This document shows positions 1-36,296 of a stretch of DNA of 36,296 bases, one piece after another; positions within the stretch are counted from its first letter, which is position 1; the number at the start of each line of letters is the position of its first letter. The DNA comes from Acidobacteriota bacterium (lineage in GTDB: Bacteria > Acidobacteriota > Terriglobia > UBA7540), in NCBI GenBank assembly GCA_902812465.1, contig CADDZE010000037.1:1-36296 (forward strand), written 5' to 3'. The translations under genes were made by a program, and so were the position numbers. The notes beneath the pieces are model-generated. The model did no database searches, had not been told where the DNA came from, and saw only the letters and a program-made list of their open reading frames with translations.

Positions 1-2
1 AG

Positions 3-908
3 CTGTGGGCCCTGGGGTCCGTTGCGGGTTATGCTTCCGCTTACATTTTTGACCGGCTGGCTGTCATTCATGCCGATCCGCTCGTGGGGCCCTTCCTGCG
101 CGGCATCCCCAGCTTGGTTCTGGGCATTGTGCTGGTTTGGAAGAATCGGATGTTTGGCCAGGTGTGGCCACGATCGGAAGCCTACGCGGGTAATCGTGCC
201 GTGGCAGCGCTGGCGGTGGCGGGCGCGGTGTCGACAGTGGGACTGTTCGCGCAGTACTTTGCTCTTCGGCTGGGGGGCGTGATAGTGACGGTACCAGTTG
301 TGCAAACGTATGGCCTCTGGGGGACGCTGGGCGCGTGGCTGTTTCTGCGCGAGCGGGTGCGCCCCGTCTTCTTGCTGGGATTTGGGCTGCTGGTGGCGGG
401 CGTCGCGGCGGTTTCGCTGGGCGAACTGCGGGGATGGGCGCACGGCTGGGTGCCTTCGCCGGCCTGGTACTGGGCGATTCCGCTCGCCTGCGGTACGGCG
501 CTAACCTACGGGATCGCGGGCGTCTTCTGGCGCGACTCCCAATTGCGCGGGGCCCACCAATCGACGGCTATCTTGATCCAGTTTGTAGCCAGCCTGGCGA
601 CGGCGCTGGGCGGGCTGGCTCTGGCGGGCCGTCTCCGCCTGATCTCCACCACGCCGGCGCGCGACCTCGCCGCCCTCTTGATCAGTGGTGTGCTCTCCGG
701 CATCGTCGGCGTCTACTGCATCTTCATGGCGTTGCGCCTGATGCGCGTGGCGCGCGTCTTTGCCTACACTTCGCTGACCCCGTTGGTGGCTACAGGCTTC
801 GCCTACTTCTTCCTGCACGAGTACCTGAACCTGCTGATGCTGGCGGGAGTTGTGTTGGCGTGCTTCGGCTTGGCGCTGACGCAGATTTTTCGCCCGCAGG
901 AGGAGTGA
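3..908 (+). CDS. EamA/DMT-family transporter, 5'-truncated by window edge
   Basis: The reading frame is open from base 3, so the gene starts before the window. The GTG at 84 is an internal codon, not a convincing start. About 301 residues are visible, made almost wholly of hydrophobic segments separated by short loops, as in the ten-helix drug/metabolite transporter superfamily built from two EamA repeats. The second repeat begins near the segment 'WYWAIPLACGTALTYG' and ends with 'MLAGVVLACFGLALTQ', the usual last helix of EamA proteins. It sits in the inner membrane and exports or imports a small metabolite that cannot be named from sequence. The next gene is 145 bp downstream on the same strand. 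The family call is firm; the substrate is unknown. Confidence 0.85.
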   Translation: MWALGSVAGYASAYIFDRLAVIHADPLVGPFLRGIPSLVLGIVLVWKNRMFGQVWPRSEAYAGNRAVAALAVAGAVSTVGLFAQYFALRLGGVIVTVPVVQTYGLWGTLGAWLFLRERVRPVFLLGFGLLVAGVAAVSLGELRGWAHGWVPSPAWYWAIPLACGTALTYGIAGVFWRDSQLRGAHQSTAILIQFVASLATALGGLALAGRLRLISTTPARDLAALLISGVLSGIVGVYCIFMALRLMRVARVFAYTSLTPLVATGFAYFFLHEYLNLLMLAGVVLACFGLALTQIFRPQEE

Positions 909-1053
909 GGAAAGTTTCGAGCTGAAAGACACCGTGGAATCTGCCTGATAGTACCGCAGGGCTCCTCTAACCCCCGGCGATGGCCCCAGGCGGGCATACG
1001 CTCGCTCTTGCATCGGCCGGAGGCGGGGGCCACAATAGGCCGCAGAGGGGAAT

Positions 1054-1437
1054 GTGAAAGCGATTGGTTCACTGCTGACGGTGCTGGCCGCGGTGGTGAT
1101 TGGTTATTTCGTCCTCAAGGCGGAGTTTGGCCGGGGACCGGAGAAGGGGGTTCCGCCTCAGGAGACGATCGATGTGGTGGGGGTGCAGTCGGACCTACTG
1201 GCCATTGCCCAGGCGGAAAGGCTCTACTTGGCTAGCCACGGATCCTACGGCAGCCTGGACGAGTTGCAGCAGGAGGGGTCCATTACCTTTTCCCCCGCCG
1301 GTCGGCGCGGCTATAACTACAGCGCAACCATCGACGATGGCCAGCACTTTCGGGTGACGGCCTCGCCTGCCGATCCCAACAAGACGGGCTGGCCCACCCT
1401 GGCCGTGGACGAGACGATGCAAATCACCCGGCAGTAG
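1054..1437 (+). CDS. Pilin/pseudopilin-like membrane-anchored protein
   Basis: A 127-residue protein starting at GTG 1054, preceded by a purine-rich SD (AGAGGGGA about 4 bases upstream). An N-terminal hydrophobic helix (residues about 4-21, 'IGSLLTVLAAVVIGYFVL') anchors it. The rest looks like the globular part of small type II secretion/type IV pilin-like proteins: a helix with 'AQAERLYLASHGSYGSLDEL', then strands ending 'HFRVTASPADP'. The 'YLASHGSYGSLDEL' and 'FRVTASP' pattern recalls pilin-like proteins in which a processed helix leads into a small beta domain. No clear prepilin peptidase site (Gly before Phe plus Glu at +5) is visible, so it may be anchored without processing. It probably shares a transcript with the secreted protein 19 bp downstream. 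Confidence 0.7.
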   Translation: MKAIGSLLTVLAAVVIGYFVLKAEFGRGPEKGVPPQETIDVVGVQSDLLAIAQAERLYLASHGSYGSLDELQQEGSITFSPAGRRGYNYSATIDDGQHFRVTASPADPNKTGWPTLAVDETMQITRQ

Positions 1438-1456
1438 AAGATGAGGCAGGTGCCTG

Positions 1457-2221
1457 ATGGCTCCTGGTCGATACCCCTGGCGGCTCGGTTGGCTGAGTGC
1501 TTGCCTGCTGGCGCTGGCCAGCGCTCGCGTCGCGCCGGCTAAGGACGCAACCAAGGAAAACGACCGTCTGCTGCTGATTCGTGGCCTCGCCCATGAAATC
1601 GCGGTTTCCAAAGTGCCCTTGCCGCGGGGGAAGAAAGGAATCGTGCTTGATTCCCAAGGTCACCTGGATCAGGCTGAGGCCAGTACTGAGTTGCGGGAGA
1701 ACGGTGTGGCCATCAGCCCCGGCATGCCAACGGAGATCACCAAGATTACTTTTAAGCCCAAGGCGATCGTGCTGGACATCAACGGCGGCGGCAAAAAGCG
1801 TTCCAAGTGGTATCAGCATATCGAAATCGGCATGGGGGCAGCCACCTCACCGATCGTGCCGCAGACGCCGGTGGTGGCCGAGGGTTCCTTCGTCACCATC
1901 CGCTTTCCGGGCAAGGTTCCCGACCTAACGGCCGACCAGGCCAAGCAGATCCTCAGCAGCGTGCTCGATTTCGAGCGCCACTCACCCACCGTGCTCTATT
2001 CCCCCTCCGTGCCGCCGAAGTTCAAGGAAGCCATTAAGAAGCATGAAGTGCTGGTGGGGATGGACCGCGACGCTGTGCTTTCCGCCAAGGGTCCTCCGGA
2101 GCGCAAAGTGCGGGAAGTGAAAGAAGGTTCGGAAAAGGAAGACTGGATTTACGGTTTGCCTCCGCATGTTCTGATCGTCACCTTTGACGGCGATACGGTT
2201 GTCGCGGTGAAGCAGTACTGA
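1457..2221 (+). CDS. Secreted protein with BamE/SmpA-like C-terminal segment
   Basis: A 254-residue protein from ATG 1457, which follows an AGGCAGG stretch. Residues about 9-28 ('LGWLSACLLALASARVAPAK') form a signal peptide, so it is exported. The middle (residues 35-170) contains predicted beta-rich sequence without a motif I recognise. Residues about 195-254 carry 'HEVLVGMDRDAVLSAKGPPE', then 'EDWIYG' and 'VIVTFDGDTVVAVKQY'. This is the arrangement seen in SmpA/OmlA (BamE)-type small domains: 'vGMdrdqVl..lG.P..' followed by strands with a Trp-Tyr pair. Inference: an envelope-assembly or periplasmic binding role. It lies 19 bp after the pilin-like gene and converges on the TPR gene with only 63 bp between stops. 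Confidence 0.7.
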   Translation: MAPGRYPWRLGWLSACLLALASARVAPAKDATKENDRLLLIRGLAHEIAVSKVPLPRGKKGIVLDSQGHLDQAEASTELRENGVAISPGMPTEITKITFKPKAIVLDINGGGKKRSKWYQHIEIGMGAATSPIVPQTPVVAEGSFVTIRFPGKVPDLTADQAKQILSSVLDFERHSPTVLYSPSVPPKFKEAIKKHEVLVGMDRDAVLSAKGPPERKVREVKEGSEKEDWIYGLPPHVLIVTFDGDTVVAVKQY

Positions 2222-2284
2222 ACCACTCCCACGGTCGGGTGCCGGAAAGCTGTCGCGAACTGCCTTCGCCACCTTGCAGACCTT

Positions 2285-4033
2285 CTACCGGGCGGGTGCC
2301 TGGTCACGCAAAGTGTAGAGAAACTTCTTCAGCGTGCTATCGCGCCGTGCGTTCTCTTCCGTCAGGCGGCGGACAGCTTGTGCTTGCAGCAGCCTCTCCT
2401 TTTGCGCCAAGGCGGCTTCACCGAGCCGCTGGTAAATCCGCGACAGGCGGTAGTGAGCTTCCGCCGAGTCTGGATTCAAGCGGACACAGGCTTCCATTTC
2501 GGTGCGAGCCCTCGCCCACGCTTGTGCCCACTCGAGGGCCTTTCCGAGCTGGCACCGTGCCAGTTGGCTAGCCGGTGAGATGCGAACCGCTGCGCCAAGA
2601 TAGCGCAGCGCTTCGGCGGATGGCCGGGAGTTCCCGCGGTCGTGTTCGATCTTGAGCAACACCGCGCCGCAATAGGCGGCGGCATCGCCATCGCGGGGAG
2701 AAGCGTCGGCCTGCTGGCACAGGGCCTGTGCCACCGGCTCGGCGGGGGTGGAGGGCTCGTCCAGCGCCACTTCGCCGAGATAATGGAAAGCCAGAACAGA
2801 CTCGGGGCCGGAGGTGCTACGCGCCGTCTCGAGCAGCGTGTGGGCGGCGTCCGCGTAGCGCTCGAGGAAGAACAGGGTCAGGCCCTTGGCCACCCGGGCG
2901 CGCACAGATTGAGGGAAAAGCTGGGCCGCCTGTTCGAAGACCGCCAAGGCAGGCTCGAACGTCTGGTGCCGCAAAAGCTCGGCCCCCAGCGCCAGCCGGT
3001 ACTGCTCTTCGCCGGGGGCCAAAGCAACCGCGGCTTGATAGCAGCGGACGGCTGTCAGGCTGTCGCCCCGCGCTTCCGCGATGTCGCCCCGCAGACTTTC
3101 GAGTGCGGCATTATCACCTAACTGGACGGCGCGCTCGGCGGTGGCCCAGGCGGCGTCCAGCTTGCCCGTATGAAACTGGGCCAGGGCGAGGTGGTAGGCG
3201 ATCTCGGGCCGCTGCGGGGCGAGGCGTGCTGCCGCCTCGAGATGACGGATGGCCGCATCTGCCCGGCGCGCTTCGGTCTCTGCTAGCGCGGTGGCGGTGA
3301 GCAGATCGACGTCATCAGGCCGCAGGCGAAGCGCCGCTTCCATGTCCGCTGCGGCAGCGTCCGAATGGCCATTGCCGGAATCGATGGCCGCCTTGAGCCG
3401 GAAGTAGGCTATTTGCTGGCTGGGTGCCGGAGGCGGCGGGACACCTTTCAAGGCCGCGGCCGCCTCGGTGTAACGGTGCAGGCGGGAGAGCGCTGCGGCC
3501 CACTCGAGGTGGGCAGCGGCGTTGTCAGGGCTTGCCCGGACGGCGCGGCGCAAAAAGGGTTCAGCTTGGGCCGGTGCACCCGTGAGATTGTAAAGCGAGC
3601 CTAGCGCGAGCAGAGCGTCAGGGTTGCCGGGCTCGATGGACAACGCTCGGCGCAGCTCCGCCTCCGCCCGGTCGGGCTTTCCGGCCAGCAGGTACGCTTT
3701 GCCGAGAGTGACTCTAGCTGCGGCGTCCTGAGGGTGTGAATGGACCCAGCCCTCCAGGGCACGGGTGGCGCCGGCGAGATCGCCGGATGCCGGAGCAGCC
3801 TCCGCGCGTGCCCGGTCATTCTGTTGTCCGGAAAGCGCGGCCGAGCAAAGAAGGGTAGCCGCCAGCAGGCCGGACGCCGCCGTCAAAAGCGAGTAGTCCG
3901 CACGACCCACGAAAGGACCGAGGGTGAGCCAGGACCGCGTCCCAAAGCGGTCTTGGACCGCTTCGCAGCGTCCCAGCCTTCCCGCACGGCCAGGCGGCAA
4001 AGCTCGCACGACGTCACTGGCCGGGCGAATCAT
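2285..4033 (-). CDS. Exported tetratricopeptide-repeat protein
   Basis: About 582 residues when started at ATG 4033, which overlaps the end of the upstream membrane-protein gene by 20 bp and suggests translational coupling. A longer frame to 4156 would overlap far more and is less likely. A GTG at 3910 is a further option, just before a hydrophobic stretch (residues about 47-68, 'LLTAASGLLAATLLCSAALS') that looks like a signal peptide or anchor. From about residue 80 to the end, 34-residue TPR helices repeat with typical signatures ('ARVTLGKAYLLAGKPDRAEA', 'PDALLALGSLYNLTGAPAQA', 'EAHYRLSRIYQRLGEAALAQ'). TPR arrays are protein-interaction scaffolds. Coupling to the GT-C-like membrane protein suggests a periplasmic partner of that protein, but this is inference. 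Confidence 0.85.
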   Translation of the reverse strand: MIRPASDVVRALPPGRAGRLGRCEAVQDRFGTRSWLTLGPFVGRADYSLLTAASGLLAATLLCSAALSGQQNDRARAEAAPASGDLAGATRALEGWVHSHPQDAAARVTLGKAYLLAGKPDRAEAELRRALSIEPGNPDALLALGSLYNLTGAPAQAEPFLRRAVRASPDNAAAHLEWAAALSRLHRYTEAAAALKGVPPPPAPSQQIAYFRLKAAIDSGNGHSDAAAADMEAALRLRPDDVDLLTATALAETEARRADAAIRHLEAAARLAPQRPEIAYHLALAQFHTGKLDAAWATAERAVQLGDNAALESLRGDIAEARGDSLTAVRCYQAAVALAPGEEQYRLALGAELLRHQTFEPALAVFEQAAQLFPQSVRARVAKGLTLFFLERYADAAHTLLETARSTSGPESVLAFHYLGEVALDEPSTPAEPVAQALCQQADASPRDGDAAAYCGAVLLKIEHDRGNSRPSAEALRYLGAAVRISPASQLARCQLGKALEWAQAWARARTEMEACVRLNPDSAEAHYRLSRIYQRLGEAALAQKERLLQAQAVRRLTEENARRDSTLKKFLYTLRDQAPAR

Positions 4034-5825
4034 CTTTTGCCGGACTATCGGAAATCCGGAGAATAAGGCAGTCTTGGTCTTCGTAGGCTTCCCGGAAGCC
4101 CGCTTCGAAGGCGTACCGAAGCCATTGGGGCGAGGGCCGAGAGGGCGCGTCGCCAATGAAAAGATAGTTTACTCCTGCGGGCTCCAGCTTGGCGAATAGC
4201 GACCGGATAGCCTCGGTGGGGTCTGGCTCCGCGGCCCGTGACAAGCGGTCATTCAGCCGCGCGAGCTCGGGATGCGCATCAAGTAGGTATAGAGGGTCAA
4301 GGCCCGAGACGTAGCGGTGCATCGTGTCGTAGAAGAAGAGCTTGGGGAAGTCTGACCAGTTGGCGTTGTAGATGAGCGCGCCGGCCGGAACGTGGCGGAT
4401 CAGCCAATCGGCGCCTGCAGCATAGTGGTCCGGGGGCTTGGTATTCACTGCCACCTTGGTCCGGGCGGTGCGCAGAGCGTGAAGGGCTGCCGCCGTCAAA
4501 AGCATGAGAAGCGGAATTTCGAGCAACCGCCAAAGCTGGGCCCCTTCCTTTCGGCCGGGTCGCTGAGTAGGTGCCCGCCGCGGTGCGTCTTGCAAGCTCG
4601 TGGCCTCTGGGGAAGCGACCTCCGCGGCAGGCATTGGCGCGGCCTCCCAAGCTGCCTGAAGCGCAAAGGCGGCGAAGAGAACGGCGAATGGTGGCCAATA
4701 CTCCATGAAACGGATCGACCGGATGGTGATGAGCAGTAAGAATGTCGAGAAGAAGAGTAAGAGCATGGGACGCTGGATGCAGGTCCTGTCATGGCGGCTA
4801 AGTGCCAGGGCGTAGCCGAAGGTGAGGTAGCCAGCTACCATAGCCGCGCACGCCACCACAGATCCCTGGAAGAAAATCCAGCTGGTGACACTGTACCACT
4901 CGAAGCCGCCGCCCGGGGCAATCGAGAGCTGGCCCGATTTGGCGAGCAGGTGCTCCAGGAAGAGGCTGACGTTTTTCGGGAAGTACGGATGGATTACGAA
5001 AGCGGCCAGGATGCCGGCGATCGTCCACAGCAAAGGGCGCCACTCAAGCCGGCGCTCACTCCACCCTACGACCACCAGCCAGATAAAGGCTAAGACAGCG
5101 AGGATCACGAAGAGGTTGTAGGTCCAGGCATAGAGGAACGCGACCGGACCCAGCCAGGCGTACTTGCGCTCGAACAATAGGTACACTCCCAGCGCAAGAT
5201 AGAGCAGGGAAAGACCGGTTGCCTTTGTCATATTGAGCCGGGCATAGAAGAACCAGGAGCATCCCAGCAAGGCTAACAGCCACGCCAGAGGATACCGGAT
5301 GCGGTAGCGAAGGATGAGTCCGTAGAGCGCGAGGATGGCCGCGCTGCCAAACAGGGTGGTGGCTACTTTCGCGCCCAGGCGCAGGTCCCCAAACCAAGTG
5401 AAGGGAATTAACAGCAGGTGATAGAGGAAATGTTGATCGGCATAACGCGCGGGACTCAGCGTGGTCAGCGGCAACCAGGTGAAAGCGGGGAGAAAGTCAC
5501 CGTGGCGCATACCATCCCACAGGAGAGCGCTCCACTTGATGTGGTAGTAACCATCAAAGTCGGCGCAGCAGACGCTCGGCGTGGCGAACTGGACCCAGGA
5601 GAACCCGCAGGTAATGAAGACGGCTCCTATCACGAGGTTCAGGCGGTGCGGGCGCCTGCCCGTCTCACCTGCCCGGCTGCCGCACTCAACGGAACCGGCG
5701 AGGGATTCGCCAACAGGTAAGCTCACTTGGATCCTTCGTCCCTTGGCCTCGTCTGCTGGCCGGCCATCTCGGCCGAGCTTGGGGTGAGCCAGGGCCGGGG
5801 CAACGACGACGCCACTCACGGCCAC
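4014..5825 (-). CDS. GT-C-fold integral membrane protein, STT3/PMT-like
   Basis: A 603-residue protein (GTG 5825) with about ten to twelve membrane helices from residue 63 onward, a soluble insertion rich in Pro/Ala around residues 395-425, and a C-terminal soluble domain from about residue 460. The first periplasmic loop has 'ADFDGYYHIK' (Asp89, Asp91, His95), followed by 'YADQHFLYH' (Asp130, His132, His136). This matches the acidic first-loop motif of GT-C glycosyltransferases such as STT3/PglB, which use lipid-linked sugars. The C-terminal domain contains 'NANWSDFPKLFFYDT' and 'YVSGLDPLYLLD', features I associate with uncharacterised bacterial GT-C-like proteins. Donor and acceptor are unknown. 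The N-terminal 60 residues are poorly hydrophobic and a later start is possible; a TATACT hexamer lies on this strand at 5842-5847. It overlaps the exported TPR gene by 20 bp. Confidence 0.75.
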   Translation of the reverse strand: MAVSGVVVAPALAHPKLGRDGRPADEAKGRRIQVSLPVGESLAGSVECGSRAGETGRRPHRLNLVIGAVFITCGFSWVQFATPSVCCADFDGYYHIKWSALLWDGMRHGDFLPAFTWLPLTTLSPARYADQHFLYHLLLIPFTWFGDLRLGAKVATTLFGSAAILALYGLILRYRIRYPLAWLLALLGCSWFFYARLNMTKATGLSLLYLALGVYLLFERKYAWLGPVAFLYAWTYNLFVILAVLAFIWLVVVGWSERRLEWRPLLWTIAGILAAFVIHPYFPKNVSLFLEHLLAKSGQLSIAPGGGFEWYSVTSWIFFQGSVVACAAMVAGYLTFGYALALSRHDRTCIQRPMLLLFFSTFLLLITIRSIRFMEYWPPFAVLFAAFALQAAWEAAPMPAAEVASPEATSLQDAPRRAPTQRPGRKEGAQLWRLLEIPLLMLLTAAALHALRTARTKVAVNTKPPDHYAAGADWLIRHVPAGALIYNANWSDFPKLFFYDTMHRYVSGLDPLYLLDAHPELARLNDRLSRAAEPDPTEAIRSLFAKLEPAGVNYLFIGDAPSRPSPQWLRYAFEAGFREAYEDQDCLILRISDSPAKDDSPGQ

Positions 5826-6119
5826 GACCCTCCGGCCCCGCAGTATACACTGAGTGCGTTGGCGACGCAGACTTCGCCCGCAGCTCTCATGGCCCGGGAC
5901 GGCTGGCGGTTATCATGGCTGCCATGAGAGCAGGGGCGTTAAAGTTGAGCGTACTGCGCAACTGGATGAGGGAAGCCGCTGACCGGCGGAATAGGCTGGC
6001 CAACTTCAGTCCCCATGCAAGGGCCACAGGCAATAGCGTCCCCCTCGCGAAGTGGCCTTCAAGCGTGTGTCAGGCGAGTCAGTCGGCAGGGATGCGGCAA
6101 AGCGGCGCGACAGCGGCGG

Positions 6120-6740
6120 TTATCGACAGCAGATTCCGGGAGTGCTGACCGCCGCGAAACACAGGCGCGCCTTCAGGCGCTCGAGCCACAGCTGGTGAGC
6201 GGCGTGAAGGCTGGGGTTCATCCAAGGCCGGTCGATCCAGGCCGTGAAGCCATGCTGGCACTCTTCGGTGATCACCCGGGTGCCGTCCTGCTGCGGGATG
6301 AGCAACCAGCGGTGAAAGGCGTGGGTGCCGAAGCTCTCGGCTGTCCAACCGAGCGCCCGGCCGGGCTCGTACAGCGTCACTTCGCTCTGCTGCCAGGTGC
6401 TAAATGTTCGCCAGGAAAATGGAGTCCACAACTTTAACACTTTCGGGGCCGGCGTTGAGCCGGAGCGGGAGGCAATCCTGACATCGGCACAATTGGGATA
6501 AAATTCAGGCCACTCCGGCGCGCGCCGCAGCACGTCAAACACGCTTTCCGGGGACACAGCAGGCAAGAATAGTTCGTTGTGGGCAAAAACCGGGTTGCGG
6601 CGGTGGTGGAATCCTGGCGGCCAGGGTTTGGGATGAAATAGGGAGCGCGGCGAGCTAACATACCATTGAGGATATTGGCGGCGAAGCAGGATGAACCATC
6701 CGATGGGAGTGCGCGGTGGCTCCGCTCGCAAAATGCCCAT
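6120..6740 (-). CDS. SRPBCC (START/polyketide-cyclase-like) protein
   Basis: About 206 residues from ATG 6740, only 16 bp after the stop of the GMC-hydrolase fusion. A TTG at 6788 would overlap that gene and is less likely. No strong SD is visible, so coupling to the upstream gene is plausible. The core starts near residue 53 with 'FAHNELFLPAVSPESVFDVL' and 'PEFYPNCADVRI', then 'WTPFSWRTFSTWQQSEVTLY', 'LGWTAES' and 'TRVITEECQHGF'. This is the usual strand-helix-strand order of SRPBCC ligand-binding proteins, which enclose a hydrophobic ligand in a deep cavity. The N-terminal 50 residues are rich in Arg/Pro/Trp and unusual for the family. Genomic linkage to a sterol-oxidase-like GMC protein suggests a hydrophobic or lipid substrate shared between them. 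Confidence 0.75.
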   Translation of the reverse strand: MGILRAEPPRTPIGWFILLRRQYPQWYVSSPRSLFHPKPWPPGFHHRRNPVFAHNELFLPAVSPESVFDVLRRAPEWPEFYPNCADVRIASRSGSTPAPKVLKLWTPFSWRTFSTWQQSEVTLYEPGRALGWTAESFGTHAFHRWLLIPQQDGTRVITEECQHGFTAWIDRPWMNPSLHAAHQLWLERLKARLCFAAVSTPGICCR

Positions 6741-6756
6741 GGCAGCGTGCCTGGCG

Positions 6757-9700
6757 TCAGGAGTTCGTGGCCTCGAGATGATCGGCAATCAGCGGATATA
6801 CGTCTTGTGAGGCGTTCTTGCCGATGATGCAATCGAGGTGGCCATAGCCGGGAACCACCTCACGGCGGTAGAAACGCGATCCGTGGCGTTGCTGCAGCCA
6901 ACGGTAAGCGACCTCGGTGCTCTCGGGTAAGAAGCATTCGTTTTCGGCACCATGAATGAAGGCCAGAGGAAGGGCCAGCCGCTCCAGGTGCGGAAGGTAG
7001 AGGTCCTTGCCCTCCCGCGTCACCACGTGCCCGGCTCGCACCATGCGCGCCAAGTGTTCGAACGCGCCGATGCTGGCCACGCCGAACATCTCGTGCAGCA
7101 CATCGTGCGTCGCCTGATTGAGCTGCTCGTGCTGGTAGAGCCGCGAGTAGAGAAACGTAATACGGTGGCAAACAGGGCTCGAACAGCCTTCCGGACCACC
7201 AGGGGCAAGCAGCCGCAGGGCCAAGTCGTAGAGGCGCTCATGCCAGCTGTCATGCCCGGTCCGCGGGGCGGCGTAGGCGGTGAGCGACCGGATCCCCAAC
7301 CGTGCCAAGAGCTCGGGAAAGTGAATGCCGCACTTCACCCGAGTAGTGAGGGGTGCAATGAGGTGGGTGGCCACCTGCGAGCAGACTGCCGACCGCACGC
7401 CCTGCAGACCCGCTAGCATGGCCATGACCAACGTGGTGGCGCCGAAACAGTGGGCGAACACCTGGACCGTTTGGCTGCCGGAGATTTGCCGCACCTTGGC
7501 CACGGCCGCGGGATAGTCGTAGAGGGCGATGAGGTCGCCGCTAAGCGGCTGCGCCGCCGAGGGCAGCGCAATGCTGGCGCGGTTATCGAGCAGCCACACG
7601 TCAAATCCGCGTGCACAGAGATACTCGACTAGGTTGGTTTCGATGGTGTCGATGGCGAAGATTAGGCTGGAGACCCCTAGGCCGTGAAGCAGAATCACCG
7701 GACCCTTCTTTCCGGCTTGATAGCGAGTAAGTCGGAGCGGCACGCCATCCGTGGTTTTAAAAGCATGAACTTCGGGCGCTGGTGCGCGCAAGGGCCGCCT
7801 CTTGCGTGGGGGCGCGCTGGGGTTGAAGACTGCCGGCGATGCGAAGATTCCGGCATAGATTTCGAACAGCTCGCCCGCGAAAGATTGGCCGAAGCGTGCC
7901 AAGGCCTTGAGGCGCTCATCAAAGGTATGCGCGTGGGTCACCCGGATGGTGGCGAGCTGGCGGGCGAAGTCCTCCAGGCCAATGCGCAGGATGCCTCGGC
8001 CCAGCACCGGAGCATCGGGCGTGGGTCCGTCGTGAACGGTGATATACAGCGTCGTCGTGTCAGCCCAGAGGTCGTGGGTCGAATCGCGATGCAGCTCTTT
8101 GAAGCCTTGAAAGTAGTAAGCCCGTCCCTCCTCCGTCACTAGCTTCATGCGATAGCGCATTTGCTGCGTATCGACCCGCTCGGGATCGGCGACGAAGAGG
8201 TTGAACACACCGTCGCTAGCCGTAAGCGGCTGCGGTGAAAGGGCCGGCGCGGTAACGGTGCCGGCCATGCGCGCCAGGTGAGTCGGGTCGGCGAGCATCT
8301 GCTCTAAATCGTCCGTCTGGATAGTGAGAATGAACTCGAAGGTGGAGTTCGAGCTTCTACCGGCCGCGGCAGCACGCTCGTAGTCGTCTTTGATCTCGGT
8401 GGACCAATAGCCACGCATGCGCTCGGTGAACTCGATACCCAGTGTCGCCGGTGAGAGAGGGGGCTTGGCCGGTCTTCCGGTTGGGGCTTCGACTGGCAAG
8501 CTGGCCGTGTCCCCTCGGTAGGGGATGGTCCAGCCGTGGTCCTTCGCCAATAGCGCACAGCAGCGCTCGGCGAGCGCGGAGATGGTGAGTAGGGGATTGA
8601 CGCCGAGCGGCCGGGGAATGACCGAGCCGTCGGCTACATAGAGCCCCTCATACACGGCCGAGCCTTGGGTGCCTGCAAACACTTGACCTTTGTGGTTTAC
8701 TACCCCGCGCTCAGCGTCTTCCGCCATGACGCATCCGCCCAGAGGGTGCACAGTGATCAACTCGTGACGAAACAGGCGGATCCAGAGGGGATTTTTGACG
8801 TATTGGCCTCCCAGCGCACGGCTGGCAGCGTCCAAGCACTGGCTAGCGCGGTCAAAGACGGGCTGGCTGCCAGCGCCCGGCCAGTGGATGCGGAGGCGGT
8901 CATTTTCCAGGGTCATCCGTCCATTGCCATCGTCGTGAGCCATCACCAGGTAGGTTTGCGTGTTCCGGGTGGCGCCGCGATACGGACCCAGCAGGATGCT
9001 CGCGGCCTCCTGCTCCATCCGCCGCAGGCTTGGCCTTTCCGGGGATCCTCCAGCGCGGGCGGCCGCGGCGAGAGCTTCGGGCAGGAAGACGGCGAGTGCT
9101 CCGGGTACCGCCCCTTCCTCGATGACCATGCCTTCAGCAAGTTCGCGCTGCTGGCGGGCATCGATTACGCCGGTAATGGTCGGGCCGACGGGCGCGCGTC
9201 CTTGAGGCAGGTGGCGGCCAAAGCCGATGCCCTCGATCACGTCGTCGCACGCATAGCCGAAACCGAGCAGGTCGCCATTGCCCGTAAAGTGGTATCCGAG
9301 CCGGCCAGACAACGGCAGTCCGCCCGCGCGCGAGCGAAGCAGAATCTCCGTTGAGCCGAAGGTGCCGGCAGCGAGGAGGACAATATCGGCGGCGACGAAC
9401 GCGGTAGGAGCATCAAAACGCTCCCGGCCGGAATCGAGGACCTGATAGTGCACCAGCCACCGGCCGCCGCGCCGCTCAACGTGTCGTACCGTGACCTGTG
9501 TGAAGATCTCGGCGCCATGATTCACAGCGTCCGGCAGGTAGTTCATCAGCAAGGTATTCTTGGCACCGTAGTTGCACCCGGTGATGCAGTCCCCGCAAAG
9601 TTTGCAAGCTTGCTGTGCGACCCCGGCAGCATTGGTTCGATCCGCGAAGGTGACGTTGATCGGCGCACGGCGAAACGGATGGCCTAGAGCCGCGGCCGAC

Positions 9701-10191
9701 CTTTCCAGAGCTCGGAGCTTCGGGAGAGAAGGGAAGCTTGCGGGATAGGCGACCGGCTGAAGCATCTCCTCGGCGCGCTGGTATCCCTCTTCCAGGCCCT
9801 GGCTCAAGTCGTCACGCAGCGCCTGCGGCCAGCGGGGATCGTCGAAGACCCGGGGTTCAGCCCGCAGGGACACGCCAGCATTGATCAGCGACGTGCCGCC
9901 CAGGCCGCAGCCCACCAGCGCGTTCATTTCCGGGTTGACGCGGAAGTCGAAGAGGGCGGTGCGCGACCCTAAGTGGCCGTCAGGAGTGTCGACTTGGCTC
10001 TCCCGCAGCACTTCTGCTTCGCTGTCCGGGTACTCACCCGGCAATAGCTCCCGGCCCCGCTCCAGTACGCAAACGGTCTGCCCGGCTCGCGACAGTCTCG
10101 AGGCGGCGATCGCCCCGCCGTAGCCGGAGCCCACAACCACCACCGTATAGTGATCTCTGATGGACGCAATCGGCAGCGCCAGACGCCGCAT
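6757..10191 (-). CDS. GMC oxidoreductase-alpha/beta hydrolase fusion (cholesterol-oxidase-like)
   Basis: A 1144-residue three-part protein from ATG 10191, with GAGG eight bases upstream. Residues about 15-550 are a GMC flavoenzyme: the FAD-binding 'GSGYGG' at 21-26, the motif 'HPLGGC' with catalytic His482, and 'VNPLLTISALAE' with Asn532, as in cholesterol-oxidase-type GMC enzymes. Residues about 585-795 are a linker domain typical of these long bacterial proteins ('FTERMRGYWS', 'YYFQGFKEL'). Residues about 805-1144 are an alpha/beta hydrolase with 'HGLGVSS' at 836, nucleophile elbow 'AHCFGATT' at 913-920, 'HGAENECFLP' near 1080 and His1118 in 'GYGHLD'. The nucleophile position is Cys915 instead of Ser. 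Residues 196-206 read CxxCxxCxxxC, ferredoxin-like. There is no signal peptide. Likely role: oxidation of a sterol-like or other bulky alcohol coupled to ester or lactone hydrolysis. The substrate is not deducible. Confidence 0.88.
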   Translation of the reverse strand: MRRLALPIASIRDHYTVVVVGSGYGGAIAASRLSRAGQTVCVLERGRELLPGEYPDSEAEVLRESQVDTPDGHLGSRTALFDFRVNPEMNALVGCGLGGTSLINAGVSLRAEPRVFDDPRWPQALRDDLSQGLEEGYQRAEEMLQPVAYPASFPSLPKLRALERSAAALGHPFRRAPINVTFADRTNAAGVAQQACKLCGDCITGCNYGAKNTLLMNYLPDAVNHGAEIFTQVTVRHVERRGGRWLVHYQVLDSGRERFDAPTAFVAADIVLLAAGTFGSTEILLRSRAGGLPLSGRLGYHFTGNGDLLGFGYACDDVIEGIGFGRHLPQGRAPVGPTITGVIDARQQRELAEGMVIEEGAVPGALAVFLPEALAAAARAGGSPERPSLRRMEQEAASILLGPYRGATRNTQTYLVMAHDDGNGRMTLENDRLRIHWPGAGSQPVFDRASQCLDAASRALGGQYVKNPLWIRLFRHELITVHPLGGCVMAEDAERGVVNHKGQVFAGTQGSAVYEGLYVADGSVIPRPLGVNPLLTISALAERCCALLAKDHGWTIPYRGDTASLPVEAPTGRPAKPPLSPATLGIEFTERMRGYWSTEIKDDYERAAAAGRSSNSTFEFILTIQTDDLEQMLADPTHLARMAGTVTAPALSPQPLTASDGVFNLFVADPERVDTQQMRYRMKLVTEEGRAYYFQGFKELHRDSTHDLWADTTTLYITVHDGPTPDAPVLGRGILRIGLEDFARQLATIRVTHAHTFDERLKALARFGQSFAGELFEIYAGIFASPAVFNPSAPPRKRRPLRAPAPEVHAFKTTDGVPLRLTRYQAGKKGPVILLHGLGVSSLIFAIDTIETNLVEYLCARGFDVWLLDNRASIALPSAAQPLSGDLIALYDYPAAVAKVRQISGSQTVQVFAHCFGATTLVMAMLAGLQGVRSAVCSQVATHLIAPLTTRVKCGIHFPELLARLGIRSLTAYAAPRTGHDSWHERLYDLALRLLAPGGPEGCSSPVCHRITFLYSRLYQHEQLNQATHDVLHEMFGVASIGAFEHLARMVRAGHVVTREGKDLYLPHLERLALPLAFIHGAENECFLPESTEVAYRWLQQRHGSRFYRREVVPGYGHLDCIIGKNASQDVYPLIADHLEATNS

Positions 10192-10550
10192 CTCCGTGCC
10201 TCGCTGAACCCAAGTCAGGTGCTGCGGGCTTGTCTACTCAAGCCGCAGCGCCGCCTTCTCTTCAGGCTAACAACCGCCGCCGAGACCATGGCGACGCGCG
10301 AGGCTAGTGAGACAGTTTTCTAATTCCTGTCTTTCGAAGGGGTTAAGACGAGTTAGAGAGCTGCTCGCGATCCGGGAGGTGGTTGAGTGTGGCAAGAAGC
10401 AACAAAGCGGCGAGTTTGGGCTGAACGATCACCATTTCTCCAGCTGGCGCTGGCCACCGTTCCCCGCACGCCGAAGCGTCCTTCTTCTGGCTTCGCCGGG
10501 CTCAGGAGTTGGGGCTAGCGTGCTTGAATAGCCCGGAAGAAACCCGCGAC
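10192..10550. other. 359-bp non-coding spacer upstream of the GMC gene
   Basis: The spacer lies between the NUDIX gene and the GMC fusion, both on the minus strand. It contains the inverted repeat listed separately at 10221-10249. No open frame in it has credible protein composition, and no tRNA or other RNA gene was recognised. No convincing -35/-10 pair was seen either, although the GMC gene presumably has its promoter here. Confidence 0.5.
10221..10249 (-). promoter_or_regulatory. Inverted repeat in the GMC-gene leader
   Basis: The arms GCTGCGGGCTTG (10221-10232) and CAAGCCGCAGC (10239-10249) pair along 11 bases with one bulged G and a short loop. The hairpin lies 30 bp upstream of the GMC-fusion start codon, in what would be its 5' leader. 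There is no T-run on either side, so it is not a classic terminator. It could be an operator or a leader hairpin. The symmetry is seen directly; the function is inference. Confidence 0.35.
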
Positions 10551-11036
10551 TCACTTGGAAAGTAAGCGAAAGGCTTCGCCGATGGCGCTTCTGGCAGCCT
10601 GGGTCAGCCGATAGCGGGTGAGCTCCGGCGGTGCCACCCACCGGGCATCCAGGACGTCTGATGCGGGACGAAGCAGGCCCGACTTTAAGCGGCAGGCGTA
10701 ATCGATGATCACATAGTGGTAGCGAACGCGGCGGCCATGGCGCCGTCGCGGCTGCTGACGGTTGGAGTCTTTGGCATGCGCAGCTCCTCGGCGGGCGTAG
10801 AGCACACGGTCGAGCACTGCGACAACCTGGACGGGTTCGACCTCCAGGCCAGTCTCCTCCTTGACTTCGCGCCGGACACCCTCCGCCAATCTTTCACCTA
10901 CCTCCAGGGCACCGCCGGGAATTGACCACCGGCCCTTTAGCGGCTCGCGGCTACGGCGGACCAGCAACACCCGGCGGCGATGGATCACCACGCCGCCCAC
11001 GGCGATCACCGGTCGATCTGGGTATTCGCGCTTCAT
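10551..11036 (-). CDS. NUDIX hydrolase
   Basis: A 161-residue protein started at ATG 11036, with AGGATCGGG just upstream. The longer frame to 11423 would run into the divergent PpiD-like gene and has non-protein-like composition. The Nudix box is complete: Gly42, Glu48, then 'REVKEETGL' at residues 56-64 (GX5EX7REUXEEXGU), which binds the divalent metals used to cleave nucleoside-diphosphate-X substrates. 'PVIAVGGVVIHRRRVLLVRR' at residues 9-28 is the standard first strand pair. A basic insertion (residues about 82-103, rich in Arg, Gln and His) precedes 'VRYHYVIIDY', which is longer than in compact MutT-type enzymes. Substrate preference (ADP-ribose, oxidised nucleotides or others) cannot be assigned. 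It is transcribed divergently from the PpiD-like gene, with 195 bp between start codons. Confidence 0.88.
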   Translation of the reverse strand: MKREYPDRPVIAVGGVVIHRRRVLLVRRSREPLKGRWSIPGGALEVGERLAEGVRREVKEETGLEVEPVQVVAVLDRVLYARRGAAHAKDSNRQQPRRRHGRRVRYHYVIIDYACRLKSGLLRPASDVLDARWVAPPELTRYRLTQAARSAIGEAFRLLSK

Positions 11037-11183
11037 CCCGATCCTGTCGATCCCCAGCGCCAGCCCACGCGGGGTTAAGTCGGCTCGACGGCACAAAGGA
11101 TCCCGAATCGAGGGCCAACCATGGGCCCCGCAATCCCGACGGGCAGCCAGGCCCTCCCCGTCCGTCGACGGGGGCATCATCGA

Positions 11184-11213
11184 TTGTGCCGCAGGCGATC
11201 TTAGCCCTATAAT
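11184..11213 (+). promoter_or_regulatory. Predicted sigma70-type promoter of the PpiD-like gene
   Basis: TTGTGC (11184-11189), an 18-base gap and a perfect TATAAT (11208-11213). Transcription would begin near 11220, leaving a short leader that contains the AGGAG ribosome-binding site at 11221-11225 ahead of ATG 11232. The -35 element is weak; the -10 is consensus. Confidence 0.6.
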
Positions 11214-11231
11214 GGCCGAGCAGGAGCTTCG

Positions 11232-13166
11232 ATGTACAGGTTCTTTCGGCGGAATCGCGAGGCGGTGAAGAAGTATTTGCTGATCTTCTTCCTCAGCATC
11301 GTGTCTCTGGGCATGGTGATCACGCTCATCCCCGGGCTGGGGAGCTTCGGCGACAACCCGATGCGGACGAACGTGCTCGCTTCTCTGAACGGTGCGGATA
11401 TTACCGCTCAGGATCTGCGGCAAAGCATCGAAGGCCAGCTTCGCAGCCTGCCCGCTGGAGCCGGCGCTCAGTGGGTCAGCTTCATGGCAAGCAGCACCTT
11501 AGATAATATGGTGATGCAGCGTGTACTCCTCGTCCAGGCTAAGAAGATGGGCATTGAGGCCTCGGACCAGGAGCTCCTGCAAGCCCTCCAGAGCGACCCC
11601 CTCCTTTACCAAAATGGCCAGTTCGTGGGCATGGACCAGTATGAGAACGTCATCCAACAGCAAACCGGCATGAGCGTCGGCCAGTTCGAAGCCATGCTGC
11701 GCCAGAGCATCATCCTGGATAAGATGCGCGATATCATCACCGACGGAGTTCAGGTGACCCCCGAGGAGGTTCATCAGGAGTACCTGCGCAGGAATGCCAA
11801 GGCCAAGATCGCTTACGTAGTCTTCGACCCCAGCCAGCTTCTGAAGGAAGTCAAGGTGAGCCCCGAAGCGCTCCAGGCCTACTTTCAGAAGAACCCGTCG
11901 CGCTACAAACTTCCTGAACAGAGAAGGCTCCGCTACGTGCTGATCACCAACCAGCAGGCTCCCGCGCAGATGAGCGACCAGGAACTGAGGGAGTACTACA
12001 CGCAGCATCTTGCTGATTACCGCGTACCGGACCGCGTCAAGGTCGCGCACATCCTATTCAAGACCACGGGCAAGAGTTCAGCCGAAATAGCCGACGTCAC
12101 CAAGAAGGCGCGGGACGTGCTGGCGCAGGTTAGGGCAGGAGGCAACTTTGCTGAGCTGGCCAAAAAGTACTCCGAGGATACCGCCACCGCCCCGAATGGG
12201 GGTGAGCTGGGTTGGATTGTTCGCGGCCAGACCGTGAAGGAATTCGAGACAGCCGCGTTCTCGATGAAGCCGGGCCAGGTGAGCGACTTGATTCAAACCA
12301 CCTACGGCATTCACATTATTCGAGTGGAAGACCGACAGATTGCCCACTTGCAGTCGTTTGACGAGGTCAAAGACTCGATCCGCACGAAGCTCGAGCAGGA
12401 AAAGCAGGCGGCCGCTAAGCAGGCGTTGGCCGATAACCTGGTGCGCGAGATCAAGGCTCAGCCCCAGAAATTCGTCGAGATTGTCCGCAAGGCCGGCCTC
12501 GATCCCCGGGAGACACCCCTTTTCAGGTACAACCAAGCTGTTCCTGACCTGGGCAACAGCGAGGGTCTGGAAAACTTGGCGTTCCAGCTCCGCACGGGTG
12601 AAGTGGGCTCCCTTACCGTGCCCAAGGGAACCGCAGTGATCCAGGTGGCGGAGATTGTGCCCGAGCATACGCCCAAACTGGACGAAGTCCGTGCGCAGGT
12701 GGAGGAGGATTACCGCGCCGAACAGTCGAAAGTGCTGGCTGAACAGAAGGCCCAGGCGTTTGCGGCGCTTTGTAAGAAGGAAGGCTTCCGCAAGGCCGCC
12801 CAGGACGAGGGCCTGACGGTGAAAGAGAGCCAGGACTTTACTCAGAACGATCAGGTGGGGGATATTATTCCAGGGTCTTCGCTGGCAGCCGCTTTCACCC
12901 TTGCGCCAGGCCAGACCAGTGACGTAGTCTCGGTGGGCAGCACGCGCGTCGTTTTCCAGGTGATCTCTCACACTCCCGCCGATGAAGCCGGCTTCGCCAG
13001 CCAACGGGAGCAATTACGGGAACAACTTTTGGAGCAGAAGCGCAACCTGGTCTTTGAGATCTATCAGCAGAACTTGAAGCGCCAGATGATGGCCTCAGGT
13101 TCGCTGAAAATCAATGAGGCAGCCCTGAAACAGTTCATTGCTGCCTACGGAGGCAGTCACGGGTAA
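11232..13166 (+). CDS. ppiD: PpiD/SurA-like membrane-anchored peptidyl-prolyl isomerase
   Basis: A 644-residue protein with AGGAG six bases before ATG 11232. Layout: a cytoplasmic basic N-terminus, one membrane helix (residues about 14-36, 'KYLLIFFLSIVSLGMVITLI'), a SurA-N-type helical chaperone region (about 45-200, 'LASLNGADITAQDLRQSIEG' and 'LDNMVMQRVLLVQAKKMGIE'), and one parvulin rotamase domain at about 267-367 with 'VAHILFK', 'ELGWIVRGQTVKEFE' and 'YGIHIIRVEDR'. A second helical/beta region follows to the C-terminus, possibly a degenerate parvulin copy. Length and layout match PpiD (single N-terminal anchor, periplasmic chaperone). It should assist folding of exported proteins at the inner membrane. 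It precedes the small RHH gene and the AlkP module but has its own promoter. An orthologue-level ppiD assignment is less certain than the family. Confidence 0.9.
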   Translation: MYRFFRRNREAVKKYLLIFFLSIVSLGMVITLIPGLGSFGDNPMRTNVLASLNGADITAQDLRQSIEGQLRSLPAGAGAQWVSFMASSTLDNMVMQRVLLVQAKKMGIEASDQELLQALQSDPLLYQNGQFVGMDQYENVIQQQTGMSVGQFEAMLRQSIILDKMRDIITDGVQVTPEEVHQEYLRRNAKAKIAYVVFDPSQLLKEVKVSPEALQAYFQKNPSRYKLPEQRRLRYVLITNQQAPAQMSDQELREYYTQHLADYRVPDRVKVAHILFKTTGKSSAEIADVTKKARDVLAQVRAGGNFAELAKKYSEDTATAPNGGELGWIVRGQTVKEFETAAFSMKPGQVSDLIQTTYGIHIIRVEDRQIAHLQSFDEVKDSIRTKLEQEKQAAAKQALADNLVREIKAQPQKFVEIVRKAGLDPRETPLFRYNQAVPDLGNSEGLENLAFQLRTGEVGSLTVPKGTAVIQVAEIVPEHTPKLDEVRAQVEEDYRAEQSKVLAEQKAQAFAALCKKEGFRKAAQDEGLTVKESQDFTQNDQVGDIIPGSSLAAAFTLAPGQTSDVVSVGSTRVVFQVISHTPADEAGFASQREQLREQLLEQKRNLVFEIYQQNLKRQMMASGSLKINEAALKQFIAAYGGSHG

Positions 13167-13328
13167 CGAGGCCAACGGATCTTCGTGCTACCCAACAGCG
13201 GCTTAGCTGGGTCCGGGGTCTCCGAAGGTTTTTCACGTGCACCGACAAGCGGCGCTTGCAAGATGCGCCTGCAGCTCCCATCGTTGGCCTCACCTAAATT
13301 GCGGCGCGGCGTGCCGCGGGAGCCTGGT

Positions 13329-13535
13329 ATGCTGGGACACCGGATCAAACTCGACGACGAGCTGATGGATAAGGTGAAGCAGTGCGCCTCCAAGGCTGGG
13401 TACGCCTCGCCGGAGGAGTTTGTCAGGCACGTCGTGGAGAGGGAAATAGCCCGGCTTTTGGGTCCTCGTGAGACTCCGGACGATCCCGAAGAGGAAGTGA
13501 AGCAGCGGCTGCAAGGTCTGGGCTACATCGAATGA
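13329..13535 (+). CDS. Small ribbon-helix-helix-like protein
   Basis: 68 residues from ATG 13329, with GGGAG at a good distance upstream. The longer frame from 13185 lacks such a site. 'HRIKLDDELMDKVKQCASKA' followed by 'YASPEEFVRHVVEREIARLL' is the beta strand, helix, turn, helix order of CopG/MetJ-type ribbon-helix-helix proteins, which dimerise to bind operator DNA. The tail ends 'KQRLQGLGYIE'; the 'LGY' ending is a pattern I associate with several acidobacterial envelope and sulfatase-like proteins. No toxin gene follows, so it is not an obvious antitoxin. The next gene, 56 bp downstream, starts the membrane protein/AlkP module, which it might regulate. That link is inference from position only. 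Confidence 0.75.
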   Translation: MLGHRIKLDDELMDKVKQCASKAGYASPEEFVRHVVEREIARLLGPRETPDDPEEEVKQRLQGLGYIE

Positions 13536-13591
13536 TCCTGCGAACTTTGGTATGGGCGATGCTGGCTTGACGAGCCGCGCGTCCACCGCCC

Positions 13592-14410
13592 ATGGATGCC
13601 CTTCGAGCCCTGATCGACCGCACGTTTGATTTGTTCTTCCGCCCCTTTCGCGATATCCATCCCGCTTACGGGCTCTCAGCCGCCTCCTTCGTCACGGGCG
13701 TGATGGCTATGCTCGTGTTCCGCTACGCATCAAACCAGCCAGCCATGCGCCGCGCGAAGAGTCGCATTCAGGCGCACATCCTGGAACTGCGCCTCTTTCC
13801 GGACCAACCGGGCGTCGTGATGTGCGCTTACGGGCGAATTCTGCGCTTCACCGGAGCCTATCTGGTGCATGCGCTGAGGCCTTTGCTCATTCTGCTGCTT
13901 CCGGTGGCGATCATCATGGGGCAGCTGGATTTAAGGTTCAGCCATCTGCCGTTGCGGCCGGGCGAGTTGTTTATCGTAAAGGCTGAATTGGCCGATCCGC
14001 TCGCGGTTGATTCGAGCTCGCTCGCCGTGCCGCGTGGCCTGACGCTGACTGCCCCGCCTGTACACATTCCTGCCCTGCAGGAAGTGGACTGGCGGCTTCG
14101 CGCCGACGGGTACGGGGAATTCTTGCCGGCCGTGATCGCCGCAGGCCACGCATTCCCGAAGAGGGTTGTTGTATCAAACGGCCTGGTCCGCCTCGCGGTG
14201 CGGCGTGTCCAGGCGCACCTTTGGGAGCGGCTCCTCGATCCCGGGGAAGAACCAATGCCCGCCGGCAGTGCGGTGCGGGCCATCGAGGTCGGCTATAGGC
14301 CCCGAATCATCGACCTAGGCCGCTTCCAGACGGGCTGGCTAGGCTTTTTCCTGGTGGCGTCGCTCGTTTCCGGCTGGATGGTGAAGGTGATGTTGAGGAT
14401 CGAGCTATGA
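13592..14410 (+). CDS. Three-helix membrane protein of unknown function
   Basis: A 272-residue protein, ATG 13592. One membrane helix lies at about residues 29-46 ('AASFVTGVMAMLVFRYAS'). A basic cytoplasmic segment follows ('NQPAMRRAKSRIQAHILELR', 47-66), then a second helical hairpin region at about 90-112 ('LVHALRPLLILLLPVAIIMG'). An extracytoplasmic beta-rich domain spans about 113-245, and a final helix lies at about 249-268. I recognise the pattern 'snQ..i+raK.RiqAhlLElRLF' as a recurring conserved bacterial hypothetical. The first helix plus charged helix loosely resembles EMC3/DUF106-type proteins, but the beta domain does not, and I do not claim homology. Its stop overlaps the next gene's start (ATGA at 14407-14410), so the two are translationally coupled and probably act together in the envelope. 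Confidence 0.7.
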   Translation: MDALRALIDRTFDLFFRPFRDIHPAYGLSAASFVTGVMAMLVFRYASNQPAMRRAKSRIQAHILELRLFPDQPGVVMCAYGRILRFTGAYLVHALRPLLILLLPVAIIMGQLDLRFSHLPLRPGELFIVKAELADPLAVDSSSLAVPRGLTLTAPPVHIPALQEVDWRLRADGYGEFLPAVIAAGHAFPKRVVVSNGLVRLAVRRVQAHLWERLLDPGEEPMPAGSAVRAIEVGYRPRIIDLGRFQTGWLGFFLVASLVSGWMVKVMLRIEL

Positions 14411-16668
14411 ATCGGCAACTCGCCGCGAGCGTCGCCGGGGGTCTGGCCGCGCCAATGTGTACCCTCCGGCAGCGGGTCAAGGCCTGGGCGCGGGCGTGCT
14501 GGTGGGGATCAGCAAGCTCTTCCCGTGACGGAGTCCGCAGACCCGCAGCCGCTCTTCATGCAAGGCGGAACCTGCTCATCCTCGCGGCCCTGGCGATGAT
14601 CCTGGCCACGCCTGCAGCCGCTCATGCCTACGTGGGTCCGGGGGCCGGGTTCGCCTTCTTGTCATCCTTTCTGACGCTCTTTCTGGCCTTTGTCTATTCC
14701 TGCTTTGCCTTCGTCACCTGGCCCGTTCGCCGGATTATTCGTTGGGTCCGCGGATACAAGGCTTATCGCCGCGCCAAGGTGAAGCGGGTGGTGATTATAG
14801 GCTTTGACGGCATGGACCCCGATTTAGCAGTACGGTTCATGGAGGAAGGCAAACTGCCCAACCTCGCCCGCCTGCGGGACAGCGGAACTTTCCACCGCCT
14901 GGCTACCACCTGTCCTCCGATTTCGCCCGTCGCCTGGTCTTCCTTCATGACCGGCGTCAATCCAGGTAAGCACAACATCTATGACTTTCTCAGCCGCGAG
15001 CCCGGCTCCTATCTGCCCTCGCTTTCCTCGGCGCAGGTTCGCGGCAGTAAGCGTAAGCTGAAGGTGGGCAAATACGCGATCCCGTTAGGAAGGCCACGCG
15101 TGAGGCTGCTGCGCAAGGGAATACCCTTTTGGCATTTCCTGGCCAGGTCGGGCATTTTCTGCTCCGTGATCCGTGTGCCCATTACCTTTCCGCCGGAAAA
15201 ATTCAACGGCGTTCTTCTTTCCGGAATGTGCGTGCCGGACTTGCAGGGCAGCCAGGGGACGTTCTCCTTCTACTCTACTGCTGGCTCGGGAACGCAGCCC
15301 GTCGAAGGGGGCGTGCGAATACCGCTCTTAGCAGCAGACGGGTGGCTTCGATCGTACATTCCCGGACCAGACAATCCGCTGGTTCGTCGGAAGCGCGAAC
15401 AGTTGCGGATCGAGTTCCGTCTTAGGCCCGATGGGGCCCGCGACGGGGCGGAAGTCGAACTCAACGGCCGCCGGCTGTTCCTGCGCAGGGGCGAGTATTC
15501 GGACTGGATCGAGCTGAAATTCAAAGCGGGGCTGCAGGTAACGATTCAGGGCATTTGCCGTTTCTACCTTAAGACATTGGCCCCTTATGTCGAGCTCTAT
15601 GCCAGCCCGGTCAACATCGATCCCGGCCGGCCGGCCCTGCCCATTTCCCATCCGTTGATCTATTCCGTTTACTTGTCCAAGCTCCTGGGGCCGTACGCCA
15701 CGCTGGGCTTGGCGGAGGACACGTGGGCGCTGAACGAAGGCGCGCTCGACGACGAGGCCTTCCTCAAGCAGTGTTACCTCATCCAGGACGAGCGCGAGCG
15801 CATGTTTTTCGACGCCCTCGAGAAGACTCGCCGCGGCCTTTGCGTCTGTGTATTCGATATTACCGACCGCATCCAGCACATGTTCTGGCGCTACCTTGAT
15901 CCCTGGCACTCGCCAAGCTGCTCCGCCCAAGGCGGTTCGCGCTACGCGGGCGTCATCGAAGAGCTGTATGAGCGCATGGACGAACTCGTGGGCCGGATCC
16001 TGGAACGAGCGCCGGATGCGGTCCTGATGGTAGTTTCAGACCATGGCTTCAAGTCCTTTACCCGAGGTGTCAATATCAACAGCTGGCTCTGGCAAAACGG
16101 TTACTTGGCGCTGAAAGAGGGTGCCCGGCCGGGCGACCCATGGTTTGCCGGGGTGGACTGGCAGCGGACCCGCGCCTACGCACTTGGTCTGAACGGGCTC
16201 TACGTCAATCAGAGCGGACGCGAGCCGCAGGGCATCGTTTCGCCCGGGAAAGAAACACAACAGCTGAAGCAAGAGCTGGCCGAAAAGCTTCGAGGCTTGG
16301 TGGATCCGGCAACGGGGCGCGCGCCGATCACGCAAGTTTTCGACCGTGACCGGGCTTTTCGGGGCCCCTACCGGGAAAACGGGCCGGACCTGATCCTCGG
16401 ATATGCGGAAGGCTACCGCGCCGGCTGGGACTCGGTAACGGGCAGGGTAACCGAAACGACGTTTGAACAGAATAGCAAGGCCTGGAGCGGCGATCACTGC
16501 GTCGATCCGAGGCTGGTTCCCGGTGTGCTCTTCTCCAACCGCAAACTCACCTGCGAGAGCCCGGCCATCGTAGATGTTGCTCCGACCGTGTTGGAGTGGT
16601 TCGGCGTGCCGCTGCCGGCCTATCTGGATGGGAAGCCATGGGGATTAAACGGAGGTGCTTGCCAGTAG
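14407..16668 (+). CDS. Alkaline-phosphatase-superfamily phosphodiesterase, membrane-anchored
   Basis: A 753-residue protein whose ATG overlaps the previous stop by four bases. After a basic N-terminus come two hydrophobic segments (about residues 55-77 and 85-107), so the catalytic part is membrane-linked. 'VVIIGFDGMDPDLAVRF' holds the first metal Asp (about 134). 'PPISPVAWSSFMTGVNPG' holds the likely nucleophile Ser (about 173) at the position that is Thr or Ser in type I phosphodiesterase/nucleotide pyrophosphatase enzymes. 'DITDRIQHMFWRYLDP' and 'VVSDHGFKSF' (about 545) supply further Asp/His metal ligands, and 'SGDHCVDP' the last His. All expected ligands are present, so it should be active on a phosphomonoester or phosphodiester, probably a lipid or glycan head group. 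A 285-bp gap without a credible gene follows before a second enzyme of the same superfamily. Confidence 0.85.
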   Translation: MNRQLAASVAGGLAAPMCTLRQRVKAWARACWWGSASSSRDGVRRPAAALHARRNLLILAALAMILATPAAAHAYVGPGAGFAFLSSFLTLFLAFVYSCFAFVTWPVRRIIRWVRGYKAYRRAKVKRVVIIGFDGMDPDLAVRFMEEGKLPNLARLRDSGTFHRLATTCPPISPVAWSSFMTGVNPGKHNIYDFLSREPGSYLPSLSSAQVRGSKRKLKVGKYAIPLGRPRVRLLRKGIPFWHFLARSGIFCSVIRVPITFPPEKFNGVLLSGMCVPDLQGSQGTFSFYSTAGSGTQPVEGGVRIPLLAADGWLRSYIPGPDNPLVRRKREQLRIEFRLRPDGARDGAEVELNGRRLFLRRGEYSDWIELKFKAGLQVTIQGICRFYLKTLAPYVELYASPVNIDPGRPALPISHPLIYSVYLSKLLGPYATLGLAEDTWALNEGALDDEAFLKQCYLIQDERERMFFDALEKTRRGLCVCVFDITDRIQHMFWRYLDPWHSPSCSAQGGSRYAGVIEELYERMDELVGRILERAPDAVLMVVSDHGFKSFTRGVNINSWLWQNGYLALKEGARPGDPWFAGVDWQRTRAYALGLNGLYVNQSGREPQGIVSPGKETQQLKQELAEKLRGLVDPATGRAPITQVFDRDRAFRGPYRENGPDLILGYAEGYRAGWDSVTGRVTETTFEQNSKAWSGDHCVDPRLVPGVLFSNRKLTCESPAIVDVAPTVLEWFGVPLPAYLDGKPWGLNGGACQ

Positions 16669-16953
16669 GCGAATGGCGCGGCTGCTTCGCGGAGGGAGCG
16701 TCGTCATGGAAAGGAAGCGTGCCGCCGTGGATGCTAACCACCAGCTTGGCGCGAGGCTCGGCGTGCCGACGGATATTCGCCTGGCCTAGTTCAAAAGGCT
16801 GGCGCCGACTGGCTCAAGCCGGATGGCTTGGACTTCTGCTTGCCTCAAAGGCAAGCTGGACAAAAGGCGAAGAGAAGAGCGGAGGCTGAAAGTTTCGGAT
16901 CGGGATGGAAAGCTTGCGTTCCCAACGGACGATCCATCATCACTAACCGTCCC

Positions 16954-18345
16954 ATGCGGATCTGCGTACTCGGGCTCGACTGCGCCGCGCCGGAAATTGT
17001 TTTCGGCGATGAAGGGCTGAAGAATCTCCGCCGCCTGATGCAAGATGGCGTGTGGGGACACCTCGAGAGCGTCATTCCACCGATTACCGTTCCCGCCTGG
17101 ATGTGCATGTGCACAAGCCAGGATCCCGGTTCACTCGGCGTCTACGGCTTCCGCAATCGCACTGACTACACCTACCGCGGCCTCGGCTTCGCTAACTCGG
17201 GTTCGATTCGGGCTCCAGCGATTTGGGACTACCTGGCGGAACAGGGGAAACGCTCCGTCATTGTGGGCGTACCCCCTGGCTACCCGCCGCGGCGCGTGAA
17301 CGGCATCAGCGTTGGCTGCTTCCTCACCCCCAATACGCAGAAACACGATTTCACCCATCCCCCAGAGCTGAAGCAGAAGATTACGGAGCTGGTGGGGCAG
17401 TATCCCGTTGACGTCAAAGGGTTTCGCACCGATGACAAGGCGTGGCTGAAGGAGCAGATCTTCGACCTGAGCCGGAAACAGTGGCGTGTGGTCCACTGGC
17501 TGCTGGCCAGCGAGGAGTGGGATTACTTCCACTTCGTCGACATCGGCCTCGACCGAATGCACCACGGTTTCTGGAACTTCTTTGATCGCCAGCACCGCCA
17601 CTATCAGGCAGGTAATCCCTACGAGAGCCTAATCCCGGAGTACTATCGCTGGCTCGATCAGCAGATCGGAGAGGTGCTGGATTCGCTGGAGCGTGACGCC
17701 ATCGTGTTAGTGGTCTCTGACCATGGCGCCCAGCGCCTGGATGGAGGTTTTGCGGTGAACGAGTGGCTCATCCACGAGGGCCTTCTGGTGTTGGACGAAT
17801 ATCCCAGCGTGCCGACGCCGTTGGAAAAGCTCAAGGTGAACTGGTCTAAGACGGGGGTCTGGAGCGAAGGCGGCTACTATGCGCGGGTGTTCTTCAACCT
17901 GCGCGGGCGCGAGCCGCAGGGCGTCATTCCTCTTGCCCAGTATGAGTCCTTCCAAGATGAATTGAAGGCGCGCTTGGAAGCCCTTACGGACGACCAGGGC
18001 CGCCCGCTTGGATCGCTGGTTTTCAAACCGAAGAATATTTATCGCCGCGTGGAGGGTATCGCCCCGGATCTGATTGTCCACTTCGGCGGGCTGCTCTGGC
18101 GGTCGATTGGTAGCGTGGGCCACGGGCGGCTTCACCTCCAGGAAAATGACACCGGCCCGGACGCATGCAACCACTCGCAGTTCGGCATGTTCATTTTGCG
18201 AGCTCCGGAGTGTCGGCTGCGGGGCGAGTATCGCGGAGCCCGGTTGCTCGATATCGCCCCGACCCTGCTTGACCTGGCGGGCTGTCCGATCCCGCCCGGC
18301 ATGCAAGGCCGCTCGCTGTGTGCCGCTTCCAAGGAAGGGTCTTGA
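16954..18345 (+). CDS. Alkaline-phosphatase-superfamily phosphodiesterase, soluble form
   Basis: 463 residues from ATG 16954. The frame extends back to a TTG at 16828, but the extra 42 residues are low-quality and the fold begins exactly at 'MRICVLGLDCAAPE'. No SD is visible. Metal ligand Asp9, nucleophile Thr45 in 'PPITVPAWMCM', 'DIGLDRMHHGFWNF', 'VVSDHGAQRLDGGF' (Asp256, His257) and a late 'HSQFGMF' give a complete active-site set of the type I phosphodiesterase branch. Unlike its upstream neighbour it has no signal peptide or membrane helix, so it appears cytoplasmic unless exported with a partner. I associate the 'PGSLGVYGFRNR' segment with a widespread AlkP subfamily with unknown substrate. 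Placement next to a membrane-bound paralogue suggests related phospho-substrates on the two sides of the membrane. Confidence 0.85.
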   Translation: MRICVLGLDCAAPEIVFGDEGLKNLRRLMQDGVWGHLESVIPPITVPAWMCMCTSQDPGSLGVYGFRNRTDYTYRGLGFANSGSIRAPAIWDYLAEQGKRSVIVGVPPGYPPRRVNGISVGCFLTPNTQKHDFTHPPELKQKITELVGQYPVDVKGFRTDDKAWLKEQIFDLSRKQWRVVHWLLASEEWDYFHFVDIGLDRMHHGFWNFFDRQHRHYQAGNPYESLIPEYYRWLDQQIGEVLDSLERDAIVLVVSDHGAQRLDGGFAVNEWLIHEGLLVLDEYPSVPTPLEKLKVNWSKTGVWSEGGYYARVFFNLRGREPQGVIPLAQYESFQDELKARLEALTDDQGRPLGSLVFKPKNIYRRVEGIAPDLIVHFGGLLWRSIGSVGHGRLHLQENDTGPDACNHSQFGMFILRAPECRLRGEYRGARLLDIAPTLLDLAGCPIPPGMQGRSLCAASKEGS

Positions 18346-18462
18346 GTCAGGCGCTTTCGGCCCGACTCGAAATCTCGTCCGGCCCCGGCGATTTGATAGA
18401 ATACTAGCCGGCGCCGCGAAGCGTTCTTGGTGGTTGGTGCATTCCTTCTCGGAGGCAGCAGC

Positions 18463-18744
18463 ATGGCGGTGACGGTTAAGATCAAGGCGCCCGGGCAGCG
18501 GGCCTGCAGCGAGCGCGACGCCAAAGGCGAGCTTTGCTGCGGTCACCTGAAACGCTGGTACACGCCGGACGAAGAGACACTGAAAGTGGTGGGACGGGAA
18601 GCAGAAATCTACCGCTGCGAGCGCTGTCATACGCTTTATAAACCGGCGCCCACGGATGATTCGAGCGCCGGCCTGCGCTATGAGCCGCGTCCTGTGAGCC
18701 TGTTGGGGGGATTCCTGAGAAAAAAATCAGCGGCTAGAACCTAG
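18463..18744 (+). CDS. Small zinc-ribbon-like protein
   Basis: 93 residues from ATG 18463, with GGAGG seven bases upstream deciding the start over the longer frame at 18427. Two cysteine pairs are visible: 'ELCCGHLKRWYTP' at about residues 23-35 and 'YRCERCHTLYKP' at about 55-66, a spacing compatible with a zinc ribbon or treble-clef knuckle. The rest is charged and short. No enzymatic motif is present. It may be a nucleic-acid or protein-binding adaptor; I do not recognise the family by name. It stands 114 bp before the LeuA-like gene on the same strand, and a TAGAAT hexamer at 18397-18402 may be its -10 element. Confidence 0.7.
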   Translation: MAVTVKIKAPGQRACSERDAKGELCCGHLKRWYTPDEETLKVVGREAEIYRCERCHTLYKPAPTDDSSAGLRYEPRPVSLLGGFLRKKSAART

Positions 18745-18858
18745 GACTGAAGGGCGAAGGGCAGTGTGCACCCGCCTTGTTCCGCGGCCCCTCGGCGACA
18801 GAGGCTGGGCGCCAGCAGCGAGATGCGGGATCCTGGCTTCTGGCTCCTAACTGCACCC

Positions 18859-20109
18859 ATGGACTCCATCTCGGGGTTGATCTACGATTGGAACGCGGTT
18901 GAGACAGCCGAACCCCAGTTCGCCAAGCGTCCCTTACTGAATGACGAGACCCTGCGCGACGGCTTGCAGTCGCCCTCGGCCTTAGACCCGCCCATCGAAA
19001 AGAAGATCGAGATCCTTCACTTGATGGTAGAGTTGGGCATCGACAGCCTGAACCTCGGCCTGCCCGGTGCCGGCCCGAGGGCCAGGTCGGACGTGCTCCG
19101 TCTGGCGCAGGAGATTGTCCGCTCAAAGTTACCCATTCGACCTAATTGTGCCGCCCGGACCCTGGAGTCGGACATCCGGCCAATTGCCGAGATTGCGCAG
19201 GCCACGGGTCTGGATATTGAGGCAGCCACCTTTCTCGGCTCGAGCCCCCTTCGGCAGTTCGCCGAGGACTGGACACTCGACTTTCTTCTACGGACCACCG
19301 AGTGCGCAGTGAAGTTGGTGGTCGGCCTCGGCCTGTCCGCCATGTACGTGACAGAAGACACCACGCGGGCTCGTCCGGAGGTGGTAAAGAAGCTCTACAC
19401 CACGGCCATCGAGTGTGGGGCGCAGGCCATCGTCGTTTGTGATACTGTGGGTCACGTCACTCCCAGCGGCGCCAGCGCCCTCGTGCGCTTTATCCGCGAA
19501 GAAGTGGTGGAGCCCAGCGGCGAAAAGATACGCGTTGACTGGCACGGCCACAATGATCGCGGCCTGTCGGTGGCCAATTCGCTGGCAGCGCTTGAGGCAG
19601 GGGCTGACCAGGTGCATGCCGCCGCGTTGGGTATCGGCGAGCGCGTCGGCAACACACCGATGGACCAGATGCTGGTCAACCTCAAACTGATGGGCGCTCC
19701 GGGATGGAAGGATCAGGACCTGTGTAAGCTCAAGGACTATGTTTCGGCCGTGTCGGAGGCGGTTGGTGTGAGCATACCCCCCAACTATCCGGTGGTCGGC
19801 TCGGACGCTTTTCGCACGGCCACCGGCGTCCACGCGGCCGCCGTCATCAAAGCGTACAGGAAGGGCAATCCCGAGCTCGCCAACCAGGTCTACTCCGGCG
19901 TGCCGTCCCACTGGTTTGGTATGAGGCAGAAGATCGAGATCGGCCCGATGAGCGGCCGGTCTAACGTGGTCTACTGGCTCGAGTCGCGGGGCATGCAGGC
20001 CTCCGAGCAGACCGTAGAGCGGATTCTCCAGCATGCCAAGCAGGCGGATCGGGTGCTTGCTGAGGGTGAAATCCTCGAGCTGCTGAAACCGGCGCCCGCT
20101 ACGCCTTAG
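18859..20109 (+). CDS. 2-isopropylmalate/homocitrate synthase-family acyltransferase (HMGL-like)
   Basis: 416 residues from ATG 18859 ('MDSISGLIYDWN'). The longer frame from 18766 has a non-protein-like start. The TIM-barrel signature of the DRE-TIM metallolyase family is present: 'DETLRDGLQSP' with the metal-binding Asp near residue 32 and catalytic Arg, 'DWHGHNDRGLSVANSLAALE' with the HxH metal ligands, and 'GIGERVGNTPMDQM'. The barrel is followed by a helical subdomain ('TATGVHAAAVIKAY') but not by the C-terminal leucine-binding regulatory domain of classical LeuA. It would therefore be expected to condense acetyl-CoA with a 2-oxo acid without allosteric feedback. Whether the acceptor is 2-oxoisovalerate, 2-oxoglutarate or another 2-oxo acid is unclear. 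'LRDGLQSP' differs from the more usual 'LRDGEQ' or 'LRDGTQ'. No other leucine-pathway gene is in the window. Confidence 0.82.
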   Translation: MDSISGLIYDWNAVETAEPQFAKRPLLNDETLRDGLQSPSALDPPIEKKIEILHLMVELGIDSLNLGLPGAGPRARSDVLRLAQEIVRSKLPIRPNCAARTLESDIRPIAEIAQATGLDIEAATFLGSSPLRQFAEDWTLDFLLRTTECAVKLVVGLGLSAMYVTEDTTRARPEVVKKLYTTAIECGAQAIVVCDTVGHVTPSGASALVRFIREEVVEPSGEKIRVDWHGHNDRGLSVANSLAALEAGADQVHAAALGIGERVGNTPMDQMLVNLKLMGAPGWKDQDLCKLKDYVSAVSEAVGVSIPPNYPVVGSDAFRTATGVHAAAVIKAYRKGNPELANQVYSGVPSHWFGMRQKIEIGPMSGRSNVVYWLESRGMQASEQTVERILQHAKQADRVLAEGEILELLKPAPATP

Positions 20110-20286
20110 ACTCGGATCGGTGAGCGCTGGATCTGCTCTTCGGCATGATGGTTCATCCCCAAGCACATCCACAGCTTTAGGGTTTACGCTGTCTGGCTGT
20201 TTGGCGCGGCGACCCAGCGCCTTTGGGTTGCCGGGCCTCTGTACCGCTGTTCCACCCTGCAGACCTGACGAATCGGTCTTTAGCCC

Positions 20287-21132
20287 ATGACCCAGCGAAC
20301 CCAGGCCGAACTCCTTCTCGCGCTGGTGACCTTCATCTGGGGTGCAACCTTTGTCATCGTCAAGGATGCCCTTCGCGATTCCCCGCCGCTTCCGTTTGTC
20401 GCTATTCGCTTTGTCTTGGCTGGGGTGCTGCTTTGGATTGTGCTGGCGGGAGGCCGTCTGGATCGGCGGGCCCTGGTGCCCTCTGCCTTACTGGGAGTGT
20501 TCCTTTTTGCCGGTTATGCCTTCCAGACGTGGGGGCTGGTCTTTACGACACCTTCGAAGTCGGCCTTCATCACCGGTTCGAGTGTGATTTGGGTTCCGGT
20601 GATGCTCGTCGCCCTGGGACGAAGGTTGCAGGTCGGCACGGCACTGGGAGCGCTTCTAGGCTTTGCCGGCTTGTATATGCTGGTTGTGCCTACCGGGATT
20701 TCTGAAGTAAACCGTGGCGACCTGCTGACGGTGCTGGCGGCCACCGCCTTTGCCGTTCACATCGTGATGGTGGATCGCTACACGCGCCGGCTGCCCTTTC
20801 AGCACCTCGTACCTGGACAAGTCCTTACGGTGGGAGTCCTGGCCGCCGTGTTGTGGCCCTTTGACCCGGGCACCATCCACTGGACGGCACGGCTAGCGAT
20901 GGCCCTAGCAGTCACGGGCCTGCTGGCGACGGCGTTTGCCTTCACCGTACAAAATTGGGCGCAACAGTATACTCCGCCAGCGCATACGGCCCTCATCTTT
21001 ACGCTCGAACCCGTGTTCGCCGCCCTGGTATCCAGGGTCGTTTTGGGCGAGCGTCTGGGCGGAAGGTCCTTGATAGGGGCCTTCCTCACGCTAGGCGGGA
21101 TGCTCGTGTCAGAGAGGTGGGGCGGTGGCTGA
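20287..21132 (+). CDS. EamA/DMT-family transporter
   Basis: 281 residues from ATG 20287; no convincing SD. Ten hydrophobic segments arranged as two EamA repeats: the first begins 'ELLLALVTFIWGATFVIVKD', with the family's typical W-G-x-x-F and 'RFVLAGVLLWI' helix. The second contains 'LLTVLAATAFAVHIVMVDRY' and ends 'IGAFLTLGGMLVSE' after 'LEPVFAALVSRVVLGERL', a hallmark of DMT carriers. It is an inner-membrane metabolite transporter of unknown substrate. It is a separate family member from the truncated transporter at the start of the window. The 177 bp before it hold no recognisable gene or strong promoter. Confidence 0.88.
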   Translation: MTQRTQAELLLALVTFIWGATFVIVKDALRDSPPLPFVAIRFVLAGVLLWIVLAGGRLDRRALVPSALLGVFLFAGYAFQTWGLVFTTPSKSAFITGSSVIWVPVMLVALGRRLQVGTALGALLGFAGLYMLVVPTGISEVNRGDLLTVLAATAFAVHIVMVDRYTRRLPFQHLVPGQVLTVGVLAAVLWPFDPGTIHWTARLAMALAVTGLLATAFAFTVQNWAQQYTPPAHTALIFTLEPVFAALVSRVVLGERLGGRSLIGAFLTLGGMLVSERWGGG

Positions 21133-21201
21133 GCAGTCCAGGTTCAACGGCATCAAGGGCCGGAGGTAAGGGTGCGGGTAACTTCTTCTGAACGCGCCAT
21201 T

Positions 21202-21231
21202 TGACTGGGCTTGCGGATGTATGCTAAAGTA
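21202..21231 (+). promoter_or_regulatory. Predicted promoter of the Arg-rich/TPR gene
   Basis: TTGACT (21202-21207), an 18-base gap and TAAAGT (21226-21231) preceded by TGC, an extended -10. It lies in a locally AT-rich stretch. Transcription would begin near 21238, about 33 bases before ATG 21271. It supports the plus-strand gene over the opposing minus-strand frame in the same place. Confidence 0.55.
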
Positions 21232-21270
21232 GATAGGCTGCGGGCGCGATTTATGCCTTAACCTATTGAT

Positions 21271-21969
21271 ATGAAATCACTTAATTCCTCTAGGGCGCGC
21301 TCCACCAGGCTCTCTGTCACCCGGCGGCGCGCAAGCCACACAAAATTAAGCAGCTCCAGAAGCGGCCGGTCCCCGTCGGGGACTGGTCGAAGGCGGATGG
21401 TTTCTCGCTCTAGGCTTGCCGGGCACGCCACGACGGTGACTGTCCCTAAGGTCGAAAGATCCCCCGAGGACGAGGGCAGACTGACCACTGCCGTTAGGCA
21501 CTTCGCCGCTGCCACTCGCCATTTTCACCGGCAGAACTACGAAAAGGCCCGGGAAATTCTAGAACGGCTCGCAGACTCAGCCCCGGCGGTCGTCGCTGAC
21601 AGGGCTCGGGTTCACTTACGACTCTGCCTGCAGCGGCTTGAAAGGCGCACTCCAACACCGAAGACGGCTGCCGACTTTCACATTCTCGGTGTTAGCGAGC
21701 TGAATGCGCGCCAGCTCGACCTGGCCGTGGAGCACCTGAGCCGGGCGTGCAAACTGGAGCCCAAGAGGGAAGAGATCCGCTACGCCTTGGCTGCCGCCCA
21801 CGCCCTGCAAGGGAATGCCGACGCTGCGCTCGAGCACCTGCGGGTGGCCATCGAGCTACGACCGCAAAACCGCTACCAGGCGCGCCACGACCCGGACTTC
21901 GAGTCGCTCGGCAGCGATGCGCGCTTTCGAAGCCTGGTGATGGGCGAGGGTCCGCGTATTTCCAGCTAA
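21271..21969 (+). CDS. Arg-rich N-terminus plus TPR protein
   Basis: 232 residues if started at ATG 21271. Residues 1-50 are Arg/Ser-rich (RS-like, strongly basic) and then a helical repeat region follows: 'RLTTAVRHFAAATRHFHRQN', 'ARVHLRLCLQRLERR', 'FHILGVSELNARQLDLAVEH', 'YALAAAHALQGNADAALEHL' and 'DPDFESLGSDARFRSLV'. The last is the TPR 'end-of-group' type ending. TPR proteins of this build seem common in Acidobacteria, often with a basic tail, which may bind nucleic acid or acidic polymers. The start is uncertain: ATG 21397 and GTG 21436 would remove the basic part. A minus-strand frame over 21258-21515 looks fairly protein-like too, but the promoter and conserved TPR part argue for the plus strand. 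The yvcK start is 62 bp downstream. Confidence 0.72.
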   Translation: MKSLNSSRARSTRLSVTRRRASHTKLSSSRSGRSPSGTGRRRMVSRSRLAGHATTVTVPKVERSPEDEGRLTTAVRHFAAATRHFHRQNYEKAREILERLADSAPAVVADRARVHLRLCLQRLERRTPTPKTAADFHILGVSELNARQLDLAVEHLSRACKLEPKREEIRYALAAAHALQGNADAALEHLRVAIELRPQNRYQARHDPDFESLGSDARFRSLVMGEGPRISS

Positions 21970-22031
21970 CGCTCGCGTGGGCTGGGCGCCGCTTGGGTCC
22001 ACGTCAAGGCTCCTTCTCGAACCAAGCCCGC

Positions 22032-23015
22032 ATGAACGTCGTGGCGATTGGCGGAGGCACCGGGCTCTCGGTCCTGCTCCGGGGCCTTAAGAACCACGTC
22101 GTGCAGCCGGGCGGTCCCCCAGAGTTTTCCCCCCCTATATCGCGCTTGAGCGCCATTGTCACCGTCACCGACGAAGGCGGCAGTTCGGGTCGGCTTCGCC
22201 GTGACTTCCGCATGCTGCCGCCGGGTGACGTGCGCAACTGCCTGGTGGCGCTCGCCGAAGACGAAAGGTTGATCACCCGCCTATTCAATTATCGCTTCAC
22301 CAGCGGGCGTGGCCTGGCGGGCCACAGCCTTGGCAACCTCTTTCTGGCGGCCCTCACCCACCTTACCGGAGACTTTGCCCATGCCATCCGGGTTTCCAGC
22401 GAAGTGCTGGCTGTGCGAGGCGAAATCTTCCCCTCCACCCTGGCCGACGTCCGGCTGAAGGCCAAGCTGCGTGACGGGCGCGAGATCTACGGTGAGTCGC
22501 GCATCACCAAGACACACGTTCCTATCCGCCGCCTTCAACTGGTTCCGGGCCGTTGCCGCCCGTTGCCGGAGGCCCTCGGCGCCATCCGCTCTGCGGACCT
22601 GATCACCATCGGCCCCGGCTCCCTTTACACCTCCTTGATTCCAAACTTGTTAGTTCAAGGCATTGCGGAGGCAATTGCACAGTCCGGAGCGGTCAAGGTA
22701 TTCATCGTAAATCTGATGACCCAGCCTGGCGAAACGCTGGGCTACAGTGCTGCGGACCACATTCGCGCCCTGCACCAACATGCCCGACGGCGGCTGGTGG
22801 ATTGCGTCGTGCTCAACACACGCCCGCTCTCGCCCGTGTTGCGCCGCCGTTACGCGGCCGAGCGCGCCGAGCCGGTGGAGAATGATCTCGATGAAATCCA
22901 GAAGTTGCGCGTCAAGCCGATTATGGCCGACCTGCTGGAAGAAGACCGTGTGGCCCGCCACGACCCGCAGAAATTGGCCCGCTTGCTGTTAGTCCTGGCC
23001 GCGCAGGGGCTATAG
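22032..23015 (+). CDS. yvcK: YvcK/CofD-family UDP-GlcNAc-binding factor
   Basis: 327 residues from ATG 22032 ('MNVVAIGGGTGLSVLLRGLK'), the correct length for YvcK. The frame running back to 21747 overlaps the TPR gene and is not part of the protein. Family signatures: the N-terminal 'GGGTGLS' nucleotide-sugar-binding loop, 'VTDEGGSSGRLRRDFRMLPP' followed by 'GDVRNCLVAL', 'GHSLGNLFLAALT', and 'TIGPGSLYTSLIPNLLVQGI'. YvcK-type proteins bind UDP-N-acetylglucosamine and link central carbon metabolism with cell-wall synthesis, often as substrates of Ser/Thr kinases. Usual partners (rapZ upstream, whiA downstream) are absent here, so the typical cluster is broken. A possible terminator follows at 23033. 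Confidence 0.92.
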   Translation: MNVVAIGGGTGLSVLLRGLKNHVVQPGGPPEFSPPISRLSAIVTVTDEGGSSGRLRRDFRMLPPGDVRNCLVALAEDERLITRLFNYRFTSGRGLAGHSLGNLFLAALTHLTGDFAHAIRVSSEVLAVRGEIFPSTLADVRLKAKLRDGREIYGESRITKTHVPIRRLQLVPGRCRPLPEALGAIRSADLITIGPGSLYTSLIPNLLVQGIAEAIAQSGAVKVFIVNLMTQPGETLGYSAADHIRALHQHARRRLVDCVVLNTRPLSPVLRRRYAAERAEPVENDLDEIQKLRVKPIMADLLEEDRVARHDPQKLARLLLVLAAQGL

Positions 23016-23032
23016 GGGCCGATGGCGGCGGA

Positions 23033-23056
23033 AGCTGCCAAGGCAGGCTACTTTTT
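23033..23056 (+). terminator. Possible rho-independent terminator after yvcK
   Basis: AGCTGCC (23033-23039) pairs with GGCAGGCT (23042-23049) with one bulge and a very tight loop, followed two bases later by TTTTT (23052-23056). It lies 17 bases after the yvcK stop. The stem is short, so the call is tentative. Confidence 0.4.
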
Positions 23057-23258
23057 GTTGATGGATGATCGCTGGGCGGAAGAAACGCGCCCGGGTATTC
23101 CCCCACATAGGCTCCCAAGGCGGCGTGGCCGCTGCCGGGGTTCCCCCCAGCTTCGAAGCACCCCTTCCGCCAGCCCCTAAGCTTAGCCCTCAAAGTTCAC
23201 TAGCTTCACCTTCGCGGATCCGGCGGACGGCCATGGCGACGACCCCTTCCTAGCAGAG

Positions 23259-23630
23259 GTGCGTGCGGACGTGGCGCGCCGTGAGATTGTCTTGGACCTC
23301 CTCAAGTTCTACTCTGATCAGCTGAGGGGCGGCTTCGATAATCGCTGGCGGTACTTCCTGCGGCTTCACGAGCTGTTTAACCGTGGCGTCGGCCCCCTTG
23401 AAGTGCGCGGCTACCTGCCTGGTGCCCTGGTCTCATTCCAGCGGAATGGCTACTACAAGCTGTTTAACGTGAACCCATTCAATGCTGCCTGGATCGTGGG
23501 CAAGCACTTCACGCCCTGGACAGGCCAGACGTTCGACCCCATCAGCAACGAGAAGCTGCAGGAATTCACGGGCGGCGTCGAAACAGGAAGCGTGCCCACC
23601 TTTTTCGTACGGGAGCTGCAATCGGCCTGA
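23259..23630 (+). CDS. Conserved-looking protein of unknown function
   Basis: 123 residues if started at GTG 23259. No family is recognised. Notable segments are 'REIVLDLLKFYSDQLRGGFD', 'WRYFLRLHELFNRG', 'GYLPGALVSFQRNGYYKLFN' and 'WIVGKHFTPWTGQTFDP', with an even, natural amino-acid composition and no signal peptide. The frame stays open upstream of the GTG back to about 23187 and reads 'GDDPFLAEV' just before it, but contains no ATG. ATG 23233 lies in another frame and meets a stop after six codons. One extra base just after that ATG would join it to this frame, so a frameshift or assembly error may hide the true start. It stands between yvcK and the PilZ gene. Confidence 0.6.
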   Translation: MRADVARREIVLDLLKFYSDQLRGGFDNRWRYFLRLHELFNRGVGPLEVRGYLPGALVSFQRNGYYKLFNVNPFNAAWIVGKHFTPWTGQTFDPISNEKLQEFTGGVETGSVPTFFVRELQSA

Positions 23631-23741
23631 GGCAGCCCGCAGGGCTCATCTGAGTAGGGCGAGCCCTGCCTGTACCAGCTCGGGGTCGTTCGGCAAGTTG
23701 ACTCGCCTCTTGGCCTTCACACATAATGCGCTTTCACCATC

Positions 23742-25241
23742 ATGCAAGAGCTTGAGGCCGCACCCGTGGAGAACCGACGCAGTCCGCGCATTGCAGTGGC
23801 CAGGCCTGTAACGCTCAGCGGCACCGACGCTAGCGGCATCCCTTTCCGAGAAACCACCGCTCCGATCGACGGAGTCAGCTGCTACGGGGCACGGCTTTCG
23901 ACGTCGCACCGGCTGGGCGTGGGGGCGCAGGTGACGCTGGGTAATCCCCTTCTGGGCGAGTCCGCTTTGGCGCGCGTCGTGCGCGTGGTCGAGAAGGGGC
24001 ACCTCTTCGAAATCGGAGTAGAGTTGGCGGAGCCACGCGACTTCTGGGGACTGGCCACGAGCGCGCCGAGCCGCGATCCGGGGGCCTCGTCTACGGCAGC
24101 GGACCGGAACGGTGGGCTGCCGGGCTGGTTGCTGCCGGAGCGCCTCCGCCTGCGCCGGCGCCATCGCCTGCAACGATCGGAAGTGGAGCTCGAGGAGAGC
24201 ATCGGCGAAACCGTCATGGGATCGCCCGCACCGGACGCCCGGACGGAACCGCAAGACGGCACGACGATCCTGCCGGAGAAGCCTGAAGCAATGCCCGATG
24301 GGGCGAGGCTCGCCGGTCCGGAGCGGCCCGGCTCTGCAAGCCTATCGCCCGGCCAGCCATCCGCAGGGGGGGCCGGTCTGGAGCTGGAAAGCGTCCAGCG
24401 TTTCTTGGACGTATCGCGCCGCGAAGTGCAGAAGCTGCTGGTTCAAACCCAGGAGTTGCACCGGCAAAGCTGGCGGGCGCTGGAGAGTTCGTTCGCCGAG
24501 ATGCAGGAGGCGCTCCGCAACGAGCTGGAAGAGGTGTCCCGCCGCACCGCCGAAGAAGCTCGCCGCCATGTGCAACGCGATGTGACTTCAGCGCTGGAGA
24601 TCTTCCAGCAACAAGCGCATCACCGGCTGGAAGCGCTGGTGCAGCAAACGCTGACGCGGTCCCAGCAGCTCCAGCAGCAGGCGGAGCGAACTCTCGAGGC
24701 ATACAGCGAGGAACAGAGGAGGCTCTCTGAGTCCGGAGCCTCGGCCCTCGAACAATTCCGCCTCCAGAGCGAAGCTTGGCTCCAGAGCCTGCGCGAGGAC
24801 CTGCAACGATCGCACGACGAACTCAAGGTGAGCGGCATGAATCGCCTCGCTGACCAGCTTCGTGAGACCATGGAGCAGCTGTCGCGAGAGCTGCAAGAGC
24901 GCGCGGAAGCGGCCTTCGCGGGCCTGGAGGAGCGCTTAAAGAATTCGCAGGTGGCGATCGCTGGCGAGTGCGAGCAACGCATCCTGCGAGCTGTTCAGCA
25001 GGCTTCTAGTTCTGCCGAAGGATGCTTGAAGGAGGGTCGGGAGCAGCTCGATTCCTATCTTCAACAGTCGCTGGAAGCGTTTCGGGGGCAGCTGGGCGAG
25101 GTTGCCAAGAGCGCGCTGCGAGACTTTCGCGCCGCCACGGCCGCTCTCATGGGCGATGTTCACACGCGGCTGGACCAGGCGGCTCGGGCCTTCGCCCAGC
25201 TCAGCGCCGCGGCGGCCGACCTCAAGCAGCCGCTCGAATGA
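23742..25241 (+). CDS. PilZ-domain protein with long coiled coil
   Basis: 499 residues from ATG 23742; a GTG at 23766 (residue 9) with GAGG eight bases upstream is an equally plausible start. Residues about 9-95 are PilZ-like: 'NRRSPRIAVARPVTLSG' gives the R-x-x-R box, then 'CYGARLST' occupies the 'D/NxSxxG' position, here 'GVSCYGARL', and 'FEIGVELAEPRDFWG' ends the barrel. PilZ domains sense cyclic-di-GMP. Residues 95-200 are Pro/Gly-rich linker. Residues about 205-490 are strongly coiled-coil, rich in Gln, Glu, Leu and Arg ('LLVQTQELHRQSWRALESSF', 'QQQAERTLEAYSEEQRRLSE'). No membrane helix is seen. Inference: a c-di-GMP-responsive cytoskeletal or scaffolding protein. The second half of the c-di-GMP box is degenerate, so binding is not certain. 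Confidence 0.75.
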   Translation: MQELEAAPVENRRSPRIAVARPVTLSGTDASGIPFRETTAPIDGVSCYGARLSTSHRLGVGAQVTLGNPLLGESALARVVRVVEKGHLFEIGVELAEPRDFWGLATSAPSRDPGASSTAADRNGGLPGWLLPERLRLRRRHRLQRSEVELEESIGETVMGSPAPDARTEPQDGTTILPEKPEAMPDGARLAGPERPGSASLSPGQPSAGGAGLELESVQRFLDVSRREVQKLLVQTQELHRQSWRALESSFAEMQEALRNELEEVSRRTAEEARRHVQRDVTSALEIFQQQAHHRLEALVQQTLTRSQQLQQQAERTLEAYSEEQRRLSESGASALEQFRLQSEAWLQSLREDLQRSHDELKVSGMNRLADQLRETMEQLSRELQERAEAAFAGLEERLKNSQVAIAGECEQRILRAVQQASSSAEGCLKEGREQLDSYLQQSLEAFRGQLGEVAKSALRDFRAATAALMGDVHTRLDQAARAFAQLSAAAADLKQPLE

Positions 25242-25307
25242 GACCCTTCTGCGGCGTCTGGGCGCAAGCCGTGAGTGACCATCCGCCCCGGAGGAAACCC
25301 ATGGCGT

Positions 25308-26714
25308 TCAGCGCTTCCTGGACGAGGCGGGCTTTTTCTTCGCCGGTGTACCCGTCTTTTGACCTTTTCGGGCTTTCTCCGCCGCGGCTGGGGGCTTGAT
25401 TCCCGAAAGCTCCCGCAGCGCCTTCGCAACCTGCTGGGGAGTCTTGAGCTTACCGTCCAGCTGGTCCAGAAAAATTTGCTCGAGGATCTTTTCGAACTGC
25501 GGTCCGTGCTCGAGGCCCAGCATCTGCAACTCGGCGCGAGGGAGCTTGGCGCGCACCTCAGGATACTTCAGCAGAAAGTTCCGCACCCGGGTTTGGATTC
25601 GGCTCTGCGGGTAGTAGGCGAGGAGAAAAAGGAGGAGGCGCTGCGGCTTCCCGTTGAGCAGGCGATAGATCTGGCTGGGCTGCATCGTCTTGGGGCCGCC
25701 CAGCTCGCGTGCCAGCTTGCGCGCTTCCAGCTCCAATCCCAGCGCCATCTTCACCAGTTTGGCGTCGCCCAGAATCTTGCGGGCCAGGCGTTGGCGCTGG
25801 CTAGCTGGGAGCTTCGCAACGAGCGCATGGAAGTTTACCAGTAGCGTGTCCGCCCTAGGGATCAGGCGCGCGGCACTGCGCACCTTCTCAAAGGCATCGT
25901 AGGCGGGACGGGCTGAGGCCAGTTTGCTATCCAGGCCCGCCAAGAGCTTGCGCTCGGCGAGCAGCTTCAGAACCCGGGCCGGGTTCTCTTCTTGGAGGAT
26001 GGCCCGCAGTTCGCTGCCCTGCTGCTCCGAATCCAGCCGCTCCCAGGCGCGACTCTCCAACGCGGACTCCATCCAGCGCTGGGTGCGTTCCTCGACCTTG
26101 AGATCGAGGCGGAGCTGGAAACGGAGCAGCCGGTAGAGGCGGGAAGGGTCGTCCAAGAAGCTGCGGCTGTGGAGAGCTCGAATCTCGCGCCGCTCGAGGT
26201 CGGCCACGCCGTTGGTGGGGTCAAGCAACAAGCCGCGCGAGTTGGGATGCAGCGACAGCCCCATGGCATTCATGGAAAAGTCCCGCCGCTGGAGATCCTC
26301 GAAGATGTCTGCCTTGGAGATCTCAGGACGCGCTCCCGGCTTGGAGTAGGTCTCCTTTCGGGTGGCGGCGATGCCGGCACGGACGCCGTTGGTAAGGACG
26401 ATTTCTGCTTCGTCCCGCCGGGTGTCAATCCTCCGGCTTTCGATCACCAGCGGCGCTGCTTCAGCGGGCGTGCCATCCGCCGAGCTAGGTGCAGCTTTGC
26501 CCGCTTCCAACTGCCGCAAAATCTTCTGCGCGCCGCCCTCGACGGCAAAGTCGAGGTCGCGCACCGTCGCCTGGCTCAAGGTCAGATCGCGCACCGCCCC
26601 GCCGACCAGGTAAATGTTCACGCCCTGGGTGGCGGCGATTCGGCTGAGCCGGGTGACCAACTGGTACTGTTCCGGCGAGAGCCGGCTTTCCATTAGGAAG
26701 TTGTAATCGCTCAT
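25308..26714 (-). CDS. CCA-adding/poly(A)-polymerase-family nucleotidyltransferase
   Basis: 468 residues from ATG 26714. The class II nucleotidyltransferase head is clear: 'VNIYLVGGAVRDLTLS' then 'DLDFAVEGG' with catalytic Asp53 and Asp55, followed by 'RRDFSMNAMGLSL' (neck region) and 'RRLLRFQLRLDLKVEERTQR'-type helices of the RNA-binding region, where the visible text is 'LYRLLRFQLRLDLKVEER'. No HD phosphohydrolase motif is visible. The C-terminal 25 residues are Lys/Arg/Ala-rich. The enzyme either adds CCA to tRNA 3' ends or adds poly(A) tails; sequence by eye does not decide. An insertion (residues about 65-105) departs from the compact family. It lies 61 bp after the XerC/D-like gene on the same strand, so the two may share a transcript. 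It converges on the PilZ gene with 66 bp between. Confidence 0.85.
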   Translation of the reverse strand: MSDYNFLMESRLSPEQYQLVTRLSRIAATQGVNIYLVGGAVRDLTLSQATVRDLDFAVEGGAQKILRQLEAGKAAPSSADGTPAEAAPLVIESRRIDTRRDEAEIVLTNGVRAGIAATRKETYSKPGARPEISKADIFEDLQRRDFSMNAMGLSLHPNSRGLLLDPTNGVADLERREIRALHSRSFLDDPSRLYRLLRFQLRLDLKVEERTQRWMESALESRAWERLDSEQQGSELRAILQEENPARVLKLLAERKLLAGLDSKLASARPAYDAFEKVRSAARLIPRADTLLVNFHALVAKLPASQRQRLARKILGDAKLVKMALGLELEARKLARELGGPKTMQPSQIYRLLNGKPQRLLLFLLAYYPQSRIQTRVRNFLLKYPEVRAKLPRAELQMLGLEHGPQFEKILEQIFLDQLDGKLKTPQQVAKALRELSGIKPPAAAEKARKGQKTGTPAKKKPASSRKR

Positions 26715-26775
26715 GAAAAATAGACCCTAGCGTCAGAGCTCAGCTTGCGGTTGTGGACGGCACGGGCGCCCAGTG

Positions 26776-27756
26776 TTATGCCCGCGGGTGATGCGCCTCA
26801 TAGACCTGCTTCAGCCGCTCCTTCAAAACGTGCGTGTACACCTGAGTGGTGGAAATATCGCTGTGGCCCAACATCAGTTGAATTGAACGCAAGTCCGCGC
26901 CGCGCTCCAGTAAGTGGGTGGCGAAAGAGTGCCGCAGCAAGTGCGGGGTAAGCGGAGTTCCGATGCCTGCTGCGCGGCCATAGGCCTTGATGATCTTCCA
27001 GAATCCCACGCGCGAGAGTTTCTTCCCCCGATGGTTCAAAAAGAGATAGGATGCGGCCTCGCCACCCGACCCATGCCTCACCAAGCTGGGCCGGCCCTGG
27101 CGAACATAGGACTCCACGGCCTGCAGCGCCGCCTTACCAACCGGGATCAGCCGCTCTTTGCCTCCTTTGCCCCTGCAACGGAGTACTCCGAGGTTCGCAT
27201 CGAAGTCCTCCCACCGCAGGCTGACGAGCTCCGAGACGCGCAGGCCACAGGCGTAAAGCAATTCCAGCATGGCCTTGTCGCGCAGCCCCGCGGGAGTGGC
27301 AGGATCCGGCTGCGCGAGCAGCACCTCCACCTGCTCCAGGGAGAGGTACTTGGGAAGAATGCGGCCCAGGTCAGGCGTTTCCACCTCAGTCACCGGCTGC
27401 TGGCGAATCGTCCCCTCGTTTAGCAGGAAGCGAAAAAAGCCCCTCACCGCCGCTAGGCATCTCGCTACCGACCGCGGATTGAGGCCCTGCGTGTACAGGG
27501 ATTGCAGAAACTCCCGTACGTCCTCGCGTGTGACCTCAGCCAGAGAAAGGTGCCGCGCCTGAAGATGGCGCAAGAGCTTCGTTAAATCGCGCCGGTAACT
27601 CAGAACGGTGTTTGTGGACAGCCCCTTCTCAACGCGCGCGTAGTTTAAGAACGCTGCCAGCTCGGCAAAGCCTGGCGGAGGTACGGAAGGGTCGGACAGG
27701 GCCCTACCGTTTTGCTGACGGGGCGAATTTGCTTGAACTGGAGGTGAGCGCCTCAT
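26776..27756 (-). CDS. xerD: XerC/XerD-type tyrosine recombinase
   Basis: 326 residues from ATG 27756. The first 28 residues look like a poorly conserved extension, so the start may lie downstream. A SAM-like N-terminal domain ('FLNYARVEKGLSTNTVLSYR') precedes the catalytic domain. All active-site residues are present: Arg173 ('CGLRVSELVSL'), Lys197 ('GKGGKER'), His272 and Arg275 ('PHLLRHSFATHL'), His298 ('MLGHSDISTTQ') and Tyr307 ('VYTHV'). The length and the 'HLLERGADLRSIQLMLGHSD' block match chromosomal dimer-resolution recombinases acting at dif, not phage integrases. No attachment site or mobile cargo was seen nearby. Assignment as XerD over XerC is tentative. Confidence 0.9.
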   Translation of the reverse strand: MRRSPPVQANSPRQQNGRALSDPSVPPPGFAELAAFLNYARVEKGLSTNTVLSYRRDLTKLLRHLQARHLSLAEVTREDVREFLQSLYTQGLNPRSVARCLAAVRGFFRFLLNEGTIRQQPVTEVETPDLGRILPKYLSLEQVEVLLAQPDPATPAGLRDKAMLELLYACGLRVSELVSLRWEDFDANLGVLRCRGKGGKERLIPVGKAALQAVESYVRQGRPSLVRHGSGGEAASYLFLNHRGKKLSRVGFWKIIKAYGRAAGIGTPLTPHLLRHSFATHLLERGADLRSIQLMLGHSDISTTQVYTHVLKERLKQVYEAHHPRA

Positions 27757-28097
27757 GCGGGCCTGTCGGAGCGACGGCGGAGCATGGATCGGGCATACCC
27801 TCCGCCCTTGCGCCTGAAACTCTTTGGGCCAGCCTAACAGGTCTTACTTTCAACAGATTGCGCGAGCGCTGCGGGATTTGTCCTGCCGGGTCCAAGGCTG
27901 AGGATAAGTCCCGCGGAGCCGGTTCGGGCCGATACTAACACAGGCGTCCGCGCAATACCAAATTCTCCCTCTCTCTTCTGCGTCGCAACCTGCCAGACAC
28001 CTCCCGCAGCCAAGGGGGCGCATTTGACCACTCTTTGCCCCCCGCTGACGCCAACCTTTGGCCAGCCGCAAGCCTCTCAAAGCACACCGATGGTATT
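27757..28097. other. 341-bp divergent non-coding region between xerD and thiS
   Basis: The region holds the 5' ends of xerD (minus) and thiS (plus). No frame in it has protein-like composition, and no THI-box (TPP riboswitch) elements were recognised upstream of thiS, although this was judged by eye only. No convincing promoter pair was found. Confidence 0.4.
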
Positions 28098-28343
28098 ATG
28101 AATCCGGCAGGGTTTGACTTGATTACGATCCAGATCAATGGCGAATCCAGACGCGTGCCGGAAGGCCTGACCCTCGCGGGGTTGGTCGACTGGCTCCAGC
28201 TTCCTGCCGACCGTGTGGCGGTGGAGCGCAACCTTGAGGTCACGCCCCGGCACCAATGGACCTCTACCCCCATAGAGGAAGGGGACCGGCTGGAGGTGGT
28301 CCACTTCGTGGGAGGTGGCGCTGGATTGGAGGTCAACCGGTAG
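28098..28343 (+). CDS. thiS: ThiS sulfur-carrier protein with C-terminal extension
   Basis: 81 residues from ATG 28098. The beta-grasp ubiquitin-like fold of ThiS is clear: '[20 protein letters not shown]', '[16 protein letters not shown]' and '[15 protein letters not shown]'. ThiS supplies sulfur for the thiazole of thiamine through a C-terminal Gly-Gly thiocarboxylate made by ThiF and used by ThiG. Here seven residues (AGLEVNR) follow Gly-Gly-Gly, so the mature C-terminus would need proteolytic exposure, or the protein serves another role, or the stop has been lost by mutation. No thiF, thiG or thiE lies in the window, so the gene is isolated from its pathway partners. Fold call firm; functional state uncertain. 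Confidence 0.85.
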
Positions 28344-28381
28344 AGCTCGCGGGTCGAAGCAGGCACCGCCATGAGCGAGTG

Positions 28382-28406
28382 CCGGGGCCGGACGCAGACG
28401 CCCCGG
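28382..28406 (+). other. GC-rich hairpin downstream of thiS
   Basis: CCGGGGC (28382-28388) and GCCCCGG (28400-28406) form a perfect 7-bp stem with an 11-base loop, 39 bp after the thiS stop. There is no T-run, so it could be a rho-dependent end, an RNA 3' stabiliser or chance in GC-rich DNA. Confidence 0.35.
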
Positions 28407-28542
28407 GGCTACAACGTTGCCCCCATTTGTGACGAAGAGGGGATGTGCATACCGAGGAAATAAATGAGACAAAGGAAGCTTATAAGACGGCATATTGGTT
28501 CGGAGACGGTCCGCTCCGCCGAGCCGTGCCAGCCCATGTTCT

Positions 28543-28573
28543 GCTGCCTTGGGCAGCGGCTCCCGTGTTTTTT
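28543..28573 (+). terminator. Possible terminator before the repeat region
   Basis: GCTGCC (28543-28548), loop TTG and GGCAGC (28552-28557) form a perfect 6-bp stem. GAGCC upstream and GGCTC (28558-28562) may extend it into a larger structure. A six-T run (28568-28573) follows ten bases later, further than usual for an intrinsic terminator. It would end the thiS transcript just before the first repeat core. Confidence 0.3.
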
Positions 28574-28574
28574 A

Positions 28575-28621
28575 GCAAACAAAGCCGTAATGTTGCCTAG
28601 AATCAGTTGGTTACGTTTTAT
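28575..28621 (+). repeat. Repeat core 1 of 3 (47 bp)
   Basis: Begins GCAAACAAAGCCGTAATG and ends GGTTACGTTTTAT. It differs from core 2 at three of 47 positions and from core 3 at five. It is preceded by a T-run. The internal arms AATGTTGCC and GGTTACGTT can pair with one mismatch and two G:U-type wobbles. Confidence 0.9.
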
Positions 28622-28730
28622 TGGAGGGTGGCCGCGCAGTAGGGTTAAGAAAGGCCAGCCTTCTCTAGGCTTGCTCACCGTTGGGGAAGCTGCGACCTCT
28701 ACTCCGGACGAGCCGGGCGCGCGCTTATTT

Positions 28731-28777
28731 GCAAACAAAGCCGTAATGTGGCCTAGAATCAATTGGTTACATTTTAT
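28731..28777 (+). repeat. Repeat core 2 of 3 (47 bp)
   Basis: Begins GCAAACAAAGCCGTAATG and ends GGTTACATTTTAT, 156 bp after core 1. It differs from core 3 at four of 47 positions. The arms AATGTGGCC and GGTTACATT form a 9-bp stem if two G:U pairs are allowed, around an 11-base loop. The 38 bp starting at 28801 also resemble those starting at 28642 after core 1. Confidence 0.9.
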
Positions 28778-28854
28778 GGAACTTGCCAAAAGGCGGTCGT
28801 GGGTTGAGAGAAGGTTGTTGGCTTCGGGCTTGCCAACCAAAGAAGGCGCCGCCG

Positions 28855-28874
28855 CCCGTCGTTCAGTCGACGGG
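28855..28874 (+). other. Perfect hairpin between repeat cores 2 and 3
   Basis: CCCGTCG (28855-28861), loop TTCAGT and CGACGGG (28868-28874): a perfect 7-bp stem. No T-run follows. It may form part of a structured leader RNA or be an operator. Confidence 0.4.
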
Positions 28875-28897
28875 GTTGTATCCTTTGGGGGAATTTT

Positions 28898-28944
28898 GCA
28901 AACAAAGCCGTAATGTTTCCTGGAATCAAGTGGTTACATTTTAT
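28898..28944 (+). repeat. Repeat core 3 of 3 (47 bp)
   Basis: Begins GCAAACAAAGCCGTAATG and ends GGTTACATTTTAT, 167 bp after core 2 and 59 bp before the kinase start codon. The arms AATGTTTCC and GGTTACATT pair less well than in core 2, with two internal mismatches. The spacing to core 2 is not a multiple of three. Confidence 0.9.
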
Positions 28945-29003
28945 AGAAGGCAGCCGGAGGCGCCCTACCCCCCAACCGTAGATAAGCTTCGACGTATCTC
29001 TTT

Positions 29004-30407
29004 ATGGAGCTTCACGGCAAAGACTTGCTGGTAATCCTGCTGATCAAGCTGGGCGTCATCGCCTCCTTGGCCAGCGTGATTGCGCGGTTCGGCCAGTTTC
29101 GCCGCCTGATCTTTGTCGAGCAGCGCACGCCGCGACAGAAGCTGTTGTTCGCGGTGCTCTTGGGAGTGCCGTTCATGCTGGGGGTGCTGACGCGGTTGCT
29201 GGCCAAGTATCCGGGTACCGACCTGAGCCTGGAGATCACGGTCCTGGCTGGTCTGCTGGGCGGGGGCATCGCCGGGCTAGTGGTAGGTATGATGGTGAGC
29301 CTGCCAGCCGTGCTGATCCCCCACGAAATCATGGGCACGTCCAATGTGCACGAGCTGCTGGCGGCGCCGCTAGCGGTGATTTACGCGCTCGTGGCCGGTT
29401 CCGCGCGCTCCCTCTGTCCGGACAAGGAAGCCATTTGGAAATTCTCGCCCTTTATCGACCTCAGCCTCTATCGTTCTATCCGGCAGCGCTTTAAGGAGCC
29501 GGCCCTGGACTGGCAAATCCTCTTCGCGCTGATGTGCGCTTTGCTGGAGGTGATGCGGTTGACGGTGGGCCGCTTGTGGCATCAGGTGTTCTACCTGGAT
29601 TCTCCCACCACCTGGGGCAAGGTGCTGATCGTGGTGGACACGATGATCGGGATCGGCCTGCCGGTGCGCATCTGGAACTCGACCCGCATCGAGCGCAAGC
29701 TCGAGGAACAGCAACGGATGCTGCTGGAGGCGCGCATGAACGCCCTGGTCAGCCAAATCAATCCGCACTTTCTTTTCAACACCTTGAACACCGTTTCCTC
29801 CCTGATCCGCTTGGATCCCGATAAGGCACGGACCCTGCTGCTGAAGCTCTCGAATATTCTGCGGCGGCGCCTGCGCAGCGCCGGCCACTTCGTGCCACTC
29901 AAAGAGGAGTTAGAATTTATTGACGATTACCTGGACATCGAGGTCGCCCGCTTTGGGCGCGACAAGCTGCGTATCGTCAAGGAGATTGATGAAGAAACTC
30001 TCGAGATGTTCGTTCCTAGCATGCTGCTGCAACCGCTGGTGGAGAACTCGATCCGCCACGGAATCGGTCCCCGAATTGAGGGAGGAACGATCACGTTGCG
30101 CACGTGGCGTCAGAACGGACGTCTGGCCGTCGAAGTGGTTGATGATGGCGTGGGCATTCCGCTCTCGAAGCAGGGTGAGATCTACGCCTCCGGCATTGGC
30201 ATTCACAACGTCAACGAGCGTTTGAAGGTATTGTACGGCCAAGAGTACCGGCTCAAAATCGAGAGCCGGCCTGGCCTAGGCACATCGATTCAGTTCGAAA
30301 TTCCCGCGCTGGTGCCTGCCGAAGGCACGATGCAGGAGCCTGCGCGAGCCAGTGAGGTCAGGGCTTCCAGTGAGAGGCAAGGTCCCCGGGTAGGGGTAGA
30401 AGGCTGA
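29004..30407 (+). CDS. LytS-type sensor histidine kinase (5TM + His_kinase domain)
   Basis: 467 residues from ATG 29004. Residues about 8-215 contain five or six membrane helices ('LLVILLIKLGVIASLASVIA', 'LLFAVLLGVPFMLGVLTRLL', 'ITVLAGLLGGGIAGLVVGMM') of the 5TMR-LYT sensor type. The kinase core has the LytS-family H-box 'LVSQINPHFLFNTLNTV' with phospho-acceptor His255, then 'LQPLVENSIRHGIGP' (N-box, Asn348) and 'VVDDGVGIP' plus 'GIGIHNVNERLKVLYG' for ATP binding. Such kinases sense membrane or wall state and normally phosphorylate a LytTR response regulator. No regulator gene adjoins here; the next gene, 36 bp on, is an Rrf2 regulator. It is preceded by the triple-repeat region. The C-terminal 40 residues beyond the kinase fold appear disordered. 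Confidence 0.92.
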   Translation: MELHGKDLLVILLIKLGVIASLASVIARFGQFRRLIFVEQRTPRQKLLFAVLLGVPFMLGVLTRLLAKYPGTDLSLEITVLAGLLGGGIAGLVVGMMVSLPAVLIPHEIMGTSNVHELLAAPLAVIYALVAGSARSLCPDKEAIWKFSPFIDLSLYRSIRQRFKEPALDWQILFALMCALLEVMRLTVGRLWHQVFYLDSPTTWGKVLIVVDTMIGIGLPVRIWNSTRIERKLEEQQRMLLEARMNALVSQINPHFLFNTLNTVSSLIRLDPDKARTLLLKLSNILRRRLRSAGHFVPLKEELEFIDDYLDIEVARFGRDKLRIVKEIDEETLEMFVPSMLLQPLVENSIRHGIGPRIEGGTITLRTWRQNGRLAVEVVDDGVGIPLSKQGEIYASGIGIHNVNERLKVLYGQEYRLKIESRPGLGTSIQFEIPALVPAEGTMQEPARASEVRASSERQGPRVGVEG

Positions 30408-30443
30408 TTCCTGAATCCCTGACTCGGAACTTCCGGCTGTCAT

Positions 30444-30881
30444 ATGCGAATCTCCAACAAAGGGCTCTACGCGCTGGAGGCCATGCTGCGGCTGGCGCGC
30501 GACTATAAGTCGGGGCCGACCAAGATCCACGATATCGCCGTTTCGGAAAAGATCCCGGAAAAGTTCCTGGAGTTGATCCTCCTCAATCTCAAGGCGGTAC
30601 GCTTGGTGGAAAGCCTGCGGGGCGTGAAGGGCGGCTACCGGCTGAAACGGCCGCCGTCTAAGATTTTTCTCGGCGAAATCATCCGCAGCATTGATGGCCC
30701 TCTAGCGCCGTTAGGCGATGCGGAGTCGCTGCGGCGCCTGGTGAAGCGCGACAAGCGCCACAGCGCCCTTTATCAGGTGTTCCTGGACGTGCGCAATGCA
30801 GCTGCGGGCATCCTGGACCACACGTCGCTCGCGGACTTAGTGGAGGACGGCCGCGCCCGGCGCGCTCAACCGAAGGGCTGA
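30444..30881 (+). CDS. Rrf2-family transcriptional regulator lacking Fe-S cysteines
   Basis: 145 residues from ATG 30444. The winged helix-turn-helix of Rrf2 proteins is plain: 'MRISNKGLYALEAMLRLA', 'TKIHDIAVSEKIPEKFLELI', 'LNLKAVRLVESLRGVKGGYR', then 'IFLGEIIRSIDGPLAPLG'. IscR, NsrR and RsrR use three cysteines in the segment after 'DGPLAP' to hold an iron-sulfur cluster. This protein contains no cysteine at all, so it cannot be an Fe-S sensor of that sort and resembles the cluster-free members such as CymR. It lies 36 bp after the histidine kinase and is probably co-transcribed with it. Target genes are unknown; CymR-type members control sulfur metabolism, and an AhpD-like gene and bshA lie nearby, but the link is inference. 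Confidence 0.9.
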   Translation: MRISNKGLYALEAMLRLARDYKSGPTKIHDIAVSEKIPEKFLELILLNLKAVRLVESLRGVKGGYRLKRPPSKIFLGEIIRSIDGPLAPLGDAESLRRLVKRDKRHSALYQVFLDVRNAAAGILDHTSLADLVEDGRARRAQPKG

Positions 30882-31148
30882 GCAGCTCACACCGCGCTGG
30901 CGGCATCCGGCCCTGGCAAGGAGGCCATGAACTCAACTGGCGTGCGGTGCGGGATATCGAATCCGCCGGCCCTATGCCCGGCCACCAGCCCTGCAAAGCA
31001 CCTCGGCGTGCTAGTATGGGCTCTGAGACGGGAGAGCGGTACTGCCAAGTGGGCCAAATACGCCGGCGGGCGGCGCGAGGGAGTGAAACGAGCGGGCCGC
31101 GCTCTTCGTCTAAACTAGAATTGGCTAGCGTAAGAGACGAGGAGATTC

Positions 31149-31517
31149 ATGGCACCTATTGAAGAAAAGACCACCGACCGCGCCGACCAGTTGGCAGCCA
31201 ACAAGAAGACTCCCGGATCGATGAGCATGATGGAGCCGCGGTTCCGGCAGATTTACAAGAGCTTTTACAAAGAGAGCTATTTTTCGCCTACCAGCCTCGA
31301 CTTGAAAACCAAAGAACTCATCGCTATCGGGTGCTCGCTGATTGCCAAATGCGAAGGCTGCCTGGAGGGGCACATCCGCAAGGCGCTGGAACTGGGCGTC
31401 ACCAAGCATGAGATCAGTGACGCGATTGTGATCGCCGTGGGCATCGCTGCCGCCAGCGTCGTCGACATGTCGGACAAGGCAGCCTGCAAGCTTGACTTGC
31501 ACCACTTCGACGAATGA
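31149..31517 (+). CDS. AhpD-like carboxymuconolactone-decarboxylase-family protein
   Basis: 122 residues from ATG 31149 with GAGGAG upstream. The fold is the small helical CMD/AhpD type. 'KTKELIAIGCSLIAKCEGCL' leads into 'EGHIRKALELGVTKHEISDA', giving the CxxC pair Cys68 and Cys71 with His75 three residues on, the AhpD catalytic arrangement used in peroxidase-linked disulfide exchange, and 'AVGIAAASVVDM' as the following helix. It probably works in thiol redox or in detoxification of peroxides, in the cytoplasm. An extended, charged first 30 residues are unusual. A TAGAAT hexamer at 31116-31121 may belong to its promoter. It precedes and overlaps (by 26 bp, if TTG 31492 is right) the MFS gene. 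Confidence 0.88.
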   Translation: MAPIEEKTTDRADQLAANKKTPGSMSMMEPRFRQIYKSFYKESYFSPTSLDLKTKELIAIGCSLIAKCEGCLEGHIRKALELGVTKHEISDAIVIAVGIAAASVVDMSDKAACKLDLHHFDE

Positions 31518-32829
31518 ACGCACCGCCGTACCGCGCCGCTGGGGGATAGCTGCCGCGCGCAACGGCCTCTTTGGGGTTCCAGGGGCACCCCAAGCCTCGG
31601 CGGGCCACAGCCTGCGGCTCCCGGCCTTCATCGTGGATTACCTGGTTATCACCAACCTGTTTCTCCTCCTCTTTGCCGGAGTCGCCGACAATCAGATGAT
31701 TGCCGCGCTGCTGCCTGCCCTGGGCGATTCGTTCCACGTCGCGGTGCCGGTCGCGGGCTTACTGGTTGTGGTCTACTCGGTGGCGGCGGCGCTGGCGTCG
31801 TTCATTTCCGGTGCGCTCTCTGACCTTTATGGCCGGCGGTGGCTTCTCCGCGCGGGCATGGTGCTCTTTGCCCTGGCCTCCTGGCTGGCCTCTCACACTC
31901 ACTCGTTTCCCCAGCTGATAGCTGCCCGGGCTCTCACCGGCTGGGGCGCGGGCACGATCTCCACCTGCTCGATTGCTTTGGCGGGCGACTGGTTTCCCTA
32001 CGCTGTGCGCGGACGGGCCATCGGTTTGATTTCGTCGGCTTATTTCGCTGCACCGATCGTCGGCGTGCCCCTGGCCGGGCAGATCGCTGACCGCTGGGGC
32101 TGGCAGCGCGTCTTCTTCAGTTTTGCCGTGTTCGGAATCGCAGTGGCGCTGGCTTCGGTGATCTTGCCCCGCGATAGAGTGCCGGTTCGCAACGCGGATT
32201 CCTCGTCGGCGAGAATGCGCACCAGCTTGCGCACCTTCACGTCATTCTTCGCCAAGCGCGATCTGGCGGCGGCCTTAGGGATCGCCTTTTTGGTCTCGGC
32301 CGGCCTGGTCGGATTCATCACCTATATCGGTCAGTGGCTGAGCGACCGCTTTCAGGTGGCAACGGGCGGGATCACTCTGGTCTTTATGGTCGGGGGACTG
32401 GCGTCGCTCGTGGGAGCGCCGCTGGGGGGGATCTTGTCAGACCGCTGGGGGAAGCGCGCGGTCTCGATTGGCAGCAACCTGCTCATGGGTGCTTCGGTGG
32501 CGGCCGTGCCCTTCTTGCGCTGGGGGTTCTGGATGTTCGCGTTCTTTGGCGTAATTGGGCTCAGCGCCGCATTCCGCCAGGGGCCGCTAACGGCGCTGAT
32601 GACCGAAATGGTGCCCGCGGACCAGCGCGGGTCATTCATCGCCGCGCGCAACATTGCCTCGCAACTGGGTATTGGCGTGATCGCTTTGGTAGGCGGGCTG
32701 ATGTACCAGCGGCTGGGCTACGCGGCAGTCACCACCCTCTGTGCAGTGATGACCCTCTTGGTGGCGCTACTGCTGGCGACCCATATTGCGGAGCCCCAAC
32801 CGGCGTTGCCACGCTCGTCCCAGGGCTGA
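31492..32829 (+). CDS. MFS transporter
   Basis: 445 residues if started at TTG 31492; GTG 31633, just before the first helix, is an alternative, since the 47 residues before it look non-globular. Twelve hydrophobic segments are apparent. Helices 1-2 include 'LVITNLFLLLFAGVADNQMI', and the loop 2-3 signature 'SGALSDLYGRRWLLRAGM' is the classical G-x-x-x-D-x-x-G-R-R motif of the major facilitator superfamily. The second half repeats it as 'GGILSDRWGKRAVSIGSNLL'. It is a proton- or ion-driven inner-membrane carrier, likely an exporter of small molecules (drug/H+ antiporter type), but the substrate is unknown. It is followed 28 bp on by the alpha/beta hydrolase, with which it may be co-transcribed. 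Confidence 0.85.
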   Translation: MTCTTSTNERTAVPRRWGIAAARNGLFGVPGAPQASAGHSLRLPAFIVDYLVITNLFLLLFAGVADNQMIAALLPALGDSFHVAVPVAGLLVVVYSVAAALASFISGALSDLYGRRWLLRAGMVLFALASWLASHTHSFPQLIAARALTGWGAGTISTCSIALAGDWFPYAVRGRAIGLISSAYFAAPIVGVPLAGQIADRWGWQRVFFSFAVFGIAVALASVILPRDRVPVRNADSSSARMRTSLRTFTSFFAKRDLAAALGIAFLVSAGLVGFITYIGQWLSDRFQVATGGITLVFMVGGLASLVGAPLGGILSDRWGKRAVSIGSNLLMGASVAAVPFLRWGFWMFAFFGVIGLSAAFRQGPLTALMTEMVPADQRGSFIAARNIASQLGIGVIALVGGLMYQRLGYAAVTTLCAVMTLLVALLLATHIAEPQPALPRSSQG

Positions 32830-32857
32830 TGGCTCCCAAGCCGGGATTGGAGGTCCC

Positions 32858-33931
32858 GTGTCAACAAAACGGAAGGCCTGGAAGGCGGCACGCGTGGCGC
32901 TGTATGTTCTGGCGGCTGCCTGGGTCGTGTTCTTCTACGGCGTTGTACCCTGGTTCCTCACCAACCTTGCTACGCGCAACCGCTTCCACTTTCGCGATCC
33001 CAATGATGCCAAGACGCCGCAGTCCTACGGCTTGGCTTATCATCCCATCGAGTTTCGGGCCTCTGACGGGATCCTCTTGAAGGGATGGTTTGTGCCGGCT
33101 GCTGGTTCGCCGGAAGGGGCAAAGGGCACCATCGTCTATGCTCACGGCCTCAATCGCACACGAATCGAGATGCTGCCTATGGCGGCATTCGGGCACACCT
33201 TGGGCTACAACGGGCTCCTGTTTGACTTCCGCCACCACGGCGAAAGCGGCGGCGCCCTCTCCACGGTCGGCTATCAGGAGCGGCGGGATGTTGAAGCAGC
33301 GGTCCGATACGCCCTGATGCAAGAGAAAGCCGCGCGCCCCGTCGTGCTATGGGGTGTCTCCATGGGCGCGGCCGCTTCGCTCATGGCTGCGGCTGAATCG
33401 CCGGACGTGGCCGCGGTCATCTGCGACAGTACTTTTTTGAATTTCGCCGATACGGTCCGCCACCATTATGAGTTGTTTCTTTCCATGGTGCGTCGGCGCT
33501 GGTGGTGGTTTCCGCCCTTGCCTAGCTTTCCCATCGCCGACGAGGTCACGCACTGGATTGCGTGGCGCGGAAATTTTTCCGTCGCCGACTTCGATTTGGA
33601 GAAAGCGGTTGAACGAATCGGCGACCGCCCCATTCTCTTGGTGGGCTTAGATCACGACCGTCGGATGCCCCCTGAAATCGCACGCGCGCTCTACCAGGAC
33701 GCCCGCAGCCGCCGCAAGCAGCTGCTGATCCTGCCCGGGGACCGGCACGGCGAAGGGTTCACGCTCGATCCAGGGCAGTACGAAGAGGCGGTCAGGGGAT
33801 TCCTCGCTTCGGTCGGAACGACGGCACAGCTTGAGTCCAGCGCTGCCCCGACTACCCCCGGACGGACGGAAGAGGTGGAACACCGTTCTGCGATAACACG
33901 CGCTCATACAGGGCTTCATAAAGCGGGATGA
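32858..33931 (+). CDS. Membrane-anchored alpha/beta hydrolase
   Basis: 357 residues from GTG 32858, with GGAGG four bases upstream settling the start over the frame from 32786. Residues about 10-32 ('ARVALYVLAAAWVVFFYGVV') are a membrane anchor, so the hydrolase faces the periplasm. 'YAHGLNRTRIEML' holds the oxyanion loop, 'LWGVSMGAAASLMAA' the nucleophile Ser, 'LVGLDHDRRMPPE' the likely acid Asp, and 'GDRHGEGFT' the His. It resembles YqkD/FrsA-like serine esterases of the BAAT/DLH group. The last 26 residues run past the fold ('GRTEEVEHRSAITRAH'). Its stop lies 80 bp inside the bshA coding region, which is convergent. Confidence 0.82.
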   Translation: MSTKRKAWKAARVALYVLAAAWVVFFYGVVPWFLTNLATRNRFHFRDPNDAKTPQSYGLAYHPIEFRASDGILLKGWFVPAAGSPEGAKGTIVYAHGLNRTRIEMLPMAAFGHTLGYNGLLFDFRHHGESGGALSTVGYQERRDVEAAVRYALMQEKAARPVVLWGVSMGAAASLMAAAESPDVAAVICDSTFLNFADTVRHHYELFLSMVRRRWWWFPPLPSFPIADEVTHWIAWRGNFSVADFDLEKAVERIGDRPILLVGLDHDRRMPPEIARALYQDARSRRKQLLILPGDRHGEGFTLDPGQYEEAVRGFLASVGTTAQLESSAAPTTPGRTEEVEHRSAITRAHTGLHKAG

Positions 33932-35006
33932 TCTTGTTGCTGCAAAATTGCCGGAGGGCACGCTGGCGGGCGGCCTGGCCCATAGCTTGGCGCCGCTGGC
34001 GATCCGAGGCAATTTCCAGGGCCCGGGCCGCCATGGTGTCGACATCGCCGGGCGGCACCAGGTACCCTTCCACCCCGTCGTCGATCACTTCCGGCAGGCC
34101 GCCGACGCGCGAGCAGACGGGCGGCACGCCGCAGGCCATACCTTCGAGCGCTGCCAACCCGAACGACTCGAGCTCGCTCGGGAGCAGCAGCACGTCGGCG
34201 CAGTTAAGGAGCTTCTGCACCTGGTTCTGCTTGCCGAGAAAGATGACGTCCCCGGCGAGGCCTTTCTCCCGGGCCAGCCATTCGGCGGACGTGCGGTCCG
34301 GGCCGTCGCCGATCATGAGCAGTTTGGCGGGTATTTCGCGGCGGACCCGGTGGAAGATTTCGATGACGTCACGCACCCGCTTCACCGGGCGAAAGTTGGA
34401 AAGATGAACGAGTACCGCTTCACCTTCCCGGGCGAACTCATGGCGGCGGCACTCGCCATCGGCGGGCTGGAAGACGTCGCAGTTAACGAAGTTGGGGATC
34501 AGCTCGATCGGCCGTTGGATGCCAAACTCCCGGATGGTCACTTGCCGCAGGTACTCAGAAATGGCCGTGACGCCGTCACTCTCCTCGATGGAGAAACGGG
34601 TGATCGGCAGATACGAGCGGTCGCTGCCGACCAGCGTGATATCGGTGCCATGCAGCGTCGTTACAAAGGGCAGGCGGCGCGACTTCACCATAGCGCGTGC
34701 CAGGTAGGCACTGACGGAGTGCGGGATGGCGTAGTGAACATGGAGCAGGTCCAGCGATTCGCTAAGGGCGACGTTATGCATCTTTGTCGCCAGAGCCAGC
34801 GCATAGGGCGGATGATCGAAGAGCGGGTAGTTCACCACCTCCACTTCGTGGAAGTGGAGGCGTTCCGAAACTTCGGTCATCCTGACCGGAACCGCGTAGC
34901 TAATGAAGTGCACATCGTGCCCGCGCGCAGCCAGTTCCAGCCCCAGTTCCGTAGCCACTACCCCGCTGCCGCCATAGGTTGGGTAACAGGTAATTCCGAT
35001 GCGCAT
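33852..35006 (-). CDS. bshA: BshA: N-acetyl-alpha-D-glucosaminyl-L-malate synthase
   Basis: 384 residues from ATG 35006, with GGGA upstream. Opening 'MRIGITCYPTYGGSGVVATE' followed by 'LGLELAARGHDVHFISYAVP' is characteristic of BshA, a GT-B retaining glycosyltransferase that joins UDP-GlcNAc and L-malate as the first step of bacillithiol synthesis. Family markers: 'VHYAIPHSVSAYLAR', 'TTLHGTDITLVG', 'FSIEESDGVTAISEYLRQ', 'ELIPNFVN', 'SNFRPVKRV' and the donor-site 'SELESFGLAALEGMACGVPP'. It acts in the cytoplasm. bshB and bshC are not in the window. It is transcribed away from the secreted-protein gene behind it on the same strand, 145 bp apart, and its 3' end overlaps that of the alpha/beta hydrolase. 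Confidence 0.95.
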   Translation of the reverse strand: MRIGITCYPTYGGSGVVATELGLELAARGHDVHFISYAVPVRMTEVSERLHFHEVEVVNYPLFDHPPYALALATKMHNVALSESLDLLHVHYAIPHSVSAYLARAMVKSRRLPFVTTLHGTDITLVGSDRSYLPITRFSIEESDGVTAISEYLRQVTIREFGIQRPIELIPNFVNCDVFQPADGECRRHEFAREGEAVLVHLSNFRPVKRVRDVIEIFHRVRREIPAKLLMIGDGPDRTSAEWLAREKGLAGDVIFLGKQNQVQKLLNCADVLLLPSELESFGLAALEGMACGVPPVCSRVGGLPEVIDDGVEGYLVPPGDVDTMAARALEIASDRQRRQAMGQAARQRALRQFCSNKIIPLYEALYERVLSQNGVPPLPSVRG

Positions 35007-35082
35007 GATTCCCGAAATTGGATGCAGCGGCGAAGGGAAAAGGGTGAGCCTAGATTCGGTTTCGGAGGGCCGCCTCCAACGC

Positions 35083-35118
35083 GCCCGAGGGCTTCAGGTG
35101 CAGACGGCCACCTCGGGC
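35083..35118 (-). other. Inverted repeat between the secreted-protein gene and bshA
   Basis: GCCCGAGG (35083-35090) and CCTCGGGC (35111-35118) form a perfect 8-bp stem with a 20-base loop. It lies in the bshA leader, downstream of the minus-strand secreted-protein gene. A smaller perfect hairpin (GGAGG/CCTCC, 35064-35077) sits just below it. No T-run follows on the minus strand, so termination is doubtful; regulation of bshA or processing of the transcript is possible. Confidence 0.4.
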
Positions 35119-35151
35119 TACGGAGGTGCTGGTCGGGAGAAGGGAGGGGAC

Positions 35152-35565
35152 CTACGATGAGCTGGGTTTCTTCCCCGGCGCAGCTGCTCGCTCCAGCACC
35201 ACGATCTGCCGGACCGTACGGTGGTCGCCCTTCTGCTCGTAGTAGACGATTACGTTGGTTCCAGGGGTGAGGTCCGCCGCCGTCAGCTTGCTCCCGTTAG
35301 CCGCTGACACCTTGACTTTGCGGCTCACTGGAAAGGTTTCGGTGGCGCCGCCCTCCACCGTCATGACGTTGAGGAGATCGCGCTTTGTATCCAGGGACTG
35401 AACGTTGCCGCTGAAGGCCTGAAGTCCCGTCCCGGTAGCAATCTTGTCCAGTACGGGCACCTTCTTCTTGTGCTGTTCCTGGGCGCTGAGGGAAGTGACC
35501 ACCACCAGGAGCGCGATTACAAGCCTGGAAATGGTTGGCGAGGCCAGGTCAGTTGTGGAACTCAT
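35152..35565 (-). CDS. Small secreted beta-rich protein, DUF5666-like
   Basis: 137 residues from ATG 35565. A signal peptide spans about residues 12-29 ('ISRLVIALLVVVTSLSAQ'). The mature part has alternating strands: 'FSGNVQSLDTKRDLLNVMTV', 'TETFPVSRKVKVSA', 'LTPGTNVIVYYEQKG', and 'RTVRQIVVL', which suggests an OB-type small barrel. The pattern 'G.V.S.D......V' followed by 'L.pG..V.VyY' resembles DUF5666-type periplasmic proteins, judged by eye. Function unknown. The C-terminal 12 residues are basic and disordered ('AAAPGKKPSSS'). It lies 78 bp after hfq on the same strand and may share its transcript. Confidence 0.7.
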   Translation of the reverse strand: MSSTTDLASPTISRLVIALLVVVTSLSAQEQHKKKVPVLDKIATGTGLQAFSGNVQSLDTKRDLLNVMTVEGGATETFPVSRKVKVSAANGSKLTAADLTPGTNVIVYYEQKGDHRTVRQIVVLERAAAPGKKPSSS

Positions 35566-35643
35566 ACATCACCTCGGCAGGCAAGTGCCCGCTATGCCCT
35601 CCCCGGCGCGTGGCCACCTCGCGCTGCGCCGACACGGGCTGGC

Positions 35644-35985
35644 CTAGCCATTATTGCCGGCCTCGGAATTGCCGCTGCCGTCGCTCTTGGCGTCCGCCTG
35701 CTTGTACATGTAACGGATGGCCGACTTCATGATCAGCAGGTTCGGTTCCCCCACGCGGTGGACCTTGATGCAATGCTTATCGTACCATTCGATGACTCCG
35801 CGGATGCTCTCGCCGGTGTTGAGCACCACCACCATCGGCGTCCGCGCCTGCATCTGCTTGATGTAATAAAAGCTCTCGGCGTTGGTTTGCTCGGGCGGAG
35901 CGGGTTTGCGACGCTGCTGTTGGTTGCGTGCCGCCATCTGGTCCTGGATTTCGGAGAGTGAAGGACGGATAAGTTTGCGATTCAC
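35644..35985 (-). CDS. hfq: Divergent RNA chaperone Hfq
   Basis: 113 residues from GTG 35985, with TAAGGAG ten bases upstream. The Sm1 motif is clear: 'NAESFYYIKQMQARTPMVVV' then 'TGESIRGVIEWYDKHCIKVH' (residues about 35-76). Sm2 is 'NLLIMKSAIRYMYK' (82-95). Hfq hexamers bind A-rich and U-rich RNA on opposite faces and assist small-RNA action. In well-studied Hfq the Sm2 motif reads Y-K-H; here the aligned residues are Met-Lys-Ser, so the proximal-face His and Tyr are missing. A 34-residue basic N-terminal extension ('RNQQQRRKPAPPEQ') and a short Gly/Asn/Ser-rich tail flank the core. It is larger than typical Hfq cores. Family assignment is good; RNA-binding mode may differ. Confidence 0.8.
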   Translation of the reverse strand: MNRKLIRPSLSEIQDQMAARNQQQRRKPAPPEQTNAESFYYIKQMQARTPMVVVLNTGESIRGVIEWYDKHCIKVHRVGEPNLLIMKSAIRYMYKQADAKSDGSGNSEAGNNG

Positions 35986-36039
35986 GACTTTATAGCTCCT
36001 TAGCCCCGTGACCGATTAGGAAGGGGCGAAACAGTGGTG

Positions 36040-36111
36040 GTCGCCTCCTTGAATCGCTTCGTGAAACTGGCAAACTTGAATGGCCGGACGATAGCCAAAC
36101 AAGGAGGTGAC
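36040..36111 (-). promoter_or_regulatory. Structured hfq leader with SD/anti-SD-like inverted repeat
   Basis: On the hfq strand GTCACCTCCTTG (36111 to 36100) and CAAGGAGGCGAC (36051 to 36040) are complementary over 12 bases with one wobble, with 48 bases between. The first arm contains CTCCTT, which also complements the hfq SD sequence TAAGGAG (36002-35996). The leader could therefore alternate between the upstream hairpin and a structure hiding the hfq SD. Pairing is seen; switching is inference. Confidence 0.45.
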
Positions 36112-36125
36112 GAAACCTGCAGTTG

Positions 36126-36154
36126 AGTCTAGCACGGTGCCTAGTGGCGGGCAA
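36126..36154 (-). promoter_or_regulatory. Predicted sigma70-type promoter of hfq
   Basis: On the minus strand TTGCCC (36154 to 36149), a 17-base spacer and TAGACT (36131 to 36126), with TGC in front of the -10 hexamer (extended -10). Transcription would start near 36119, giving a leader of about 134 bases that carries the inverted repeat at 36040-36111. The rest of the window to 36296 shows no gene. Confidence 0.55.
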
Positions 36155-36296
36155 GCCTCAACGCACAGTCCTGTCGTTAGCACATTAAATGTCCGGATGA
36201 ATGAGCACGTGATCTGTCGGCTGAAGGCGGCGAGGGGAATCGGGCATTCTGTCGGGAGGGAGGCAGAAGGTGACGATACTCGGAAGCCGCCTGGGA

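Follow-up and report, generated by a model that had tools for sequence, protein, structure and literature searches.

Dispersed intergenic repeats of bacteria are usually palindromic and are often treated as passive. The ERIC/IRU elements of enterobacteria and yersiniae are small dispersed intergenic repeats that are co-transcribed with their neighbours and exert an orientation-dependent effect on mRNA (PMC2229807), and REPs are palindromic (PMC3733652). The core family described here resembles ERIC/IRU in being dispersed, intergenic and possibly co-transcribed with orientation-dependent effects, and resembles REPs and REPINs in being a set of high-copy short intergenic repeats confined to some genomes. 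However, ERIC is palindromic and acts via RNA conformation, whereas the core has neither a palindrome nor a conserved fold, occurs in tandem and mostly points to the next gene. It also lacks the inverted repeat of REPs and REPINs, and assignment to that class was rejected on the palindrome criterion. By contrast with the usual picture, this family is linear and directional and lies inside operons as basic as rpoB-rpoC, and the core is preserved where its surroundings have decayed.

The window analysed is contig C37 (36,296 nucleotides) of a 3.9 Mb, 190-contig Acidobacteriota genome. A repeat search of the window located three 47-bp cores at positions 28575-28621, 28731-28777 and 28898-28944, with pairwise identities of 44/47, 42/47 and 43/47 and start-to-start spacings of 156 and 167, which are not both multiples of three. 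The positions are those given in the first-pass annotation, and the sequence between the cores is unrelated. All three lie on the forward strand in the 660-bp spacer (28344..29003) between a ThiS family gene (28098..28343, +; PF02597, Pfam E=2.7e-16), which is the conserved neighbour of lytS by synteny, and a LytS-type histidine kinase gene (29004..30407, +; Pfam His_kinase and HATPase_c, with a weak 5TM-LYT match). The third 47-bp core stops 59 bp 5′ of the kinase ATG at 29004. The thiS-lytS adjacency (28098-30407), which couples a ThiS-like protein to a LytS-type kinase, is kept in most of the family.

A DNA search of the whole genome with one core copy matched 47 places, and a sequence-only profile built from these 47 copies returned 49 cores, the two weaker of which lie 239 bp apart on contig C16, 5′ of a semialdehyde dehydrogenase gene. 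The 49 cores form 28 intergenic arrays (10 single, 15 double and 3 triple), with within-array spacings of 128-248 (median 162). In loci of this genome and of two relatives, the profile gave 49, 105 and 99 matches, vs. 0, 0 and 1 on reversed sequence. Recurrence of the core is not due to chance, as the 49 occurrences and the near-absence of profile matches on reversed sequence establish. All 48 genome matches (up to one mismatch) to the inner 15-mer ACAAAGCCGKAATGT fall inside arrays, with a single match in the reversed control; this genome-wide 15-mer search thus offers no candidate for a paired small RNA carrying a core copy elsewhere. The earlier view that the copies are ordered, non-coding and tied to the downstream gene is borne out. 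Its link to a signalling gene is not: LytS stands behind one of the 28 arrays, the core was found within 800 bp of 0/29 lytS orthologues in the family, and LytS-specific regulation was rejected. A literature search, for which subscription papers were mostly beyond reach, returned no description of such a repeat family, which is weak evidence of absence.

Across the 47 copies, columns are rich in information between −7 and about +51 and fall to background on either side, giving a unit of about 57 bp. The 47-bp unit proposed earlier was therefore correctly placed and slightly too short, the conserved extent being about 57-60 bp with the left T-tract and the right TGGAAG included. At the thiS-lytS locus, the extended copies occupy 28568..28627 (a T-tract followed by CAAACAAAGCCGTAATGT-N4-TAGAATCA...GGTTACGTTTTAT), 28724..28783 and 28891..28950, all on the + strand, with genome-wide profile E-values of 5.1e-16, 5.0e-17 and 1.4e-16, and the last ends 53 bp short of the lytS start codon. 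From left to right, the blocks are a T-tract, a nearly invariant CAAACAAAGCCGTAATGT and, after four columns that are mostly free, TRNAATCA; three further free columns separate this from GWTACATTTTWTGGAAG. In BLAST comparisons between loci of this genome, homology is confined to the core and the spacers cannot be aligned. The right end of the core occurs in at least three types (TACATTTTATGGAAG, TACAAAATAACGTAGAA and TTGTAAATTTTACAC), with the same type in both copies of an array (L021, L029, L037; L035, L038, L039).

Several classes of element were rejected on these sequences. RNAalifold predicted 0 base pairs for 47 cores and 0 for 102 cores, no Rfam family reached its gathering score in the window, and the core in its context shows no excess of unpaired bases over a shuffled one, which removes an RNA hairpin or riboswitch as a candidate. 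No G+C-rich hairpin precedes the T-tract (mean z −0.1), so an intrinsic terminator at that tract was likewise rejected. With neither an inverted repeat nor a conserved fold, the palindromic element floated in the first-pass annotation does not fit. Coding repeats were rejected because the stop-free frame of the core is open over 144 nt in only 20/47 copies, which is about the expectation from stop frequency by our own estimate, and because spacings are not multiples of three. For a MITE, dispersed gain absent from orthologous sites was found; terminal inverted repeats were not (the best inverted match of the consensus ends is 9 of 12), nor was any locus-specific flank duplication, the sole signal of a target-site duplication being T runs common to nearly all copies, and the class was rejected on both counts.

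Arrays are directed at the downstream gene in 91/113 cases overall (26/28 here, and 28/39 and 37/46 in two relatives), as scored on gene calls from a simple codon-based caller of our own making. The joint significance (p=4e-11) is optimistic for the two relatives, G010 and G024, in which loci sharing a duplicated module are non-independent; the 26/28 of this genome is free of that dependence and gives p=3e-6. Exceptions include two or three arrays of this genome whose next gene is convergent, one or more of these arrays lying after a same-strand gene (lysS, L019), and about nine arrays of the relatives that appear antisense to both neighbours. By family models, the downstream genes include rpoC, sufD, obgE, metG, mutS, rseP and FtcD, a RarA-like ATPase, an EfeU/Ftr1-like permease and an OPT transporter, and further a carbonic anhydrase, SCO1, a pfkB kinase and an ABC-2 permease, among others; the upstream partners include rpoB, sufC, dxr, hpt, larC and L27. 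Arrays lie between the adjacent co-directional genes rpoB-rpoC, sufC-sufD, L27-obgE, dxr-rseP and larC-metG. The target genes make up no functional set. Hardly any of them is orthologous to a target in the relatives, which belong to another genus, and on that ground a regulon common to both genera was rejected.

The arrays were gained in this lineage after its split from its relatives, since the orthologous core-free spacers are short. Against the 660 bp of the thiS-lytS spacer here, the 25 orthologous spacers measured are 15-130 bp in 24 relatives and 425 bp in one. The rpoB-rpoC spacer is 426 bp vs. 36-201 in 29 relatives, the sufC-sufD spacer 323 bp vs. −35 to 262 in 29 relatives, and the rpmA-obgE spacer 647 bp vs. 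18-285 in 28 relatives, all of these relatives being core-free at the site. In this genome, the neighbouring spacers that lack cores, sufB-sufC and rplU-rpmA, have an ordinary length. Because the added DNA exceeds the cores, either the gained units were larger than the core and have since diverged outside it, or other DNA was gained and the cores formed within it. Across the family, the sufB-sufC spacer ranges from 121 to 1369 bp (L184-L213), far more than is usual within an operon.

G010 and G024, which are species of a different genus within the family, abound in a shorter core, AAGCYGKAATGT-N4-TDGAATCA with SWTA after it, at least 137 copies being present in one of the two and at least 149 in the other. 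This core occurs a few times in other genera of the family and is nearly absent from the other families of the class, where 3 of about 260 genomes carry one imperfect match each. In G010 and G024, cores also lie within dispersed leader modules of 0.3-1 kb with unrelated flanking genes and stereotyped spacings (56, 75 and 79 in G010; 260, 67 and 78 in G024). One such G024 element of about 0.7 kb holds 5-6 core-like repeats per copy in the leaders of unrelated genes (L077, L080, L081, L082, L087, L090, L130, L135, L142, L143, L147 and L148), and its predicted fold is not clearly better than that of shuffled columns. A third genus (G001, genus g2) has a different dispersed repeat of 143-160 bp that contains the core AAGCCAGAATGTCCTTTAGAATCA (L150:3023-3170, L151:2940-3090 and L152).

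Sigma-70 sites were scored with E. coli-type matrices at ≥11 bits within 600 bp upstream. A site on the sense strand, in most cases at a distance of 100-400 bp, precedes 29/117 arrays, vs. 3 antisense sites. Matches in the relatives lie 100-450 bp upstream of arrays, and no strong match falls inside any array of G010 or G024. Independently of these matrices, CTTGACAA shows the strongest strand bias of all 8-mers preceding the arrays of G024, being present at 22/48 loci and antisense at 0. Given the promoters upstream in relatives, the arrays are probably part of a transcribed, untranslated leader; in this genome, where only 4/28 arrays have a strong upstream match, that placement rests more on operon context such as rpoB/rpoC. 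A sigma-54 promoter was rejected on the alignment, as GG-N10-GC is not kept: the relatives have GG-N10-GG, and this genome mostly has GT for the first GG.

A directional, unstructured core has been kept next to genes such as rpoC, which suggests that it affects the downstream gene in cis. Our preferred reading, to which we assign a probability of about 0.4, is that the arrays are dispersed, tandem, directional, lineage-specific leader modules whose spacers have decayed and whose cores were retained because they act in cis, on the sense strand, on the gene that follows. Multi-core modules would have spread into leaders and operon spacers, after which, to judge from the younger modules in relatives, the module spacers would have decayed and the cores alone been retained. 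Each core would then act in cis, on the sense strand and after transcription start. In the likeliest form, a sequence-specific factor would read the nascent leader RNA or the transcribing polymerase, a mode of recognition favoured by the sense direction of the cores and their position after the promoter. Its action, whether antitermination, processing or translation enhancement, may keep a long untranslated spacer from silencing the downstream gene. Counting against the model, the downstream genes share no common function and almost no targets are orthologous between the genera, unlike a regulon; so do the arrays facing convergent genes here, the antisense arrays in relatives, the low number of strong promoter matches in this genome, and a core that is not unusually unpaired.

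One of the closest precedents is the RfaH ops/JUMPstart element, which is likewise a short linear element of untranslated leaders read in the sense direction, and GCCGTAATGT may be loosely similar to the RfaH ops sequence. The core differs in being tandem and in preceding housekeeping genes, where ops/JUMPstart leaders belong to long surface-polysaccharide operons. The counts of extra NusG paralogues, an obvious candidate class for the factor, do not follow the motif, and NusG-like proteins occur throughout the family, in genomes with and without it, which lends no support to a specialised NusG factor. A more novel version of the model, which we hold as doubtful, is a spreading leader cassette. 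Here a linear, unstructured, directional element would disperse as multi-core modules into 5′ leaders and into the operon spacers of essential genes, and would be kept there because its cores are recognised, within the nascent RNA or by the elongating polymerase, so that the downstream gene stays expressed. If true, it would represent a dispersed element of a new class and, for Acidobacteriota, a new signal that controls elongation or leader RNA. More generally, should the cores influence expression, a single repeat family would have rewired the leaders of essential genes in one lineage, and its arrays, dozens of natural replicates that can be matched to empty sites in relatives, could be used to learn how the cores act.

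The cores might instead be DNA operators. They would then be asymmetric sites, placed 3′ of the promoter, at which a transcription factor recognises direct repeats (in relatives, GGAATGT-N5-GGAATCA). The core of the relatives can be read as two 7-bp half-sites in direct repeat, like OmpR/PhoB-type operators, and the spacing of these half-sites with a 12-bp period, the alternation of near-invariant and variable columns, which is like that of protein-bound DNA, and the lack of a conserved RNA fold all favour binding at the DNA level. However, the 12-bp period and extra conserved flanks, a position downstream of promoters and the lack of a coherent regulon depart from OmpR/PhoB sites. The first half-site is degenerate here (GTAATG), the sites in relatives lie as far as 100-450 bp downstream of promoters, the target genes form no coherent set, and two or three arrays face a convergent gene. 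We consider an operator unlikely.

Also improbable, to a similar degree, is a plain mobile or dispersed repeat without host function, in which orientation would reflect either how the repeat inserts or the removal by selection of antisense insertions that do harm. The small mobile element proposed in the first-pass annotation survives in part, in that the arrays are lineage-specific gains and relatives carry dispersed modules; the turnover of target genes between genera and the occurrence of the core in the 0.3-1 kb modules of G010 and G024 and the 143-160 bp repeats of G001 fit such an origin. Against the absence of function, only about 57 bp are conserved here beside unalignable DNA, neither terminal inverted repeats nor locus-specific target duplications accompany the cores, and the fine alternation of invariant with free columns speaks for selection acting on the core itself. 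The cores are not random relative to genes, and no insertion sequence containing them was found.

Least probable is that the arrays are inserted tandem promoters for the next gene with TRNAAT as a −10 element: they are directional, lie at a promoter-like distance from start codons and include some TTATAAT copies that score as sigma-70 sites, but the expected −11 A is G in 17/47 copies here and mostly G in relatives, the conserved blocks lack −35/−10 spacing (15-19 bp), few copies match in this genome, and the G010 and G024 arrays, none with a strong match, already have canonical promoters upstream.
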